NCBI GenBank assembly: GCA_026129405.1
Contig: JAHCID010000011.1
Span: 1-64,000 of the forward strand
Direction of reading: 5' to 3'
Source: a bacterium
GTDB lineage: Bacteria > Desulfobacterota > Binatia > DP-6
DNA length: 64,000 nt
Position 1 is the first letter of the stretch; each line of letters begins with the position of its first letter. A model generated the notes under the pieces. It saw only the letters and a program-made list of their open reading frames with translations, searched no databases and was not told the DNA's origin. Below, piece after piece: positions 1-64,000 of this stretch. The translations under genes were made by a program, and so were the position numbers.

Positions 1-45
1 GCGGGGCCCCCCCCGGGGGGGGGGGGGGGGCCCCCCCCCCCCGCC
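1..45. other. G/C homopolymer tract at window edge
   Basis: The first 45 bases are runs of C (about 7-14), G (about 15-30) and C (about 31-42). No coding or regulatory signal is visible. A run this pure directly at the edge is more likely a contig-end or assembly artefact than biology. Confidence 0.6.
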
Positions 46-68
46 GTCCCGCGCGACCCGCCTGCAAG

Positions 69-1838
69 CTACGGCAGGACCGTGTTCGACGACACGGAGA
101 CCGAGGTCATCGTCGCCAGCGCGATGTTGCTTATCTTGGCGTAGTGCGTGGCGTCATGGATCGGCTGATCGTCGGCGCTCGCCCAGTCGTCCTTCGAGTA
201 CAGAGCGGTTGCCGCCGTGAGACTCGCCTTGTCCTTGCAGTTGGCGCCGTTGGCGCCCGTCGCCCAGAACGTCACTCGCGGCGGGTTGTCGTCCGTAACG
301 TCGAGGCACACGGTCCCTGGACCAGGGTGCGCAGGCGGCGGGACGTCCGACGCATCCCTGAATCCGTCGAAGATTGCAGGCACCGAGCAGGGGTTCGCCG
401 CCGGCGAGGTGATGGCGCTGTAGCGGAAGTAGTTCCAGGAGAAGTTGCAGCTCACGCTCTTGCCGGCGGTGAAGATGAAGCGACCGTCGCCCGCCGTCGG
501 GGTCGCCGGGTTGGTTGCCGTCGATTCCAATCCCGAGGGGAATCCCAGGGCGAGATAGACGAACCCGTTGTCGCTCAACCCCATGTAGATGCCCTCCATG
601 CGGAAGTGACGACCACTGCCGGCGGTCGGGACGCACAGGGGCTGGTAGTTCGCAGTCGACGGGTCGATCGCCGTCGAGCAGAAGGTTCCCGCGGGACCGT
701 CCAAGATCGGATCGATGACGCACGAGCAATCCGAGGCGCACGCGCCGCACTCGCCCAGCGCCTCGCCGTCACACGCCTCTCCACTCTCGAGGATTCCGTT
801 CCCGCACACCGGCTCCGTGCAGGTGCAGTCACCGGCGCACGCATCACACTCGCCCAAGGCGGCGCCGTCACACGCCTCGTCGCCCTCGATGACACCGTTT
901 CCGCACACTGCCACACCGCAGCTACAGTCCGGATTGCAGACGTCGCAGAGGCCGAGATCGCTCCCGTCGCAGCGCTCGGTTCCCTCACGGATGCCGTCGC
1001 CGCAGGTGCCGCACGGCGAGAGGGTGCCGGCGGGACTGTCGGGATCGGTCGGGTCCTCGCCGTTGAAGAGGGCGTCGGTGGTGGCGTTCAGGATCGCGGT
1101 CACCGCCGGCGTGATGGAGGCGGCAGGCTGTGTCAGCTTGAGCGCGGCCTTGGCCTCGCACTCGGTGACGGAGGGATGGACGTCCTCGTCGCCGACGAGG
1201 CATACGCCGGCATTGGTCGTGGCGCCGCCGCCCTTCTTCCCGGTCAAGTCCAGCTCACACTTCTGCGCACACTTGGAGACGACCCCGAAGTACTTGCTGA
1301 GCTGCTTGATGCCGGTCCTGACGCAGGCGATGCGCGCCTTGCCATCGGGCGCGCCCGTACTCGCGCACCCACCGTCCACGAGCACGGCGAGCATGCCGAT
1401 CTGTCCCTTCACGCCGTCGGCGACCTCGAGGGCTGCCTCGTAGGCGGCGAGCGTGCCGCACTGCTGCACGCCAGGGGCGGCATCGCAGTCCCCCGGACAG
1501 CCGATGCCGGCGTAGTCGGTGCCCTTCTTGTCGAGGTCCTGCTTGGCGTCGCACTTGGCGATGGCCGCCTGGAACTTGACAGTCTGGGTGCCGGGCGTCG
1601 GCTCGTAGGCGACGGCGCCCGTCGACAGGTCGCATTCGGGACTCGACAGCACGCCCTGCGTCTCGCACTTGCTGGCGGCCTTCATGAGACAGAGCGTGTA
1701 CCCCGTCACCTGCTTGGCGACGTCGGCGCGTAGCTTGAAGAGGACCTTGTCTCCTTTGGCGTCGAGCACGTGCGCCGACGCGATCGTGGATGACAGCAGC
1801 AAGACCGCAACCCCTGCCAGCCCCTTGCTCATAGACAT
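69..1838 (-). CDS. Secreted Cys-rich repeat protein (589 aa)
   Basis: Residues 1-22 form a clear signal peptide (Met-Ser-Met-Ser-Lys, a hydrophobic core, then ASA). Residues 25-250 are a Cys-containing region without recognised homology. Residues 276-373 hold three tandem repeats of about 33 residues of the type CGNGVIEGDEACDG followed by CDxC and CxC, resembling the disulfide-rich repeats of secreted myxobacterial and related proteins. Residues 374-589 form a further domain of unknown function. Even Cys spacing suggests disulfide-stabilised export to the periplasm or cell surface. It is monocistronic here. A Fur-box-like site lies about 175 bp upstream, so iron regulation is possible. The molecular role is unknown. 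Confidence 0.8.
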   Translation of the reverse strand: MSMSKGLAGVAVLLLSSTIASAHVLDAKGDKVLFKLRADVAKQVTGYTLCLMKAASKCETQGVLSSPECDLSTGAVAYEPTPGTQTVKFQAAIAKCDAKQDLDKKGTDYAGIGCPGDCDAAPGVQQCGTLAAYEAALEVADGVKGQIGMLAVLVDGGCASTGAPDGKARIACVRTGIKQLSKYFGVVSKCAQKCELDLTGKKGGGATTNAGVCLVGDEDVHPSVTECEAKAALKLTQPAASITPAVTAILNATTDALFNGEDPTDPDSPAGTLSPCGTCGDGIREGTERCDGSDLGLCDVCNPDCSCGVAVCGNGVIEGDEACDGAALGECDACAGDCTCTEPVCGNGILESGEACDGEALGECGACASDCSCVIDPILDGPAGTFCSTAIDPSTANYQPLCVPTAGSGRHFRMEGIYMGLSDNGFVYLALGFPSGLESTATNPATPTAGDGRFIFTAGKSVSCNFSWNYFRYSAITSPAANPCSVPAIFDGFRDASDVPPPAHPGPGTVCLDVTDDNPPRVTFWATGANGANCKDKASLTAATALYSKDDWASADDQPIHDATHYAKISNIALATMTSVSVSSNTVLP

Positions 1839-2250
1839 GACGACTCGCTCCCCTCGTTTGTCTCGCGAAGCCGTCGCTCCCGCGCGCGGTGGCGCATCGT
1901 TCCCCGTGGTCGGTCCAGGCCGTCAATGCCCCTGATGGAATCGACCCGGGTCATGAGCGGGCAGCTCGTCGAGAAGTGGGCGGGGCAGCAGCGCATGACA
2001 GCGGCGGTATCAGATATTGATAATCAATTTCAATGAGAATCACGCCCGCTCGGGCCATTTCGGTCGACGCGCCGCCGAGGCCAGGTATGCTCATCGGCCC
2101 GAGGCGCCGATTCGCGGTGCGAAGAGGCAGCGCAGGCGCGCACGACGACGGAGGGTGACGGCGCCCGGCGGTTGTGGGGCGGAACGGCGGCGGGGCCGAG
2201 GTCGCGGGCTCGTTTGACGAGGTGACCACCAGAGACTACCCTGCGCCCGC
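1839..2250. other. Divergent intergenic region, AT-rich core
   Basis: This 412-bp gap separates the minus-strand Cys-rich protein from the plus-strand antitoxin. Most of it is GC-rich and noncoding. At 2008-2043 it becomes sharply AT-rich and holds a Fur-box-like sequence, listed separately. Weak reading frames across it have poor codon bias and no recognisable protein. Confidence 0.5.
2013..2043. promoter_or_regulatory. Putative Fur box
   Basis: GATATTGATAATCAATTTC at 2013-2031 matches 16 of 19 positions of the classical Fur consensus GATAATGATAATCATTATC. It runs on into CAATGAGAATCA, a second overlapping Fur-like half-site pattern. It lies in an AT-rich island between divergent genes, about 175 bp from the start of the secreted Cys-rich protein and 208 bp from the antitoxin start. 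Which gene it controls is not shown by the sequence. Confidence 0.5.
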
Positions 2251-2553
2251 ATGAAAGCCATCGGCGTCAAACAGCTGAAGGCACGGTTGTCGGAGTACCT
2301 GCGACTCGTGAAGAGCGGCGAGACCATCCTGGTCACCGAGCGTACGGAGGTCGTTGCCGAGCTGCGGCCCCCACGGCGGAGTCTGCCCCGCGCCGACGAG
2401 CTCGGCGAGGTGCTCGACGCGCTCGCCGAGACCGGACAGCTCACCCGGGCCTCGCTCTCCAAGAAGGGGTGGACGATGCGGTGCAAGGGATTGGGGCTCC
2501 CGTCCGGAACGGCGACCACCCTTCTGGACGAGGTGCGAGGCGATCGGGCGTGA
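2251..2553 (+). CDS. Phd/YefM-family antitoxin
   Basis: This is a 100-aa protein whose N-terminus (MKAIGVKQLKARLSEYL, then VKSGETILVTER) has the Phd/YefM DNA-binding fold signature. Antitoxins of this family neutralise the partner toxin through the C-terminal tail and autorepress the operon through the N-terminal domain. The stop codon overlaps the GTG start of the PIN-domain gene (GTGA, 2550-2553), the usual translational coupling of a toxin-antitoxin pair. Confidence 0.85.
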   Translation: MKAIGVKQLKARLSEYLRLVKSGETILVTERTEVVAELRPPRRSLPRADELGEVLDALAETGQLTRASLSKKGWTMRCKGLGLPSGTATTLLDEVRGDRA

Positions 2554-2963
2554 GCACGGCGCCGATCTACCTCGATACGTCCGCGGTCCTGCGCGCCTGG
2601 CTCGAGACCGGCACGTCTCCCGAGGTCGAAGCGCGCCTGCTCGCGGCGCCGGCCCTCGTCACCTCGCGGCTCGCGCTCGTCGAATCGGCACGGGTCATGC
2701 ATCGGGTGCGGAGTCTCGGTGCACTCGCCGAGGCGCGACTGGCCGACGCCGAGCGGGGTATCGAGGAGGTATGGGCTCGGTGTGACGTCTGGGAGCTCAC
2801 GCGCGAGGTCTGCGATCTCGCCCGAACTCTGGCCCCCTCCAGGCCGCTCCGTGCGCTGGACGCGCTCCATCTGGCGACCTTCGTCGTCGCGCGACGCAGG
2901 ATAGAGGGGCTCGAGATGTTGACGACCGATGGCCGTCTGGCCGAGGTGTCCGGCTTGGTGTGA
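2550..2963 (+). CDS. vapC: PIN-domain toxin (VapC-like ribonuclease)
   Basis: The GTG start at 2550 overlaps the antitoxin stop and gives 137 aa, normal for VapC. PIN acidic residues are visible: Asp9 in YLDTSA, Glu45 in LVESARV, Asp104 in LDALHLA and Asp127 in TTDGRLAEV. VapC toxins are Mg2+-dependent endoribonucleases that cut tRNA or rRNA. A longer in-frame start at 2469 would overlap the antitoxin by 85 bases and lacks PIN homology, so it is rejected. All four catalytic positions are kept, so the toxin looks active. Confidence 0.87.
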   Translation: MSTAPIYLDTSAVLRAWLETGTSPEVEARLLAAPALVTSRLALVESARVMHRVRSLGALAEARLADAERGIEEVWARCDVWELTREVCDLARTLAPSRPLRALDALHLATFVVARRRIEGLEMLTTDGRLAEVSGLV

Positions 2964-3229
2964 GCGGCTGAGTGGCCTCCTCGACCTGCTCCACTCGCCC
3001 GTCGCGCTGATGCACGCGTCAACGGCGCAACCTCGACTACACCGCCGTGCTCCGAGGCGCGAAGCTTCCCGTCGCCGGCCGCGCGCCCGAGGTCTGCTGG
3101 TTCGGTGGTGCCGAAGACGATCGTCGCGCAGGTCGTCGAGGGGACATGCTCGTCGGGGCACTGACGCTCGTCGTCCGGGCAAGCCGAGAGGAAGAGGAGA
3201 GGCCGCAAGGCCGGGCCGGCAACGTCCGA

Positions 3230-3560
3230 CAAGGCCGCGCTCCGCCGACGTCCCAGGTTGTCCTTCCCATCGCCCGGGTGAAGAACGACGCTGTCCTCTT
3301 CTACGAGCTGCTCGCCGTCCGTCGAGCAGGAAGGCGACCACGTGCGGCTCCGCATCAAGCACTTTTCACGCGAAGCTCGTCGCCCGGGAGGAGCGTGACC
3401 GCGCCGCCGAGTGGCTGCTGGTGCATCTCGGCGAGCGCGAGGCGGCCTTCCTCGAGCTCGGTGTGCCGGTAGTGCGATGGGCCATCTATCGGCGCGAGAC
3501 CGGCGATCGCCTGGTCTCATACTTCGCCAGCGAGACGGCGGCGATTACCGGCACCGGATG
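3230..3560 (+). pseudogene. Frameshifted DUF6265-like remnant
   Basis: Three plus-strand frames together give a continuous protein-like segment. One frame carries VKNDAVLFYELLAV, the next VEQEGDHVRLRIKHF, the third FHAKLVAREERDRAAEW, then FLELG and IYRRETGDRLVSYFAS. The pattern of FYELL, EQEGD...LRIKHF and a C-terminal YRRxGD resembles the DUF6265 family. At least two frame changes (near 3315-3325 and 3362-3368) and no clear N-terminus mark it as a relic. The preceding 2964-3229 shows nothing recognisable. The assignment rests on motif memory only. Confidence 0.45.
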
Positions 3561-3656
3561 TTCGCATACGCCCGCAGCTGAAGACGCGCGCGCAGGAGGG
3601 TCCACAGAAAGCGCGCAGCGACCCGCGTCCGCCGTTCCCGCCGGCGCCGCCGCGCA

Positions 3657-4811
3657 CTACGGTTCCTCGTCGCCACCATCCCGCCTTCGTGCGGTGTTGC
3701 TGTCCAGCCAGGCCACCTCGGCGTCCACGGCGGCGCGCTCGCGGGCGAGGTAGTCGGCGATGGCGCGGCGGAGACGCGGCTCGGCGACCCAGTGCATGCT
3801 CGTCGTCACGCGAGCATCGAAGCCGCGCAGGTGCTTGAACTCGCCGCCCGCTCCCGGCTCGAAGCGCCCGAGCCCGTGCGCGATGCAGTGCTCGACGGCG
3901 GCGTAGTAGCAGACGTTGAAGTGGAGGTGGCGCAGGGGCCGGAACGCGCCCCAGTAGCGGCCGTAGAGGGCCGGCCCCTTCTGGACGTTGAAGGTGCCCG
4001 CGACGATCTCGCCCTCCTGCCGGGCGAGGATCAGGCACACGCGCTCGCGGAACCGCTCCAGCACGAGTTCGAAGAAGCGGGGGTTCAGATACCGCTGGCC
4101 CCAGGCGTTGGTGTCCACCGTGGTGCGGTAGAGGCGGTACATGGTGCCCGCGAGGCCGTCCGGAATCGCCGCGCCGACCGCCGCGGCAATGACGACCCGC
4201 TGGGCGTCGAGCTCGCGGCGCTCCCGGCGCGCCTGGTTGCGGCGCTTGCTGCGCAGGCCCGCGAGATAGTCGTCGAAGGTGCGATGGCCGTCGTTCCACC
4301 ACTGGTACTGGTAGCCGCTGCGCCGCAGCCAGCCGCGCGCCTCGAGCGCGTCTGCATCCTCGGGCCGACAGAAGTTCACGTGGGCCGACGAGAACTCCTG
4401 CGCTCCGCACAGCTCCTCGAGAACGCTGCCGAGCGCGACGGTGACACGGTCGTGATCCGCCGGCGCCGCGAGAAAGCGTGCACCGGCGACCGGCGTGAAC
4501 GGCACCGCGACGAGCAGCTTCGGATACCAGCGCAGCCCCGCGCGATGGGCCGCCGCCGCCCAGCTCTGGTCGAAAACGAACTCGCCCATGCTGTGCCCCT
4601 TCACGTAGAGCGGGCACGCGCCGATGAGCCGCTCTCCCTCCCAGAGCGTCAGGTGCTGCGGCAGCCAGCCCGTCTCGGCGCCGACCGTGCCCGCGTCCTC
4701 GAGCGTCGCGAGCCAGTCCCACTCGAGGAACGGCGAGCCGTCGTCGCCCACGAGCGCGTTCCACGCCTCGCGTCCGACGCCCCGCATGCCGTCGAGGACT
4801 CGGACCTTCAC
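3657..4811 (-). CDS. FemAB-like / DUF482 GNAT-fold protein
   Basis: This 384-aa protein belongs to the FemAB-like (PF04339, 'peptidogalycan biosynthesis') GNAT-superfamily group. Typical features are the N-terminal SPFLEWDWLATLE, the central LRSKRRNQARRERRE segment and GTFNVQKGPALYGRYWG, followed by FNVCYYAAVEHCI. The GTG at 4811 is chosen because it is the first in-frame start after the upstream gene ends at 4858; longer versions would run into that gene. Members are predicted N-acyltransferases of unclear substrate. Confidence 0.75.
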   Translation of the reverse strand: MKVRVLDGMRGVGREAWNALVGDDGSPFLEWDWLATLEDAGTVGAETGWLPQHLTLWEGERLIGACPLYVKGHSMGEFVFDQSWAAAAHRAGLRWYPKLLVAVPFTPVAGARFLAAPADHDRVTVALGSVLEELCGAQEFSSAHVNFCRPEDADALEARGWLRRSGYQYQWWNDGHRTFDDYLAGLRSKRRNQARRERRELDAQRVVIAAAVGAAIPDGLAGTMYRLYRTTVDTNAWGQRYLNPRFFELVLERFRERVCLILARQEGEIVAGTFNVQKGPALYGRYWGAFRPLRHLHFNVCYYAAVEHCIAHGLGRFEPGAGGEFKHLRGFDARVTTSMHWVAEPRLRRAIADYLARERAAVDAEVAWLDSNTARRRDGGDEEP

Positions 4812-4857
4812 GCGCCCGAACGCTCCCCGCGACGGCCCGTGTCGTGCGGCCGGCCGC

Positions 4858-5708
4858 TCACCACTCGGCGACCTGGCGCACGACCCCGGCCCAGCGATCG
4901 AGCTTCGGCAGCACCGTGTCGGCGCCCTCGGACGGCAGCGCGAAGATGCCCCGCGTGACGCCCGCGTCCCGCAGCGCACGCAGCGTGTCGGCGTCGCTGC
5001 GACCGCCGTAAACGCTCACCGACAGCGACGCCGGGTTGCGCCCCTTCTCGCGGGCCACGCGATGCAGTTCGGCGATGCCGGCCCGCAGGTCGCCGGCGCG
5101 CATGCCGATCGGCAGCCATCCGTCGCAGTAGTCGGCGACGCGCGCGATCGCCTTCGGCCCGTGCCCGCCGAGCACGATCGGCGGGTGCGGCCGCTGCACC
5201 GGCTTCGGCCAGACCCAGATCGGCTCGAACTCGACGTGCTTCCCGGCGAAGTGCGCCTCGTTTTCGCTCCAGATCGCCTTCATCGCCGCGACGCGCTCGC
5301 GCAGGACGGCCCACCGCTGCCGGAACGGCGTGCCGTGATGCTCCATCTCCTCCGCGTTCCAGCGCCGCCGACACCGAAGATCACGCGGCCGCCCGAGAGC
5401 ACGTCGAGCGATGCGACCTCCTTCGCGGTGGTGATCGGATCGCGCTCGACGAGGAGACAGATGCCGGTGCCGAGCTTGATCGTCGTCGTCACCGCCGCCG
5501 CCATCCCCAGCGCCACGAAGGGATCGTAGGTGTGCGAGTACTCCTTCGGCAGCACCGGTCCGCTCGGCCACGGGCTGCGGCGTGACACCGGGATATGCGT
5601 GTGCTCGGGAAACCAGATCGACTCGAAGCCACGCGCCTCGGCCTCGCGTGCGAGCTCGTCGGGACGGATCGCGTACTGCGTCGGAAACATCGTGACGCCG
5701 AGCTGCAT
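4858..5708 (-). pseudogene. LLM-class (F420-dependent type) oxidoreductase, one frameshift
   Basis: The N-terminal half (MQLGVTMFPTQ, FPEHTHIP, LGTGICLL) and the C-terminal half (WNAEEMEHHG, RPHPPIVLGGHGPKA, VADYCDGWLPIG) are in different frames but form one luciferase-like monooxygenase of about 283 aa. The break is at 5362-5369, where the expected Gly-Gly-Gly-Trp would need GGCGGCGGCTGG but the sequence reads one base short. The family uses F420 or FMN for hydride transfer or oxygenation. The rest is well conserved, so a single-base sequencing error in a GC run is as likely as true inactivation. Confidence 0.75.
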
Positions 5709-5757
5709 GCGATTCGGCTATGCCGCGCCCCACGCATCGTCAAGGCGCGCCGAAACG

Positions 5758-5794
5758 CGACGGCCCCGGACGGCGGTGCCGTCCGGGGCCGTCG
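5758..5794 (-). terminator. Intrinsic-type terminator hairpin
   Basis: A perfect 17-bp inverted repeat (5758-5774 and 5778-5794) with a 3-nt loop lies between the SCPx-type thiolase stop (5828) and the next minus-strand gene (start 5708). On the minus strand it is followed only by a short T run (CGTTTCGG), so it would be a weak-tail terminator, as is common in GC-rich genomes. Confidence 0.65.
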
Positions 5795-5827
5795 AACCGT
5801 GCGGGGCGGCCATCGCCGCCCGCGCGC

Positions 5828-7024
5828 TCAGCGGATGTCGGCCTTGCGGTACAGCGTGACCACGGCAGCGCCGCCGAGACCGAGGTTGTGCTGCAGCGCG
5901 ACCTTCGCGCCCGGCACCTGCCGCTTCTCGGCGAGGCCGCGGATCTGCCAGTTGAGCTCCGCGCACTGCGCGAGGCCGGTGGCGCCGAGCGGGTGGCCCT
6001 TGGAGATGAGGCCGCCCGACGGGTTCACGACCCACTTTCCGCCGTAGGTGACGGCGCCCGAGTCGATGAGCGAGCCCGCCTTGCCCTCGGGGCAGAGGCC
6101 GAGGCCCTCGTAGGTCACCATCTCGTTGGCCGAGAAGCAGTCGTGCAGCTCGATGACGTCGACGTTCTCCGGCCCGAGGCCCGACTGCTCGTAGACCGAC
6201 TGCGCGGCCTTCTTCGTCATGTCGAAGCCGATGAGCTTGATGCAGCTCTTCTCGTCGAACGTGCTCGGCAGGTCGGTCGCCATCGCCATGCCGGCGATCT
6301 CCACGGCCTTGTCCTCGAGGTTGTGCTTCTTGACGAAGTCCTCGCTGGCAAGGATCGCGGCGCCGGCGCCGTCGGACGTGGGACAGCACTGCAGCTTGGT
6401 CAGCGGGTCGTACACCATCGGGGCGCTCAGGATGTCCTCGAGGGAGTACTCGTCCTGGAACTGCGAGTACGGATTGTTCACCGAGTGCTTGTGGTTCTTG
6501 TGGCCGATCTTGGCGAACTGCTCGCGCGTCGTGCCGTAGCGGTCCATGTGCTCGCGGCCGGCGTTGCCGAAGAACTGCGGCGCCGGCGGCGCCTGCGCGA
6601 AGCCGCGCAGCCCGACCATCACCTCGAACTGCTTGTCCATCGGGTTCGTGCGGTCGGTGAACTTCACGCCGAGCGAGCCCTTCTCCATCTTCTCGAAGCC
6701 GAGGGCGAGGACGCAGTCGGCGAGGCCACCCTGCACGAACTGGCGCGCCATGAAGAGCGCCGTCGAGCCCGTCGAGCAGTTGTTGTTGACGTTGTAGATC
6801 GGGATGCCGGTGAGGCCGAGCGTGTAGACGGCGCGCTGGCCGCAGGTCGAGTCACCGTAGCAGTAGCCGACGCACGCCTGCTCGACGGCGCTGTACGGGA
6901 TGCCGGCGTCCGCGAGCGCCTTCTCGCCGGCCTCCTTCGCCATGTCCGGGTAGTCCCATGCCTTGGAGCCCGGCTTCTCGAACTTCGTCATGCCGACGCC
7001 CACTACGAAAACCTTACGGCCCAT
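5828..7024 (-). CDS. SCPx-type thiolase / lipid-transfer protein
   Basis: This 398-aa thiolase-superfamily protein starts at an ATG preceded by GGAAGGAGA. The nucleophile motif is [10 protein letters not shown], the catalytic His motif is GHPLGATG, and the C-terminus has [12 protein letters not shown], all typical of the SCPx/nonspecific lipid-transfer thiolase group. These enzymes cleave 3-ketoacyl-CoA in side-chain or branched-chain beta-oxidation. The longer frame upstream is Arg/Pro-rich with no homology. It is followed by a strong hairpin terminator, so it may be transcribed alone. Confidence 0.88.
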
Positions 7025-7229
7025 GCTGTCTCCTTCCGCCAGGGGGTAATGAACCGGGGCACTCTCGCCCGCCCCGCGCCCCTTTTGCAACCGCGCGCCG
7101 CGGCGCCGATCGGGCAAGCGACGCCGCGACCTCGGCTCGGGCCGGCGCATGCGCACCCGGAGCGGCGCCCGCGAACGCCGCCGGCCCCCGGGAGCCGCGC
7201 GACCACGCGCGCGACCCCCCACGACGCGC

Positions 7230-8189
7230 TCACGCGAGCGGGAACCTCCGCCGCAGCCAGTCGACCAGGAGCCGGTTCAGCTCGTCCGGATACTCCTGCT
7301 GCGTCCAGTGCCCGCAGCGGGGGATCTGGTGCATCTCGAGGTCGTCGACGAGCCCGCGCATCGGCGCGGCCAGCTCGGGCCGCAGCGCCGCGTCCCACTC
7401 CGCCATGATCATCAGCGACGGCACGCCGATGCGGGCGCCGTCGAGCTGCGGCGTCGTCTCCCAGTTGCGGTCCATGTTGCGGTACCAGTTGAGGCCGCCG
7501 GTGAAGCCCGTGCGCGCGAAGGTCTCGACATACGGCTGGAGCGCCGCCTCGGAGAGCAACGGCTCGCCCAGGTGCCGCTCCTCCTCGACCATCTCGACCA
7601 TGTTCGGCATGCCGCCGCGCGCGACCATCGCGGCCTCGACGTCGGCGAGCGGCACGCCGCGCCGCATGAGCTGCGTGAAGACGCGGCGCACGTCCTTCGC
7701 GAGCCCTGCGTCGGCGACGCCCGGCTGCTGGAAGTGCACGATGTAGTGATTGTCGCCGAAGACGGCGCGGATCATCTGCACCGGCGGCATCGGCCCGCGC
7801 GGCAGGTACGGCGTGTTGACGCCGACGACCCCCGCCGTCCGCGCCGGATGCAGCAGCGGCATCTGCCAGGTGACGAGCCCGCCCCAGTCGTGGCCGACGA
7901 AGACGGCGCGCTCGATGCCGCACGCGTCGAGCAGCCCGGCGAGGTCGCCGGTGAGATGGTGGATGTCGTACGTGCCGACGTCGTCGGGCCGGTCGGTGTC
8001 GCCGTAGCCGCGCTGCTCGGGGACGAGGACGCGGTAGCCGGCCTCGACCAGCGCGGGCACCTGGAAGCGCCACGAGTACGCCAGCTCGGGGAAGCCGTGG
8101 CAGAGCACGACGGCCGGGCCGCGGCCCTCGTCGCGCACCGCCATGCGGATGCCGTTGGTGGAGACGACGCGGTTCGTGAAGGCGGCCAT
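7230..8189 (-). CDS. Alpha/beta hydrolase, epoxide hydrolase-like
   Basis: This 319-aa alpha/beta-hydrolase shows the epoxide hydrolase signature: oxyanion-hole [17 protein letters not shown], nucleophile Asp in FVGHDWGG, and a C-terminal catalytic His in [13 protein letters not shown]. These enzymes open epoxides through an aspartyl ester. The ATG at 8189 fits the family N-terminus ([10 protein letters not shown]). It is divergent from the quinone oxidoreductase at 8270, with 80 bp between the starts. Confidence 0.85.
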
Positions 8190-8269
8190 CGGCCGGGTTT
8201 GGCACGCGCGTGCGACGCCACGCAACGCGGGTCTCGCCTCGGCCCCCCGCGCCGCCTAAGAGACCACGC

Positions 8270-9250
8270 ATGGGACGCGCCGTCGTCGTGCACGCAACCG
8301 GAGGCCCCGAGGTGCTCCGCGTCGAGGATCGGGACCCCGGGGTCCCCGGGCCCGGGCAGGTGCGCGTGCGCGTCGCCGCGGCGGGCGTCAACTTCATCGA
8401 CGTCTACTTCCGCACCGGCCTGTACCCGCGGCCCGTACCGTTCGTGTCGGGTCTCGAGGGCGCGGGCGTGGTCGAGGCCGTCGGCGACGGCGTCGAATCG
8501 CTGCGCGCCGGCGAGCGCGTCGCGTGGGCCTCGGTGCCGGGCTCGTACGCCGACGTCGTGCTCGCCGTGCCCGACCTGCTCGTGCGCGTCCCGGACGGCG
8601 TGTCCGACGAGATCGCGGCCGCGGCGATGCTCCAGGGCATGACGGCGCACTACCTCGTGCACGGCACGCGCACGACGCGCCACGGCGACACGGCGCTCGT
8701 GCATGCGGCTGCCGGCGGCGTCGGGCTCCTCCTGGTGCAGATGCTGAAGGCGGCGGGCGCACGCGTCCTCGCGACCTGCTCGACGGAGGAGAAGGCGGCG
8801 CTCGTACGCGAGGCCGGCGCCGACGACGTCGTCGTCTACACCCACGACCCGTTCACCACCGCCGCGCACCGGTTCACGGGCGGCACCGGCGTCGACGTGG
8901 TGTACGACGCCGTCGGCAAGACCACGTTCGACGGTAGCCTCCTGTCGCTGCGCCCGCGCGGCCTGCTCGTCCTCTATGGCCAGTCGAGCGGCCCCGTGCC
9001 GCCGTTCGAGCTGCGCCGCCTCTCCGAGGGCGGCTCGCTCTTCGTCACGCGCCCCTCGCTCGCCCACTACACGGCGACACGCGCGGAGCTCGAGGAGCGC
9101 GCCGGCGCGGTGCTGGACGCAATCGCCGCCGGCGGGCTCCAGGTGCGCATCGGCGACCGCTTCCCGCTCGCGCAGGCCGCCGAGGCACATCGCGCCCTCG
9201 AGGGCCGACGCACCACGGGCAAGGTGCTGCTGATGCCGGTGCCGCGATGA
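8270..9250 (+). CDS. Zinc-independent quinone oxidoreductase (MDR family)
   Basis: This 326-aa medium-chain reductase has the order expected of QOR/zeta-crystallin proteins: the N-terminal GroES-like half (ATGGPEVLRVED, GVNFIDVYFRTG), then the NADPH Rossmann motif HAAAGGVGLLLVQMLKAAGA, then GVDVVYDAVGKTTFDGSL. Zinc-ligand Cys residues of alcohol dehydrogenases are absent. It reduces quinones or alpha,beta-enones with NADPH. Its stop overlaps the ATG of the next gene (9247-9250), so the two are co-translated. Confidence 0.87.
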   Translation: MGRAVVVHATGGPEVLRVEDRDPGVPGPGQVRVRVAAAGVNFIDVYFRTGLYPRPVPFVSGLEGAGVVEAVGDGVESLRAGERVAWASVPGSYADVVLAVPDLLVRVPDGVSDEIAAAAMLQGMTAHYLVHGTRTTRHGDTALVHAAAGGVGLLLVQMLKAAGARVLATCSTEEKAALVREAGADDVVVYTHDPFTTAAHRFTGGTGVDVVYDAVGKTTFDGSLLSLRPRGLLVLYGQSSGPVPPFELRRLSEGGSLFVTRPSLAHYTATRAELEERAGAVLDAIAAGGLQVRIGDRFPLAQAAEAHRALEGRRTTGKVLLMPVPR

Positions 9251-9699
9251 CGTCCCCCGCCGCCTACCGGCCGCCGACCGGCGTCGCCGCCTGGTTCAAC
9301 CGTCTCGTGCGGGCGCTCGGAGGGCTCGGGCTGAGCCTCTACGGCTCGCGGAACCTCGCCGTGCGCGGCCGCCGCCCCGGCGCCTGGCAGGTCGTCCCGG
9401 TGAATCCGCTGTCGCACGACGGCGCCCGCTACCTGGTCGCGCCGCGCGGCGTGACCCACTGGGTGCGCAACCTGCGCGCCGGCGGCGAGGCCGAGCTGCG
9501 CCTCGGCCGGCGATCCGAGCCGATCCGGGCACTCGAGCTCGACGACGCCGACAAGCCGCCGATCCTGCGCGCCTACCTCGCACGGTGGCTCTTCGAGGTG
9601 AAGGAGTTCTTCCCGGGTCTCGGACCCGACGCGAGCGACGCGGCGCTGCGTGCCGCGGCGCCGCGATACCCCGTCTTCCGCATCGAGCCGCGCGCGTGA
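9247..9699 (+). CDS. Ddn-like deazaflavin (F420)-dependent nitroreductase
   Basis: This 150-aa protein fits the Ddn/DUF385 deazaflavin-dependent nitroreductase family. The core RYLVAPRGVTHWVRNLRAGGEAELRLGRR segment (read as RYLVAPRG, then HWVRNLRAGG) and the split beta-barrel length are characteristic. Members bind F420H2 and reduce quinones or enones. It overlaps the quinone oxidoreductase by 4 nt (ATGA) and the following gene by 4 nt (GTGA), giving a tight three-gene operon. Confidence 0.8.
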   Translation: MTSPAAYRPPTGVAAWFNRLVRALGGLGLSLYGSRNLAVRGRRPGAWQVVPVNPLSHDGARYLVAPRGVTHWVRNLRAGGEAELRLGRRSEPIRALELDDADKPPILRAYLARWLFEVKEFFPGLGPDASDAALRAAAPRYPVFRIEPRA

Positions 9700-10451
9700 G
9701 CGACGCGCCGCCCGCGCATCCGAGCTGGACCGCCGACGCCCGCAGCGTCCTCGACCGCGCCTGCGAGCGCCACGGCGGCTGGACGCGCTGGCGCGCGCTG
9801 GAGCACGTCCGCCTCGGGGTCGCCGTGCTGCGCGGCGCCATCCCGTGGCTGAAGGGCGCCGGGCGGACCTTCCCGGTACCGCGCGCCGTCGAGGTCGCCC
9901 CGCACGCGCGACGCGCCTCGTTCGCGCGGTATCCCGACGACGCGCACGACGGCGTCTTCGCAGACGGCGGCGTCGCCATCCGCGCCCGCGCCGGATCCGC
10001 GCTGGTCGCGACCACGCCGACGCCGCGCACCGACGCCGCCCGGCATTGGCGCTGGACGCCGCTCGATGCCCTCTACTTCTTCGGCTACGCGCTCTGGCAC
10101 TATCACACGCTGCCGTTCACGCTCGCCGCCGCTCGGCTCCTCGTCCGGCGGCGCGCCGGTGGGCACGACGTCCTCCAGGTCGCGTTCCCGCCCGACGTGC
10201 CGACGCACAGCCGCCGGCAGACGTTCTGGTTCGCCGCAGACGGTCTGCTCGTCCGACACGACTACCATGCCGAGGTCGTCGGCCGCTGGGCCCGCGGCGC
10301 GCATCTCTGGCGACGCCACCGCGACGTCGACGGCATCCCGATCGCGCTCGAGCGGCACGTCGTCCCCACGGTGGGCGACCACACGCTGCCGTTCCCCGCC
10401 CTCCACGCCGAGCTGGACGATGTCGCCGTCGCATTCAGCGTCGGCGGTTGA
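9696..10451 (+). CDS. Hypothetical protein (251 aa), coupled to Ddn-like gene
   Basis: The GTG at 9696 overlaps the previous stop and gives 251 aa. No family is recognised. Aromatic-rich segments such as WRWTPLDALYFFGYALWHYHTLPF and the alternation around TFWFAADGLLVRHDYHAEVVG suggest a beta-rich lipid-binding-like fold (a LolA-type fold is only a guess). There is no signal peptide. Its position behind the F420-type reductase suggests a role in the same small-molecule pathway. Confidence 0.7.
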   Translation: MSDAPPAHPSWTADARSVLDRACERHGGWTRWRALEHVRLGVAVLRGAIPWLKGAGRTFPVPRAVEVAPHARRASFARYPDDAHDGVFADGGVAIRARAGSALVATTPTPRTDAARHWRWTPLDALYFFGYALWHYHTLPFTLAAARLLVRRRAGGHDVLQVAFPPDVPTHSRRQTFWFAADGLLVRHDYHAEVVGRWARGAHLWRRHRDVDGIPIALERHVVPTVGDHTLPFPALHAELDDVAVAFSVGG

Positions 10452-10483
10452 CCCCGCGCGCCGCGAGCGCGTACGCCGTCCGC

Positions 10484-12289
10484 ATGCGACTCCCGGTCCG
10501 GCCCGTCCTGCTCGTCGCGCTGCTGCTGCTCGCGCTCCCCGCCGCGGCTGCGGCGGCCAAGAAGCGGCCGAAGCCCGCGCCCTGTCCGCCGGCGCAGTAC
10601 GCCGTCGACGGCGCCCCGCTCGGCGCCACCGGCGTCACCAGCGACACGATCGAGGTCGGCGCCCTCGCCGGCGTCGGCGACAGCTGCCCGCTCGCGGCCC
10701 CCGTCCGCGCGCGCACCAGCCGCAAGGGCGTGACCACGGTGCGGGCGCGCTGGAACGCCTGCCCGGGGTTCACCGGGCCCGTGCGGCTGCGTGCGCGCAT
10801 CGTCGACGGCTGCACGCGCCTCGCCGGCAAGGTCCGCGCCCGCCGCCACCGGCGCGCCGTCACCGCGACGCGCGCGGACTGCGGCGACGGCATCCTCGAC
10901 GCCGCGGCGCCGCCGACCCCGTACCTGCCCACGCGCGAGTCGCTCGCCAGCCACGAGATCCCGCGCTGGTTCCGCGACGCCAAGCTCGGGATCATGATCC
11001 ACTGGGGCATCTTCACGATCCCGGCGTGGGCGCCGCTGACGATCGATCCGCACGAGTGGCTCTGCTGCGGCAAGCTGATCGAGCCGCCCGACTTCGGCGC
11101 CCCGTTCTTCACCAACATCCCGTACACGGAGTGGTACTGGAACTCGATCCTGATCGACGGCTCGCCGGCGCAGCAGCACCACGCGGCCACCTACGGCGCC
11201 GACTACCCGTACGAGGCCTTCCGGCCGCAGTTCGACGCGGCCGCCGCCCCGTGGTCGGGCGAGGCGTGGGCCGATCTCTTCCGCGAGGCCGGCGCGCGCT
11301 ACGTCGTCTTCGTGACCAAGCACCACGACGGCTACTCCCTGTGGCCGACCGCGGTGCCCCACCCCACCCGCACCGGCTGGCACACGACGCGCGACTACGT
11401 CGGCGAGCTCGACGGCGCCGTCCGCCGCCGCTGCATGCGCATGGGGCTCTATTTCTCGGGTGGCCTCGACTGGTCGGTGAAGGCGGGGCCGATCGTGACC
11501 TCGCTCGACGGCGCCGTGGTCGCGCCGACGACGCCCGAGTACACCGCCTTCGCCGACGGCCAGTGGCGCGAGCTGATCGCGCGCTATCGCCCCTCGGTCC
11601 TCTGGAACGACATCACCTACCCGAGCGAGGACGCCGCGCTCCGGCTGTTCGCCGACTACTACAACGGCCAGCCCGACGGGCTCGTGAACGACCGCTTCTC
11701 GATCCTCCCCGGCCTCACCCATCACGACTACTCGACGCCGGAGTTCAGCGTCGTCGCCGACGTCTCGCCGCGGACGTTCGAGACCGTGCGCGGCATGGGC
11801 CGCGGCTTCGGCTACAACCGCAACGAATCCGACGCCACCCTCGACAGCGCCGACGCGCTGATCCACCTCCTCGCCGACGTCGTCAGCAGGAACGGCAACC
11901 TCCTGCTGAACGTCGGCCCGATGGCCGACGGCACCATCCCGGCGGCGCAGGTCGACCGGCTGCGTGCGATCGGCGCCTGGCTCGGCACCAACGGCGCGGC
12001 GATCTTCGCCTCGCGCCCGGCGACCACGCCGGAGGCCACGACCGCGGACGGCACGCCCGTACGCTTCACGCTCGGCGCGGACGGGACCACGCGCTACGCG
12101 ATCCTGCTCGGCCCGCTGCCCGCCGGCACGGTCGCCTTCCCGCTCGCCGACGGCGCACCCGGCCGCGTGCGGCTCCTCGGCGACGACGCCCCGCTCGACT
12201 GGACGCTCGACGGCGGCGTCCTGCGCATCACCGTCCCCGCGACGCTCGCCGGGCGCGCCAATCCGGTGCTCGCGCTCGCGGCGCCTTGA
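10484..12289 (+). CDS. Secreted GH29 alpha-L-fucosidase
   Basis: This 601-aa protein has a signal peptide (residues 1-23, MRLPVRPVLLVALLLL then AAAAA) and an N-terminal region of about 120 aa with Cys residues and no known fold. The GH29 barrel follows: WFRDAKLGIMIHWGIF, TKHHDGYSLW, GLYFSGGLDW and VLWNDITYP, with Asp376 of WND at the position of the family nucleophile. A beta-sandwich tail follows. It hydrolyses terminal alpha-L-fucosides by a retaining mechanism. An unrelated GH29 enzyme is at 49415-50692. A 32-nt gap follows the previous gene. Confidence 0.88.
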   Translation: MRLPVRPVLLVALLLLALPAAAAAAKKRPKPAPCPPAQYAVDGAPLGATGVTSDTIEVGALAGVGDSCPLAAPVRARTSRKGVTTVRARWNACPGFTGPVRLRARIVDGCTRLAGKVRARRHRRAVTATRADCGDGILDAAAPPTPYLPTRESLASHEIPRWFRDAKLGIMIHWGIFTIPAWAPLTIDPHEWLCCGKLIEPPDFGAPFFTNIPYTEWYWNSILIDGSPAQQHHAATYGADYPYEAFRPQFDAAAAPWSGEAWADLFREAGARYVVFVTKHHDGYSLWPTAVPHPTRTGWHTTRDYVGELDGAVRRRCMRMGLYFSGGLDWSVKAGPIVTSLDGAVVAPTTPEYTAFADGQWRELIARYRPSVLWNDITYPSEDAALRLFADYYNGQPDGLVNDRFSILPGLTHHDYSTPEFSVVADVSPRTFETVRGMGRGFGYNRNESDATLDSADALIHLLADVVSRNGNLLLNVGPMADGTIPAAQVDRLRAIGAWLGTNGAAIFASRPATTPEATTADGTPVRFTLGADGTTRYAILLGPLPAGTVAFPLADGAPGRVRLLGDDAPLDWTLDGGVLRITVPATLAGRANPVLALAAP

Positions 12290-12340
12290 GCCGCGCGGCT
12301 TGACGACGCGCGATCGGCTCCGCTAGCGCCGGAAGCGTCG

Positions 12341-14269
12341 ATGCCCCGCCCGCCCGCCGACGCGCCCATCACCGAGGACGACGCCTTCCTCGCCGAGGCG
12401 CTGTCGCACGCGAGCGTGCCGACGCTCATGATGTCGCTCGTCCACCTGACCGGCGACGCCGCGCTGCTGGACGGACCGATCCGTCCCGGGACGGCCACCA
12501 TGGGCGCGGTCGACGGCGGCCTCTCGCGCGCGGACAAGGCTGTCGTACGGGCGACGGCGCTGGACGCGCTGCGGGCCTACCGCGACCGCGGCTGCACGCT
12601 GCCGCCGCCCCCGTCCGCCGACACGATCCGGCGGATGATGAGCTTCATGGTCGGCGAGGAGGTGCCGGCCGAGTACGTCCCGATGATGCGCGAGGAGATG
12701 GCGCTCGACGGCCGCGACGCGCGCGACGTCGCCTGGGACGCCGTGCCGGCGGCGCGCCGGCAGGCGTTGCGCGTGGTCGTCGTCGGCGCCGGCATGTCGG
12801 GGCTGCTCGCCGCGATCAAGCTCGAGGAGGCGGGCCTCCCCTACGTGGTCATCGAGAAAAACGCGGGCGTCGGCGGGACGTGGCTCGAGAACGCCTATCC
12901 CGGCTGCCGGGTCGACGTCGCCAACCACTTCTACAGCTACTCCTTCGCGCCGAACCACGACTGGTCGGAGTTCTTCTCCCGCCGCGACGAGCTGCGCGAC
13001 TACTTCGAGCGCGTCGCCACCGACTTCCGCGTCCGCGCGCACATCCGCTTCGGCACGGAGGTGATCTCCGCGACCTTCGACGACGCGACGAGCCGCTGGC
13101 GCGTCGTCCTGCGCACGCCCGACGGCCGGACGGAGGCGCTCGCGGCCGACGCGGTCGTGAGCGCCGTCGGCCAGCTGAATCGCCCGAAGCTGCCCGACCT
13201 CCCGGGACGGGACGGGTTTCTCGGCCCCGCCTTCCACTCGGCGCGCTGGCCGCGCGACTTCGACCCCACCGCCAAGCGCATCGCCGTCGTCGGCACCGGC
13301 GCCAGCGCGTTCCAGCTCGTCCCGGAGCTCGCCCCGGTCGCGAGCCGCGTCGTCGTCTTCCAGCGCTCCGCGCCGTGGATGGTGCCGAACCCGCGCTACC
13401 ATGCGCGCGTCGGGCCGGCGAAGAAGTGGCTGCTGCGCCACGTGCCGTACTATGCGCGCTGGTACCGCTTCCTCCTGTTCTGGCCCGGCTCGGACGGCCT
13501 CATGCCGTCGCTCGTCGTCGATCCGACGTGGGAGCACCCGGCGCGCGCGGTCAACGCGACCAACGACGCGATGCGCGCCATGTTCACGCAGTACCTGGCC
13601 GCCCAGGTCGGCGACGACCCGGCGCTGCTCGCCAAGGTGACGCCGACCTACCCGCCGTTCGTGAAGCGCATGCTCCAGGACGACGGCAGCTGGCTCGGCG
13701 CCCTCACGCAGCCGCACGTCGACCTCGTCACCGACGCCATCGCCGAGATCGCTCCCGCCGGCGTCCGCACCGGCGACGGCACGCTCCACGAGGTCGACGC
13801 CATCGTCTTCGCGACCGGCTTCCACGCGACGCGCTTCCTCTGGCCGATGGCGGTGACGGGCCGCGACGGCGCCTCGCTGCACGCGCGCTGGGGCGACGAG
13901 CCGCGCGCCTACCTCGGCATCACCGTCCCCGACTTCCCGAACCTCTTCTGCCTCTACGGCCCGGGCACGAACCTGGCGCACGCGGGCAGCATCATCTTCC
14001 ACTCCGAGTGCCAGGTCCGCTACGTGATGGGCTGCCTCGCCGCGCTCCTGCGGAGCGGCCACGCGACGATGGAGCCGCGCCGGGCCGTGCACGAGGCCTA
14101 CGCGGCGCGCTTCGACGCCCGCCACGCGGAGCTGGTCTGGTCCCACCCCGGCGCCGGCAGCTGGTACAAGAACGCCGCCGGCAAGATCGTCACGACGTCG
14201 CCGTGGCGCCTCGTCGACTACTGGCGCTGGACCCAGGCGCCCGACCTCGCGGACTACGAGCTGCGCTAG
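12341..14269 (+). CDS. HAPMO-like Baeyer-Villiger monooxygenase
   Basis: This 642-aa class B flavoprotein has an N-terminal helical extension (1-140) matching that of 4-hydroxyacetophenone monooxygenase (VPTLMMSLVHLTGD, PPPSADTIRRMM). Then come FAD motif GAGMSG (149-154), GGTWLENAYPGCRVDV, the BVMO fingerprint region GPAFHSARWPRDF near 292-306, and NADPH motif GTGAS near 315. The length and extension distinguish it from shorter BVMOs. It inserts oxygen next to a ketone; aryl or alkyl ketones are likely but unproven substrates. A foldback element begins one base after its stop. Confidence 0.87.
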   Translation: MPRPPADAPITEDDAFLAEALSHASVPTLMMSLVHLTGDAALLDGPIRPGTATMGAVDGGLSRADKAVVRATALDALRAYRDRGCTLPPPPSADTIRRMMSFMVGEEVPAEYVPMMREEMALDGRDARDVAWDAVPAARRQALRVVVVGAGMSGLLAAIKLEEAGLPYVVIEKNAGVGGTWLENAYPGCRVDVANHFYSYSFAPNHDWSEFFSRRDELRDYFERVATDFRVRAHIRFGTEVISATFDDATSRWRVVLRTPDGRTEALAADAVVSAVGQLNRPKLPDLPGRDGFLGPAFHSARWPRDFDPTAKRIAVVGTGASAFQLVPELAPVASRVVVFQRSAPWMVPNPRYHARVGPAKKWLLRHVPYYARWYRFLLFWPGSDGLMPSLVVDPTWEHPARAVNATNDAMRAMFTQYLAAQVGDDPALLAKVTPTYPPFVKRMLQDDGSWLGALTQPHVDLVTDAIAEIAPAGVRTGDGTLHEVDAIVFATGFHATRFLWPMAVTGRDGASLHARWGDEPRAYLGITVPDFPNLFCLYGPGTNLAHAGSIIFHSECQVRYVMGCLAALLRSGHATMEPRRAVHEAYAARFDARHAELVWSHPGAGSWYKNAAGKIVTTSPWRLVDYWRWTQAPDLADYELR

Positions 14270-14428
14270 TGTCCCGAGCCCGAAGTTCGTTGCCAAAGAT
14301 CGGGTGGGATCGCGCCGCCCGGCGAGGCGCGACGACGAGGCATGGCCGTCGCCATGGTGAGGAGGCGCAACGCAGCCGGGCGGTGTGAGACCGCCCGAGA
14401 TTTGGTGACGAACTTCGGACTCGGGACA
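14270..14428. mobile_element. 159-bp foldback / MITE-like element
   Basis: The ends are 28-bp inverted repeats (14270-14297 and 14401-14428) matching at 25 of 28 positions. The interior continues the pairing imperfectly to a central ATGGC-CGTC-GCCAT stem-loop (14342-14355), so the whole element can form one long hairpin. It has no coding capacity and begins directly after the monooxygenase stop codon. It resembles a MITE or a long REP/BIME-type unit. No target-site duplication is obvious. Confidence 0.65.
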
Positions 14429-14520
14429 CCAGCGCCGGCGGCTTCCGATCCTGCCGGCGATCGCCACCGCGGCGAACCGTCGGCGCGGCGCTCTCCCAGG
14501 CCCGCGCGACGAGGCGTCAC

Positions 14521-14539
14521 GCCGGCGGCGGCCGCCGGC
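14521..14539. terminator. GC-rich hairpin downstream of amidohydrolase
   Basis: A 9-bp perfect inverted repeat (14521-14529 and 14531-14539) around one base sits just past the stop of the minus-strand amidohydrolase. It lacks a T tract, so it is only a possible terminator. Confidence 0.4.
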
Positions 14540-14544
14540 CGCGC

Positions 14545-16230
14545 CTACGCCCCGCGCAGCACGTGGCCCGGCAGCGCGCCGGTCGGCGTACCGTTCTCCA
14601 GCACCACCCCGCCGTTGACGATCACCGCCGCGTAGCCCTCGGCGTCGACGACGTAGCGCTCGCTGCCGGCGGGAAAATCACGCGCGAGGCGCGCGTGGCC
14701 GGCACGCAGGCGGCTGCGGTCGATGAGGAGGACGTCGGCCCACGCGCCCTCGCGCAGGAAGCCGCGGCCGGCGAGCCCGTGCACGGTCGCCGGCATGCCG
14801 GCCAGGCGCCAGATCGCCTGCTCGAACGAGAGCGCGTCGGGCACCCAGTCGGTGAGCAGGCGCGTCGTGTAGTCGGCGCCGACGAACGACGCCAGGTGCG
14901 CGCCGCCGTCGCTCGATCCCGCCATGACGCACGGCTCGGCGATGCCCGCGCGCACGACGTGGGCGATGAACGCCTTCGCCATGTCCTCGAGCCGCGTCTG
15001 CCACTGCACGCCGAGGTCTTCCGCCAGCGAGCAGTCGAGGAAGGCGTCGAGCGACGTGACGCCGCGCGCGGCGGCCAGCTCGACGACGCTGCGGCCCACC
15101 CAGCCGGCGTGCGCCGGATCGCCCACCGCCTCGACCTCGAGCACGTCCCAGGTGAAGCCGGCGGCGCGGCCGGGGGCATCGAACTCGGCGGCGAGGCGCG
15201 CCCGCACCAGCGGATCGCGCAGCGCCGCCAGGCGCTCGGCCTGCGGCAGCGTCAGCGCTGCGCGCCAGGCCGGCATCTCGTCGAAGACGAAGGTGTCGGC
15301 GAGGCGGAGGTGCAGGCCCAGCTCGTTGGTCGCGAACTGCGGGTGCAGGCGCGCGCCCTGCGCCGTCGCCTCGCGCACGAAGCCGAGCGTCGCCTCCCAG
15401 CACATCGGGTTGTCCGGCGTCGGCAGGAGCAGGTTCAGCTCCACCGGGCGGCCCGAGGCGCGGTACATGTCCAGGATCAGCGCGCGGTCGGCGGCGTCGT
15501 AGCCGGCGGCGATGCTGCGCGGGATGATCTCGAGCGCGCCGCGCCCGAACTCCGCCAGCACCGCCGACAGCGCCACGATCTCGTCGGGCCCCGCGTGGTT
15601 CGACGGCACCTCGCGCCCGTCCTCGCCGACGTGGATGTCGAGCTGCGAGGTCGAGAACCCGATCGCTCCCTCGCGCATCGCCGCACGCACGACCTCCTGC
15701 ATGGCGGCGATCTCCGCCGGCGTCGCGCGCCGCTCGGACGCCGCGTCGCCCATGACGAAGCGGCGCACGGCCGAATGGCCGACGTAGCTGCCGACGTTGA
15801 CCCCGAGCGTGCCGTCGAAGCGCTTCCAGTAGTCGCCGAAGCTGCCGCCGCGAAAGCGCAGGCCGGCGCGCAGCGCCGCACGCGACATGCCCTCGACCCG
15901 GCTCAGCATGCCCGCGAGCCAGTCGACGTCCGCGGGCTTCGCGGGCGCGAGCCCGAAGCCGCAGTTGCCGGCCAGCACCGTGGTCGTGCCGTGCCAGCAG
16001 GACGGCGTCGCGAGGGGGTCCCAGTCGAGCTGCACGTCGTAGTGCGTGTGCACGTCGATGAAGCCCGGCGTGACGCTGAGCCCGCGCGCGTCGAGCGTGC
16101 GTCCGGCGGTGCCCGTGACGCGGCCGATGGCGACGATGCGGCCGTCGCGGATGCCGAGGTCGGCGTCCCAGCCGGGCATGCCGGTGCCGTCGTAGACGCG
16201 GCCGCCGCGGATCACGAGGTCGAACCTCAT
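14545..16230 (-). CDS. N-acyl-D-amino-acid deacylase-family amidohydrolase
   Basis: This 561-aa metal-dependent hydrolase shows MRFDLVIRGGRVYDGTG, the metal motif DVHTHYD, the Cys-containing GNCGFGLAP typical of D-aminoacylases, a distal metal Asp in GSSDGGAH, and a C-terminal region (GVVLENGTPTG, GHVLRG) that closes the composite beta-domain. The family deacylates N-acyl-D-amino acids, though many members act on other cyclic amides. The ATG at 16230 matches the conserved first strand. It is divergent from the HI0933 flavoprotein at 16411. Confidence 0.85.
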   Translation of the reverse strand: MRFDLVIRGGRVYDGTGMPGWDADLGIRDGRIVAIGRVTGTAGRTLDARGLSVTPGFIDVHTHYDVQLDWDPLATPSCWHGTTTVLAGNCGFGLAPAKPADVDWLAGMLSRVEGMSRAALRAGLRFRGGSFGDYWKRFDGTLGVNVGSYVGHSAVRRFVMGDAASERRATPAEIAAMQEVVRAAMREGAIGFSTSQLDIHVGEDGREVPSNHAGPDEIVALSAVLAEFGRGALEIIPRSIAAGYDAADRALILDMYRASGRPVELNLLLPTPDNPMCWEATLGFVREATAQGARLHPQFATNELGLHLRLADTFVFDEMPAWRAALTLPQAERLAALRDPLVRARLAAEFDAPGRAAGFTWDVLEVEAVGDPAHAGWVGRSVVELAAARGVTSLDAFLDCSLAEDLGVQWQTRLEDMAKAFIAHVVRAGIAEPCVMAGSSDGGAHLASFVGADYTTRLLTDWVPDALSFEQAIWRLAGMPATVHGLAGRGFLREGAWADVLLIDRSRLRAGHARLARDFPAGSERYVVDAEGYAAVIVNGGVVLENGTPTGALPGHVLRGA

Positions 16231-16410
16231 GCGCGCTCTCTCCCACGCCCGCTCCGGCGGCGGCAAGACCGGCGCGCCGACCGGCGCGCTGGCCGCCGCC
16301 GGACGCGCGCGCTATCGAGCCCGGATGCACGTCGGTCCCGCCGCGCCCGCCAGCGGCCCACGCCCGGACCCGCACGCCGGGCCGCTCCGGGCCGGCGCCG
16401 GCACGCTCGC

Positions 16411-17649
16411 GTGAGCGACCTCGTCGACGTCGCCGTCGTGGGCGGCGGCGCCGCCGGCCTCATGGCCGCGGTCACGGCCGGCCGCCGCACCACCGGCCGC
16501 CGCATCGTGGTGCTCGACGGCGCCAGGACGCTGGGCGCGAAGATCCTCATCGCCGGCGGCGGGCGCTGCAACGTCACGCACGACGTCGTCGGCGAGCGCG
16601 ACTTCGCCGGCAGCTCGCCCAACGCGATCCGCAAGGTGCTGCGCCGCTTCGACGTGGCGACGACGGTCGCGTTCTTCGCCGAGCTGGGCGTCACGCTGAA
16701 GCGCGAGGAGACGGGCAAGCTCTTCCCCACGACGGACCGCGCCCGCACGGTGCTCGACGCGCTCGTCGGCGCGGCCCGCACGGCCGGCGCCGAGCTGCGC
16801 CATCCCTGGCGCGTCGAGACGATCGACCCGGCGCCCGACGGCTTCGCCCTCGCCGGCCCCGCCGGCCGCTTCCGCGCCCGCCGCGTCGTGCTCGCATCCG
16901 GCGGGCGCAGCGTCCCGACCACGGGATCGGACGGACACGGCTACGTCCTGGCGCAGCGGCTCGGACACGGGCTCACGCCGCGCGTCCTGCCCGCCCTCGT
17001 CCCGCTCGTGATCGCGCCCGGGCACTTCGTCACCGCGCTCGCCGGCGTCACCGTACCGGCGACGCTCACCGTCGAGCACCCTTCGGGAAAACGCATCGCG
17101 GCGTGCACCGGGTCGACGCTTTGCACGCACCGCGGGGTCTCGGGGCCGGCGGTCCTCGACGTCAGCCGCCACTGGCTGCACGCGCACCTCGACGTCCCCG
17201 ACGCGCGGCTCGTCGTCTCCTGGCTGCCGGGCGAGCGTCCCGAGACGATCGACGCGGCGCTGCGCGACCTCGGCGCCACCAGTCCCGGCCGCTTCCTCGC
17301 CCGCCACCTGCCCGAGCGGCTCGCGCGCGCGCTCTGCGCCGCGGCGGGCGTCGAGCCGAGCGCCGCGGGTCGCACGCTGTCGCGCGCCGGCCGCCGAGCG
17401 CTGGCCGACACGGTGGGGGCGACCGTGCTCCCCGTCACCGGCGACCGCGGCTTCACGCACGCCGAAGCGACCGCGGGCGGCGTTCCGCTCGCCGAGCTGC
17501 GCCTCGAGACGATGGCCTCGCGGGTGGCCGCCGGGCTCCATCTCTGCGGCGAGGTGTGCGACGTCGACGGCCGCATCGGCGGCTTCAACTTCCAGTGGGC
17601 GTGGGCGAGCGGCTTCGTCGCGGGGGCCGGCGTCGTCGCGAGCGCCTGA
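16411..17649 (+). CDS. HI0933/YhiN-family flavoprotein
   Basis: A GTG start gives 412 aa. The dinucleotide-binding motif GGGAAGLMAA lies near residues 10-19, GAKILIAGGGRCNVTH near 42-57, ASGGRSVPTTGSDGHGY mid-protein, and the C-terminal LCGEVCDVDGRIGGFNFQ (read as LCGEVCD, then GGFNFQ) is the family hallmark. It is a predicted NAD(P)/FAD-dependent oxidoreductase with no assigned substrate. The longer frame upstream is antisense to the amidohydrolase and is rejected. Confidence 0.86.
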   Translation: MSDLVDVAVVGGGAAGLMAAVTAGRRTTGRRIVVLDGARTLGAKILIAGGGRCNVTHDVVGERDFAGSSPNAIRKVLRRFDVATTVAFFAELGVTLKREETGKLFPTTDRARTVLDALVGAARTAGAELRHPWRVETIDPAPDGFALAGPAGRFRARRVVLASGGRSVPTTGSDGHGYVLAQRLGHGLTPRVLPALVPLVIAPGHFVTALAGVTVPATLTVEHPSGKRIAACTGSTLCTHRGVSGPAVLDVSRHWLHAHLDVPDARLVVSWLPGERPETIDAALRDLGATSPGRFLARHLPERLARALCAAAGVEPSAAGRTLSRAGRRALADTVGATVLPVTGDRGFTHAEATAGGVPLAELRLETMASRVAAGLHLCGEVCDVDGRIGGFNFQWAWASGFVAGAGVVASA

Positions 17650-17723
17650 TCCCCGCCGGTGAGCGGCCAGCGGGGCCGCCGCTCGCGTCGACGTCGTGGC
17701 TCGAGGCGGATGCGCGACGCGCC

Positions 17724-18137
17724 TCAGGCGCGCCGCCACTGCGGCACGAGGTCGCCGTCGGGCGAGGGCGCGAAGTCGACGACCAGCGGCATGTCCATGC
17801 GCAGGTCCTCCGCGGCCAGGTCGAGGACGTTGCCCATCGTCCGCACGCCCTCCTCGCACTGCACGAGCACGACCACGTACGGCGCCCGCTCCTTCCACAC
17901 CGCCAGCAGCGGCGGATGGCAGACGACCCACGAGAGCAGCGTGCCGCGGCCGCTCGCCCGTGCCCACTCGACGCCGAACGACTGGCACGAGGGACACATC
18001 GGTCCGGGCGGATGGCGCCACGTGCCGCAGTCGGTGCAGCGCTGGAAGCGCAGCTCACGCCGGCGCCCCGCCTCCCAGTATGGCATCCACCACTCGCCGC
18101 CGGTGCGGCGGACGAACGCCTCGGCCTGCTCGCTCAT
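17724..18137 (-). CDS. DUF35 OB-fold acyl-CoA-associated protein
   Basis: This 137-aa protein has an N-terminal rubredoxin-like zinc ribbon (CTDCG, then CPSC) and a C-terminal OB-fold, the DUF35/ChsH2-tail architecture. These proteins bind thiolase-superfamily enzymes and help form acyl-CoA active sites. Its ATG at 18137 lies 1 nt after the stop of the thiolase-like gene, so the two almost certainly form a complex, as Ltp2 and the ChsH2 DUF35 domain do in steroid side-chain degradation. Confidence 0.85.
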   Translation of the reverse strand: MSEQAEAFVRRTGGEWWMPYWEAGRRRELRFQRCTDCGTWRHPPGPMCPSCQSFGVEWARASGRGTLLSWVVCHPPLLAVWKERAPYVVVLVQCEEGVRTMGNVLDLAAEDLRMDMPLVVDFAPSPDGDLVPQWRRA

Positions 18138-18138
18138 C

Positions 18139-19302
18139 TCAGTCTCCCCGCAGGAGCAGTGCACCCGTCGGCACCATGTTGCCGCTGGTCGCCATGGACA
18201 GCCGCGCGCCCGGCACCTGGTTGCAGGACGTGCCGCGGATCTGCCGCACCGCCTCGATGATGAGGTTGATGCCGTGCACGTAGGCCTCCGACAGGCTGCC
18301 GCCGCTGGTGTTGTTCGGCAGGTTGCCGCCGACGCCGAGGCCGTCGTGCTCGACGAAATCGCCCGCCTCGCCCGGCTTGCAGAAGCCGTACTCCTCGAGC
18401 GACGCGAGCACGAGCGGCGTGAAGGCGTCGTAGAGCTGCGCCACGTCGACGTCCTGCGGCGTCACGCCCGCCATGCGCCAGAGATCGCGCGCGGCATGGG
18501 CGCCGGGCGACTCGAGGATCGGGTCCTTGAAGAAGTTGTTCATCGTCACGTTGCGCGGCCCCATGCCCTGCGACGCCGCCATGATCCACGCCGGCTTCTG
18601 GCGGCAGTCGCGCGCCAGCGACGCCTCGGCGACGAGCACCGCGGCGGCGCCGTCGGTCTCGAGACAGTTGTCGAACAGCCGCAGCGGATCCGAGATCACC
18701 CGCGACGCGGCGTGGTTCTCGAGCGTCATGGGCTCGCGCATCATCGCCATCGGGTTGCGCATGGCGTGCTTGCGCGTGGTGACGGCGATCCAGCCGAGGT
18801 GCCGCGTCGAGTAGCCGCGCTCGTGGAGGAAGCGCCGTGTGAACATCGCCACCTGGTCGACCGGCCGCACGAAGCCGTACGGCGCGTAGATCGCGGTCTC
18901 GTTGCTCTCGCTCTGCGACTGGTCGCGCTCGCGCGAGGTGCCGGCCCACGGCCGGCCGCCGGAGCCGCGGTTGCGCGAGCGGTAGACGAGGACGCAGCGC
19001 GCCATCCCCGCCGCGATCGCCGCCGCCGCGTGCGCGACGACGCCGCACCCGCCGCCGCCGCCGTAGCCGACCTCGCCGAACCAGCGCAGGTTGGGGACGC
19101 CGAGATTGCGCGCGATCAGGTTCTCGGCGGTGTTCTGGATGCTCCACTTGCTCGTGCCGTCGATGTCCTGCGGCCGCAGGCCCGCGTCGTCGAGCGCCAG
19201 CCGCGCCGCCTCGAGCGCGGTCACCTCCTCGGGCCGGCCGATGTTCTTCGAGAAGGGGAGCTGCCCGATGCCGACGATCGCGGCCTTGTCCTTGAGCGAC
19301 AC
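18139..19302 (-). CDS. Thiolase-like protein (Ltp2/retro-aldolase type?)
   Basis: This is about 387 aa from the GTG at 19302 (VSLKDKAAIVGIG). A TTG at 19338 would add a Cys-rich stretch not typical of the family. The region expected to carry the nucleophile reads GYGGGGGCGVVAHAA; when spaced against the SCPx paralogue at 5828, Gly rather than Cys falls on the nucleophile position. The C-terminal CNQVPGARLSMATSG is typical of this group. Lack of the Cys plus coupling to DUF35 suggests a retro-aldol lyase rather than a true thiolase. Confidence 0.8.
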   Translation of the reverse strand: MSLKDKAAIVGIGQLPFSKNIGRPEEVTALEAARLALDDAGLRPQDIDGTSKWSIQNTAENLIARNLGVPNLRWFGEVGYGGGGGCGVVAHAAAAIAAGMARCVLVYRSRNRGSGGRPWAGTSRERDQSQSESNETAIYAPYGFVRPVDQVAMFTRRFLHERGYSTRHLGWIAVTTRKHAMRNPMAMMREPMTLENHAASRVISDPLRLFDNCLETDGAAAVLVAEASLARDCRQKPAWIMAASQGMGPRNVTMNNFFKDPILESPGAHAARDLWRMAGVTPQDVDVAQLYDAFTPLVLASLEEYGFCKPGEAGDFVEHDGLGVGGNLPNNTSGGSLSEAYVHGINLIIEAVRQIRGTSCNQVPGARLSMATSGNMVPTGALLLRGD

Positions 19303-19506
19303 GCGGGTCGTGTAGCAGGGGCACGTGCGAGCCGCCAAGACGGACGACGGACGCGCGGCGACGACCTCGCCGACGCGTCGGTCGTTTCACGCGCCATGCC
19401 GGATGCCTGGCCGCCCGCGTCTTGCTCGCGTGACCGCGTCTCCGGTACGCTCCGCGCCCGCAGCGATGGCACCATCCCTCAGGTCTTCCCGGTCGCGGTT
19501 CCACTG

Positions 19507-20352
19507 ATGGCAGGCATCCGCGATCGCTTCGCTGCCCTCGTCGGCCCCGACCACCCCGTCGATCTCGCGCGTGCGGCGCTCGAGATCGCGCGCATCGCGT
19601 ATCCCCAGCTGGAGCCCGAGGCGTGGCTCCAGTCCCTCGACGATCTCGCCGCAGCGGCGCGCCGGCATCTGCCCGAGGGAAATCTCGAGCAACGCGCGAC
19701 GGCGCTGGCGCGCTTCCTCTTCGAAGACTGCGGCTTTCGCGGCAACCAGGACGACTACTACGACCCGCGCAACAGCTTCCTCAACGACGTCCTCACCCGA
19801 CGCGTCGGCATCCCCATCTCGCTCGCGGTCGTGATGATGGAGGTCGGCCGCCGCGTCGGCGTGCCGCTCGAGGGCGTCGGCTTCCCCGGCCACTTCCTCG
19901 TGCGCGTGCCGAGCACCGGCGAGCCCATCCTGCTCGACCCCTTCCACGGCGGCACGCGACTCCGCGACGACGACCTGCTGGCGCGCCTGCACTCGCTGGC
20001 GCAGTCGAGCGGCCGCAGCGGACCGCGCTTCGCCGAGGTGCCGAGCGAGTTCGTCGAGCCGACGAGCCTGCGCGCGATCCTCGCCCGGATGCTCCGCAAC
20101 CTGCTGCGCATCTACCAGGAGCGCGACGAGCATCTCGCTGCGCTGCACGCGGTCGATCTGCTCCTCGTCCTCACGCCGCGCTCGCCCGACGACATCCGCA
20201 CCCGCGGCACGCTCTACGAGGCGCTCGAGTGTCCCGCCGCGGCGGCCGACGACTTCCGCCGCTACCTCGAGATCGCGCCCGACGCCGACGACGCCGACGA
20301 CGTCCGGGGCCGTCTCGCCCGTCTCGCCGACCAGGAGCCGACGCTCCACTGA
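19507..20352 (+). CDS. SirB1-family transglutaminase-like/TPR protein
   Basis: This 281-aa protein has the SirB1 core FLNDVLTRRVGIPISL, then EGVGFPGHFLVRV and LDPFHGG, and a C-terminal tetratricopeptide-like region (LHAVDLLLVLTPRSPDDIRTRG, read as LHAVDLLLVL then DIRTRG). The transglutaminase Cys is not evident, as is usual in this family. The function is unknown. It heads a co-directional group with NfeD and stomatin genes (62-nt gap). Confidence 0.82.
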   Translation: MAGIRDRFAALVGPDHPVDLARAALEIARIAYPQLEPEAWLQSLDDLAAAARRHLPEGNLEQRATALARFLFEDCGFRGNQDDYYDPRNSFLNDVLTRRVGIPISLAVVMMEVGRRVGVPLEGVGFPGHFLVRVPSTGEPILLDPFHGGTRLRDDDLLARLHSLAQSSGRSGPRFAEVPSEFVEPTSLRAILARMLRNLLRIYQERDEHLAALHAVDLLLVLTPRSPDDIRTRGTLYEALECPAAAADDFRRYLEIAPDADDADDVRGRLARLADQEPTLH

Positions 20353-20414
20353 GCCGGCCGCACCGGTCCGCGGGTTGAACCCCGTGCGGGCGCCGTCTAG
20401 GGTCGGCGCCGGCG

Positions 20415-20843
20415 ATGACGTGGTGGATGTGGGCACTGGGCGGGCTCTTCCTGCTCGGCATCGAGGTCGCGACCCCCGGCAGCTTCTTCACGCTGTTCTT
20501 CGGCGTGGCCGCGCTGGTCGTCGCCGGTCTCGCCCTCTTCGGTCTCGCCGGCCCGGACTGGGTGCAGTGGCTGCTCTTCTCGCTCGGGTCGGTCGGCTCG
20601 CTCGTGCTCTTCCGCCAGAAGCTGCTGCGCCGCTCGTTCGGCGGCGGAGCCCACGCGCCGGGCACGGTCGTGGGCGAGGTGGCCGTGCTCCAGGAAGACC
20701 TCGCGCCGGGCCAGGTCGGACGCGCGGAGCTGCGCGGGACCGTCTGGTCGGCGCGGCACGACGGCCCGGCGGCGCTCGCACGCGGCCAGCGCTGCCGCGT
20801 CGTGCGGATCGAGGGGCTGACGCTCTGGCTGCGCGCGGAATGA
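20415..20843 (+). CDS. NfeD-family membrane protein
   Basis: This 142-aa protein has two to three N-terminal membrane segments (residues 3-70) and a C-terminal OB-fold domain starting near GTVVGEVAVLQEDLAPGQ. NfeD proteins pair with SPFH/stomatin proteins at the inner membrane, and the stomatin gene follows after 21 nt. The protein is the short NfeD1b type without a ClpP-like protease domain. Confidence 0.85.
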   Translation: MTWWMWALGGLFLLGIEVATPGSFFTLFFGVAALVVAGLALFGLAGPDWVQWLLFSLGSVGSLVLFRQKLLRRSFGGGAHAPGTVVGEVAVLQEDLAPGQVGRAELRGTVWSARHDGPAALARGQRCRVVRIEGLTLWLRAE

Positions 20844-20864
20844 CGCGCGGAAAGTGAGGACGGG

Positions 20865-21791
20865 ATGTCGGGCGCGTTGACGGTGGTGGTGGTTCTCGCG
20901 GTGCTGGTCGCCTGGGTGGTGGCGAAGACCGCGGTCGTCGTGCCGCAGCAGAACGCCTACGTCGTCGAACGGCTCGGCAAGTATCGCGGCACGCTCCAGG
21001 CGGGCTTCCACATCCTGTGGCCGTTCCTCGACGTCATCCGCTACCGGCACTCGCTGAAGGAGACCGCGGTCGACATCCCGGAGCAGGTCTGCATCACACG
21101 CGACAACGTCCAGGTGCACGTCGACGGCGTGCTCTACCTTCAGGTGCTGACCCCCGAGCGCGCGTCCTACGGCGTCGCAGACTTCGGCTTCGCGATCTCC
21201 CAGCTGGCGCAGACGACGCTGCGCAGCGAGATGGGCAAGATCGATCTCGACCGGACGTTCGAGGAGCGCGGCCACATCAACGCGGCGATCGTGAGCGAGC
21301 TCGACAAGGCGTCGGAGCCGTGGGGCGTCAAGGTGCTGCGCTACGAGATCAAGAACATCACGCCGCCGAACGACGTGCTCGCCGCGATGGAGAAGCAGAT
21401 GCGCGCCGAGCGCGAGAAGCGCGCCGTCATCCTCACGTCGGAGGGCACGCGCGATGCCGCCATCAACAACGCCGAGGGCGAGAAGCAGCAGGTCATCAAA
21501 GCGTCGGAGGCGAAGCGTCAGCAGCAGGTGAACGAGGCCGAGGGCGCTGCGCAGGCGATCGAGGCCATCGCCGCCGCGACCGCCGAAGGCATCCGGCGGG
21601 TCGCCGAGGCGACGCAGGTGCCGGGCGGCGCCGAGGCGGTGCGCCTGCGTGTCGCCGAGCAGTACCTGACGCAGTTCGGTCTGCTGGCGCGCGAGAACAA
21701 CACGATGATCCTCCCCGCCAATCTCGCCGACGTCGGCGGGATGGTGGCCACCGTGATGGCCGCGCTCGACCAGACGCGTCCGCGCGGCTGA
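20865..21791 (+). CDS. SPFH/stomatin-family protein (QmcA-like)
   Basis: This 308-aa protein has one N-terminal transmembrane segment (5-25), then an SPFH domain (VPQQNAYVVERLGKY, QVHVDGVLYLQV, IGKIDLDRTFEER-type segment) and a long Ala/Glu/Lys-rich coiled coil (AEREKRAVILTSEG, NAEGEKQQVI). It is expected to form membrane microdomain scaffolds. Pairing with the upstream NfeD is typical. The stop codon lies in a perfect palindromic terminator shared with the convergent regulator gene. Confidence 0.88.
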   Translation: MSGALTVVVVLAVLVAWVVAKTAVVVPQQNAYVVERLGKYRGTLQAGFHILWPFLDVIRYRHSLKETAVDIPEQVCITRDNVQVHVDGVLYLQVLTPERASYGVADFGFAISQLAQTTLRSEMGKIDLDRTFEERGHINAAIVSELDKASEPWGVKVLRYEIKNITPPNDVLAAMEKQMRAEREKRAVILTSEGTRDAAINNAEGEKQQVIKASEAKRQQQVNEAEGAAQAIEAIAAATAEGIRRVAEATQVPGGAEAVRLRVAEQYLTQFGLLARENNTMILPANLADVGGMVATVMAALDQTRPRG

Positions 21792-21807
21792 CGCGCGTCA
21801 GCCGCGC
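21782..21807. terminator. Bidirectional palindrome containing both stop codons
   Basis: A perfect 26-bp palindrome (arms 21782-21794 and 21795-21807) spans the junction of convergent genes. The stomatin TGA (21789-21791) is in the left arm and the regulator stop (21798-21800 on the minus strand) is in the right arm. It has no T tract on either strand. Confidence 0.55.
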
Positions 21808-22454
21808 AGCAGGCCGAGCGCACGGGCGCGGCGCAGCAGGCCGGCGACGTTGTGGACGCCGAGCTTCGCCATGATGTGCTTGCGATGGGTGTGGACGGTG
21901 CCCACCGCCAGCCCGAGCGTCGTCGCGATCTGCCGATCGGTCTGCCCGCGCGCGATCCGCTCGAGCACCTCGAGCTCGCGCGGCGTCAGGGGCCGCAGCC
22001 CCGGCGTCGGGACGTCGGACGGGGGCTTCTGCGCCTCGATCAAGGACCGGGCGACGATCGGACAGCAGTACGTGCGGCCGGTCTCGGCGGCTTGCACGGC
22101 GGTCAGCAGATCGGCGAGATCGGCCGACGTCGACACGCAGGCGCTGGCTCCGGCCTCGAACGCGGCGAGCACCTGCTCGCGGACGTAGTCGCGGCGCAGG
22201 ACCACGACCCGCGGCGGCGTCCCCAGGCCGTGCAGCCGGCGTACGTCACCGAGCCCGTCGCCATCCCCATCCGACTGGAGGTCGACCAGGACGACCGCCG
22301 GAACAGCGCCCTCCCCGACCAGAGCCGCCGTTCCGTCGCAGTCCGCGCTGGTGCCGACCACCTCCACGCCATCGGCGCTGCGCAGGAGCGCTGCCATCCC
22401 TTCGCGCTCGAGCGCGTAGGGGTTCTGGATCACCACTCGAGTATGACTCGTCAT
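21798..22454 (-). CDS. LuxR-family regulator with degenerate receiver
   Basis: This 218-aa protein has the NarL/FixJ layout. The C-terminal HTH is intact (LTPRELEVLERIARGQTDRQIA, read as LTPRELEVLE then GQTDRQIA, then VGTVHTHRKHI). The receiver is atypical: the acidic pair after beta1 is replaced by Gln-Asn (VVIQNPYALEREGM), the Thr/Ser position reads VVVLRRD, and the Lys position is Ser/Thr in GASACVSTSADL. An Asp remains in VVLVDLQ. It probably works without classical phosphorylation. No histidine kinase is adjacent. Confidence 0.85.
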   Translation of the reverse strand: MTSHTRVVIQNPYALEREGMAALLRSADGVEVVGTSADCDGTAALVGEGAVPAVVLVDLQSDGDGDGLGDVRRLHGLGTPPRVVVLRRDYVREQVLAAFEAGASACVSTSADLADLLTAVQAAETGRTYCCPIVARSLIEAQKPPSDVPTPGLRPLTPRELEVLERIARGQTDRQIATTLGLAVGTVHTHRKHIMAKLGVHNVAGLLRRARALGLLRG

Positions 22455-22496
22455 GTACGGCCGATCGTCCAGCGACGACCAGACGTTTTCGCATAG

Positions 22497-22514
22497 CCCT
22501 AGATGCCTCCCTAG
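22497..22514 (-). promoter_or_regulatory. CTAGGG direct repeat upstream of LuxR regulator
   Basis: On the minus strand CTAGGG occurs twice, separated by 6 bp (12-bp period), about 45-60 bp upstream of the regulator start codon in an AT-richer stretch. The position fits an operator, possibly autoregulatory. This is based on position and repetition only. Confidence 0.25.
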
Positions 22515-22538
22515 TGCAAATCAAATCCGACTTGCGCG

Positions 22539-23687
22539 TCAGTAGCCATCGAGACGAGCCACCCGATCACGATGGAATGCCGCGTCGCCGAAGGTCAGCT
22601 CGGCCGCGCGGGCGCGCTTCAGGAAGAACCCCACGTCGTGCTCGTCGGTCATGCCGATGCCCCCGTGCATCTGCACGCCCTCGTTGGCGATGAGGACGTA
22701 GGCCTCGGAGCAGCGGACCTTCGCGGCCGAGGCGAGGCGGGCCACCTGGCCGTCGTCGGCGCCGTCGTCGAGCGCACGCATCGCCGCCAGGACGATCGAG
22801 CGGACCAGCTCGGTCTCGACGAAGAGCCGCGCCGCCCGGTGCTTGAGCGCCTGGAACGAGCCGATCGGCATCCCGAACTGCCGTCGCGTCTTCAGATAGG
22901 CGAGCGTCATCTCGAAGCAGGCGACCATGCCGCCCAGCATCTCGGCGCAGAGGCCGATGATCGCGCGGTCGAGGACCCGCTCGAGCAGCGCCGCGCCCTG
23001 CCCCTCCGGACCCAGCACGGCGTCGGCCGACACGGTCACGCTGTCGAGGCGTACGATCGCCGCGCCGCGGGCGTCGACCCGACGCTGCGTGGTGACGGTG
23101 ACACCCGGGGCGTCGCGCTTCACGAGGAAGAGCGTCACGCCGCCGGCGTCGGCGACCTCGCCCGCCGTGCGGGCCGAGACCACGAACCAGTCGGCGATCT
23201 GGCCGTCGAGCACGTGGAGCTTCTCGCCGCTCAGCTTCCAGCCGCTCCCCGCGCGCTCGGCGCGGGTCTCGACGTGGTGGACGTTCCAGCGGCTCTGCCC
23301 CTCCTGATAGGCGAGCGCGAGGAAGCGCTCGCCGGCCGCCACCGCGGGCAGATGCGCCTGCTGCTGGGCATCGGAGCCGGCGAGCTGGAGCGCCGTCGCG
23401 CCGAGGAGCACGGTGCCGACGATCGGCTCCGGCAGGAGGCCGCGCCCGAGCTCCTCCATGACCACGCCCAGCTCGGTCCAGCCGAGGCCGGCGCCGCCGT
23501 GGGTCTCGGCGATCGGGATGCCGACCCAGCCGAGCCGCGCCATCTCGGCCCAGAGGTCGCGCGAGAAACCGTCGGACTCGGGATCGTCGCGCAGCGCACG
23601 CAGGCGCTTCCACGACGAGCGGCCCGCGACCAGCTCGCGGGCGGTGTGCTGCAGGAGCTGCTGCTCTTCGGTGAGGACGAGTGCCAT
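22539..23687 (-). CDS. Acyl-CoA dehydrogenase, subunit 2 of a pair
   Basis: This 382-aa ACAD-fold protein (MALVLTEEQQLLQHTAREL; GIPIAETHGGAGLG; RRQFGMPIGSFQALKH; QMHGGIGMTDEHD) lies 4 nt after the start-proximal partner gene. Such adjacent ACAD pairs often form alpha2beta2 heterotetramers with the FAD and catalytic sites shared between subunits, as in steroid side-chain FadE pairs. The usual C-terminal EGGTSEI catalytic motif is absent here and present in the partner, which supports a heteromeric enzyme. Confidence 0.85.
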   Translation of the reverse strand: MALVLTEEQQLLQHTARELVAGRSSWKRLRALRDDPESDGFSRDLWAEMARLGWVGIPIAETHGGAGLGWTELGVVMEELGRGLLPEPIVGTVLLGATALQLAGSDAQQQAHLPAVAAGERFLALAYQEGQSRWNVHHVETRAERAGSGWKLSGEKLHVLDGQIADWFVVSARTAGEVADAGGVTLFLVKRDAPGVTVTTQRRVDARGAAIVRLDSVTVSADAVLGPEGQGAALLERVLDRAIIGLCAEMLGGMVACFEMTLAYLKTRRQFGMPIGSFQALKHRAARLFVETELVRSIVLAAMRALDDGADDGQVARLASAAKVRCSEAYVLIANEGVQMHGGIGMTDEHDVGFFLKRARAAELTFGDAAFHRDRVARLDGY

Positions 23688-23691
23688 GGGT

Positions 23692-24876
23692 TCAGTCCGG
23701 AAGGCCGAGCACGTGCTTGGCGATGATGTTGAGCTGGATCTCGGAGGTGCCGCCCTCGATCGTGTTGCCGCGGGAGCGGAGCCAGTCGCGGGTGAGCGCG
23801 AGCTCGTCGTCGGCGAAGCCGGGGCCTTCCCAGCCGAGCGCCTGCGGGCCGGCGAGCGTCATCATCAGCTCGCGCCGGCGCTGGTTCAGCTCGGTGCCGT
23901 ACAGCTTGAAGAAGGAGGTCTCGGCGCCGGGCGCCTGGCCGACCTTCAGCCGGTCGCGCGAGCGCGCGAGGGTGAGATCGAAGCAGAGCTGGTCGAGCTC
24001 GACCTGGGTGATGCGGTCGCGCAGGACCGGGTCGGCGACGCGACCGCCCTCGCTCGCGGGCAGGTAGCGGCGCGCCATCTTGAGGAGGCGCGAGCGGTCG
24101 TCGCGCTCCTTGAAGACGTCGGCGATCATATTGCGCTCGAAGCGCAGCAGCATCTTCGCGATGTTCCAGCCGGCGTTCTCCTGGCCGACGACGTTCGCGA
24201 CCGGCACGCGGACGTCGGTGCAGAACGTCTCGCAGAACGGCGACGCGCCGCTGATCAGCCGAATGGGCCGCACCTGCACGCCGGGCGACGCCATGTCCAT
24301 GAGCAGGAACGTGATGCCGCCGTGCTTCACCGTCGTATCGGTGCGGACGAGGATGAACATCCAGTCCGATTTGTCGCCGTACGACGTCCATACCTTCTGG
24401 CCGTTCAGGACGTAGTGGTCGCCGTCGCGCACGGCCCGCGTCTGGAGCCCGGCCAGGTCGGAGCCGGCGCCCGGCTCGGAGTAGCCTTGGCACCAGCGCA
24501 CCTCGCCGCGGGTGATGCGCGGCAGGTGCAGCACCTTCTGCTCCTCGGTGCCGGCCTGGAGGAGGAGCGGCCCGATCATCTCGAGGCCGAAGCCGATGAG
24601 CGCCGGCCGCAGACGCAGCGCCGCCATCTCCTGCCCGAGGACCTTCGCCTCGTCTTTCGACAGCCCGCCGCCGCCGTACTCGCGCGGCCAGGTCGGCGCC
24701 GTGAAGCCGCGCTCCGCCATCACCGCGAGCCAGCGCCGCGTGTCGGGCGGATAGGTGCCCTTCTGCCCGCCCCAACAGACCTCGTCCGCCGACGTCGGCG
24801 GCGTGCGCATCGCGGCCGGCGCGTTCGCCTCGAGCCAGCGGCGCGTCTCTTCCCGGAACGTCTCGAGATCGGCCAT
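23692..24876 (-). CDS. Acyl-CoA dehydrogenase, subunit 1 of a pair
   Basis: This 394-aa ACAD has GYSEPGAGSDLAGLQT, VLNGQKVWTSYGDKSDW and FERNMIADV, and the C-terminal catalytic segment IEGGTSEIQLNIIAKHVLGLPD (read as IEGGTSEIQ then HVLGLPD). It oxidises acyl-CoA to enoyl-CoA, passing electrons to ETF. It starts the two-gene operon with the neighbouring ACAD and is divergent from the diguanylate cyclase at 24976. Confidence 0.87.
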   Translation of the reverse strand: MADLETFREETRRWLEANAPAAMRTPPTSADEVCWGGQKGTYPPDTRRWLAVMAERGFTAPTWPREYGGGGLSKDEAKVLGQEMAALRLRPALIGFGLEMIGPLLLQAGTEEQKVLHLPRITRGEVRWCQGYSEPGAGSDLAGLQTRAVRDGDHYVLNGQKVWTSYGDKSDWMFILVRTDTTVKHGGITFLLMDMASPGVQVRPIRLISGASPFCETFCTDVRVPVANVVGQENAGWNIAKMLLRFERNMIADVFKERDDRSRLLKMARRYLPASEGGRVADPVLRDRITQVELDQLCFDLTLARSRDRLKVGQAPGAETSFFKLYGTELNQRRRELMMTLAGPQALGWEGPGFADDELALTRDWLRSRGNTIEGGTSEIQLNIIAKHVLGLPD

Positions 24877-24975
24877 CGGCGGACGCTAGCGTCGTGGCAT
24901 CCCCGGTGCAACGACTCGGCGCGGCGCGCGCCTGCGCGGTGGCGGGCTCCTTTTCCGCGTGCTACCGCCGCGGGC

Positions 24976-26364
24976 GTGCCCACGCGCGACGCCCTCGCCC
25001 GGCGCGTCCACGAGCTCGAGACGGTCGTCGACGCCGTCCGCGCGATCACGTCGAGCCTCGACCTACCGGCCGTCCTGCGCGCGATCCTGGGGCGCATCAA
25101 GGCGCTCACCCAGGCCGAGGCGCTGTCGCTCCTGCTGCACGACCCCACGCGCGGGGAGCTGGTCTTCGCCGCGACCGAGACGCTGCGCGAGAACACGCTC
25201 GTCGGCGTCCCCGAGCCGTCACCGGCCGCGACCGAGCCCGCGGGCTGCGTGTGTACCGTCCCCCTCGAGCGCGACGGGCTCCCGCTCGGTGCCGTCGTTC
25301 TGCGCGCGCCGTTCGACGGCCAGCCGTTCGACGACGCGGCCCGCGCCCGCGCGGCGACGGCGGCCGGCGAGATCGCCGCGACGCTCGATCCGGAGCGCCT
25401 CACACGGGATCGCGCGGCCATGGCCGGCGTGTTCGCGCGGCTCGCGGCCGCGGTCCCGTGCGGCACCACCGAGCTGCGGCTGCGCGATCCGGAGGGCAAC
25501 CAGCTCGCGCTGCGTGCCACGCGCGCGCTCGAGCCCGGCGTGATCGACGGCCTGCGACTGCCGATCGGCCAGGGCATCGCCGGCTGGGTGGCGGCGCACC
25601 GCACCCCGCTGCGGCTCGACGACGCGTCGGCCGATCCGCGCCACGACCCGACCGTGGCGGGCCTCACCGGCCTGCGCCCGCGCAGCATGCTCTGCGTCCC
25701 GCTCGTGAAACAGGGCACGCTCCTCGGCGTCGTCCAGGTCATCAACCGCTTCGACGGGCGCCCGTTCACCGAGGAGGAGCTGCACCTCGTCGAGCTGCTC
25801 GCCGAGCACGCCGCCCTGGCGCTCGACAACGCCGCCCTCTACCGCCGCGCCCATCTCGCCGCCCGCACCGACGACCTCACCGGCCTCGGCAACACGCGCT
25901 ACTTCAACGAGGTCCTGCCGGCGCTGGTGGCGCGCGTCAGGCCCGTATCGCTGCTCGTCGCCGATCTCGATCACTTCAAGGAGGTGGTCGACCGCTACGG
26001 CCATCTCGTCGGCAGCGCCACCATCGCGCACCTGGGCGGGCTCATCGGCCGGCTGCTGCGGCCGGGCGACGTCGCCGCCCGCTTCGGCGGCGACGAGTTC
26101 GTCGTCGTGCTGCCCGAGACGCCGACCGCGGACGCGCTGCGCATCGGCGAGGCCGTGCGCGCGACGATCGAGAGCTGCCGCCGGCCGGGCGATCTCGACG
26201 TCGACGTGAGCGGGGTCACGGCGAGCATCGGCGTCGCGACCTATCCACTGCACGCCGCCGACGCCGACGGCCTGTTCCGTGCCGCCGACGGCGCGATGTA
26301 CGCGGTGAAACGCGGCGGCCGCAACGGCGTCGCGCTGTCCACTCCGACGCTCACCAGCGCATGA
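24976..26364 (+). CDS. GAF-GAF-GGDEF diguanylate cyclase
   Basis: The GTG start gives 462 aa. An N-terminal coiled segment leads into two GAF-like domains; the second carries LPIGQGIAGWVAAHRTPL near 195. The GGDEF domain starts at DDLTGLGNTRYFNEV (about 299) and has an intact RFGGDEFVVVL at about 369-379 and an RPGD I-site exactly five residues before it. It should make c-di-GMP with product inhibition, sensing a small ligand through GAF domains. No membrane segments are seen. Its 3' end overlaps the convergent membrane gene by 14 bp. Confidence 0.88.
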   Translation: MPTRDALARRVHELETVVDAVRAITSSLDLPAVLRAILGRIKALTQAEALSLLLHDPTRGELVFAATETLRENTLVGVPEPSPAATEPAGCVCTVPLERDGLPLGAVVLRAPFDGQPFDDAARARAATAAGEIAATLDPERLTRDRAAMAGVFARLAAAVPCGTTELRLRDPEGNQLALRATRALEPGVIDGLRLPIGQGIAGWVAAHRTPLRLDDASADPRHDPTVAGLTGLRPRSMLCVPLVKQGTLLGVVQVINRFDGRPFTEEELHLVELLAEHAALALDNAALYRRAHLAARTDDLTGLGNTRYFNEVLPALVARVRPVSLLVADLDHFKEVVDRYGHLVGSATIAHLGGLIGRLLRPGDVAARFGGDEFVVVLPETPTADALRIGEAVRATIESCRRPGDLDVDVSGVTASIGVATYPLHAADADGLFRAADGAMYAVKRGGRNGVALSTPTLTSA

Positions 26365-26767
26365 GCTGCCAGCCGATGAACACCTGCAGGCCGGCGAGCA
26401 GCACGACGACGGCGCCGAGCCACGGGTGGACGCGGCGGGCCCAATCCGCGGTCGCCATCGACCGCGAGACCACCGCCGCCGCGACCACCGCGGCGAGCAT
26501 CAGCGTGCCGAGACGGAAGTGCATGCTCGCCGCCGGGTGGAGGTCGTCGCGCACGAGCCACACCGTGAGCCAGCCGCCGAGCCAGCTGAGCACGACCAGC
26601 GCGACGAGCCAGGGACCGAAACGCGCATGTGCGCGGCGGGCGGCGCCGGCGCGCCGCCCGCCGCGCTGCATCGCCAGCCCGAGGCTCGCCAGCCGCAGCG
26701 CGAGCAGCACCGTCACCAGCCCGACCAGCGGATGCAGCCAGGAGACGAGGGTCGCGTCGGCGGTCAC
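26351..26767 (-). CDS. Four-TM His-containing membrane protein (DUF4079-like)
   Basis: This 138-aa protein starts at a GTG overlapping the stop of the LLM gene (GTGA, 26764-26767). Four hydrophobic segments are evident, with His at the membrane edges (SWLHPLVG, HARFGPW, MHFRLGTL, RRVHPWLGAV), as in small cytochrome b561-like or DUF4079 proteins. Heme binding is plausible but unproven. Coupling to a flavin/F420 oxidoreductase would suit a redox partner. Confidence 0.7.
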   Translation of the reverse strand: MTADATLVSWLHPLVGLVTVLLALRLASLGLAMQRGGRRAGAARRAHARFGPWLVALVVLSWLGGWLTVWLVRDDLHPAASMHFRLGTLMLAAVVAAAVVSRSMATADWARRVHPWLGAVVVLLAGLQVFIGWQLMRW

Positions 26768-27594
26768 GCCCGGCAGAAGCGCGCGCCGATCTCGCGGACG
26801 CGATCCTCGAGGCCCTCGGGCCGCACCCGGGGCTGGACGATGAGGCGATGGATGCCGGCGGCCTCGGCGCGCTCGAGCAGCGCCTCGTCGAGCCGCTCGA
26901 AGGTCGTGAGCGAGATCTCGAACGGCGCCCCGTCCCGGCCGAGCTCGCGGCGCAGCCGTGCGAGCTCGCGCACGATGCCGGCGGTGTCGTCGACCGTGCG
27001 TGCGAAGCCGTACCAGCCGTCGTGGCGGGCCGCGCGCGCGAGCGCCGACGCACCGCCGCCGCCGATGACGATGGGCGGATGCGGCCGCTGGCGCGGCTTC
27101 GGCTCGAAGCGGACGTCGGCGAACGACGTGAAGCGGCCCCGATGCACCGGAACCTCCTCCGTCCACAGCGCGCGGATGGCGGCGAGCGCATCGTCGGTGA
27201 TGGCGCCGCGCTTCGTGAAGTCGACGCCCAGCGCGCGGAACTCGGCCGCGACGTAGCCGCCGGCGAAGCCGGCGATGAGCCGGCCCTCGGAAACGACGTC
27301 GAGGGACGCCAGCGCCTTCGCGAGCACCACCGGGTTGTGATGCGGCAACACCAGGATGCCGGTACCGAGCTTCATCCGCGAGGTCAGCGCCGCGGCCCGC
27401 GTGAGCGCGACCAGCGAGTCGAGCATCGGCGTCTCGGGCGGCGTCGGCACGGGGTTGTCGCGAACCGGCAGGACGACGTGCTCGCCCGTCCACACGGAGT
27501 CGAATCCGCTCTCCTCGGCCGCACGCACGACGCGTGTCTGCGTCGCCGGATCGGCGCAGGCGCCGAAGTTGACGCCGAAGAGCCCGAATCGCAT
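26764..27594 (-). CDS. LLM-class F420-dependent-type oxidoreductase
   Basis: This 276-aa luciferase-like protein (MRFGLFGVNFG; VWTGEHVVLPV; LGTGILVLPHHNP; RPHPPIVIGGGGASAL) is similar in layout to the frameshifted LLM gene at 4858. It belongs to the probable F420-dependent Rv2161c-like group. The ATG at 27594 fits the conserved beta1 strand. It is followed by the coupled four-TM protein. Confidence 0.83.
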   Translation of the reverse strand: MRFGLFGVNFGACADPATQTRVVRAAEESGFDSVWTGEHVVLPVRDNPVPTPPETPMLDSLVALTRAAALTSRMKLGTGILVLPHHNPVVLAKALASLDVVSEGRLIAGFAGGYVAAEFRALGVDFTKRGAITDDALAAIRALWTEEVPVHRGRFTSFADVRFEPKPRQRPHPPIVIGGGGASALARAARHDGWYGFARTVDDTAGIVRELARLRRELGRDGAPFEISLTTFERLDEALLERAEAAGIHRLIVQPRVRPEGLEDRVREIGARFCRA

Positions 27595-27735
27595 CCGGGC
27601 CGACGCTGGCACCGGGGTGCCGGAGCGTCAAGCTGCCGCCTCCCGCATCGTCGGCGCGCGCCTACCGCTCCGCCGGGAGGCGGAGCAACGGGTAATCCGA
27701 TCGCCTCGGCGCGGCGCCGTCGCTACCGTCGGCGG

Positions 27736-28257
27736 GTGCAGCAGAACCATCGGCATCGCGTTCTCCTGGTCGAAGATCATCCGGCGACCCGCCGCGCCGG
27801 CGTCGCGGTGCTCGAGTACGGCGGCTTCGACGTCGTCGTGGCGCGCGACGGCGTCGAGGCCCTCCGCCGTCTCGCCGGCGCCCCCCTTCCCTGTGTCGTG
27901 CTGCTCGACCTGCACATGCCGCGGATGGACGGTACCGAGCTGCGCCGCGCCCTCCACGCCGACCCGCGGCTCGCCGCGCTGCCGGTCGTGCTCTGGTCCG
28001 CCGACGCCGAGCTGGCCGCGCAGGCGGTCGTCCTCGGGGTCGCCGCCGTCCTGCGCAAGTCGGTCGATCCCGACGAGCTGCTGGCGGTCCTCGCCCACCA
28101 TACCCGCTGCCCTGGCCCGATCGACGGCGAGCCGCTACAGGGCGTGGCATGGCCCGGCGACGGCGACATCCGAGCCTCGTTCCGCTCTCCCACGACCACC
28201 GCGACGCCCTCGGGCTCGCCTTCCGACTGCGCCATCCCGCTCCGCCGGGTCCGGTGA
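27736..28257 (+). CDS. CheY-like single-domain response regulator
   Basis: A GTG start gives 173 aa. The receiver is intact: Glu13-Asp14 acidic pair (LLVEDHPATR), phospho-acceptor Asp58 in VVLLDLHMPRMDG, Ser in VVLWSADAE, Lys108 in VLRKSVDPDEL. No output domain follows. The last 50 or so residues are low-complexity and read through the start of the hemerythrin gene in another frame, an overlap of 109 nt. The tail may be non-functional or the result of a missed frameshift. Confidence 0.75.
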   Translation: MQQNHRHRVLLVEDHPATRRAGVAVLEYGGFDVVVARDGVEALRRLAGAPLPCVVLLDLHMPRMDGTELRRALHADPRLAALPVVLWSADAELAAQAVVLGVAAVLRKSVDPDELLAVLAHHTRCPGPIDGEPLQGVAWPGDGDIRASFRSPTTTATPSGSPSDCAIPLRRVR

Positions 28258-28649
28258 CGGCCATGACCCCCGCGAGCACGCCGGCGTCGCGCGCCGCCGA
28301 GACGCTCGCGTTCTGGGACCGCCACCTCGTCGGCCACTTCGCCGCCGAGGAGACGCTGCTCTTCCCGTTCCTCCGCACCCACCTCGCCGACGCGGCGCCG
28401 CTGCTCGATGCGCTCGTCGCCGAGCACCGGACGCTGGCGGCGCGACGCGACGCCGTCGCCACCGCGGCCGACGCCGGCGGCCCGGCGCTCGACGCCGCCC
28501 TGCTCGCCTTCGGCGAGGAGCTCGAGCGACACGTGCGCCGCGAGGAGCGTGAGCTGTTCGAGCACTTCCCCGACGTCGCCGCCGACGACGGCCAGCGCCT
28601 GGCCGACGCGATCCGCGAGGCCCTGCCGCCCCGGCCGGCGACGCGCTGA
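28149..28649 (+). CDS. Hemerythrin HHE domain protein
   Basis: This 166-aa protein carries His/Glu metal ligands in LVPLSHDHRDALGL, HLVGHFAAEETLLFPFL, LVAEHRTLAARRD and ELERHVRREERELFEHF, as in bacterial hemerythrin-like proteins that bind a di-iron site. It may sense O2 or NO or buffer iron. It overlaps the preceding response regulator by 109 nt, implying coupled expression, and is convergent with the rhodanese gene 9 bp away. Confidence 0.85.
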   Translation: MARRRRHPSLVPLSHDHRDALGLAFRLRHPAPPGPVTAMTPASTPASRAAETLAFWDRHLVGHFAAEETLLFPFLRTHLADAAPLLDALVAEHRTLAARRDAVATAADAGGPALDAALLAFGEELERHVRREERELFEHFPDVAADDGQRLADAIREALPPRPATR

Positions 28650-28658
28650 GCGCACGCC

Positions 28659-29072
28659 TCAGTCGAGCCGGCCGCCGGATCCCGTCTCGATCGGCAGACC
28701 GCTGTCGCCCCAGCCGGGCTCGAGCCGGCCGTCCGGCCCCTGCGCGCCGCCGAAGCCGGGGCGCAGGTGCACGAGGCGCGTGAAGCCCGCCGCCGCGAGG
28801 AGCTCGTACGCGTGCAGCGAGCGCACCCCGCTCTGGCAGGCGACCACGAGCGTCGTGGCCTTCGCGAAGTGCCGGCCGACGATCGCCGCGAAGTCGGGGT
28901 TCAGCATGGGACGCCCGCTCGCCGGATCGCGCACGAGCACCGACACGTTGCGGGCACCGACCGGATGCCCGGCTTCGAACTCGCCCGCCGTCCGCACGTC
29001 GAGGTAGACGGCTGCCGGATCGTTCGTCAGCACGGCGTGGGCCTCCGCCACGCCGACGTCGCGCCTCGTCAT
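28659..29072 (-). CDS. Rhodanese-domain sulfurtransferase
   Basis: This 137-aa single-domain rhodanese has AVYLDVRTAGEFEAGHPVGA and the active-site loop VVACQSGVRS (Cys followed by a five-residue loop), so it can carry a persulfide. The ATG at 29072 is chosen over a longer start that adds non-homologous residues. It is adjacent to and divergent from the diiron protein. Confidence 0.85.
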   Translation of the reverse strand: MTRRDVGVAEAHAVLTNDPAAVYLDVRTAGEFEAGHPVGARNVSVLVRDPASGRPMLNPDFAAIVGRHFAKATTLVVACQSGVRSLHAYELLAAAGFTRLVHLRPGFGGAQGPDGRLEPGWGDSGLPIETGSGGRLD

Positions 29073-29155
29073 GCGACGAAGATGGGCGGGCCGTACGACG
29101 GCTGTCAACCGGTCTGGAGTCCGGCGGTGATCTGGGATCTCGTCGGCGGCGCGCG

Positions 29156-29959
29156 ATGACGAACGACGCCTGGTGGAGCCGCTCGCGGGCCGTGGACGTG
29201 GACGACATCCGCTGGGACGACGTCCCGCGCACGCCGCTGCGGCCCGCGACGGTGCGCGCGCTGCGCTACATGCAGGACGTCGAAGCGCACACGATCGTCT
29301 ATCTCCGCCAGCTCCTCGCGACGCGCGCGATCGACGAGCCGGCCGTCGCGACCTTCCTCGCCACCTGGTTCTACGAGGAGACCGCGCACGGCCGGGCGCT
29401 CGACCGCTTCCTGCGCGCGGCAGGGTATGCGCCGGCGGCGCGCGTGCGCTCGCACGCCCCGCCGATCCACCGCCTCCAGGAACGCGCCATGGCGGCGCTC
29501 AGCCGCACCTGGCCCGATTTCGTCGCCGTGCACATGACGTGGGGCGCGATCAACGAGCTCACCGCGCTCGCCGCCTATCAGCGTCTCGCCGCGCTGGCGG
29601 ACCATCCCGTCCTCACGGCGCTGCTCGCGCGCCTGGTCCGCGACGAGGCCCGGCACTACGCCTTCTACGCCCGGCAGGCGTCCCGCCGCCTCGCTGCGCC
29701 CGCGGCGCGACGGATCACCCGCGTCCTCGTCGATCGCTTCTGGGCCCCGGTCGGCTCCGGGGTCCAGGCCGACGCCGAGGTGCGGGCGCTGGCGGACTTC
29801 CTCTTCGGCGGCCCGGAGGGTCATGCCGCCGCACGCCGCATCGATGCGGCGCTCGGACGGCTCCCCGGCTTCGACGATGCCCGCGTCGTCGAGCGCTGGC
29901 TCGATCGCGCGCACGTCTCGCCGGCAGCCCCGCCGATCGCGCTCGTCCCCGCCGGCTGA
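29156..29959 (+). CDS. Diiron ferritin-like protein, acyl-ACP desaturase-like
   Basis: This 267-aa helical protein has diiron ligands in desaturase order: Glu43 (DVEAH), Glu74-Glu75 with His78 (YEETAHGRAL), Glu134 (INELTAL) and Glu164 with His167 (RDEARHYAFY). The two ExxH motifs fit the acyl-ACP desaturase/ferritin-like superfamily. It is somewhat shorter than typical desaturases. It converges on the split CFA synthase operon, so a fatty-acid desaturation role is plausible; other oxygenase chemistry cannot be excluded. Confidence 0.75.
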   Translation: MTNDAWWSRSRAVDVDDIRWDDVPRTPLRPATVRALRYMQDVEAHTIVYLRQLLATRAIDEPAVATFLATWFYEETAHGRALDRFLRAAGYAPAARVRSHAPPIHRLQERAMAALSRTWPDFVAVHMTWGAINELTALAAYQRLAALADHPVLTALLARLVRDEARHYAFYARQASRRLAAPAARRITRVLVDRFWAPVGSGVQADAEVRALADFLFGGPEGHAAARRIDAALGRLPGFDDARVVERWLDRAHVSPAAPPIALVPAG

Positions 29960-29977
29960 CGCGCCGGCTCAGCCGGC
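29951..29977. terminator. Hairpin containing both convergent stop codons
   Basis: GCCGGCTGA (29951-29959) and TCAGCCGGC (29969-29977) form a 9-bp perfect stem with a 9-nt loop. The left arm ends with the TGA of the diiron protein and the right arm begins with the methyltransferase stop. It mirrors the palindrome at 21782-21807. Confidence 0.5.
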
Positions 29978-30898
29978 ACGCTCGAGCGGCGGCAACGGCG
30001 TCGGGGCGTACCAGGCCGCGCGCGTGCGCGGGGACCGCGCCGCGTCCGCACCGGCGGGCTTCGTGGCCAGCGTCTGGTAGAGCCCGATCGAGCCCTGCGC
30101 GAACGCCACCGAGGCCGAGACGAGGTAGGCCAGCCACACCCGATACGTCCGCTCGCCGACCAGCGCGCGCGCCTCGTCGGCACGCGCCCGGAGCCGCTCG
30201 GCCCACTGGCGCGTGGTCCGCGCGTAGTGCTCGCCCAGCCCTTCGACGTCGAGCAGCGCGAAGCGGGCACGCTCCACCTCGCCGGCGAGCGTGCTGATCG
30301 CCTGGAGCTCGCCGCGCGGGAACACGTGGCGGTCGAGGAAGCGCTGGAGGCTCGTGGGCCGCCAGCGCACGTCGCGGCTGATGGCCTGGACGAGCAGGCG
30401 CCCGCCGGGCCGGAGACACCGCCACGTGGTCGCCAGCAGCAGCGGGGTCGCCGCGATGCCGACGTGCTCGAGGAGGCCCACCGCGGCGACGGCGTCGAAG
30501 TCGGCCGCCGCGGGCGGGAGGGATCGCCAGTCGGCGAGCACGACGCGGAGCCGCCGCTCGAGCCCCTCGCGACGGATCGCCTCCTCCGCGAAGGCCGCCT
30601 GCGCCACCGAGAGGGTGACCCCGACGCCCTCGACGCCGTGGTGCCGGGCGGCCCACAGGAGCAGCCCGCCCCATCCGCAGCCGACGTCGAGCAGGCGCGC
30701 CCCCGGCCGCAGGTCGAGCTTGCGACAGACGAGCTCGAGCTTGTCCTCCTGCGCGGTGTCGAGGTCGACGTCGGGTGCGCGGTACCAGGCGCACGTGTAG
30801 ACCATGCGCCGGTCGAGGAAGAGCGCGTAGAAGTCGTTCGAGAGATCGTAGTGGTGCGCGATCGCCCGCCGATCCGCGCCCCGAGCGAACCAGGTCAT
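29969..30898 (-). CDS. CFA synthase catalytic domain (SAM methyltransferase)
   Basis: This 309-aa protein matches only the C-terminal methyltransferase half of cyclopropane fatty-acid synthase: HHYDLSNDFYALFLD near 15-29, MVYTCAWY, SAM motif LLDVGCGWGG at 69-78, GVGVTLSVAQ, LLEHVG, and FLDRHVFPRGEL. The Cys of the YTCAWY stretch is kept. It transfers a methyl or methylene group to lipid double bonds. It lacks the lipid-binding N-terminal domain, which is encoded separately at 31989-32321 in the same operon. It starts 5 nt after the reductase. Confidence 0.87.
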   Translation of the reverse strand: MTWFARGADRRAIAHHYDLSNDFYALFLDRRMVYTCAWYRAPDVDLDTAQEDKLELVCRKLDLRPGARLLDVGCGWGGLLLWAARHHGVEGVGVTLSVAQAAFAEEAIRREGLERRLRVVLADWRSLPPAAADFDAVAAVGLLEHVGIAATPLLLATTWRCLRPGGRLLVQAISRDVRWRPTSLQRFLDRHVFPRGELQAISTLAGEVERARFALLDVEGLGEHYARTTRQWAERLRARADEARALVGERTYRVWLAYLVSASVAFAQGSIGLYQTLATKPAGADAARSPRTRAAWYAPTPLPPLERAG

Positions 30899-30903
30899 CC
30901 GCC

Positions 30904-31992
30904 TCAGCCCATCCCGAACGCGCCCTCGAGCACGAGACGGCGGCGGGTCCACGGCAGCGTGCAGGCGAGACGCGCCGCGGCGGTGACGAGCCGCATCGGC
31001 ACGTGCCGCGCGACCGCCCGCGCGAGACGCGACGGTACACCGAAGGCGTCGGCGACGTGCTCGGGATACGCGTCGGCACGGTCGTCGTGGATCAGGCTGG
31101 CGGCGATGCGCGCGCTGCGCAGGGCCGGACCGATCCCTTCGCCCGACCAGTCGTGCGCCAGTCCGGCGCTGTCCCCGATCAGCACGAAGCACGACCCGCC
31201 GATGCGCCGCGGCCGATCGCGACGCACCGTGTAGGCGTGGCCGCGGAACGGCGTCAGCGCGACGCCGCCCGGCAGGCGGCCGAGCGCGCGCAGGCGCTCG
31301 AGGAAGCGCGCGAGGCGCTTCGCGATCGGCAGCCCGCCCACGGCGCCGACCCCCACGTTCAGGAAGTCGCCCTTGGTGAAGTACCAGCCGTAGCCGTGGA
31401 AGTCGGGCTCGGCGAAGAGCTCCGGCGTGCCGAAGCACGGCGTCAGGGGGCGCAGGCGGTCGGCCCCGATGCGCGTCTCGCTCTCCTGCGTGACGACGAC
31501 CGCCTCGTCCGGATCGGGCGCCCCGAGCGCGCGCCCGACGGGACACTGGTAGCCGCCGGCGCCGACGACGAGCGGCGCGGTGAGGCGCTCGCCGTCGGTC
31601 TCGAGCGCGAGGCCGCCGGGCACGGATGCCACATGGCGAACCCGCTGGCCCTCGCGGACGTCGACCCCCGCCGCGCGCGCGCGGGCGAGGAGATGGGCGT
31701 CGAACTCCGCGCGCACGATGCCGTAGCTCGCTGCCCGCGCCCAGCGCGTCTCGTGCGTGCGATCGTCGACGTCGACGGTCACGGCGTCGAAGGGCTGGAT
31801 CGTGTGCGGATAGCGTTGCGGATCGACCTCGGCGTCGTCCAGCGCCGCCGGCGTCACCCAACCGGCGCAGAGCTTCACGCGCGGGAAGCGTGCCGCATCG
31901 AGCAGGCGGACGCGCCGCCCGCCCTCTGCCAGCTTGCGCGCGACGGTGCTGCCCGCGGGCCCGCCGCCGACGACGAGCACGTCGGCGGTCAC
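30904..31992 (-). CDS. Geranylgeranyl-reductase-family FAD oxidoreductase
   Basis: A GTG start overlaps the stop of the N-domain gene (GTGA, 31989-31992) and gives 362 aa. The FAD motif GGGPAGSTVARKL, the substrate-side KLCAGWVTP, and GDSAGLAHDWSGEGIGPAL match the GGR family, which saturates C=C bonds in isoprenoid or other lipid chains. Its place between the two halves of a CFA synthase suggests it reduces an alkene made or modified by that enzyme. This role is inferred from context. Confidence 0.82.
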   Translation of the reverse strand: MTADVLVVGGGPAGSTVARKLAEGGRRVRLLDAARFPRVKLCAGWVTPAALDDAEVDPQRYPHTIQPFDAVTVDVDDRTHETRWARAASYGIVRAEFDAHLLARARAAGVDVREGQRVRHVASVPGGLALETDGERLTAPLVVGAGGYQCPVGRALGAPDPDEAVVVTQESETRIGADRLRPLTPCFGTPELFAEPDFHGYGWYFTKGDFLNVGVGAVGGLPIAKRLARFLERLRALGRLPGGVALTPFRGHAYTVRRDRPRRIGGSCFVLIGDSAGLAHDWSGEGIGPALRSARIAASLIHDDRADAYPEHVADAFGVPSRLARAVARHVPMRLVTAAARLACTLPWTRRRLVLEGAFGMG

Positions 31993-32321
31993 GGCCGCAC
32001 CGCCTCGAGCAATGCCGCCGCGCGCAGCACGAGCGACGGCCGCAGCCCCTCGAGGTCCTGTCCGGCGGTCATGGCCGCGAACAGGTCGCCCTCGAGGTCG
32101 AGCCCGCCGTCGATCCACGCCGTCCCGAAGGCGAGCGGCGTGGGACGCAGCAGGAGCCGCCGCAGCACGCGCCGGCGCGGCAGCACGACGGTGAATGCGG
32201 GCACGCCCGCGGCTCCGGCGGTGACGGTCGATCCGTCCCAGAGGCGGAACGCGACCGGCACCCGCAGCGGGGCGAACACCCGCCGCAGGAGCGAGCCCGC
32301 GCGCACCGCGCTCGTCGCCAT
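31989..32321 (-). CDS. CFA synthase N-terminal (lipid-binding) domain as a separate gene
   Basis: About 110 aa from the ATG at 32321 (a GTG at 32369 would give 126). VPVAFRLWDGSTV, then LRRLLLRPTPLAFGTAWIDGGLDLEGDL (read as PTPLAFGTAWIDGGLD, then LEGDL), matches the N-terminal domain that precedes HYDLSND in fused CFA synthases. It ends just where the fused protein would continue into the methyltransferase. It is the first gene of a three-gene unit with the reductase and the catalytic domain. Confidence 0.78.
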   Translation of the reverse strand: MATSAVRAGSLLRRVFAPLRVPVAFRLWDGSTVTAGAAGVPAFTVVLPRRRVLRRLLLRPTPLAFGTAWIDGGLDLEGDLFAAMTAGQDLEGLRPSLVLRAAALLEAVRP

Positions 32322-32399
32322 GCCGTCCGTGTAGCGCACGACCGCGCAGGCGGGAAGCCGCGCGCCCACCGTGGACGCGCCCGCAGCCGCCGGGCGCGC

Positions 32400-32945
32400 T
32401 CAGTTCGCCCCGCGTTGACGCAGGTCGATCGCCTTGCCCGTGCGGTCGGCCTCCTCGATTTCCTCGAGGCTGATGCTGTCGTCGCCGGTGCCGAGGAGGT
32501 CGCCGACGCGAATGCCCTGCGTCTCGGGTCGCTTCTGGATGGCGTAGAACGCGACCAGGCGCTGCACCTCGGCCTCGACCTGCTCCGGGGTGCGGCGCGG
32601 CGCGCCGTCGGGGCGATCGCGCAGCATGTCCTGCTGGTAGGTCGTGTAGACGTACGCCGACCAGTTCAGCGACATCGCGCCGGTGGCGGCACGCGACGAG
32701 AGCGCCGTCACCACGTCGAAGAGCTCGGGCACGATCGCGTCGGGCGCCGGGCCCATGAGCAGCATCCGGTTCATCTGCGCGACCACCCGGCGACGCTTCT
32801 CGAGGCCGCCGGCGTCGCCCTCGCTCGACGCCATCCGCGTCAGGTACCAGCGGGCGCCGAAGCCGATCAGCTCGCTCTGCCAGTACCAGGCGGCCCCGCC
32901 GAGCAGGACGAGGACGACGAGGCTCCCCACGAGCACGCGACGCAT
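32400..32945 (-). CDS. Membrane-anchored hypothetical protein (181 aa)
   Basis: One N-terminal transmembrane segment (3-24, RRVLVGSLVVLVLLGGAAWYW) is followed by a soluble domain containing RRRVVAQMNRMLLMGPAPD and YVYTTYQQDML. No family is recognised. It lies 78 nt upstream of the lipid-modification genes on the same strand and may be co-transcribed with them. Confidence 0.7.
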   Translation of the reverse strand: MRRVLVGSLVVLVLLGGAAWYWQSELIGFGARWYLTRMASSEGDAGGLEKRRRVVAQMNRMLLMGPAPDAIVPELFDVVTALSSRAATGAMSLNWSAYVYTTYQQDMLRDRPDGAPRRTPEQVEAEVQRLVAFYAIQKRPETQGIRVGDLLGTGDDSISLEEIEEADRTGKAIDLRQRGAN

Positions 32946-33050
32946 CCTTTATGGCTTGCTCCCCGGGCCCGAGGGTCGTCAAGCTTCGCCGGCCGATCGG
33001 CCGCCGCCGCCGCTCGTGCGGTCCCGAACGGGCCGCGATACAACCGCCGC

Positions 33051-33797
33051 ATGGTCCTCGCCGAACGACATGCCCTCGTGACCGGTGGCGGGTCCGGCAT
33101 CGGCCGGGCCGTCGCGCTCCGCCTCGCCGCGCTCGGCGCCGCGGTGAGCGTCGTCGATCGCGACGCCGCCTCGGCGACCGCCACCGCCGAGGCGATCACG
33201 GCCGCCGGCGGCCGCGCCGCGTCCACGACCGCAGACGTCGCCGACGGCACGGCGGTGGCCGCGGCCGTCGCCGCCGCCCGCGCGGCGCACGGTCCGCTCC
33301 TCGTGCTCGTGAACAGCGCCGGCATCGCCGGCTTCGCGCCGCTCGTCGACCTCGACGAGGCCACGTGGGACCGCATGATCGGCGTGCACCTGCGCGGCAC
33401 CTATCTCTGTGCCCGCGCCGTGCTGCCCGACATGCTGGCCGCGGGCTACGGCCGCATCGTCAACCTCTCCTCGGTCGCCGGCGTGCGCGGCGGTCCCCAG
33501 CTCTGCCACTATGCCGCGGCGAAGGCCGGCATCATCGGATTCACGAAGGCGCTGGCGCAGGAGGTCGGGCCGCGCGGGATCACCGCCAACGCCGTGGCCC
33601 CGGGCCCGATCGACACGCCGATGCTGCGCGGGTCGGGCATCCCCGACGCGGTGCTCGAGCAGTCGGTGCGCAACATGCCGGTCGGCCGCCTCGGCACCGC
33701 CGACGACGTCGCCGCGGCGGTCGCCTGGCTGGTCTCGCCCGACGCCGGGTTCGTCACCGGGCAGGTGCTAAGCCCGAACGGCGGCGGCTACATGTGA
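33051..33797 (+). CDS. Short-chain dehydrogenase/reductase
   Basis: This 248-aa classical SDR has TGGGSGIGRAVA at 11-22, NSAGIAG, NLSSVAGVRG with catalytic Ser, YAAAKAG with catalytic Tyr/Lys, and VAPGPIDTPM. It is FabG-like in length and likely acts on a 3-oxoacyl or 3-hydroxyacyl thioester or a secondary alcohol. It is convergent with the enoyl-CoA hydratase, suggesting shared acyl-chain metabolism. Confidence 0.86.
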   Translation: MVLAERHALVTGGGSGIGRAVALRLAALGAAVSVVDRDAASATATAEAITAAGGRAASTTADVADGTAVAAAVAAARAAHGPLLVLVNSAGIAGFAPLVDLDEATWDRMIGVHLRGTYLCARAVLPDMLAAGYGRIVNLSSVAGVRGGPQLCHYAAAKAGIIGFTKALAQEVGPRGITANAVAPGPIDTPMLRGSGIPDAVLEQSVRNMPVGRLGTADDVAAAVAWLVSPDAGFVTGQVLSPNGGGYM

Positions 33798-33810
33798 CGC
33801 CGCCGCCGGC

Positions 33811-34599
33811 TCACTCGCCACGGAAGTGCGGGGGCCGCTTCTCGAGGAACGCGCGCACGCCTTCGGCGTAGTCCGCGCTCGCGAAGCAGTCCGCGATCAG
33901 CCGCTGCACGGCCGCCGTATCCCGCGTCCCGGCCGGACGCAGGCTCTCGCTGATGGCCCGCTTCGCGGCCCGCAGCGTGAGCGGCGCGTTCCCGGCGATC
34001 ATGCCCGCGGTGCGGGCCGTCTCCGCATCGAGCTCTGCCTTCGGCACCACCCGGCTGAGGAGCCCGAGGGCGAGCGCGCCCGCCGCGTCGAAGGTGCGTG
34101 CGGTGAAGAACAGCTCCGCCGCCCCCGATGGTCCCACGAGCTGCACGAGCCGCTCGACCCCGCTCTGGTGGTACCCGAGCCCCAGCCGCGCCGCCGGCAG
34201 GGCCAGGCGCGCGTCGGCAGCGGCCAGCCGCAGATCCGCGCACGCTGCGATTGCGAGCCCGCCGCCGACGCAGACCCCGTGGATCGACGCCAGCAGCGGC
34301 TGCGGCAGCCCGAGCATGGCCTCGAACGCGCGCGCCGTGACCGCCTCGTACGCCGCCGCGGACGTGGGATCGGCCCGCCGGGTCGCGAACTCCGAGATGT
34401 CGGCGCCCGAGGCGAACGCCTCGGTCCCGTGGCCGCGGAGGACCACCACCCGCACGGACCGGTCCGCCGCGAGGCGCGCCATCGCCGGCGGCAGCGCCTC
34501 CCACATCTCGAAACGGACGGCGTTGCGGCGCGCGGGGTTGCGCAGCGTCACCGTGCCGACGCCGTCGGAGGTATCCACGTCGATGCCGAACTCGGACAT
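33811..34599 (-). CDS. Enoyl-CoA hydratase/isomerase-family protein
   Basis: This 262-aa crotonase has RNPARRNAV, the oxyanion region SGADISEF, IHGVCVGGGLAIAACADLRLAA (read as IHGVCVGGGLAIA, then CADLR) and the C-terminal SADYAEGVRAFLEKRPPHF. Length and motifs fit an enoyl-CoA hydratase, but the exact reaction in this superfamily cannot be told from sequence alone. Confidence 0.86.
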   Translation of the reverse strand: MSEFGIDVDTSDGVGTVTLRNPARRNAVRFEMWEALPPAMARLAADRSVRVVVLRGHGTEAFASGADISEFATRRADPTSAAAYEAVTARAFEAMLGLPQPLLASIHGVCVGGGLAIAACADLRLAAADARLALPAARLGLGYHQSGVERLVQLVGPSGAAELFFTARTFDAAGALALGLLSRVVPKAELDAETARTAGMIAGNAPLTLRAAKRAISESLRPAGTRDTAAVQRLIADCFASADYAEGVRAFLEKRPPHFRGE

Positions 34600-35014
34600 C
34601 CGCCGCGCATACCATGGCGATCGGAGCGGGGCACCCCGGCCGGGGCCGAGGCCGCACGTGCCTCAGAAGCGCTGCATGACGCATGCTCGCCGAACGCAGC
34701 ACTACATCGGCCCATTCACGGCGCATTGCGCGCGGCGGGCCAAACCCAGTGCCAAGAGCGCAAGCGCTACCCGTAGATTAATCTCTTCGTGTACCCCTTC
34801 CTTATTCTTGACGCGGTACCGTCGGACATGATCTTACGCCGCGCGACGTTCGGATGGACGTCGTGCAGCCAGGACGATCCGTCCCGGCCGCGCGCGGCAC
34901 ACGATCGACCGAGTCCACACACCTTCGCCACAGTCTCGCGACGATCGCAACTTATTGAATTTCCCAACATTTTCACCACACCCCCCGCAAGAGTACTTTC
35001 CCAAGGTCTCCTCC
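34600..35014. other. Divergent intergenic region, AT-richer
   Basis: This 415-bp gap lies upstream of the secreted beta-helix protein and of the divergent enoyl-CoA hydratase. It contains an AGATTAATCT palindrome at 34775-34784, a TTGACG hexamer at 34808-34813 and AT-rich stretches near 34950-34975. No promoter can be assigned with certainty and no gene is seen. Confidence 0.4.
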
Positions 35015-36328
35015 ATGCATATGCGTCACGTCGTCTTCGGCTCGATCCTCCTCGCCTCGCTCGTCGCCGCCGCTCCGGCGCTGGCGCACCACATCAGCGG
35101 CAAGGTGTACTGCGATGACGACTACAACGGCGTCATCGGCACCGGGGACACCCTCCTGTCGGGCATCACGGCGCGGGCCACGTCGCTCGACGCTTCGCCC
35201 GGCTCGACCTGGTCCAACAACACGAACGCCAGCGGCTACTACGAGATCGGCCTGCCGGCGCGAAACGACCGCTACCGGGTGCAGCTGATCGGCCTCCCCG
35301 GCGGCTGGACGGTGGTGGATCCGGCAAGCGGCCAGCACATCGTCCAGATCATCACCGGCAGCTCGTCGACCGACCACAAGGACAACGTCAACTTCCTCGT
35401 GCAGGGCTGCAAGCCGCCGCCGACCACGACGACGACCACCACCTCGACCACCACGACGACGAGCACCACCACCTCGACCACCACGACGACCAATCCGACG
35501 ACGACCACCACCAGCACCACCACGCTGCCGACCACGACGACGTCGACCACGACCACGAGCACCAGCACCACCACCTCGACCACGACGATCCTGGACCCGG
35601 CCTCCTGCGGCTGCGACGGCGTGCCGTTCATGGTGAACCGGCGCGGCCGCTTCAACAACGACGGCGACCTGCGTGCGAGCATCGGCGCCAACGCGCCGGA
35701 CGGCCAGATCCAGATCGGCAAGTCCGTGTACATGGCCGACGGCACGAAGATCGTCGCCGACCTCGTCGCCGTGAGCGACGGGTCCTCGGTCGATCACATC
35801 TCCGCAAACAAGGTGAAGGTCGTTCGTACGGCCACGCTCCGCAACGGCACGAGCGTGCCGACGCTCCCGATCGTGCAGCCCTACTGCCAGATTCCCCCGA
35901 TCGACTGCGGGCACGAGACCGTGGTGGTGAAGACGGGCGTCGTCCAGAGCCCGCTCACGCCCGGCGTGTACGGCCACCTGCGGGTGATGAACGGCGCCAC
36001 GCTGCGGCTCGCACCGGGCGACTTCACCTTCTGCGACATCAAGACCGGCCGCGGCGCCGCGATCCTCACCGAAGGCCCGGTGACCATCGGCGTCGAGAAG
36101 AGCGTCGCGATCGGCTCCGGCTCGAAGCTGATGGCGCCGATCGGCCAGCCGCCGATCCTCGTCAACATCGCGGGTAAGAAGATCCGCGTCTCGCAGGGCG
36201 CCGTCGCGCAGGCGCAGATCCGGGCGCCGTTCGCGAAGGGCCAGTTCGGCCGCGACTCGACGGTGCTCGGGTGCTTCTGCACGGACGAGACCCGCACCGA
36301 CAAGCACATCACGCTCGCCTGCCAGTAG
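35015..36328 (+). CDS. Secreted protein: SdrB/CNA-B-like domain, Thr linker, beta-helix domain
   Basis: This 437-aa protein has a signal peptide (1-24, ALAHH junction). Residues 28-130 resemble an SdrD-B/CNA-B-like fold (GKVYCDDDYNGVIGTGDTLL, ASGYYEIGLPARNDRY, read in two parts). Residues about 137-192 are an almost pure Thr/Ser linker. The C-terminal region shows repeated short strands (GVYGHLRVMNGATLRLAPGDF; GPVTIGVEKSVAIGSGS; AQIRAPFAKG), as in right-handed beta-helix surface proteins. Thr-rich linkers are also found in the 39.7-46.6 kb proteins. It is probably a cell-surface or matrix protein. Confidence 0.8.
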   Translation: MHMRHVVFGSILLASLVAAAPALAHHISGKVYCDDDYNGVIGTGDTLLSGITARATSLDASPGSTWSNNTNASGYYEIGLPARNDRYRVQLIGLPGGWTVVDPASGQHIVQIITGSSSTDHKDNVNFLVQGCKPPPTTTTTTTSTTTTTSTTTSTTTTTNPTTTTTSTTTLPTTTTSTTTTSTSTTTSTTTILDPASCGCDGVPFMVNRRGRFNNDGDLRASIGANAPDGQIQIGKSVYMADGTKIVADLVAVSDGSSVDHISANKVKVVRTATLRNGTSVPTLPIVQPYCQIPPIDCGHETVVVKTGVVQSPLTPGVYGHLRVMNGATLRLAPGDFTFCDIKTGRGAAILTEGPVTIGVEKSVAIGSGSKLMAPIGQPPILVNIAGKKIRVSQGAVAQAQIRAPFAKGQFGRDSTVLGCFCTDETRTDKHITLACQ

Positions 36329-36335
36329 GCGGCGG

Positions 36336-36362
36336 CGGGCGGACGGCGATCGCCGCCCGCCC
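36336..36362. terminator. Bidirectional GC hairpin
   Basis: GGGCGG-A-CGGCG-AT-CGCCG-CCCGCCC forms a stem of about 11 bp with one bulge between convergent genes ending at 36328 and 36368. There is no T tract. Confidence 0.4.
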
Positions 36363-36367
36363 GTCAG

Positions 36368-37231
36368 TCAGTCTGCCGCCGCGTCGTGGGTCGGCATCGT
36401 GAGCTCGACCACGACGGCGGGACGCGCGGCGGGACCGTCGTCCTCCTTCACGATCGCCGCCGCCACGACGCACGGCTCGCCCGGGCGGACCCAGGCGACG
36501 CGCCGGTAGGCCTCGCCGCGAAAGCACGGCTTGCGGTAGACGATGCGGGCCGACGCGGCCCATCGGCGGCGCAGGTCGTCGCCGCGGGCGAACAGGACGG
36601 CGGCCGCGAACGCCTCCAGCACCCGCAGGTAGGCGACGCCGTTCACGTGCCGGTTGGCGTCCGTCTGGCCGAGGTGCCAAACCTGCGGCTCCGCGTCGCG
36701 CGCGTCGGGCGGACGCGCCTCGACGAGCAGATCGCCGAGCGTCGGTGCCGTCGTCGTCCGCGACGGGCTCGGCCCGAGGCCGAGCGACGCGGGGAGCGTC
36801 GCCACGCGGCGGCGGGCCGGATCGGGATCATAGCGCGTGAAGGTGTTCACGTAGCGTCCCCGGGCGACGCGGGTGCCGTCGGCGCGGTGCAGCGCGTGCA
36901 GGCCGTCGCGCACGAGATGGCGCACCGCGCCGTCCGCGCCGAGGACGCGCGCCAGCCCGCTCTCGCCGCGCACCGCCAGCCTGCCGCCGAGATCGCACGG
37001 CACGTCGTCGACGGCGATCTCGACGTAGGTGAGCGGCGTGAACACCCCGGTCATGCCCGCGAAGTCGGGGGCGCCGAGGATCCGGTGCCAGGGCGCGAAG
37101 TGCGAGCGCGCGGTGTAGCGCGGCACCGCGGACAGGCGCAGCGTCAGCCGCTCGGTGAGATCCGGGAAGTGCAGCGTCTCGCGGAGGCGCGTGCGCACGA
37201 TGCGGTCGGCCGGATTCGAGCCGCGCGCCAC
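36368..37231 (-). CDS. Hotdog-fold acyl-ACP-thioesterase-like protein
   Basis: This 287-aa protein starts at a GTG 3 nt after the MetE-like gene. The C-terminal half contains QTDANRHVNGVAYLRVLEAF, the signature of a hotdog thioesterase (Asp/Asn-x-x-x-His-Val-Asn), and SARIVYRKPCFRGEAYR. The N-terminal half is likely a second, degenerate hotdog unit, as in acyl-ACP thioesterases. The substrate is unknown. Confidence 0.7.
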   Translation of the reverse strand: MARGSNPADRIVRTRLRETLHFPDLTERLTLRLSAVPRYTARSHFAPWHRILGAPDFAGMTGVFTPLTYVEIAVDDVPCDLGGRLAVRGESGLARVLGADGAVRHLVRDGLHALHRADGTRVARGRYVNTFTRYDPDPARRRVATLPASLGLGPSPSRTTTAPTLGDLLVEARPPDARDAEPQVWHLGQTDANRHVNGVAYLRVLEAFAAAVLFARGDDLRRRWAASARIVYRKPCFRGEAYRRVAWVRPGEPCVVAAAIVKEDDGPAARPAVVVELTMPTHDAAAD

Positions 37232-37234
37232 GGA

Positions 37235-38395
37235 TCAGAAGAGCCGGCGCGCGGCCAGGTCGGCGCCGGCCCGGAGGGCGCGCAGCTTCGCCCAGACGAC
37301 GTCGTCGGCCACCGCGCCGAGGCCGGCCGCGGTGTCGAAGCCGCAGTCGGTGCCGGCGACGACGCGTTGCGGATCGCCGATCACGTGCGCGAGCCGCTCG
37401 AGGCGCTCGGCGATCAACGCCGGATGCTCGACGTAGTTCGTCGTCGTGTCGATCACGCCGGCGACCAGCTGCCAGCTGCGCGGCGGCGGCGCGTCGCGGA
37501 AGCACCGCCACTCGTGCTGGTGGCGCGGGTTCGCCAGCGCCAGGACGAGGCCGCCGACGCGGGCGCGATAGAGGTGCGGCAGCAGCGGCTCGAGGTCGAG
37601 GTCGCAGTCGTGGGGCCCCTCATAGTTGCCCCAGCAGACGTGCAGGCGCACCCGCTCCGGGGGAATGCGCGCCAGCGCCCGGTTGAGCGAATGGATGACG
37701 AGGTCGACGAAGTCGAGGAACTCGTCGAGCGGGCGATCGGCGAAGCGCGTGTGTCGCTCCATCGCCAGATCCGGCGCGTCGATCTGGAGCACGAAGCCCT
37801 GCGCGACGATCGCCTGGTACTCGTGACGCAGTGCCTCCGCGAGCCCGGCGACGTAGTCCTCGAAGCGTTTGTAGTGGCGGTTCTCCATCGCGCAGGCGAC
37901 GATGCCCGGCGACGGCGCGGTCATGAACGACTCGGTGAAGCCGGGCGCCTCCTCGGCGAGCACGCGCCGGTAGAGGTCGGCCTCGCGCTCGACCGCCGCG
38001 GCGTCGGCGTACTCGACCGCCGCGGTCGCCTGCGGTGTGCGCACGAGGCTCACCATGGTCCGCGAGAAGTCGGGCAGCTTGTGGCGCAGGAAGCCGGGAT
38101 AGCGCACGAGGTCGCGCATCAGCGGCCGATCCCACGCGCCGGAGAAGCCGTGCATGCGATGCTGGAGATGGGTGAAGAAGCTCTCGCGCTGCTGCTCGCC
38201 GTCGTTGCCGACGTCGATGCCGCAGTCGAGCTGTGCGCGCACCACCCGCCGGGTCGCGTCCTCGACCGCGGTCGCGAGCGCCGCAGCGTCGTACGGCTCG
38301 TGCCGGCTCTTCCTGACGAAGAGCTCCACGAGCTCGGGCGGGCGCGGCAGGCTTCCGGCGTGGGTCGTCAGGATGCGCCCGACGCTGCGTTGCAT
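37235..38395 (-). CDS. MetE-like cobalamin-independent methyltransferase
   Basis: This 386-aa protein corresponds to the C-terminal half of MetE or the short 'methionine synthase II' family: TTHAGSLPRP at the N-terminus, LQIDAPDLAMERH, zinc-site LHVCWGNYEGPH and AGTDCGFDTAAGLG. Zn ligands His-x-Cys and the distal Cys are kept. It lacks the folate-binding N-terminal half, so the methyl donor may be something other than polyglutamyl-folate. It is followed closely by the hotdog protein. Confidence 0.85.
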   Translation of the reverse strand: MQRSVGRILTTHAGSLPRPPELVELFVRKSRHEPYDAAALATAVEDATRRVVRAQLDCGIDVGNDGEQQRESFFTHLQHRMHGFSGAWDRPLMRDLVRYPGFLRHKLPDFSRTMVSLVRTPQATAAVEYADAAAVEREADLYRRVLAEEAPGFTESFMTAPSPGIVACAMENRHYKRFEDYVAGLAEALRHEYQAIVAQGFVLQIDAPDLAMERHTRFADRPLDEFLDFVDLVIHSLNRALARIPPERVRLHVCWGNYEGPHDCDLDLEPLLPHLYRARVGGLVLALANPRHQHEWRCFRDAPPPRSWQLVAGVIDTTTNYVEHPALIAERLERLAHVIGDPQRVVAGTDCGFDTAAGLGAVADDVVWAKLRALRAGADLAARRLF

Positions 38396-38609
38396 GCGCC
38401 CTCATAGCGGCGCGCCCGGCCCCAGGCGAGGGCCGGCGTGCGCCGGGGCCGACACGCTCGCCGATGCATCATACGGCCCGGGCCCGACGCGCGCGCCCGG
38501 ATTGCCGCGCACCACACCTACGCCCGGCGCGCAGGGACGCTGCTCGCTCACCTCGCCGCCGACCGACGCCGCCTTGTCGGCCGCCGCCGGAGGGCGCTAC
38601 AGGTCGCGC

Positions 38610-39716
38610 ATGCACGTGGGCATGGCGACGATCTTCCAGAACCCGCACGACCAGCGACCAGACGGCGACGTCTACGCCCTCGACGCCCGCCTCGCCGACC
38701 TCGCGGAGCCGCTCGGCTTCGACTCGGTCTGGGGCGTCGAGCACCACTTCACCGACTACACCATGTGCCCCGACGTTCTGCAGTGGCTGACGTGGGTCGC
38801 GGCCCGCACGACGCGCGTGCAGGTGGGCTCGATGGTCGTCGTGCTCCCGTGGCACGACCCGGTGCGCGTCGCCGAGCAGATCGCGATGCTCGACCACCTG
38901 AGCCGCGGGCGCGCCGTGCTCGGCATCGGACGTGGGCTCGGCCGCGTCGAGTTCGACGGCTTCCGCATCCCGATGGAGGAGTCGCGGGCGCGCTTCGTCG
39001 AATCGGCGACCATGCTGCTGGACGGCCTCGAGAGCGGCGTGCTGGCGGCCGACGGGCGCTACGTCCGCCAGCCCCGCGTGCCGATTCGTCCGCGCCCCGC
39101 CGGCACCTTCCGCGGCCGCACCTACGCCGCCGCCGTCTCGCCCGACTCGATGCCGATCGTGGCGCGTCTCGGCTGCGGCCTGCTCGTCATCCCGCAGAAG
39201 CCGTGGGAGGTGGTCGAGGCCGAGCTGGTCGAGTACCGCCGCGTCTACCGCGAGGTGAACGGCACCGAGGCGCCGCCGCCGCTGGTCGCCGGCTGGGTCT
39301 TCTGCGACCCGGACCCCGCCCGCGCCCGCGCCGGTGCCGAGCGCTTCATCGGCGGCTACTGGGAGTCGGTCGTGCGCCACTACGAGCTCGACGGCGACCA
39401 CCTCGCGCGCACCGCGGGCTACGAGAGCTACGGGCGCATGTCCGAGATCGCGCGCCAGAAGGGCGGCATCGACGCGCTCACCGAGTTCTTCCTCGGCCTG
39501 CAGATCTGGGGCACCCCGGCCGAGTGCCGCGCGCGCATCGACGACATCCACCGGCGCGTCGGCAACGCCGGCTTCGTCGCCGTGTTCAGCTACGCCGGCA
39601 TGCCCGCCGACGTCGCCGAGCGGAACATGCGCTGCTTCGCGGACACCGTGCTGCCCGGCCTGCGCGAGGTGGCCGGCGTGCGCGGCGCGCTCGGCCCCCT
39701 CGCCGCGGTCCCCTGA
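38610..39716 (+). CDS. LLM-class flavin-dependent oxidoreductase
   Basis: This 368-aa luciferase-like protein (MHVGMATIFQNPHD; VWGVEHHFTDYTMCPDVLQW; VGSMVVVLPWHDPVRVAEQIAMLD, read in parts; GIGRGLGRVEF) is of the longer LuxA-like type rather than the 280-aa F420 type seen at 4858 and 26764. FMN-linked oxygenation is likely. The longer upstream frame is rejected for lack of homology. It ends 8 bp before a strong bidirectional hairpin. Confidence 0.83.
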   Translation: MHVGMATIFQNPHDQRPDGDVYALDARLADLAEPLGFDSVWGVEHHFTDYTMCPDVLQWLTWVAARTTRVQVGSMVVVLPWHDPVRVAEQIAMLDHLSRGRAVLGIGRGLGRVEFDGFRIPMEESRARFVESATMLLDGLESGVLAADGRYVRQPRVPIRPRPAGTFRGRTYAAAVSPDSMPIVARLGCGLLVIPQKPWEVVEAELVEYRRVYREVNGTEAPPPLVAGWVFCDPDPARARAGAERFIGGYWESVVRHYELDGDHLARTAGYESYGRMSEIARQKGGIDALTEFFLGLQIWGTPAECRARIDDIHRRVGNAGFVAVFSYAGMPADVAERNMRCFADTVLPGLREVAGVRGALGPLAAVP

Positions 39717-39723
39717 GCACTCC

Positions 39724-39764
39724 CGGCCCGGAGCGTCCCCGAGGGGTGGGGACGCTCCGGGCCG
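39724..39764. terminator. Bidirectional terminator hairpin, 17-bp stem
   Basis: A perfect 17-bp stem (39724-39740 and 39748-39764) with a 7-nt loop separates the LLM gene (ends 39716) from the convergent giant secreted protein (ends 39770). This is the strongest hairpin among the convergent junctions here. Confidence 0.7.
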
Positions 39765-39769
39765 CCTCC

Positions 39770-42700
39770 TCACAGCTGCGAGCGCACCTGGCCCGGCAGG
39801 CTGATCGCCGCCGGACCCGGCAGCCCCGCCGGCGCGTCCAGAAGGACGTTGCCGGTCGCCGGAACGCAGAAGACGGACGCGAGCGTCGCGGGCTGCGGCA
39901 CGAGCGACGACAGGGCAGCGTTGGGTGCGCTGCCCGTCTCGGTGATCGAGCGGCAGCTCGGATTGCCGAAGCAGCCCGGCACCGTCTGGCCGGGGCAGAA
40001 GAGCCCGCTCGGATTCGACAGGCTGACGCTGCCGGTCGTCACCGGGCTCAGGTTGGCGTTGATGCTGCCGACGTCGACGCTGCTGTCGCCACCGCCCGGC
40101 AGGCAGTCCTTGGAGAGGCCCTGCGAGTTCGTCGTGCTGCACGCGAGGCCGGCGCGCGCCCCGCGATCGCAGGTCCCCGTGCCGATGGCGCCGGGCGCGC
40201 CCGTGGCGCTGCACCGCGGACACGGCTGCGCGGCGTTGCCGGTCACGTAGACGTGCAGCGACAGCGGCACGTTCGTCGTCGTCGCGCCGGTGAGGAGGTT
40301 CACGGAGCCGCTCACCGGACCCGAGAAGGTGTTGACGCTGCACGCCGACAGCCCGCCGTTCGGGATCGGCACGGGGGCGCCGAAGAAGCAGCCGGTCGTC
40401 GTGCAGTCGTAGCCGGCGCCCGCCGTGGGCTCGGGTCCGAGCGCGCAGGTGAGCAGCGGCAGCACGGAGCAGCCGCCGAGCTTGAAGTGCACGACCGCTC
40501 CGTCCGGCAGCGCCGACGGCGGCAGCGAGCCGCCGCCGTGCCCGAGCGCGAGATCGCCGCAGGCGAGCGTACCCACCACCGCGCCCGAGCCGTTGCGCAT
40601 CGTGCCGCAGCTGCCGCTGCCGGCGAGGCTCGCGAACTCGACCGTGAGGGGAAGGAGCGGCGGCAGGAGCGTCGTCGTCGTGGTGCTCGTCGTGGTCGTC
40701 GTCGTGGTGGTCGGGCCGGCGACCGTCGTCGTCGTGACCAGCGTCGTCGACGTGGTCGTCGTGGTCGGGCCGCCGGGGAGCGTGCGCAGCGCGATCGAGC
40801 CCGGCAGGCTCGCCGCGCCGGGCCCGGGCAGGCCGGCGGCGCCGTCGATCACGATGTTGCCGACCGCGGGGATGCAGAACGCCGACGCCAGGCTGACGGC
40901 CTGCGGCGTGTCGGGCACGATCGGACCGGCCGGGAGGCCGTCGACCTGGAAGCTGCGGCACGCGGTGGCGCCGAAGCAGCCGGCGTTGCCGCCCGCGGTC
41001 TGTCCGGGACAGAAGAGCCCGGCCGGATTCGCGGCGCTCGCGGTGGTGGTGACGAGCGGCGAGAGGTCGACGGAGATCGAGCCGAGGTCGGAGCTGCCGT
41101 CCGCACCGCCGGGCGCGCAGTCGGCCGATAGGCCCTGCGAGTTGGTCGTGCTGCAGGACTGCCCGGCGCGCGCGCCGCGGTCGCAGGTGCCGACGCCGGG
41201 GTTGCCCGGCGAGCCGGTCGCGGAGCAGCGCGGACACGGCTGCGCCGCGTCGCCGGTGAGAAAGACGCGCGTCGCCAGCGGCACGGCGAGCGACAGCGCG
41301 CCCGTCGCCTTGTCGAGCGTGCCGTGGCCGTTGCTCGCGAACGTGTTGACGATGCAGGTCGAGAGGCCGGCGTTCGCGATCGGCAGCGGCGGCCCGAAGC
41401 GGCAGCCCGCCTGGGTGCAGTCGATGCCGCCGGGGGCACCGGCCGTGGCGACGAGCGTGCAGCTGGACCCGTCGCAGCCGACGACCTGGAAGCGGCTGGT
41501 CGCACCGTCGGGGATGAGGCCCTCGGGCACCGTCGCCGCGCCGCCGCCGATGTCGAGGCCGCCGCACGCGATCGGTCGGATCGTGCTCGACGAGCCGTCG
41601 CGCACGACGCCGCACGCGCCCGTACCGAGCAGCGTGGTGAAGTCGAGCACCTCGGCGCCCGGCGGCAGCGTCGTCGTGGTCGTGGTGGCGAAGATGGTCG
41701 AGGACGTGGTGGTCGTCGCCGGGAGCGTGGTCGTGGTCGTGCCGGGTTCGAGCGTCGTGGTGGTCGTCGTCCCCGGCGCCACCAGCTCGCGCAGCGTGAT
41801 GTTGCCGACGAGGCTGTTCGCCCCGGGGCCCGGCAGGTTGGCCGCGAAGTTCACCAGCGGGCTGGTGGTGGTCGGAATGCAGAAGATCGACGCGAAGGTG
41901 ATCGGCCGCGTCGTCCCTGCCGGCAGGAGCGCCCCCGCGGGCACCCCGCTCTCCTCGATCGCCGTACAGTTCGCGCCGCCGATGAAGCAGCCGCGCTGGC
42001 CCGCGGCCTGCCCCGGACAGAAGAGCCCGTTCGCCGCCGTGCGCGACACCGCGCCGGTGGTGAGCGGCGTCAGGTCGATGGGGATGGCGCCGAGGTTCTG
42101 GCTGCCGTCGGTGCAGGTGGCGCCCGGCGTGCACGGGTTGCCGCTGCCGGCGCCGCCCGGCGGGCAGTCGCGCGACAGGCCCTGCGAGTTCGTGCTGGCG
42201 CAGGCGAGGCCGCTGCGGGCACCGCGGTCGCACGTGCCGGCGCCGGGCGCCTCGGGCGTGCCGCTCGCCGAGCAGCGCGGACACGGCTGCGTCGCGTTGC
42301 CGGTGAGATAGAGCGACGAGGAGAGCTTCAGGCTGAGGTCGCTCGTCGTCCCCGTGGCGAGATCGAGGCTGCCGGCGACCGGCGCCGAGAGCGTGTTGAC
42401 GACGCAGGTCGACGTGCCGGCGTTCGCGATCGGCAGCGGCGGCCCGAAGCTGCACCCGGTGGTGGTGCAGTCGAAGCTCGGCCCCGGCGCCGCCCACGGC
42501 CCGAGCGTACAGACGTCGTCCGTGCAGCCGGTGACGGCCATGCGGTTGGTGCCGCCGTCGGGCGTGATGCTCTCCAGCACGGTCGAGTTGCCGCCGCCGA
42601 TGTTGAGCCCGCCGCAGGTGAGGCTCTTCAGGACGGCGTCGCTGGCGTCGCGCGTGACGCCGCACGCGCCGGTGCCCACGACGGTGGTGAAGTCGAGCAC

Positions 42701-43363
42701 CGTGGCGTTGCCGGCGGGCAGCGTGGTCGTGGTGGTCGAGGTCGCGCCGCCGCCGAGGCTCGCGTCGGAGCAGTCGGCGATCGCCGGTGCGGCGGCGTTG
42801 ACGGCGGTGAAGCTGCCCGCGACGTCGCGGCGGATCGCACCGGCGGCGAACACCGCACAGCTGCGCAGCGTGCCGGTCGTGACCCGCACCGCCACCCGGC
42901 CCTGCGGTCCCGCGAGCGCGAGCCCCGTGGCGGCGGCGGTGATCTTCAGCAGCTTGCCCTGCTTCAGCACCGCCACCTTGACGGGCGACGGTCCGGCGGG
43001 CGCGGCGCCGTTGGCGTAGCGGTAGGAGTCGGTCGCGGCGTCGGTGACCTTCCAGCCGGGCTTGCCGATCCCCGGCGGAACGCTCAGCGCGTGCGGTCCC
43101 CCCTCGGTCTGCGAGAACAGCTCGACGGTCATGCCGCCGGGCGTGCCGCTGGCCGGATCGTCGGCGCTCCCCACGGCGGGGAACGGGAGGCCGGCACCCT
43201 TCACCAGGAAGACCAGCTTTTCCCGCCCCGAGCCGGCGCGCTTCAGCAGCAGCTTCTTGGCGGCGACCGGCGCGTCGGCGGCGGCGGCCAGGATCGGCAG
43301 CGCCGCGGTGGCGATCAACACGAGCGCGGTGGTGCGGACCGCCGCGCGAGACGTGATGGACAT
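39770..43363 (-). CDS. Giant secreted protein, three Cys-rich domains with Thr linkers (1197 aa)
   Basis: There is a signal peptide (1-28) and an N-terminal domain of about 150 aa (KKLLLKRAGSGREKL; GGADDP-like SADDPASGTPGG). Three copies follow of a domain of about 280 aa, each with GTGACGV or GSGSCG, a CGGLxIGGG-like turn, GCxFGPPLPIANAG, QPCPRCSxxGxP, GTCDRGARxGLxC, NSQGLSxDCxPGG, GLFCPGQ and a Cys/Pro end near LPGPGAxSL. Thr-rich linkers (TTTTT, TTSTTT) separate them. The second linker contains TTTTTLEPGTTTTTLP. Conserved Cys suggests disulfides. It is paralogous to the 869-aa protein at 44024. It is probably surface-exposed; the function is unknown. Confidence 0.82.
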   Translation of the reverse strand: MSITSRAAVRTTALVLIATAALPILAAAADAPVAAKKLLLKRAGSGREKLVFLVKGAGLPFPAVGSADDPASGTPGGMTVELFSQTEGGPHALSVPPGIGKPGWKVTDAATDSYRYANGAAPAGPSPVKVAVLKQGKLLKITAAATGLALAGPQGRVAVRVTTGTLRSCAVFAAGAIRRDVAGSFTAVNAAAPAIADCSDASLGGGATSTTTTTLPAGNATVLDFTTVVGTGACGVTRDASDAVLKSLTCGGLNIGGGNSTVLESITPDGGTNRMAVTGCTDDVCTLGPWAAPGPSFDCTTTGCSFGPPLPIANAGTSTCVVNTLSAPVAGSLDLATGTTSDLSLKLSSSLYLTGNATQPCPRCSASGTPEAPGAGTCDRGARSGLACASTNSQGLSRDCPPGGAGSGNPCTPGATCTDGSQNLGAIPIDLTPLTTGAVSRTAANGLFCPGQAAGQRGCFIGGANCTAIEESGVPAGALLPAGTTRPITFASIFCIPTTTSPLVNFAANLPGPGANSLVGNITLRELVAPGTTTTTTLEPGTTTTTLPATTTTSSTIFATTTTTTLPPGAEVLDFTTLLGTGACGVVRDGSSSTIRPIACGGLDIGGGAATVPEGLIPDGATSRFQVVGCDGSSCTLVATAGAPGGIDCTQAGCRFGPPLPIANAGLSTCIVNTFASNGHGTLDKATGALSLAVPLATRVFLTGDAAQPCPRCSATGSPGNPGVGTCDRGARAGQSCSTTNSQGLSADCAPGGADGSSDLGSISVDLSPLVTTTASAANPAGLFCPGQTAGGNAGCFGATACRSFQVDGLPAGPIVPDTPQAVSLASAFCIPAVGNIVIDGAAGLPGPGAASLPGSIALRTLPGGPTTTTTSTTLVTTTTVAGPTTTTTTTTSTTTTTLLPPLLPLTVEFASLAGSGSCGTMRNGSGAVVGTLACGDLALGHGGGSLPPSALPDGAVVHFKLGGCSVLPLLTCALGPEPTAGAGYDCTTTGCFFGAPVPIPNGGLSACSVNTFSGPVSGSVNLLTGATTTNVPLSLHVYVTGNAAQPCPRCSATGAPGAIGTGTCDRGARAGLACSTTNSQGLSKDCLPGGGDSSVDVGSINANLSPVTTGSVSLSNPSGLFCPGQTVPGCFGNPSCRSITETGSAPNAALSSLVPQPATLASVFCVPATGNVLLDAPAGLPGPAAISLPGQVRSQL

Positions 43364-43479
43364 GCTCCCCCCTCCGGAGCGGCACGCTTGGGCCGCCTCC
43401 GAGGGGCGTTAGCGAGGGCCTCCCGCCCGAACCATCCCGTCAACACGTGGTTTCCCACGCGGACGGCGGTGAAGGCTCT

Positions 43480-43954
43480 TCAGCGCCGCCGGGGCTCGGC
43501 CTTGGCGACGGCGGTCCCGCCCGCCTTGGCCCAGCCCGCCGAACCGGAGCCGCGACCGCTCGCCGCGCCGGACTTCGCCCAGCCGCCGGCGCCGCCGCTG
43601 CCGCCGCTCCTGGTCGCGCTGCGCGCCGCCGGCCCAGCCGCCCTTCGCGCCGGCGCCTGGCTCGCCCAGCCGGCCTTGCCGGACCAGCCGCCGGCTCCGG
43701 TGTGCCCTTACCGCAGCGCCGCCCATCGCGTCGCCGAGCGCCCCCGCCTTCGCGGCGCTGGACGCCCCGGCGCGGCCGAGGCCGCTGGCGACCCCGCCGC
43801 GCGCGGCCGCGGCGTTGCCGGCACTCGCCCCGGAGAGCGCGCCGGCGGTGTCGAGGGCCGCGCCGGTCTCGCCGAGCGTGAAGGCCGCGCCCGGCGCCGC
43901 CGCGCCGAGCACGAGCGCCGCACCCAGGATCGTCGTCGTCACCGATCGCCGCAT
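43480..43954 (-). pseudogene. Small secreted Ala/Gly/Trp-rich protein, frameshifted
   Basis: The 5' part encodes a signal peptide (MRRSVTTTILGAALVLGAAAP) and an Ala/Gly-rich segment up to residue 83. Beyond that the original frame turns Arg-rich, while other frames show good codon bias with GGWSGKAGWAS, AGAKGGWAGGAQ and GGWAKSGAASGRG, ending in AVAKAEPRRR with a stop at 43480. At least two indels are needed to join them. If these are sequencing errors, the product would be a Gly-Trp-repeat secreted protein. It lies between the two giant paralogues. Confidence 0.4.
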
Positions 43955-44023
43955 GCGACGATGCTAGCCGCGGGGTGCACGGGTCGAAAGGTCCACGGTG
44001 CCGTGCGCCCTGCGCGGGGCGGG

Positions 44024-46633
44024 CTACAACGTCGCCCGCACCGCACCCTGGAGGCTGATCGCCGCCGGCCCCGGCAGGCCGGCCGGCCCGTCGAGCACGA
44101 GGTTGCCGGTCGCCGGCACGCAGAACGCCGACACCAGCGTCGCCGGCGCCGGCAGCAGCAGCGAGGTGATGGCGAGCCCCGGTGCCGAGCCGGTCTCGAC
44201 GATCGAGCGGCAGGCGGGATTGCCGAAGCAGCCGGCCGTCGCCTGTCCGGCGCAGAAGCTGCCGCCGGGGTTCGAGCGCGTCACCGTCCCCGTCGTGACC
44301 GGGCTCAGGCTGGCGGCGATGGTGCCCGCCTCCACGCTGCCGTCGCTGCCGCCGGGGAGACAGTCGCGGCTCAGGCCCTGCGAGTTGATGCTGGTGCACT
44401 CGAGGCCGGCGCGCGCGCCGCGATCGCACGTACCGCTGCCGGGAGCGCCCGGCGCGCCGGCCGCGCTGCATCGCGGGCACGGCTGCGCCGCATCGCCGGT
44501 GACGAACACCTGGAGGGCCAGCGCGACGTTGGCCGAGGTCGCGCCGGTGAGGAGGTTCACCGTGCCGCTCGCCGGAGCGCTGAAGCGGTTCACGCTGCAC
44601 GCCGACAGCGCGCCGTTCGGGAGCGGCACCGGCGGGCCGAAGAAGCAGCCGGTCGTGGTGCAGTCGTGCTGCGCGCCCGCCGTGTCCTCCGCCGCGAGCG
44701 CACAGGTGAGCAGCGGCAGCAGCGAGCAGCCGCCGATCCGGAAGTGCACGACCGCGCCGTCGGGGAGGGCGGCCGCGGGGACCAGCCCGGCGCCGTCGCC
44801 GAGCACGAGGTCGCCGCACGCGAGGGGAGCCAGCGTCGTGCCGGCGCCGTTGCGGATGCTGCCGCAGCTGCCGCTCGGCGCCTGGCTCATGAACTCGAGC
44901 GTCAGCGGCAGCAGCGCGGGCAGGAGCGTCGTCGTCGTGGTGCTCGTCGTGCTCGGCGTCGACGTGGTCGTCGTCGAGCCCGCGAGCGTCGTGGTCGTGG
45001 TGGTCGACGCCCCGCCGCCCGGGTCGGTGGTCGTGGTCGTCGTCGTCGGGCCGCCGGCGGTCTCGCGGCGCGTGACCGTCACCGAGAGGCTGGCCGCACC
45101 CGGGCCCGGCAGGCTCGCCGCGCCGTCGATCACGATGTTGCCCACCGCGGGGATGCAGAACGTCGAGGCGAGGTTGGCGGCCGCGGGCGTGTCGAGCGCG
45201 AGCGGGCCGGCCGGTAGGCCGGACACCTCCATCGCACGGCAGGCCGGCTTGCCGAAGCACCCGGCGTCCCGCTGCGTGCCGCAGAACGCTCCGGCCGGGT
45301 CGCTCGCCGTCGCCGTGGTCGTCGCCAACGGCGTCAGATCGACGGCGATGGCACCGAGATCCGCGCTGCCGTCACCGCCGCCGGGAGGGCAGTCCGCCGA
45401 CAGCCCCTGCGCGTTGGCCGAGCTGCACGGCTGTCCCGCGCGGGCGCCCCGGTCGCAGACGCCGGCCCCCGGGCTCTCCGGCGTGCCCGAGCCCGAGCAG
45501 CGCGGACACGGCTGCGTCGCGTTGCCGGTCAGGTGGACGCGGGTGCCGAGCGGGACGACGAGCGACAGCGTGCCGGTCGCGGTGTCGACCGTGCCGCCGC
45601 CGGCGCCGGCGAAGATGTTGACGACGCACACCGACAGCCCCGCGTTGGGGATGGGCAGCGGCGGTCCGAAGCGGCAGCCCGCGGCCGTGCAGTCGAAGCC
45701 GTCGCCGGGCGTCGCCGTGGGGTGGAGCGTACAGCTCGAGCCGGTGCAGCCGCCGACGACGAAGCGGTTCGTCGCCCCGTCGGGGATCAGCCCTTCGGGC
45801 ACGCTCGAGCCGCCGCCGCCGATGTCGAGACCGCCGCACGCGATGGTGCCGATCGGCGTCGCGCTCGCGTCGCGCAGCTCGCCGCACACGCCCGCGCCGG
45901 CGCCGATCGTCACGTCGAGCAGCGGCGTGCCCGGGACGAGCGTCGTGCTGGTCGTGGTCGGCGCGGATGACGTCGTGCTGGTCGTCGTGGCGCCGCCGCC
46001 CGGCGCCGTCGTCGTGGTCGTCGCGCCGACGCCGGGAGCCATGGTGGTGGTCGTGGTCGCGCCGCCCGCGTCGTCGCACGTGCCGGCGCCCGCGGGCGCG
46101 TCGGTGCCGACGAAGCGGCCCGGCCGGTCGCGCTTCACGCTCGCACCCGCGAAGGTGACGCACCGGCGGATGCTGCCGACGGTCACGCGCACGCGCACCT
46201 GCCCGAGGGGCGCCGTCTGCGCGAGCCCGGTCTCACGCGCCACGAGCTTGAGGAGTCGCCCCGGCTTCAGCACCACGAGGCGCAGCGGCGACGGGCTCGC
46301 CGGTGCGCGCGGATTCGCGAAGCGGAACACGCCGCCGCGCACCTTCCATCCCGGGCGTCCGGCGCCGCCCGGCGCCGTCAGACGCGCCGACTCGCCCGGC
46401 GTGAAGACCTCGACCACGATGCCGCCCGGCGTGCCGGCCGGGTCGTCGGCCCCGCCGACGCGCGGACCCGGCACCTCGACGTCGCGGGCGACGAGGACGA
46501 GCTTCGCGCGTCCATTCTTGGCGCGCGAGAGGAGCAGCTTCTTCGCGCCGATGACCGCGTCCGCGGCGAGCGCGGACGAGGCCAGCAGCACGACGACGGT
46601 CACCAGGGTCGGGACGAGCGGGCGACGGGGCAT
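44024..46633 (-). CDS. Giant secreted protein, two Cys-rich domains with Thr linkers (869 aa)
   Basis: The ATG at 46633 (GGAGGA upstream) is chosen because it leads straight into a signal peptide (MPRRPLVPTLVTVVVLLASS); the longer frame is spurious. The N-terminal domain matches that of the 1197-aa paralogue (KKLLLSRAKNGRAKL; GGADDPAGTPGG). Two copies of the same Cys-rich domain follow (CGGLDIGGGG; GCRFGPPLPIPNAG; QPCPRCSGSGTP; NAQGLSADCPPGG; and the second with CFFGPPVPLPNG), separated by Thr/Ser/Pro linkers. The domain number differs between the paralogues, consistent with expansion or contraction by internal recombination. Confidence 0.83.
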   Translation of the reverse strand: MPRRPLVPTLVTVVVLLASSALAADAVIGAKKLLLSRAKNGRAKLVLVARDVEVPGPRVGGADDPAGTPGGIVVEVFTPGESARLTAPGGAGRPGWKVRGGVFRFANPRAPASPSPLRLVVLKPGRLLKLVARETGLAQTAPLGQVRVRVTVGSIRRCVTFAGASVKRDRPGRFVGTDAPAGAGTCDDAGGATTTTTMAPGVGATTTTTAPGGGATTTSTTSSAPTTTSTTLVPGTPLLDVTIGAGAGVCGELRDASATPIGTIACGGLDIGGGGSSVPEGLIPDGATNRFVVGGCTGSSCTLHPTATPGDGFDCTAAGCRFGPPLPIPNAGLSVCVVNIFAGAGGGTVDTATGTLSLVVPLGTRVHLTGNATQPCPRCSGSGTPESPGAGVCDRGARAGQPCSSANAQGLSADCPPGGGDGSADLGAIAVDLTPLATTTATASDPAGAFCGTQRDAGCFGKPACRAMEVSGLPAGPLALDTPAAANLASTFCIPAVGNIVIDGAASLPGPGAASLSVTVTRRETAGGPTTTTTTTDPGGGASTTTTTTLAGSTTTTSTPSTTSTTTTTLLPALLPLTLEFMSQAPSGSCGSIRNGAGTTLAPLACGDLVLGDGAGLVPAAALPDGAVVHFRIGGCSLLPLLTCALAAEDTAGAQHDCTTTGCFFGPPVPLPNGALSACSVNRFSAPASGTVNLLTGATSANVALALQVFVTGDAAQPCPRCSAAGAPGAPGSGTCDRGARAGLECTSINSQGLSRDCLPGGSDGSVEAGTIAASLSPVTTGTVTRSNPGGSFCAGQATAGCFGNPACRSIVETGSAPGLAITSLLLPAPATLVSAFCVPATGNLVLDGPAGLPGPAAISLQGAVRATL

Positions 46634-46833
46634 GGGGTCCTCCGATGGCCAGGCGAGGCGTGAATCAACGCCGCATGCACGACTGTATGCAGATCGCGTC
46701 GAGTCACCAGCACCGCATCGACGTCCGCCGCGCGGAGATGGGGGATTCGGCGACCAGGAAAGTCGGGGGCTTGCATGGCGCGCGGCGCCCGCGTTGACGG
46801 TCCCGTGCGCCTCTGCCAACCGTCGTCGCGCAC

Positions 46834-49431
46834 ATGCGCCGGCGCCTGCGACCGTGGATATGGCTGCTCTTGGCGCTGATCGCGGTGGTCGCGGTCGCCG
46901 TCGCGCTGGTCACGCGCGAGGCCGCGCGCGTCGTCGCCGCGCGCCTGAGCGCCGCGAGCGGCCTCGAGGTCACCATCGCCGACCTCGACCTCTCGCTGTG
47001 GCCGTTCGGCGTCGCCGCCGACGACGTCGTCGTGCGCTTCCCCGGCGCGCCCGAGCCGTCCCTCAGCGCCGAGCGCCTGGTGCTCGCGATCGACGCCCGG
47101 ACGCTGCCGCAGCGCCTGTGGGAGGGCCAGCCGCACGTGCGCCGCGCGCGTCTGGTCGGCCCGCGGCTGCACCTCGAGCGCGCCCGCGACGGGCGCCTCG
47201 TGCTCGCCGGCGCACCGGCGGCGCCACCGTCGAGGCGCGCCTGCCGAGATCCGCCCGCACACCGCCGCCGCCGGTGGCCCTGCTCGTCGATCGGCTCGAC
47301 GTCGTGCGCGGCACGCTCGTCTTCGACGACGCCACCCGGACGCCCGCACGCAGCACGACGCTCGATCTCGACGCCGTCCGCGTCCGCGGCCTCGCGGTAC
47401 GCGGCGACGGCAGCCTCGCCGACGCCGCCTTCGCGGAAGCACGCTGGCGCGCAGTGACGCCCGTGGCGCCCTCGCCGGCCGCTACGCCGCGCGCACCGAC
47501 GGCGTGCGCCTGCGCCTGCGCGCCGACCTGACGCGTCTCGCGCTCGCCGACGCCGCGCCCTACCTCGGTCCCGACCTCCTGCACGGCGGCACCGTGAGCG
47601 GCCGCATCGACTATCGCTGGCGCGCGGACACGGGCATGCCCGCGCTGCGGCTCGAAGGTCCGGTCGTGGTCGAGAACCTCGACGTCGGCGACGGCCGCAG
47701 CGTGCCGCGCACCGCGGTGCGCACGCTGCGCGCGCGCGGCACCGACATCGACCTCGCGGCGCAGCGCGTTCGCGTCGCGCGTCTCGTGCTCGAAGGCGTG
47801 CGCATGCAGCTGCCGCCGCCGGCCGCGAAGCCCGCGAAGGCACGGCCCGCGGCCGGCGGGCCGGCATGGGACTTCGCGGTCGACCGCCTCGCCGTGCGCA
47901 ACGCCGGCGTCGAGCCGCCCGCCGGCGCCGGCTGGCCGGTCACGGTGCACGCCCTCGCCGGCCGCGACCTCGCCTCGGGCTGGACGAGCGGCGGTCTCAC
48001 CGCCGCCGCCGCGCTCGCCACCGGCGGACGCCTGCGCGCGCGCATCGTCTTCGATCCGCGTGACGGCTGGACGTGGATGCGCGTCAAGGCGGACGCCGTC
48101 GCGCTGCCGACGCTGGCGCGCGACCTGCTGCCGGCGCGGCTGCGACTCGACGCCGGCGTGCTGCGCGGCCAGGCGACGGTGGTGACACCTCCCCTGCGCG
48201 TCTCCGCCGGACGCGTCGCCGTCGACAAGCTCTCGCTGGTCGCACCCCGCAGCGGCGGCAGCGACCCGGTGCTGGCGCTCGACGCCGCCCGCCTGCGCAT
48301 CTGGTCGCTCGGGCTCGATCCGCTCGACGCCTCGCTCGGCCCGCTCGAGCTCGCGTGGCCCTACCTCGTCGTCCGCCGCGATCCCGAGGGCGTCTATCCG
48401 CTGCACCTCCTCGACGACGCTCCCGCCCGCGGCCCCGCCCCCGCCGCCCGCGGCCCCGCCGCCGGCCGCGTGATGCTCCAGTCGCTCGCCGTGCGCGACG
48501 GCACCGTCTTCTTCGAGGACCGCGTCGTCCCCGGCGGCTTCTTCGGCAGCACGAGCCAGATCCGGGCGACGGCATACGGCCTCTACGGTCTGCCGGTCCG
48601 CATCGGCGACCTGACCCTCGCCGGCAGCCTCAACGAGGTCGCGCCGATCACGCTCGCCGGCTACCTGAGCGACACGACCTCGGCCCGCGGCGACGTCACG
48701 CAGCTCCCGCTCGCGCCGCTCAATCCCTACGTCGCGCCGGCCACCGGCTGGGCCGCCGACGCGGGCACCGCCGACCTCGGCGCGACGGTGGCGCTGCGCG
48801 ACGGCCGCCTCGACGCCGACGCCCGGGTCGTGCTCGTGCACGCGGGCCTGCGCCGCGCCGGCGACGTCGACGTGCTCGGACATCTTGTCGGCGTGCCGCT
48901 GACGACCGCGCTGCGCCTCATGCAGGACACGCGCGGCCGCGTCACGCTCGACTTCCCCGTAGCGGGCGCGCTCGACGCGCCGGGCGTCGAGCTGAACGGG
49001 CTCATCGTCGGCGCGATCGGCCGCGCCATCGCCGGGGCGGTCACCAGCCCGCTGACGCTCCTCGGCTCGGCGTTCGCGCGCGGCGAAGCGCCGCCCGAGC
49101 TGGTGCTGGCGCCCGTGCTGTTCGCGCCCGGTGCGGCGGCGCTCGACGTCACCGCCGAGCGGCGCCTCGACCTGCTCGCCGTCCTGCTCGGCCAGAAGCC
49201 CGACCTGGTGCTCGATCTCACCGGCAACGCCGGCGCCGCCGACGCCGCGGCGCTCGGCGCCGGCGCGGCGCCCACGACTTTGCGCTCACGCGACGCTGGC
49301 GCGCCGCGCGGGCCGACGCGGTCGTGCAGCGCCTCGTCGAGCGCTATCGCGTCGCGCCGGCCCGGCTGCGGGTCGCGGCCGCCGCGCGCACCGACGCGGA
49401 GGCGAGCGTCGTGCTCACGCCGGCCCGCTGA
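46834..49431 (+). pseudogene. AsmA/DUF748-family protein, three 1-nt frameshifts
   Basis: An N-terminal membrane anchor (MRRRLRPWIWLLLALIAVVAV, 1-21) and DUF748/AsmA segments are spread over three frames: GLEVTIADLDLSLWPFGVA, then LLVDRLDVVRGTLVFDD, then TGMPALRLEGPVVVENLD through LDVTAERRLDLLAVLLGQKPDL, then HDFALTRRWRAARADAVVQR. Breaks lie near 47218-47232, 47455-47470 and 49255-49275; each is a one-base loss in a GC run, and together they restore the frame (866 codons). Such proteins act in outer-membrane biogenesis or lipid transport. Clean codon bias between breaks favours sequence errors over decay. Confidence 0.72.
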
Positions 49432-50692
49432 CGAGCGGCCCGTTCGCGCCCGTCGTCACCGCGATCACGGTCATCGTCGCGTCGAGCGCCGCTTCGGGCA
49501 CGCGGACGAGGACGTCGCAGACGGGATCGCGACCGAAGAGCCGATCGACCGCGGAGAGACGCAGCTCGAGCTCGAGCGACACGCCGGTGCCGAGCGCCCG
49601 CACGCCGGTGATGCGCCGGCCGTGCACGCCGCGCAGCACCACCAGCTCCTGCGGCCGCATCGGGCAGAGGAGGAAGGTCGTGTCGCCCCGGCGCGTCGTC
49701 GGCCCATAGAACTGCCACGGCGCGAGCCCGCGCTGGGTACCGAGGATGGCGTCGCGGTGGCGCGCCATCCAGTCCGCCATGCCGTCGAGACGCTCCGCCT
49801 GCCAGTCGGGCAGCCGGCCGGCGCCGTCGGGCGAGACGTTGACGAGGAGGTTGCCGCCCCCGCTCGCCGTGTCGGCGAGCATGCCGAGCAGCTGGCGCAC
49901 CGACTTGCGCTCGCGGTCGGCGTCGACGTTGCCCCAGCTGTGGTTCATCGTCACGCACGTCTCCCACGGCCCGTCGGGCGGGTGCGCCGGCAGCGCCTGC
50001 TCGGGCGTGGCGTAGTCGCCCGTCCCCGGCAGGCGGTCGTTCAGCACCACGTCGGGCTGGAGCGCGCGGATCGTCGCGACCAGCTCGTCGGTGCCCCACT
50101 CGTCCGCGCTGCGCTCCCAGCCGCCGTCGAACCACAGCAGGTCGATCGGCCCGTAGGCGGTGAGAAGGTGGCGCAGCTGGCGCAGGAGATGGGTGCGGAA
50201 GCGCGCCCAGCGCTCTGGCTCGGGGCGCGGATACGCCACCAGCGCATACGGCCGCATGGCATCGGTGAAGGCCGGGTAGTCGGGATGGTGCCAGTCCGAC
50301 AGCGAGAAGTAGAAGCCGACGCGCAGGCCCGCGTCGCGGGTCGCGGCGACGAAGTCGGCGACGAGGTCGCGCCCGCCCGGGACGCGGCCGACGCCGAGCT
50401 CGCCGTCGGGATCGGGGAAGAGCGAGAAGCCGTCGTGGTGCTTCGTCGTCAGCACCGCGTACTGCATGCCGCAGCGCCGCGCATGCGCGAGCCAGGCGCG
50501 CGGCGCGTCCGCCGGCGGCGCGAAGCGCAGCACGTCGCGGTAATAGGTGGCGACGGGGACGTCCTGCCCGTGCGGAAAGGCGGCGCTGCCGCCGACGAGC
50601 GGCCACGACGGCTCCCAGCCGTGCATGCTGTATGCGCCCCAGTGCACGAAGAGCCCGAGACGCGCGTTGCGGAACCAGTGATCCTCGCGCAC
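49415..50692 (-). CDS. GH29 alpha-L-fucosidase, cytoplasmic type
   Basis: A GTG start gives 425 aa without a signal peptide. GH29 motifs: HWFRNARLGLFVHWGAYS, TTKHHDGFSLF, GFYFSLSDWHHPDY, and PIDLLWFDGGW with the putative nucleophile Asp; a C-terminal beta-sandwich follows (GTGVSLELELRL). It differs from the secreted enzyme at 10484 in lacking a leader and N-terminal domain. The 3' end overlaps the convergent DUF748 gene by 17 bp. Confidence 0.86.
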   Translation of the reverse strand: MREDHWFRNARLGLFVHWGAYSMHGWEPSWPLVGGSAAFPHGQDVPVATYYRDVLRFAPPADAPRAWLAHARRCGMQYAVLTTKHHDGFSLFPDPDGELGVGRVPGGRDLVADFVAATRDAGLRVGFYFSLSDWHHPDYPAFTDAMRPYALVAYPRPEPERWARFRTHLLRQLRHLLTAYGPIDLLWFDGGWERSADEWGTDELVATIRALQPDVVLNDRLPGTGDYATPEQALPAHPPDGPWETCVTMNHSWGNVDADRERKSVRQLLGMLADTASGGGNLLVNVSPDGAGRLPDWQAERLDGMADWMARHRDAILGTQRGLAPWQFYGPTTRRGDTTFLLCPMRPQELVVLRGVHGRRITGVRALGTGVSLELELRLSAVDRLFGRDPVCDVLVRVPEAALDATMTVIAVTTGANGPLVSGPA

Positions 50693-50943
50693 GACGTGCC
50701 GAGTGCTAGCTGCGTCCGCGGGCGGGCGTCAACGCACTCCGCATGGCGCACCCCGCACGACCAACGGCCCGCGATCTCGCGCTCCTGCGTCGGGCGTGCA
50801 GTCGTGCATGCCCCGGCTCTTCCGAGGCCCCGTGGGATCGTGGCGGCGGCACGGCATAGCCTTCGCACTCCCGCGAGCCGAGCCTTGACACCAACCGGCG
50901 GGATGCGGTTCCCTCCCCCCACTCGCGAAAGACCGTCCACGGA

Positions 50944-52119
50944 ATGACGACCCGCACGATCCGTCTCGCCACCCTCACGCTGCTCGCGCTCACCGTCGCC
51001 ACCCCGGCCGTGGCGAAGCATCGGCAGACCGCGCCCGTGACGCCGCTCACGGTCGCCGGCGACACGCCGCTGCCGCGCACCATATCCCCAGCCAAGCGCA
51101 TCCTGACCCTCGCCATCGGCGCCCCCGGCAACCAGCGCATCGTCACCGTGAGCCCCTTCATCGACCCCACCAGCCCCGCGCAGCTCGCGCCGCTCGGCGA
51201 CAACGCCAACCCGGCGATCTCGTACACCGGGCGCTCGGTGGCCTGGGACACGACCGAGGACCCGCTGGGCACGGGCCTGCCCGGACGTCAGGTCGTCGCG
51301 CAGATCAACGGCATCCTCACCCAGGTCTCGAGCGACCCGAGCGGCACGAGCGCCAATCCGAGCCTCGATACCGTCGGCCGTACGATCGCCTGGGAGTCGA
51401 GCGGGAACCTGACGGGCGACAATCCGAGCGGCGCCTCCCAGATCTTCCTGAAGGATCGCGTCGCCCTGGTGCGTCAGCTGAGCGCCGGCTCGGGCACCAG
51501 CCGCAACGTCGTCGTCTCCGCGCGCAAGGGCTGGATCGCGTTCGAGTCGAGCAGCCACCCGATCACCGGCGCCGACACGGGCGTCCCGCAGATCTGGTTC
51601 GGCAACGCCTCGAGCCAGATCCCCGCGCCCCTCACCGCCGGCCTCGGCTCGAGCCGCAACGCCGCGATCAGCGACGACGGCCGCATCCTCACCTTCGAGA
51701 GCGAGGCCGACCTCGCCGGCAACGGCGCCGACACCGGCGTGCCGCAGATCTTCGTCTACGACACCAAGACGGCGACGTTCGCCCGCGTCACCAACGACGC
51801 CGGCGGCTGCACCCTGCCCGCCGCCGCCAAGGTGAAGCGCGACTACCGCATCGCCTTCGTCTGCGGCGGTACGCCGTACTTCTACATGCTCCGCGCCGAG
51901 AGCCGCTTCCAGGTGCAGACCGGCGGCGGCCACACCCAGCGTGTCGCCGGCGAGCTCGGCATCCACTTCATGGCCCTCAGCACCACCGGCAACCTCGCCG
52001 CCTCCGGCACCACCCCCGGCCATCAGGTGTACCTGGTGAACCTGTACAAGCGTCCCGCGCAGCCGGTGGCAGGCCCGCTCGCCGTGTGGTGGCCGTTCCG
52101 CGGCCTCTCGGCGTTCTGA
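50944..52119 (+). CDS. Secreted TolB-like beta-propeller protein
   Basis: This 391-aa protein has a signal peptide (1-24). Repeats of the PD40/TolB type are visible: NANPAISYTGRSVAWDT, SANPSLDTVGRTIAWESS, SRNVVVSARKGWIAFESS and SRNAAISDDGRILTFESEADL, with Asp/Gly turns between strands. It lacks an obvious catalytic domain. It probably binds a surface ligand or works as an envelope scaffold. A GC hairpin lies 110 bp downstream. Confidence 0.78.
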   Translation: MTTRTIRLATLTLLALTVATPAVAKHRQTAPVTPLTVAGDTPLPRTISPAKRILTLAIGAPGNQRIVTVSPFIDPTSPAQLAPLGDNANPAISYTGRSVAWDTTEDPLGTGLPGRQVVAQINGILTQVSSDPSGTSANPSLDTVGRTIAWESSGNLTGDNPSGASQIFLKDRVALVRQLSAGSGTSRNVVVSARKGWIAFESSSHPITGADTGVPQIWFGNASSQIPAPLTAGLGSSRNAAISDDGRILTFESEADLAGNGADTGVPQIFVYDTKTATFARVTNDAGGCTLPAAAKVKRDYRIAFVCGGTPYFYMLRAESRFQVQTGGGHTQRVAGELGIHFMALSTTGNLAASGTTPGHQVYLVNLYKRPAQPVAGPLAVWWPFRGLSAF

Positions 52120-52228
52120 TCCCGCGCCGGGGTCGGGCCGCGGGATCGCTGCGGGCGCAGGACGAAGGGACGCGTAGCGGCCGCACGCGCGGCGGAGCGC
52201 TGCGCGCACCGAGACCGCGCCGCCCGCT

Positions 52229-52255
52229 CCCGCGCCCCTCGGTTCGGGGCGCGGG
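52229..52255. terminator. Bidirectional hairpin between propeller gene and sigma-54 regulator
   Basis: CCCGCGCCCC (52229-52238) and GGGGCGCGGG (52246-52255) form a 10-bp perfect stem with a 7-nt loop between convergent genes. Confidence 0.55.
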
Positions 52256-52270
52256 GGGCGGACGTAGGTT

Positions 52271-53446
<1,176 letters not shown>

Positions 53447-53520
53447 GTCCCTCGTCCCCTCCTGGGCGCGTCGTGTCGCCCGGGAGGGCGCAGTAGCAAG
53501 ACGCACTCCCAACACCGGGA

Positions 53521-53542
53521 CGACACCGTTTTGACCGTGTCG
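53521..53542. promoter_or_regulatory. 22-bp dyad upstream of sigma-54 activator
   Basis: CGACAC (53521-53526) and GTGTCG (53537-53542) form an inverted repeat about 75-96 bp upstream of the activator start, in a 274-bp noncoding gap. It could be an operator. No promoter was identified with confidence. Confidence 0.2.
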
Positions 53543-53720
53543 GGTGTCAGGGAACCGCCGCCAACCCAGCGGGAACCTTGACATTCCCATTCGCCGACGG
53601 GGTGCGTCCCGGCTTCGGGGGAGGCGGGGATCCGTGCCCCGGGGGCGCACCACTTTGTACGGCGGCCGTCGGCAATGCGACGGACCTGTACGATGCGCCC
53701 CCGCGGCGCGGCGCGAAACC

Positions 53721-54179
53721 TCAGCGCGATTCGGCGCCGGACACGGACTCGGGAGCCGCGAGCAGCGGATGACGCGTCGACCAGCCGCCGCTCTCGAGCA
53801 CGACCTGGCGACCCGCGCGCGTCGTCCCGTCGATCACGAGGGGAGCCATCAGGTTGGCCGTCATGCGCCGCGCCTCGGCGGGCACGGTCACGATGGTCAG
53901 GACCGCCGACTCGGGCCCCGCCCCGGCCGAGCGCGGCAGGCGCCCCGCATAGCCGGGGAAGAACGCCTCGGGGTCGCAGACGAGGAAGCCCAGCTCGGGC
54001 TCGTCGAAGGAGACGAGGTAGCGGAACGGGGAGCCGTCCTGGGCCGGCTCGAGGAGCGCGAAGCGCCGCACGTGCGGCAGGCCGACCAGCCCGTCGGCCA
54101 GCTCGACCACGCGGTCCGCCGGTACGTCGTAGGTGCCGAACCGACGCGACCGCAGGGGCACTGCGGCGCCGCTGGTCAC
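53721..54179 (-). CDS. fliW: Flagellar assembly factor FliW
   Basis: This 152-aa protein starts at a GTG overlapping the csrA stop (GTGA, 54176-54179). FliW features are [21 protein letters not shown] (read as [13 protein letters not shown], then [12 protein letters not shown]), [14 protein letters not shown] and [20 protein letters not shown]. FliW binds CsrA and flagellin to link flagellin synthesis to assembly. Direct coupling to csrA supports that partnership. Confidence 0.88.
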
Positions 54180-54421
54180 GGTTTCTCCTGCTGTCGCTGC
54201 TTCCACAGCTCGGTGGCCTCGTCGAGACGGGCCCGCTCGGTGACGGCCGCGTCCTCGTTCTCTCGCTGGATGGCTCGGTAGATCTCTTCGCGGTAGATGC
54301 GGACCTTCGCCGGGGCGTCGACCCCGATCCGAACCTGATTGCCTCGAACCTCGAGCACCCGGATCGCGATCTCGTCGCCGATCCGGATCACCTCTCCCGA
54401 CTTCCGTGTCAGTATGAGCAT
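54176..54421 (-). CDS. csrA: Translational regulator CsrA
   Basis: The 81-aa protein has the full CsrA signature: [34 protein letters not shown] and [12 protein letters not shown]. The C-terminal extension (about 20 aa after the conserved core) is longer than in E. coli CsrA, as in FliW-regulated CsrA1-type proteins. An AAGGAG ribosome binding site lies 9 nt upstream. It binds GGA sites in mRNA leaders, typically of flagellin. Confidence 0.92.
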
Positions 54422-54450
54422 GCGGGGACGCTCCTTGTCGCCCGTTCGTC

Positions 54451-54478
54451 TTCTCGGCCGATCCGGCCGAGAGCTTTA
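54451..54478 (-). promoter_or_regulatory. Possible sigma-28 promoter of csrA-fliW
   Basis: On the minus strand TAAA (54478-54475), 16 nt, then GCCGAGAA (54458-54451) resembles the FliA consensus TAAA-N15-GCCGATAA, with one base extra spacing and one mismatch. It lies 30 bp upstream of csrA. The same stretch can form a CTCGGCCG-GAT-CGGCCGAG hairpin, so it may instead be a processing or termination structure after flgL. Confidence 0.4.
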
Positions 54479-54498
54479 GCTCTGCCGCGGCATGTCCC

Positions 54499-55398
54499 TC
54501 AGAGCCGGAGCAGCCCGACGAGGCTGTTGTCCTTCATCTGAACGGCGGCGGCGAGCAGCGCCTGGAGCGCCGTCTGCGCCTGCGCCAGCTGCGTCGCGAC
54601 GACGGTGAAGTCGGCGTCGCGCGCCGCGGACCGCACGCCCGCCTCCTGCGCCGTCAGCGCCTTCACCTGCGCCGAGCGCGTGGTCAGCTGCGCCTGCCGT
54701 GCGCCGACGCTCGCCCGCTCGGCCGCGAGCCCGTCGCGCGCCGCCGCGAGACCGCCCAGCGTCGCGCCGACGTCGCCGTCGTTGGCGAGCGCCTGGTCGA
54801 GCGCCTCGACCGCCTGCAGCGCGCTGCCGAACACCGTGCCGCCGTTCGTCGTCAGCCGCACGCGGTCGCCGTTGTTGCCGATCGTGGTTTCGAACTCGTG
54901 CGTCGAGCCGCTGTACGCCGTCGCCGCCGTGTAGCCCGGCGCATCGGGGTCGGCGAACGGCGCCGGCGCGTCGAGCGCGAGGCCGCCGAAGAGCCGCCGG
55001 CCGGCGAGCTCGGAGTTGCCGAGCGTGGTGAGCCCCTGGAGGATGCCGTGCACCTCCTCGCGCGCCGCCGCGCGCTGCGCCGGCGAGTAGAGCCCCGACG
55101 CCATCTGCGACGCGATCTCCTCGGCACGCACGAGCAGGTTGTTGGCCTGGCCGAGCGCCGTGTCCTCGGAGTGCAGCACGCGAACGCCGAACTCGGCGTT
55201 CTCGTCCCATTGCGACAGCGCGCGCAGGCTGGCGTTCGAGCGCACCACCTGCCCCGCGCCGAGCGGATCGTCCGACGACGCGAGCAGCCGCCGGCCGCTC
55301 AGGATCTGCTCCTGGAGGCGGCGGATGTCGACCTGCACCTCGACCGTGCGGCGCTGGAAGAAGTCGAAGGTGTTGGCGTCGCTGACGCGCCCGATCAT
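54499..55398 (-). CDS. flgL: Flagellar hook-associated protein 3 (FlgL)
   Basis: This 299-aa protein has the FlgL/flagellin N-terminal coiled coil (QVDIRRLQEQILSGRRLLASSDDP) with the flagellin-like SSDDP turn, a variable middle, and a C-terminal helix pair (AVQMKDNSLVGLLRL). FlgL forms the junction between FlgK and the filament. Its ATG overlaps the flgK stop (ATGA). Confidence 0.88.
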   Translation of the reverse strand: MIGRVSDANTFDFFQRRTVEVQVDIRRLQEQILSGRRLLASSDDPLGAGQVVRSNASLRALSQWDENAEFGVRVLHSEDTALGQANNLLVRAEEIASQMASGLYSPAQRAAAREEVHGILQGLTTLGNSELAGRRLFGGLALDAPAPFADPDAPGYTAATAYSGSTHEFETTIGNNGDRVRLTTNGGTVFGSALQAVEALDQALANDGDVGATLGGLAAARDGLAAERASVGARQAQLTTRSAQVKALTAQEAGVRSAARDADFTVVATQLAQAQTALQALLAAAVQMKDNSLVGLLRL

Positions 55399-56801
55399 CG
55401 CACCAGACCCATGAGCTCGCCGAGCACGTTGTCGGCGACGCTGATGACGCGCGCGGCCGCCTGGAACGCCCGCTGCGCCTTCAGGAGGTTCGTCAGCTCC
55501 TCGTTCAGGTTGACGCCCGAGACGGCGTCGCGCTGCGCCTGGACCTGCTCCGCGAGGAGCGTGCTGGCGCGGGCGACGGCCTTGGCCTGCGCGGCGTCCT
55601 GGCCGAGACGCGACTGCTCGGTGGCGAGCCAGCCCTGGAACGTCGTGTTGCCGAGCGCGGCCTGCGCGGTCGTGCGCAGGTCGGCGAAGGCGAGCGCGTT
55701 CTGGTTGTCGCCGGGCTGCGCCGAGCGCGCGGCCGCGATCCGACGCGGATCGGTGATGACGACGGCGATCGTCCCCGCCGTGGTGCCGGTGAAGAACGGC
55801 ACCGCGGCGGTCGGGTTGCCGTCCTGGTCGACGGCCGCGGCGTGCTGCTGCACGGCGTTCACCGCCGAGGCCAGCGACGCCGCCAGCGTGTCGAGGTTGG
55901 CCTGCGCCTTCGGGATGTCGCCGTCGCGCACGCCGAGCAGGGCCGCGATCTCGCCGCGCTGGAACATGCCGGGCAGCGCCATGAAGCCGCCGTTGGCGTC
56001 GGCGACGCCCACCTGATGCAGCGGCAGCCCGTCGATGCCGTTGCCGCTCGTCTGCGTCGTCAGCTGCCGGGTGACCACGCCGGCGTCGACCAGCACGAGG
56101 CCGTTCTCCGCGGCGACGCGCACGCTCCCGTTCGGGTACTCGGTGACGCTCACGCCGAGCGTCTGCGCGAGGTCCCGGAGCGCCCGCTCGCGCTCGTCGC
56201 GCAGGCTGTTCGCCGACTGCCCGGTCGACTCGGCGTCCGCGATGCTGACGTTCAGGTCGGCGATGCGCTGGAGCGCGTCGTTGCCCTCGCGCACGAGCGA
56301 GACGAGCCGCTCGTCCGCCCCGCGCTGGAGCTGCCCCAGCGCGACGTTGCGGCGGTTCAACTCGGTGGCCACCGAGCGCGCCGCGCCGAGCAGCGTCTCG
56401 CGCTCCGGGCCGCCGTTCGGATTGCGCCCGAGCGCGTCGGCGGCGTCGAAGAAGGCGCCCACCGCCTCGGCGAGCGACGGTTCGCCGAGGTCGCTCAGCA
56501 CGCCTGCCAGACGCTCCAGCTGGTCGCTGCGTGTCGCGGCCTGACGCTGGTCGCTGATGAGCGAGCGCAGGCGGCGGTCGAGGAGCGGATCGACGATCTG
56601 CTCGACGCTGCGGATGCGCACGCCGCGGCCGACGAGCACGCCGGTCCCGTCGGCGTACGGCTCGATCGCCCCCTGCACCACGCGCTGGCGCGAGTAGCCC
56701 GGGGTGTTCACGTTCGCGATGTTGTTGCCCGCGACGTTGAGCCCCATCTCGGCCGCGAGCAGGCCGCTGCGTCCGATGTCGAGCGCCGGCAGCAGTCCCA
56801 T
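55395..56801 (-). CDS. flgK: Flagellar hook-associated protein 1 (FlgK)
   Basis: This 468-aa protein has the flagellar rod/hook N-terminal motif (ALDIGRSGLLAAEMGLNVAGNNIANVNTPGYSRQR, read as NNIANVNTPGYSRQR) and the C-terminal SGVNLNEELTNLLKAQRAFQAAARVISV segment (GVNLNEEL, then KAQRAFQAAAR). The length is within the family range. It is 2 nt after flgN. Confidence 0.92.
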   Translation of the reverse strand: MGLLPALDIGRSGLLAAEMGLNVAGNNIANVNTPGYSRQRVVQGAIEPYADGTGVLVGRGVRIRSVEQIVDPLLDRRLRSLISDQRQAATRSDQLERLAGVLSDLGEPSLAEAVGAFFDAADALGRNPNGGPERETLLGAARSVATELNRRNVALGQLQRGADERLVSLVREGNDALQRIADLNVSIADAESTGQSANSLRDERERALRDLAQTLGVSVTEYPNGSVRVAAENGLVLVDAGVVTRQLTTQTSGNGIDGLPLHQVGVADANGGFMALPGMFQRGEIAALLGVRDGDIPKAQANLDTLAASLASAVNAVQQHAAAVDQDGNPTAAVPFFTGTTAGTIAVVITDPRRIAAARSAQPGDNQNALAFADLRTTAQAALGNTTFQGWLATEQSRLGQDAAQAKAVARASTLLAEQVQAQRDAVSGVNLNEELTNLLKAQRAFQAAARVISVADNVLGELMGLVR

Positions 56802-56803
56802 GG

Positions 56804-57298
56804 TCAGGCCGTCCGGTGCAGCGTGTCGGGCGCGGGCGGCGACGTCAGCGTCGCGTCGGCGCCGTAGGTGGTGCCGGGCATCTGGGCGCGCAGCGCCGCG
56901 ATCAGCTCGTCGACGCCCGCGAGGCTCTGGCCGGCGAGGTGGGCGTTCTGGCGCTCGAGGCCGCTCGTCTCGAGGAGCGCCCCGCGCAGGCGGCGCAGCC
57001 CGCCGCGCAGGCGGTCGCGCGGCGCCGGCGGCAGCAGCGGCAGCAGCTCGATGGCCTGGAGCGTCTCGCCGCCGCGGCGCGCGCTCGCCGTCCGCACGAG
57101 CGAGCGGCGCGACGCGGCGAGGTCGCCGAGGGTCCGCTGCAGGGCCTCGCGCCGCCCGAGGCAGTCGACGATGCGGTCGGCCTGGAGCCGCACCACGGCG
57201 ACCTGCTCCTCACGCAGCACCGCGGACAGCGCCGCGCACACGCGCGTCTCCTCGTCGAGGACCGCGCACAGCTGCTCGAGGTCGTCGGCCCGCTCCAT
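56804..57298 (-). CDS. flgN: FlgN-like flagellar export chaperone
   Basis: This 164-aa mostly helical protein (ADDLEQLCAVLDEETRVCAAL; RREALQRTLGDLAASRR; NAHLAGQSLAGVDELIAAL) lies between flgM and flgK, the usual site of flgN. FlgN chaperones FlgK and FlgL for export. The sequence is divergent, so the call rests on helical pattern plus position. Confidence 0.78.
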   Translation of the reverse strand: MERADDLEQLCAVLDEETRVCAALSAVLREEQVAVVRLQADRIVDCLGRREALQRTLGDLAASRRSLVRTASARRGGETLQAIELLPLLPPAPRDRLRGGLRRLRGALLETSGLERQNAHLAGQSLAGVDELIAALRAQMPGTTYGADATLTSPPAPDTLHRTA

Positions 57299-57315
57299 CC
57301 CGGCCCTCCGTCCGC

Positions 57316-57621
57316 TCAGCGGACGAGGTCTCCCAGCACCTCGCGCAGGAAGGCGCGCGCGGTGGCCTCGGCGTCGACCCGGTAGGTGCCGCCGGCGACG
57401 GCGGCCTTCAGCGGCTCCACCTTCTCGGGGCGGACCGGCGCGGCGTCGATCTCTCCGCCCTCGACCAGGCGGGCCAGCGCCCGCGCCGCGGGCGAGACCT
57501 CCACCGAGTCGCCGGTCGGGTTTTCGACACCCTCCGCGCGCCCGCCGCGTACCCCGTCGGCGACCCCCTGGGGGCCGCCAACCTCCGGATTCCGAATGGC
57601 CTTTCGATCGCTTACCTTCAT
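57316..57621 (-). CDS. flgM: Anti-sigma-28 factor FlgM
   Basis: This 101-aa protein has a disordered N-terminus and a C-terminal FlgM helix region (VEVSPAARALARLVEGGEIDAAPVRPEKVEPLKAAVAGGTY, read as IDAAPVRPEKVEPLK, then GTYRVD). It binds FliA until hook completion. It overlaps flgJ by 4 nt (ATGA). Confidence 0.88.
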   Translation of the reverse strand: MKVSDRKAIRNPEVGGPQGVADGVRGGRAEGVENPTGDSVEVSPAARALARLVEGGEIDAAPVRPEKVEPLKAAVAGGTYRVDAEATARAFLREVLGDLVR

Positions 57622-57992
57622 GGCTCCGGCCCTTCCTCCGCGCTCGTCGGCAGAGGTTGCCCACCAGAGCTATCGGCGGAGGGTCCGGAAACCTTTAGCC
57701 CGGCCCCCGGCGGCGCCATCGCCTTGACCAGCCCGAAGGGGTCGCCCTCCCCGAGGACCTCCGCCATCGTGCGGTCGAACGCCCCCTCGAAGACGGTGCG
57801 GGCCTCCGAGCGGGGGAAGAGCCCGGCGTCGGGGACGGTCTTGCGCAGGGCGCCGATCAGCTGGGTGAGGAACACGGTGCCCAGCTCGCGCGCCGCGGCC
57901 TGCGCGTCGCGCGCCCGGCCGGTACCGCCCTGGCCCGGGCCGAGGAGGGCCTCGAGGCGCCCGACCGCGCCCATCCCCGTCGGATCGATCAC
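57618..57992 (-). CDS. flgJ: Rod-binding FlgJ-type protein (N-terminal domain only)
   Basis: This 124-aa protein starts at a GTG overlapping the flgI stop. The FlgJ N-terminal domain is recognisable (AARELGTVFLTQLIGALRKTVP; FEGAFDRTMAEVL). It lacks the muramidase domain of enterobacterial FlgJ, as in many deltaproteobacteria-like lineages, so peptidoglycan cleavage must come from another enzyme. Confidence 0.85.
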   Translation of the reverse strand: MIDPTGMGAVGRLEALLGPGQGGTGRARDAQAAARELGTVFLTQLIGALRKTVPDAGLFPRSEARTVFEGAFDRTMAEVLGEGDPFGLVKAMAPPGAGLKVSGPSADSSGGQPLPTSAEEGPEP

Positions 57993-59098
57993 ATGATCTC
58001 CAGCTCGGCCTCGAGGGCGCCCGCCTGCTTGATCGCCTGGAGGATCGCGATCAGGTCCTGCGGTGTCACGCCGAGCGCGTTCAGGCCGGAGACGATCTGC
58101 CCGAGGCTGACGCCGTTCTTCAGATAGTGGAGGTTGCGCTTGTCGCCCTCCTTCACCTGGATCTCGGTCTCGGGGACGATCGTCGTCACGCCGCCCGAGA
58201 ACGGCGCCGGCTGCGAGACGCCGTAGTCGGTCTGCACCGTCACCTGGAGGCTGCCGTGGGCGATCGCGACCGGGCGCACGCGCACGTCGTTGCCGATGAT
58301 GACCGTGCCCGTGCGCTCGTTCAGGACCACGCGGGCGGCGACGTCGGGGCTCACCTCGAGCCGCTCGACGCGGGTCACCGCCTCGATCGCGGCCTCGGGG
58401 TCGTTGCTGCGCAGGCCGATGGCGATCGTCCCCGCGTCGACGACGTGCGCCACGCGGCCGAGCTCGCGATTCACCGCCAGGACGACGCGCTCGGCGGTGG
58501 TGAAGTCGGGCTGATGCAGGGCGATCGTCACGACGCCGCCGGCGCCGAGGCTCGACGGCACCTCCTTCTCGACGATCGCCCCCTGCGTGAGCCAGGCCGC
58601 CGTGGGATGGCCGCTCTGTGCGCTCGCGCCCGGGCCGCGCGCCGAGAAGCCGCCGCCGAGCGACACCGCACCCTGCGCGACCGCGTACACCTGGCCGTCG
58701 GCGCCGAAGAGCGGCGTCTGCACGAGCGTGCCGCCCTGCAGGCTCTTCGCGTCGCCCAGCGACGACACCTGCGCCGGCAGCCGCGTGCCCTGCCTCGCGA
58801 ACGCCTGCAGCGTCGCGGTCACCATCACCGCGGCGACGTTCTTCACCTGCAGCTGCCGCGGGTTCACCGTCAGCGTGATGCCCTTGCGGCGCAGCATGTT
58901 GATGATCGACTGCGGCGTGAAGATCGCCTGCTGGCTGTCGCCGGTGCCGTTCAGGCCGACGACGAGGCCGTAGCCCGAGAGCTGGTTGCCGCGCATGCCT
59001 TCGACGGCGGCGATGTCCTTGATGCGCGCGGCATGGGCGCTGGCGCACGCCAGCGTCCACGCGGCGAGCACGACGGCGAGTCTCGTCAGAACGGCCAT
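57989..59098 (-). CDS. flgI: Flagellar P-ring protein FlgI
   Basis: This 369-aa protein has a signal peptide (1-23) and FlgI motifs ARIKDIAAVEGMRGNQLSGYGLVVGLNGTGD (read as IKDIAAVEG, then YGLVVGLNGTGD), GTLVQTPLFGADGQVYAVAQG (TPLFGADGQVYAVAQG) and LNERTGTVIIGNDVRV, ending in a typical IKQAGALEAELEIM. It forms the periplasmic P ring, so the cell is a diderm. Confidence 0.94.
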   Translation of the reverse strand: MAVLTRLAVVLAAWTLACASAHAARIKDIAAVEGMRGNQLSGYGLVVGLNGTGDSQQAIFTPQSIINMLRRKGITLTVNPRQLQVKNVAAVMVTATLQAFARQGTRLPAQVSSLGDAKSLQGGTLVQTPLFGADGQVYAVAQGAVSLGGGFSARGPGASAQSGHPTAAWLTQGAIVEKEVPSSLGAGGVVTIALHQPDFTTAERVVLAVNRELGRVAHVVDAGTIAIGLRSNDPEAAIEAVTRVERLEVSPDVAARVVLNERTGTVIIGNDVRVRPVAIAHGSLQVTVQTDYGVSQPAPFSGGVTTIVPETEIQVKEGDKRNLHYLKNGVSLGQIVSGLNALGVTPQDLIAILQAIKQAGALEAELEIM

Positions 59099-59775
59099 AG
59101 CCAGTCGAACAGCCGATGCCCGAGGGGCGTGCCCTGCTTGTCGCCCACCGAGCCGTAGCCGTAGTAGCTGATGCGCGCGTCGGCGACGCGGCTCGAGAGG
59201 ATCGTGTTGTCGGGGAGGATGTCCTCGGGGCGGACGACGCCGGTCAGCACGATGTGCTGGTCCTCGCTGTTGATGGTGACGATCTTGTCGCCCTGCACGT
59301 GCAGGTTGCCGGCGTCGTCGACCTGCACCACGGTGACGGTCACGCTCGCGGTGAGCGTGCCCTCGCGCGTCGTCGTGCCGGCGGCGTCGTGCGAGCGCTT
59401 GGTCTGCGCGGTCACGACGGCTTCGGGGTCGTAGCCGCTCGGCAGCAGCTTCAGCGCCGACACCGGCAGCCCGAAGAAGTCCTGCACGCTCGCCGAGATC
59501 GACGAGTCGGCCTTGCCGTCGGTGGTGGCGTTCTTGCGGCCCTTGGACGCCTCCGAGACGACGATGGTGAGGAGGTCGCCGGGGAAGCGCGCGCGCACGT
59601 CGAAGACGGCGTAGTTCTGCGGCAGCTCGGGATGCCAGAGCGAGCCGTTGGCGGGCGGCGGCGACGGCTGCGGGCCGATGCGTGCCGGCAGCGGCTGGAG
59701 CGCCGGCCGGTTGGCGTAGCAGCCGCTGACGACGAGCGCCGCCAGGGCGACGAGGAGGAGGCGACGGCGCCGCAC
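59086..59775 (-). CDS. flgH: Flagellar L-ring lipoprotein FlgH
   Basis: The GTG at 59775 gives 229 aa starting with a lipoprotein signal (LALVVSGCYANRP-type lipobox; actual LAALVVSGC). FlgH motifs: NGSLWHPELPQNYAVFDVRARFPGDLLTIVV (read as FDVRARFPGDLLTI), NLHVQGDKIVTINSEDQHI, GVVRPEDILPDNTILSS and the C-terminal GHRLFDWLWPF. It is the outer-membrane L ring. It overlaps flgI by 13 nt. Confidence 0.92.
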   Translation of the reverse strand: MRRRRLLLVALAALVVSGCYANRPALQPLPARIGPQPSPPPANGSLWHPELPQNYAVFDVRARFPGDLLTIVVSEASKGRKNATTDGKADSSISASVQDFFGLPVSALKLLPSGYDPEAVVTAQTKRSHDAAGTTTREGTLTASVTVTVVQVDDAGNLHVQGDKIVTINSEDQHIVLTGVVRPEDILPDNTILSSRVADARISYYGYGSVGDKQGTPLGHRLFDWLWPF

Positions 59776-59777
59776 GC

Positions 59778-60731
59778 CTAGAACTCCACCTGCACGGTGC
59801 GCGCGTCGACGACGCGGCCGACGATCTTCTTGCCGCTGAGGCGGTTCAGGACCGGAACCGACTCGCCGCGTCCCGCGTCCGCGCGCACCTCGCCGGGCGT
59901 GGTGATGCGCAGCGCACCCTGCGCGGCGACGATCATGACCGCGTCGCCGCGCCGCACGAGGGCGTTGGTGCCCACCTGCTCGCGGCGCACCGGCGTCCAG
60001 GGCACGAGCGGCTGGCGGACGGTGAGCCCCACCAGCTCGGCCGGATCGGTGACGATGCCGCGCGGCAGGTCCGACAGATCGAGCCGCTCGACGGTGACGT
60101 CCTTCTCGGTCAGCACCTCGCCGCGGCCGACGGCGCGGGTGGCGACCACGACGTCGGCCGGGCGCGCGATGTCCGCCGTCACCCAGACGGTGCGCACGAG
60201 GCGGTCGTCCTGACGGAAGTCGACGCCGAAGCGCACGCGGCCGACGAGCGGCGCGCCCGCCGGCGCCGTGACGGTCGCGCTCCACGGCCCGGACGGCACC
60301 AGCACCGGACCCGTCGTCTCGACCGAGCGCACGGTGACGTCGGCAGCGCCCGGCCCGAGCTCCTTCGCGAGGTGCGTCTCGACCAGCGCCCGCAGCTCCG
60401 CGGGCGGCACGTCCTGGGTCGCGCGGCGCACGCGCAGCAGCGGCGGCAGCGTGTAGGTGACGCGGGCCGGGTCGAGCCCGCCCCGCTTCAGGGTGTCGAG
60501 GAGACGCAGCCCGTCGAACGTGCGCGACTCGCCCGCGCCGGGCGCCGGCCCGAGGACGACGTCGCCGAGCGCCTCCGCGGCGCCCTCGAGCGCGGCGACG
60601 TCGCGCACGCGGATCGGATCCGCCGACACGACGACCTCGCCCGGAACGACGATGCGGCCGCTCTCCGCCGCCGCCGCCGCACCGAGCAGCAGCCCCAGGA
60701 TCGATCCCAGGATCCCCCACACCCGCGTCAT
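59778..60731 (-). CDS. flgA: P-ring chaperone FlgA
   Basis: This 317-aa protein has a signal peptide (1-22). SAF-domain features: ARPADVVVATRAVGRGEVLTEKDVTVERLDL (read as VGRGEVLTEKDVTVERLD), and a C-terminal IVAAQGALRITTPGEV ending in GRVVDARTVQVEF. FlgA helps FlgI assemble in the periplasm. It is longer than E. coli FlgA (about 219 aa) because of an extended N-terminal region. Confidence 0.88.
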   Translation of the reverse strand: MTRVWGILGSILGLLLGAAAAAESGRIVVPGEVVVSADPIRVRDVAALEGAAEALGDVVLGPAPGAGESRTFDGLRLLDTLKRGGLDPARVTYTLPPLLRVRRATQDVPPAELRALVETHLAKELGPGAADVTVRSVETTGPVLVPSGPWSATVTAPAGAPLVGRVRFGVDFRQDDRLVRTVWVTADIARPADVVVATRAVGRGEVLTEKDVTVERLDLSDLPRGIVTDPAELVGLTVRQPLVPWTPVRREQVGTNALVRRGDAVMIVAAQGALRITTPGEVRADAGRGESVPVLNRLSGKKIVGRVVDARTVQVEF

Positions 60732-60738
60732 GCCCGCC

Positions 60739-61527
60739 TCACGCCACGATCTGGTTCGTCACCCGCAGCATCTCGTCGGCGGTCGTGATCGCCTTCGAGT
60801 TGACCTCGTAGGCGCGCTGGCTCGTGATGAGCCCGATCAGCTCCTCGACGATGCTGACGTTGGAGTTCTCGAGGAACCCCTGGAGCAGCGTGCCGCGGTT
60901 CTCCTCGCCGGGGTTCCCGAGGCTCGGCGGCCCCGAGCTGTCCGTCTCGGTGAAGAGGTTCTTGCCGATGGCGTTGAGGCCCGGCGGATTGGTGAAGCGC
61001 GCGAGCTGCATCTGGCCCAGCTGCGTCGGCGCCGTGGCGCCGGGCAGGATGGCGGTGACGATGCCGTCCTGGCCGATGGTGACGTCCTTGCTGCCGTCGG
61101 GGATGGTGATGCCCGGCTCCATCGGCATGCCCTCCGAGGTGACGATGCGCGACTGGTTGTCGAGCTTCCACGAGCCGGCGCGGGTGAACGCCTGGCTGCC
61201 GTCGGGCATCGTCACCTGGAACAGGCCCTGCCCCTCGATGGCGACGTCGAGCGGCGCGCCGGTCTGGGTGTAGTCGCCCTGCGTGAAGATGCGCTGCACG
61301 GCGGCGGGCTTGGTGCCGAGGCCGACCTGGATGCCGGTCGGCGACTGCGTGTTGTTGGTCGTCGGCGCCCCGGGAGCCCGCAGCGTCTGGTACAGCAGGT
61401 CCTCGAAGTCGGCACGGCTGCGCTTGAAGCCGGTCGTGTTCACGTTCGCCAGGTTGTTGGCGATGACGTCCACCGCGAGGGCCTGCGCCTGCATGCCCGT
61501 CGCGGCGCTGTACAGCGCACGGATCAT
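60739..61527 (-). CDS. flgG: Flagellar distal rod protein FlgG
   Basis: This 262-aa protein has the rod N-terminal motif ([33 protein letters not shown], read as [13 protein letters not shown]), [21 protein letters not shown], and the C-terminal [22 protein letters not shown]. The length is exactly that typical of FlgG. Its ATG overlaps the flgF stop (ATGA). Confidence 0.94.
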
Positions 61528-62282
61528 CCGACCCTCCCGACCTCGTCGATGGTACGGCGCGCGATCTCGTCGAGCCGCGTGATGGCGCGCATGTAGGATT
61601 CGTAGCCGCGGGCGATCTCGACCAGCTGCGTGACGCCCTTCACCGGGTCGACGTTCGAGCGCTCGAGCGCGCCCTGCGTGAGCGACACCGCTTCGGCCTG
61701 GAGCTCGGAGCCGAAGACGCCGGGCACCGGCGCGAAGGTCTCCGCGCCCTCGGGGACGAGCCGCGGGCTCGGACCGAAGTCGACGAGGCGCAGCCGGTCG
61801 ATGCGCACCTGGTCGACCCACAGCGTGCCGTCGTCGGCGATGTCGAGCGCGCCCTCGCGCTGGTCGATCCGGATGTCGCCGCCCTCGCCCTGCACGCGCT
61901 GGCCGTTGCCGGCGACGAGGAAGCCCTCGGCGTCGAGGGCGAAGGTGCCCTGACGGGTGTAGCGCTCGCCGCGCGGCGTGGAGACGGCGAAGAACGCCGT
62001 CGGGTTGCCGATCGCGACGTCGAGCGGATTGCCGGTCGTGGTGATCGGCCCGGGCGAGAAGTCGCGCCGCTGGAGGCTCTCGACCACCTGCGGGATCAGC
62101 TCGAGCAGGACGGGATCGTCGACCGGCGGCAGCGGCCCGTTGAGGAGCGGCGACGACTCGAAGACGAAGCGCTCGGCCTTGTAGCCGGGCGTGTTCGCGT
62201 TCGCGACGTTGTTGGCCACCGCGTCGAGCTGCCGCTCCATCGCGAGGCCGCCGGAGGCCAGAGTGTAGAGTCCGCGGTTCAT
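61524..62282 (-). CDS. flgF: Flagellar proximal rod protein FlgF
   Basis: This 252-aa protein has [32 protein letters not shown] (read as [12 protein letters not shown]), [22 protein letters not shown], and the C-terminal [14 protein letters not shown]. It is the first gene of the flgFGAHIJ run and is preceded by a -24/-12 promoter-like site. The leader is short and without a strong ribosome binding site. Confidence 0.92.
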
Positions 62283-62303
62283 GCGCGTCCGTCAGGCGGA
62301 AAA

Positions 62304-62319
62304 TGCAAGGCCGATGCCA
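62304..62319 (-). promoter_or_regulatory. Putative sigma-54 (-24/-12) promoter of flgFGAHI operon
   Basis: The minus strand reads TGGCATCGGCCTTGCA, matching the TGGCAC-N5-TTGCA consensus with one mismatch and exactly 10 bp between the invariant GG and GC. Transcription would start near 62294, just upstream of flgF (start 62282). A sigma-54 activator is encoded at the other end of the cluster (52271-53446), which supports the call. Confidence 0.65.
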
Positions 62320-62366
62320 CGCGCCGGGCCCCGCGCGGGCGGGGCACGGCGCACGGCAGGACCTGC

Positions 62367-62786
62367 CTACGCCAGGCGACCTCTGCCCAGGCTGAGCTCC
62401 AGCTCGCGGCGCAGCCGCACCTCGGCCGGATCCGGCCCGGCGTCGGTCTCGTCGACCACGTCCGCGAAGGGCCGCACGAGCGGACGCCCCTCCGGCGCCG
62501 GACGGCCCGCGCGCGCGGCGAGCGAGCCGTCGGCCTCGGCGCGTCCGATCTCGCGGAGCAGGCCGCGCAGGCTGCGCTCGCGCGCGGCCAGCGTCTCCTC
62601 CAGCGTGCGCGCGCGCGCCTCGGCCTCGCCGAGGAGATGCGCGAGCTCGCCCTGGAGCCGCGCGAGGACGTCGCGCTGGTCCGCCGAAGCGGCCTCGCGA
62701 TCGCGCCCGCTGCGCGTGACGAACCACGCGAGCGCCATGACGGCGAGGCAATCGACGATCGTCGTGACGAGCAGGACGGTCTCCAT
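62367..62786 (-). CDS. Membrane-anchored coiled-coil protein (139 aa)
   Basis: One N-terminal transmembrane helix ([22 protein letters not shown]) is followed by a predicted coiled coil ([24 protein letters not shown]) and a Pro/Asp-rich tail. A strong AAGGAGG ribosome binding site lies 6 nt upstream. Short proteins of this kind often follow fliA in flagellar clusters (DUF2802-like position), but the DUF2802 C-terminal motif is not seen. The function is unknown. Confidence 0.72.
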
Positions 62787-62817
62787 GGGTTCCTCCTTGG
62801 GGTGCGGATGCGCGGGA

Positions 62818-62997
62818 TCAGGCGATGACGTCGAGCCGGGAGCGGGGCGCCGGATCGGCGGGGATGACCGCCGGATCGGCGTCGGGACCGGGATCGGACG
62901 GCGGCGGCGTGCCGGGACGGCCGGGGCGCGGGTGGCGGTCGCGCGCCGTCCGGCGCGGGTCCCGCTCGCGAAGCCCCTGCACCGCGCCGGCGTCCAT
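62818..62997 (-). CDS. Small Pro/Arg-rich ORF coupled to fliA (59 aa)
   Basis: The ATG at 62997 overlaps the fliA stop (TGATG), giving 59 aa. The product (MDAGAVQGLRERDPRR, then Pro/Asp-rich, ending SRLDVIA) has no known domain. Translational coupling and the fit of the ORF into an otherwise gene-tight operon argue it is real, but composition alone cannot prove it. Confidence 0.5.
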   Translation of the reverse strand: MDAGAVQGLRERDPRRTARDRHPRPGRPGTPPPSDPGPDADPAVIPADPAPRSRLDVIA

Positions 62998-63800
62998 CAC
63001 GAGTCCTCCGCGTCCTCCGGGGCGAGGCTGGTGCGCAGATGGCTCTTCAGCCGCAGCGTCGCCTGGGAATGGAGCTGCGAGACGCGCGACTCGGTCAGCC
63101 CGAGCACCGCGCCGACCTCCTTCATGGTCAGCTCGTCGTGGTAGTAGAGCGAGATCACCAGCTTCTCGCGCTCGGGCAGGCGCGCGATCGCGTCGGCGAC
63201 GAGGTGGACGCGCTCCTGCGACAAGAGCGTGCCGAGCGGATCGACGTCCTGCTCCTCGAAGCTGCGCTCGACGTTGAAGCGCTCCTCGCCGGAGCCGAAG
63301 CCGAGATCCTCGAGGCTGAACAGGCTCATCTCGCCCACCTTCGTCAGGAGCTCCTGATACGCCGGCAGCTTCATGCCGAGCTCGGCGGCGATCTCGTCCT
63401 CGACCGGCGGACGCCCGAGCCGGCCCTCGAGCTCGTGCGACACCTTCTCGATCAGCGCCGCCTTCTGGCGCACGCTGCGCGGCACCCAGTCGAGCGAGCG
63501 CAGGTGGTCGAGGATCGCGCCGCGGATGCGGAACTGCGCGTACGTCGAGAAGAGCGCTTCCTTCTTCGGATCGTACTTGCCGATCGCGTCGAGCAGCCCG
63601 ACGATGCCCCACGAGACGAGATCGTCGAGGTCGATGTGCGGCGGCTTGCGGACCGCGAGCCGCTGCACCACGCGCCGCACGAGCGGCATGTAGCGGCGCA
63701 GGATCTCCTCGCGGTTGCCCTGGAGCGCTTCGTACGCCTGCCCGCGCGCCTTGCCGGCGCGCCGGCCACGAACGAGCTCGCCGTAGCCGGTATCGGCCAT
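62997..63800 (-). CDS. fliA: RNA polymerase sigma-28 factor FliA
   Basis: This 267-aa sigma-70-family FliA has region 2 (MPLVRRVVQRLAVRKPPHIDLDDLVSWGIVGLLDAI, read as IDLDDLVSWGIVGLLDAI, then TYAQFRIRGAILDHLRSLDW), region 3 (KVSHELEGRLGRPPVEDEIAAEL) and region 4 (LPEREKLVISLYYHDELTMKEVG; GLTESRVSQLHSQA). The ATG at 63800 has AGGA 6 nt upstream, better placed than the ATG at 63806. It transcribes late flagellar genes and is held by FlgM. It directly follows flhG. Confidence 0.93.
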   Translation of the reverse strand: MADTGYGELVRGRRAGKARGQAYEALQGNREEILRRYMPLVRRVVQRLAVRKPPHIDLDDLVSWGIVGLLDAIGKYDPKKEALFSTYAQFRIRGAILDHLRSLDWVPRSVRQKAALIEKVSHELEGRLGRPPVEDEIAAELGMKLPAYQELLTKVGEMSLFSLEDLGFGSGEERFNVERSFEEQDVDPLGTLLSQERVHLVADAIARLPEREKLVISLYYHDELTMKEVGAVLGLTESRVSQLHSQATLRLKSHLRTSLAPEDAEDS

Positions 63801-63802
63801 GA

Positions 63803-64000
63803 TCATTCCTTCCCCGCCTCGGCGAGCAGACGCCGGAAGAAGAACTGGACCCCGCCCGTCGGTTGCGCAGGGGGACGCGCCGCCAGGCGCTGGGCCAGGC
63901 GCGCGATCGCCTGGCTCGCAGGCGAGCCCGGCGCCGTCAGGACGCACGGCTGCTGGCGACGCACCGCGCGCGCGACCGCGTCGTCGAACGGCACGAAGCC
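63803..64000 (-). CDS. flhG: FlhG/YlxH-like MinD-type ATPase, C-terminal end (partial)
   Basis: Only the last 65 codons are in the window; the gene continues past 64000. The sequence GFVPFDDAVARAVRRQQPCVLTAPGSPA (read as PFDDAVARAVRRQQPCVL) followed by ASQAIARLAQRLA is typical of FlhG C-termini. It is in the usual flhG-fliA order. FlhG controls flagellar number and position. No Walker motifs are within view. Confidence 0.75.
   Translation of the reverse strand, partial: GFVPFDDAVARAVRRQQPCVLTAPGSPASQAIARLAQRLAARPPAQPTGGVQFFFRRLLAEAGKE

Follow-up and report, generated by a model that had tools for sequence, protein, structure and literature searches.

The window, i.e. the whole 64,000-nt stretch of bacterial DNA analyzed here, encodes the two halves of a CFA synthase as separate minus-strand genes, with a gene for a flavoprotein of the geranylgeranyl reductase (GGR) family between them (Table 1). 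All four genes of the locus lie where the original prediction had placed them, and both elements of the coupling it described, the GTGA overlap and the 5-nt gap, were seen in the sequence. Short junctions between the operon genes occur in relatives as well. The fourth gene, for a protein with two ExxH motifs, converges on the operon, as predicted. Hereafter, N, GGR and C denote the three operon genes and their products in order of transcription.

Table 1. Features of the N-GGR-C locus and its neighbor (positions in the window)
Feature	Position	Strand	Remarks
CFA-synthase N-terminal domain (N), free-standing	31989-32321	-	110 aa; ATG start; SCP2-like lipid-binding fold
GTGA overlap of N-gene stop and GGR-gene start	31989-31992	-	from sequence
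GGR-family FAD reductase, TmpA-like	30904-31992	-	362 aa; GTG start
5-nt gap from GGR stop to C-domain ATG	30899-30903	-	GAGG-like ribosome-site context (GGCTGAGGCGGATG)
CFA-synthase-type SAM methyltransferase catalytic domain (C), without N domain	29969-30898	-	309 aa
Gln171 codon (CAG) of the C domain, aligned with His266 of E. coli Cfa	30386-30388	-	from alignment
Diiron ferritin-like protein, FA_desaturase_2 (acyl-ACP desaturase) clan	29156-29959	+	267 aa; operon neighbor

The original prediction took the small N reading frame to correspond to CFA-synthase N-termini, to which it indeed aligns. The window copy scored 25 bits against PF25371 (DUF7884), just below the family cut-off of 27 bits, and also matched the N-terminus of CfaB; all 15 aligned N domains matched PF25371 (best 1.8e-10), and the N-domain profile aligned to residues 16–79 of the solved CFA synthase 5z9o (E 6.6e-5). 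The two best PDB matches of an AlphaFold model of the N protein (pLDDT 89) were CFA-synthase N domains (7qos, Z 9.8; 5z9o, Z 8.3), and the model also resembled SCP2 lipid carriers. Unlike in CFA synthase, this lipid-binding domain is not part of the catalytic chain but has a gene of its own.

The window GGR passes TIGR02032 (160.5 bits; cut-off 158.8), and its orthologues show 48–67% identity. The GGR profile (A1) matched 3oz2 at 2.8e-29, and the predicted structure resembles archaeal GGRs (Z 35 to 3oz2, Z 32 to 3atq). Of the GGRs, 31 of 33 from split operons and 22 of 26 partners of fused CFA-type enzymes retain a PRxKxCAGW motif. Enzymes of the GGR family often act on isoprenoids, the substrates with which the family is mainly associated; the closest profile models to the GGR described here were MenJ, ChlP and DGGGPL reductase.

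The C protein is a CMAS catalytic domain with a SAM motif (264.5 bits against PF02353), its structural-profile matches including 7qos (1.5e-56), 5z9o and 6bqc, and its relatives that adjoin a GGR gene share 52–60% identity. The split family keeps the bicarbonate ligands C139/E239/H266/I268/Y317 (E. coli numbering): Glu239 and Tyr317 are present in every aligned split member, and position 266 is His in 51 of 52 split relatives. On their own, these ligands do not separate a cyclopropane from a methylene product.

A search of other genomes for the N-GGR-C order showed that it recurs well beyond this contig. Complete operons were found in 48 genomes (13 from the window's class, 21 from the phylum Rokubacteria and 14 from the phylum Tectomicrobia), and four further ones were cut by contig ends; a chance or contig-specific order is ruled out by these 48 complete operons in three phylum-level groups. 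All complete members comprise two methyltransferase chains in the order N-GGR-C, and as a whole gene separates N and C in each of them, a fused gene merely broken by misassembly or a frameshift is likewise ruled out. Only N, GGR and C were conserved across 24 compared neighborhoods, in which no fourth conserved operon gene was found. An ABC-F ATPase gene adjoins the operon in many genomes of f6 and in some of Rokubacteria, as does a Ddl gene region in Tectomicrobia; both look incidental. In at least the Gallionellales, Gammaproteobacteria, Nitrospirae, Acidobacteria and Planctomycetes, a GGR of the same group comes after a full-length CFA-type gene, which gives a lower bound on the spread of this fused form. 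No plasmid relatives of the GGR were found at 1e-15.

In trees in which fused CFA-GGR operons stood in for the published TmpBA, the split C domains formed one clade (support 100/99). The same held for the split GGRs (99/97) and for the full set of GGRs, split and fused, with a linked CFA-type gene (100/99). These trees show single-clade ancestry of the split forms. The split C domains grouped with a BfaB reference (L194, a locus with an FAD-oxidoreductase and a methyltransferase; 100/99) and, more broadly, with BfaB/CfaB-like enzymes apart from the fused partners (100/99), a likeness to BfaB that denotes membership of the same subfamily and is not a strict test of orthology. This support (100/99) speaks against a single clade uniting the split with the fused methyltransferases, although the AU test did not formally reject one (p 0.073).

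Judged from the alignment, the methyltransferase encoded in the window itself is an outlier: Gln takes the place of the bicarbonate-binding His. Changes affect 11 of 94 near-invariant positions, compared with 0–2 in typical members, and include H266Q, N265V, G267A and R314G (E. coli-based numbering); the terminal branch of this C domain measures 0.78 vs. 0.06–0.15 in its family. With the conserved active-site His lost, the activity of the window copy is less sure. The long branch and the altered sites might mean that the methyltransferase of this organism is decaying or has changed its reaction (using a base other than bicarbonate, or another substrate), the operon here not being a working copy of the family pathway. 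We regard this as possible but doubtful: the protein keeps its SAM motif as well as C139, E239, I268 and Y317, its frame is open with normal codon-position GC, and no such excess of departures is seen in the window N (0 of 9 near-invariant sites) or GGR (2 of 105). Besides, Gln can hydrogen-bond too and occurs naturally at this position in the pKLC102 plasmid enzyme.

In the original prediction, the convergent gene was a possible partner of the operon, its product introducing the double bond for subsequent conversion by C and GGR. The protein falls into the acyl-ACP desaturase clan and, by sequence, is a putative desaturase: the window copy scored 27.5 bits against PF03405, which all seven diiron family members matched over the cut-off, the two ExxH motifs (E74xxH78 and E164xxH167) and two more carboxylates expected of a diiron bundle (E43 and E134) are invariant in these seven, and there is a weak match to M. 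tuberculosis DesA2 in the PDB (4e-4). Diiron gene and operon also co-occur within the class more often than expected (4 of 8 vs. 1.3; hypergeometric p 0.02, uncorrected for kinship). However, the two adjoin each other only in the window; in the one other linked case (G056), ~2.2 kb separate the operon from the diiron gene, which is found on the opposite side. In genomes with both, the two usually reside on different contigs (G005, G098), the diiron gene is also present in genomes without the operon (G003, G018, G037, G082), and most N-GGR-C genomes of the class that were searched lack it near the operon or altogether. With this patchy and mostly unlinked distribution, the putative diiron desaturase is ruled out as part of the conserved unit. 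Nor need desaturation depend on it, as the window genome contains seven FA_desaturase (PF00487) matches. That the neighboring protein supplies the double bond is therefore quite improbable.

By contrast, the remainder of the predicted route, methylenation followed by reduction, seems the best reading of the operon, as suggested by the conserved gene order, the pairing known from tmpBA and the grouping with BfaB. N-GGR-C is thus probably a compact operon of three genes that serves the synthesis of membrane lipids with mid-chain methyl branches, representing a split variant of the tmpBA/bfaAB-type pathway. The scheme that we infer, including substrate, product, reducing agent and protein complex, would start from a monounsaturated phospholipid acyl chain, which any desaturase of the cell could supply. 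The C protein would transfer a methyl group from SAM onto the double bond and, upon loss of a proton, leave a methylene (exo-alkene) chain, which the GGR flavoprotein may reduce to a methyl branch, comparable to its relatives that reduce isolated C=C bonds in isoprenoid lipids. The N protein, as a freed SCP2-like domain, would handle the lipid in trans, whether docked on C or serving C and GGR jointly. More tentatively, it could be a shared lipid-presenting subunit that offers one acyl chain to methyltransferase and reductase in turn within a three-chain complex, without release of the intermediate, in which case the order N-GGR-C would reflect assembly.

An alternative, which we consider unlikely, is that the methyltransferase makes ordinary cyclopropane fatty acids while the GGR acts elsewhere (on a quinone, polyprenol or carotenoid), the two being neighbors by inheritance only. 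A full CMAS-family domain, the retention of all CFA bicarbonate ligands in the family and the frequent action of GGR-family enzymes on isoprenoids would all be in line with this. Yet, published tmpBA operons with the same pairing make 10-methylene acids (PMC7791843). Moreover, the GGR gene sits inside the split operon in all 48 genomes and three phylum-level groups with no other conserved neighbor, and in many further phyla genes of the wider GGR clade immediately follow one of the CFA type. Less likely still, the operon might C-methylate and reduce isoprenoid lipids (polyprenyl or carotenoid chains) instead of fatty acyl chains. Apart from the isoprenoid background of the GGR family, SAM methyltransferases acting on prenyl double bonds exist, and C weakly matches geranyl diphosphate methyltransferase (33 bits). 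Its resemblance to CFA and mycolic acid enzymes is, however, much stronger (see the 264.5-bit and 7qos matches above), and the operon keeps an N domain of the CFA type, for which binding of a phospholipid acyl chain is established (PMC11387697).

Should the methylenation-reduction route hold, at least three phyla would include uncultured bacteria of soil and groundwater able to produce mid-chain methyl-branched lipids, commonly scored as an actinomycete signature in soil studies, e.g. 10-methyl 16:0, 17:0 and 18:0 (PMC6743161). It would also provide a new and diverse set of GGR-type candidates for methylene reduction, a step that could not be demonstrated for TmpA, and a natural two-chain CFA-type enzyme to probe the role of the N domain, a question raised by the weaker split E. 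coli enzyme. The literature searched yielded no lipid data for these bacteria, and nothing useful on mid-chain branched acids of sponge symbionts or on 10-methyl lipids of Rokubacteria and Entotheonella.

Among known systems, tmpBA (ten-methyl palmitate) of Desulfobacter, Desulfobacula, Marinobacter and Thiohalospira likewise combines a CFA-family methyltransferase, TmpB, which makes a 10-methylene fatty acid, with a GGR-family putative methylene reductase, TmpA, for which no reductase activity was seen in E. coli or yeast (PMC7791843); as a consequence, the GGR reduction step proposed above is unproven even in the known system. The fused CFA-then-GGR loci show the gene order reported for tmpBA, and their GGRs share one clade with those of the split operons. 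While the original prediction had suggested the use of a different reductase family, the pairing of GGR and CFA-type methyltransferase was already published. TmpB, however, carries its N domain on one and the same chain, and its gene comes first (tmpB-tmpA), whereas here two chains are encoded with the reductase gene between them, and the split methyltransferase appears nearer in the tree to BfaB/CfaB-like enzymes than to the fused partners taken as TmpBA stand-ins. In bfaAB of Actinobacteria, which leads to 10-methyl stearic acid (PMC5660069, PMC7791843), BfaB makes 10-methylene stearate (PMC5660069). The split methyltransferase belongs to the same subfamily (44–49% identity to Tsukamurella BfaB, with an LNHxIT active-site motif), and both systems have a flavoprotein reductase partner; in contrast, BfaB is a single chain, and BfaA, an FAD-linked oxidoreductase, belongs to a different family without homology to the GGR type.

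CFA synthases (E. coli Cfa 6bqc, L. acidophilus 5z9o, A. aeolicus 7qos) possess the same two domains and folds, but here these are distributed over separate genes in the fixed N-GGR-C order, and the window copy carries Gln at position 266, where the ligand in Cfa is His. Small CFA-family enzymes without an N domain (mycobacterial CmaA/MmaA and others) similarly consist of a catalytic domain alone (280–320 aa), the mycobacterial ones acting on mycolate precursors off the membrane (PMC11387697), whereas the operons described here keep the N domain as a separate protein. The natural split is striking, as the CFA synthase of E. coli becomes less active when its two domains are artificially separated (PMC11387697). 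No report of a natural split of a CFA-type methyltransferase was found in the literature searched, and it is this split, rather than the known pairing with a GGR, that is the new part of the system.

Sequence inspection bore out the gene layout of the original prediction: the genes for a free-standing cyclopropane fatty acid (CFA) synthase N-terminal domain (N) and a geranylgeranyl reductase-family flavoprotein (GGR) overlap by GTGA, 5 nt separate the latter from a CFA-type methyltransferase catalytic-domain gene (C), and a diiron-type gene converges on them. The codon-position GC of all four follows the real-gene pattern of the window's genome.

Features of the N-GGR-C locus in the window
Feature	Position	Strand	Basis or remark
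N gene, 110 aa	31989-32321	-	CFA-synthase N-terminal domain
GGR-family gene, 362 aa	30904-31992	-	passes TIGR02032
Methyltransferase gene C, 309 aa	29969-30898	-	full CMAS domain
Diiron-type gene, 267 aa	29156-29959	+	convergent on N-GGR-C operon
Gln codon CAG at H266 site of C	30386-30388	-	alignment and sequence

The small ORF aligned to CFA synthase N-termini, as predicted. Its score against PF25371 was 25 bits (cut-off 27), this family was matched by all 15 aligned N-domains including the window's, the CfaB N-terminus was a further match, and a profile of the 15 domains retrieved the N-domain of Lactobacillus CFA synthase. The AlphaFold model of N (pLDDT 89.2, pTM 0.80) came nearest to CFA-synthase N-domains (7qos, Z 9.8 over 78 residues at 2.6 Å; 5z9o, Z 8.3 over 88 residues at 3.0 Å), with SCP2 lipid carriers ranking after these. 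Nearest to the GGR model (pLDDT 91.8) were the GGRs of Thermoplasma (3oz2, Z 35) and Sulfolobus (3atq, Z 32), with FixC (7koe, Z 34.6) tied with the former and ahead of the latter; the closest structures to C were solved CFA synthases.

A GGR match (threshold 1e-30) was found in 24 of 98 relatives. Families f1 and f6 carry N-GGR-C, and other families of the class a single-chain CFA-type gene followed by GGR. Family f14 has GGR without a CFA-type gene; there, the protein (L048 in G035, 9784-10977) bears the CFA-linked signature PRxKxCAGW, with no CFA-type gene within 9 kb. Among the matches listed in one scan of named genomes, the single-chain form occurred in Gallionellales, Gammaproteobacteria, Nitrospirae, Acidobacteria, Planctomycetes and others, and the split form in one Rokubacteria and one Tectomicrobia genome. 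Phylum-wide searches centred on these two genomes revealed GGR in 22 of 95 Rokubacteria (21 split, one fused) and 15 of 18 Tectomicrobia (14 complete split, one at a contig end). Together with 13 from the window's class, this gives 48 complete operons, with junctions of short overlaps up to ~100 nt, so that the gene order is not unique to the contig. Across groups, only N, GGR and C recurred (24 neighbourhoods of 11–25 kb each).

An ABC-F type ATPase gene adjoins the operon in six loci (L036, L037, L039-L041 and L044 of f6, where it is divergent) and some Rokubacteria loci, and is probably incidental. Further partner types of GGR are an E. coli-like CFA enzyme in Anaerolineae (L085) and, in Lambdaproteobacteria (L066), a divergent methyltransferase whose C139 position is occupied by Met. 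In-frame stops in one GGR match (TGA; L179, G099) and one diiron homologue (TAG; L058, G003) are possibly assembly errors or decayed copies. The window's genome encodes a second, full-length CFA synthase (L053 on contig C8, 8305-9615) with no GGR gene nearby; its closest relatives are GGR-linked single-chain enzymes, and its products may be plain cyclopropane or methylene chains.

In careful trees, split C domains formed one clade (100/99), joined with BfaB/CfaB-like references including a Tsukamurella bfaAB locus (100/99), and single-chain GGR-linked methyltransferases a separate one (100/98). Forcing the two together cost 31.6 log units, but the AU test did not formally reject this topology (p 0.073). 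The GGRs of both operon types formed one clade against other GGRs (100/99), with the split GGRs grouping at 99/97. As both split C and split GGRs are single clades, the methyltransferase most likely split once. One reductase group has most likely paired with two methyltransferase subfamilies, which would imply a partner swap or second recruitment.

C139, E239, I268 and Y317 (E. coli Cfa numbering) are present in every aligned split member; 51 of the 52 also retain H266, the window being the sole exception. The surrounding motif is LNHGIT-type in the split family, LNHxIT in BfaB and CfaB-like enzymes and LIHSIG in single-chain GGR partners; PRxKxCAGW is common to the GGRs (31/33 split, 22/26 single-chain). 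Judged from its sequence, the window's operon copy is atypical: C is altered at 11 of 94 near-invariant columns (other members mostly 0–2, next highest 6), with an end branch of 0.78 versus 0.06–0.15 elsewhere in its family; the corresponding counts are 2 of 105 for GGR and 0 of 9 for N. CFA synthase becomes less active when its bicarbonate ligands are mutated (PMC11387697). A natural Gln at the H266 site also occurs in an enzyme of plasmid pKLC102 (L196, 1960-3978), where an FA_hydroxylase (sterol-desaturase type) domain is joined to the methyltransferase and a fatty acid desaturase gene is adjacent. On a Methylophaga plasmid (L189), a related methyltransferase precedes a sterol-desaturase-family gene; on these plasmids, CFA-type enzymes may have a partner of a third kind.

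The predicted desaturase-like character of the convergent gene stood, as its product belongs to a small family in the acyl-ACP desaturase clan and retains all metal ligands; its link to the operon did not. Eight of 98 relatives, counting the window's genome, carry it, four with and four without the operon, mostly on different contigs, as also in the one Rokubacteria genome examined. It is best treated as a neighbour. Seven matches to PF00487 were recorded in the window's genome. Elsewhere in the window, a 457-aa ORF (34955-36328, plus strand) with a long central threonine/serine repeat (TTTTSTTT) lacks a Pfam match and has the look of a protein that is secreted or sits on the cell surface.

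Most likely, C would methylenate a membrane acyl double bond, GGR would then reduce the methylene to a methyl branch, and N would handle the lipid in trans. Domain identities, gene order, ancestry and active-site residues come from the data, and substrate, product, protein complex and electron donor are those we infer for such a pathway. The SCP2-like fold and gene order are compatible with a more speculative reading in which N would be a lipid-presenting subunit shared by C and GGR. Producing the domains of E. coli CFA synthase as separate proteins costs the enzyme much of its activity, and the short forms (~10% of the family) mostly lack the N domain, with no mention of a separately encoded one in that family analysis (PMC11387697). 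Nor did we find an account of N-GGR-C in the open-access literature; the arrangement is genuine and conserved, a split version, apparently not described before, of a pathway type that is already known. BfaB forms 10-methylene stearate, which BfaA converts to 10-methyl stearate (PMC5660069). In tmpBA, a CFA-type methyltransferase paired with a GGR-like putative reductase, TmpB yielded 10-methylene acids in E. coli and TmpA was inactive, possibly owing to oxygen sensitivity or an absent electron carrier (PMC7791843). The window's operon shares this pairing but differs in its split methyltransferase; the split C domains as a family group with BfaB/CfaB-like references and have LNHxIT-type letters in common with them.
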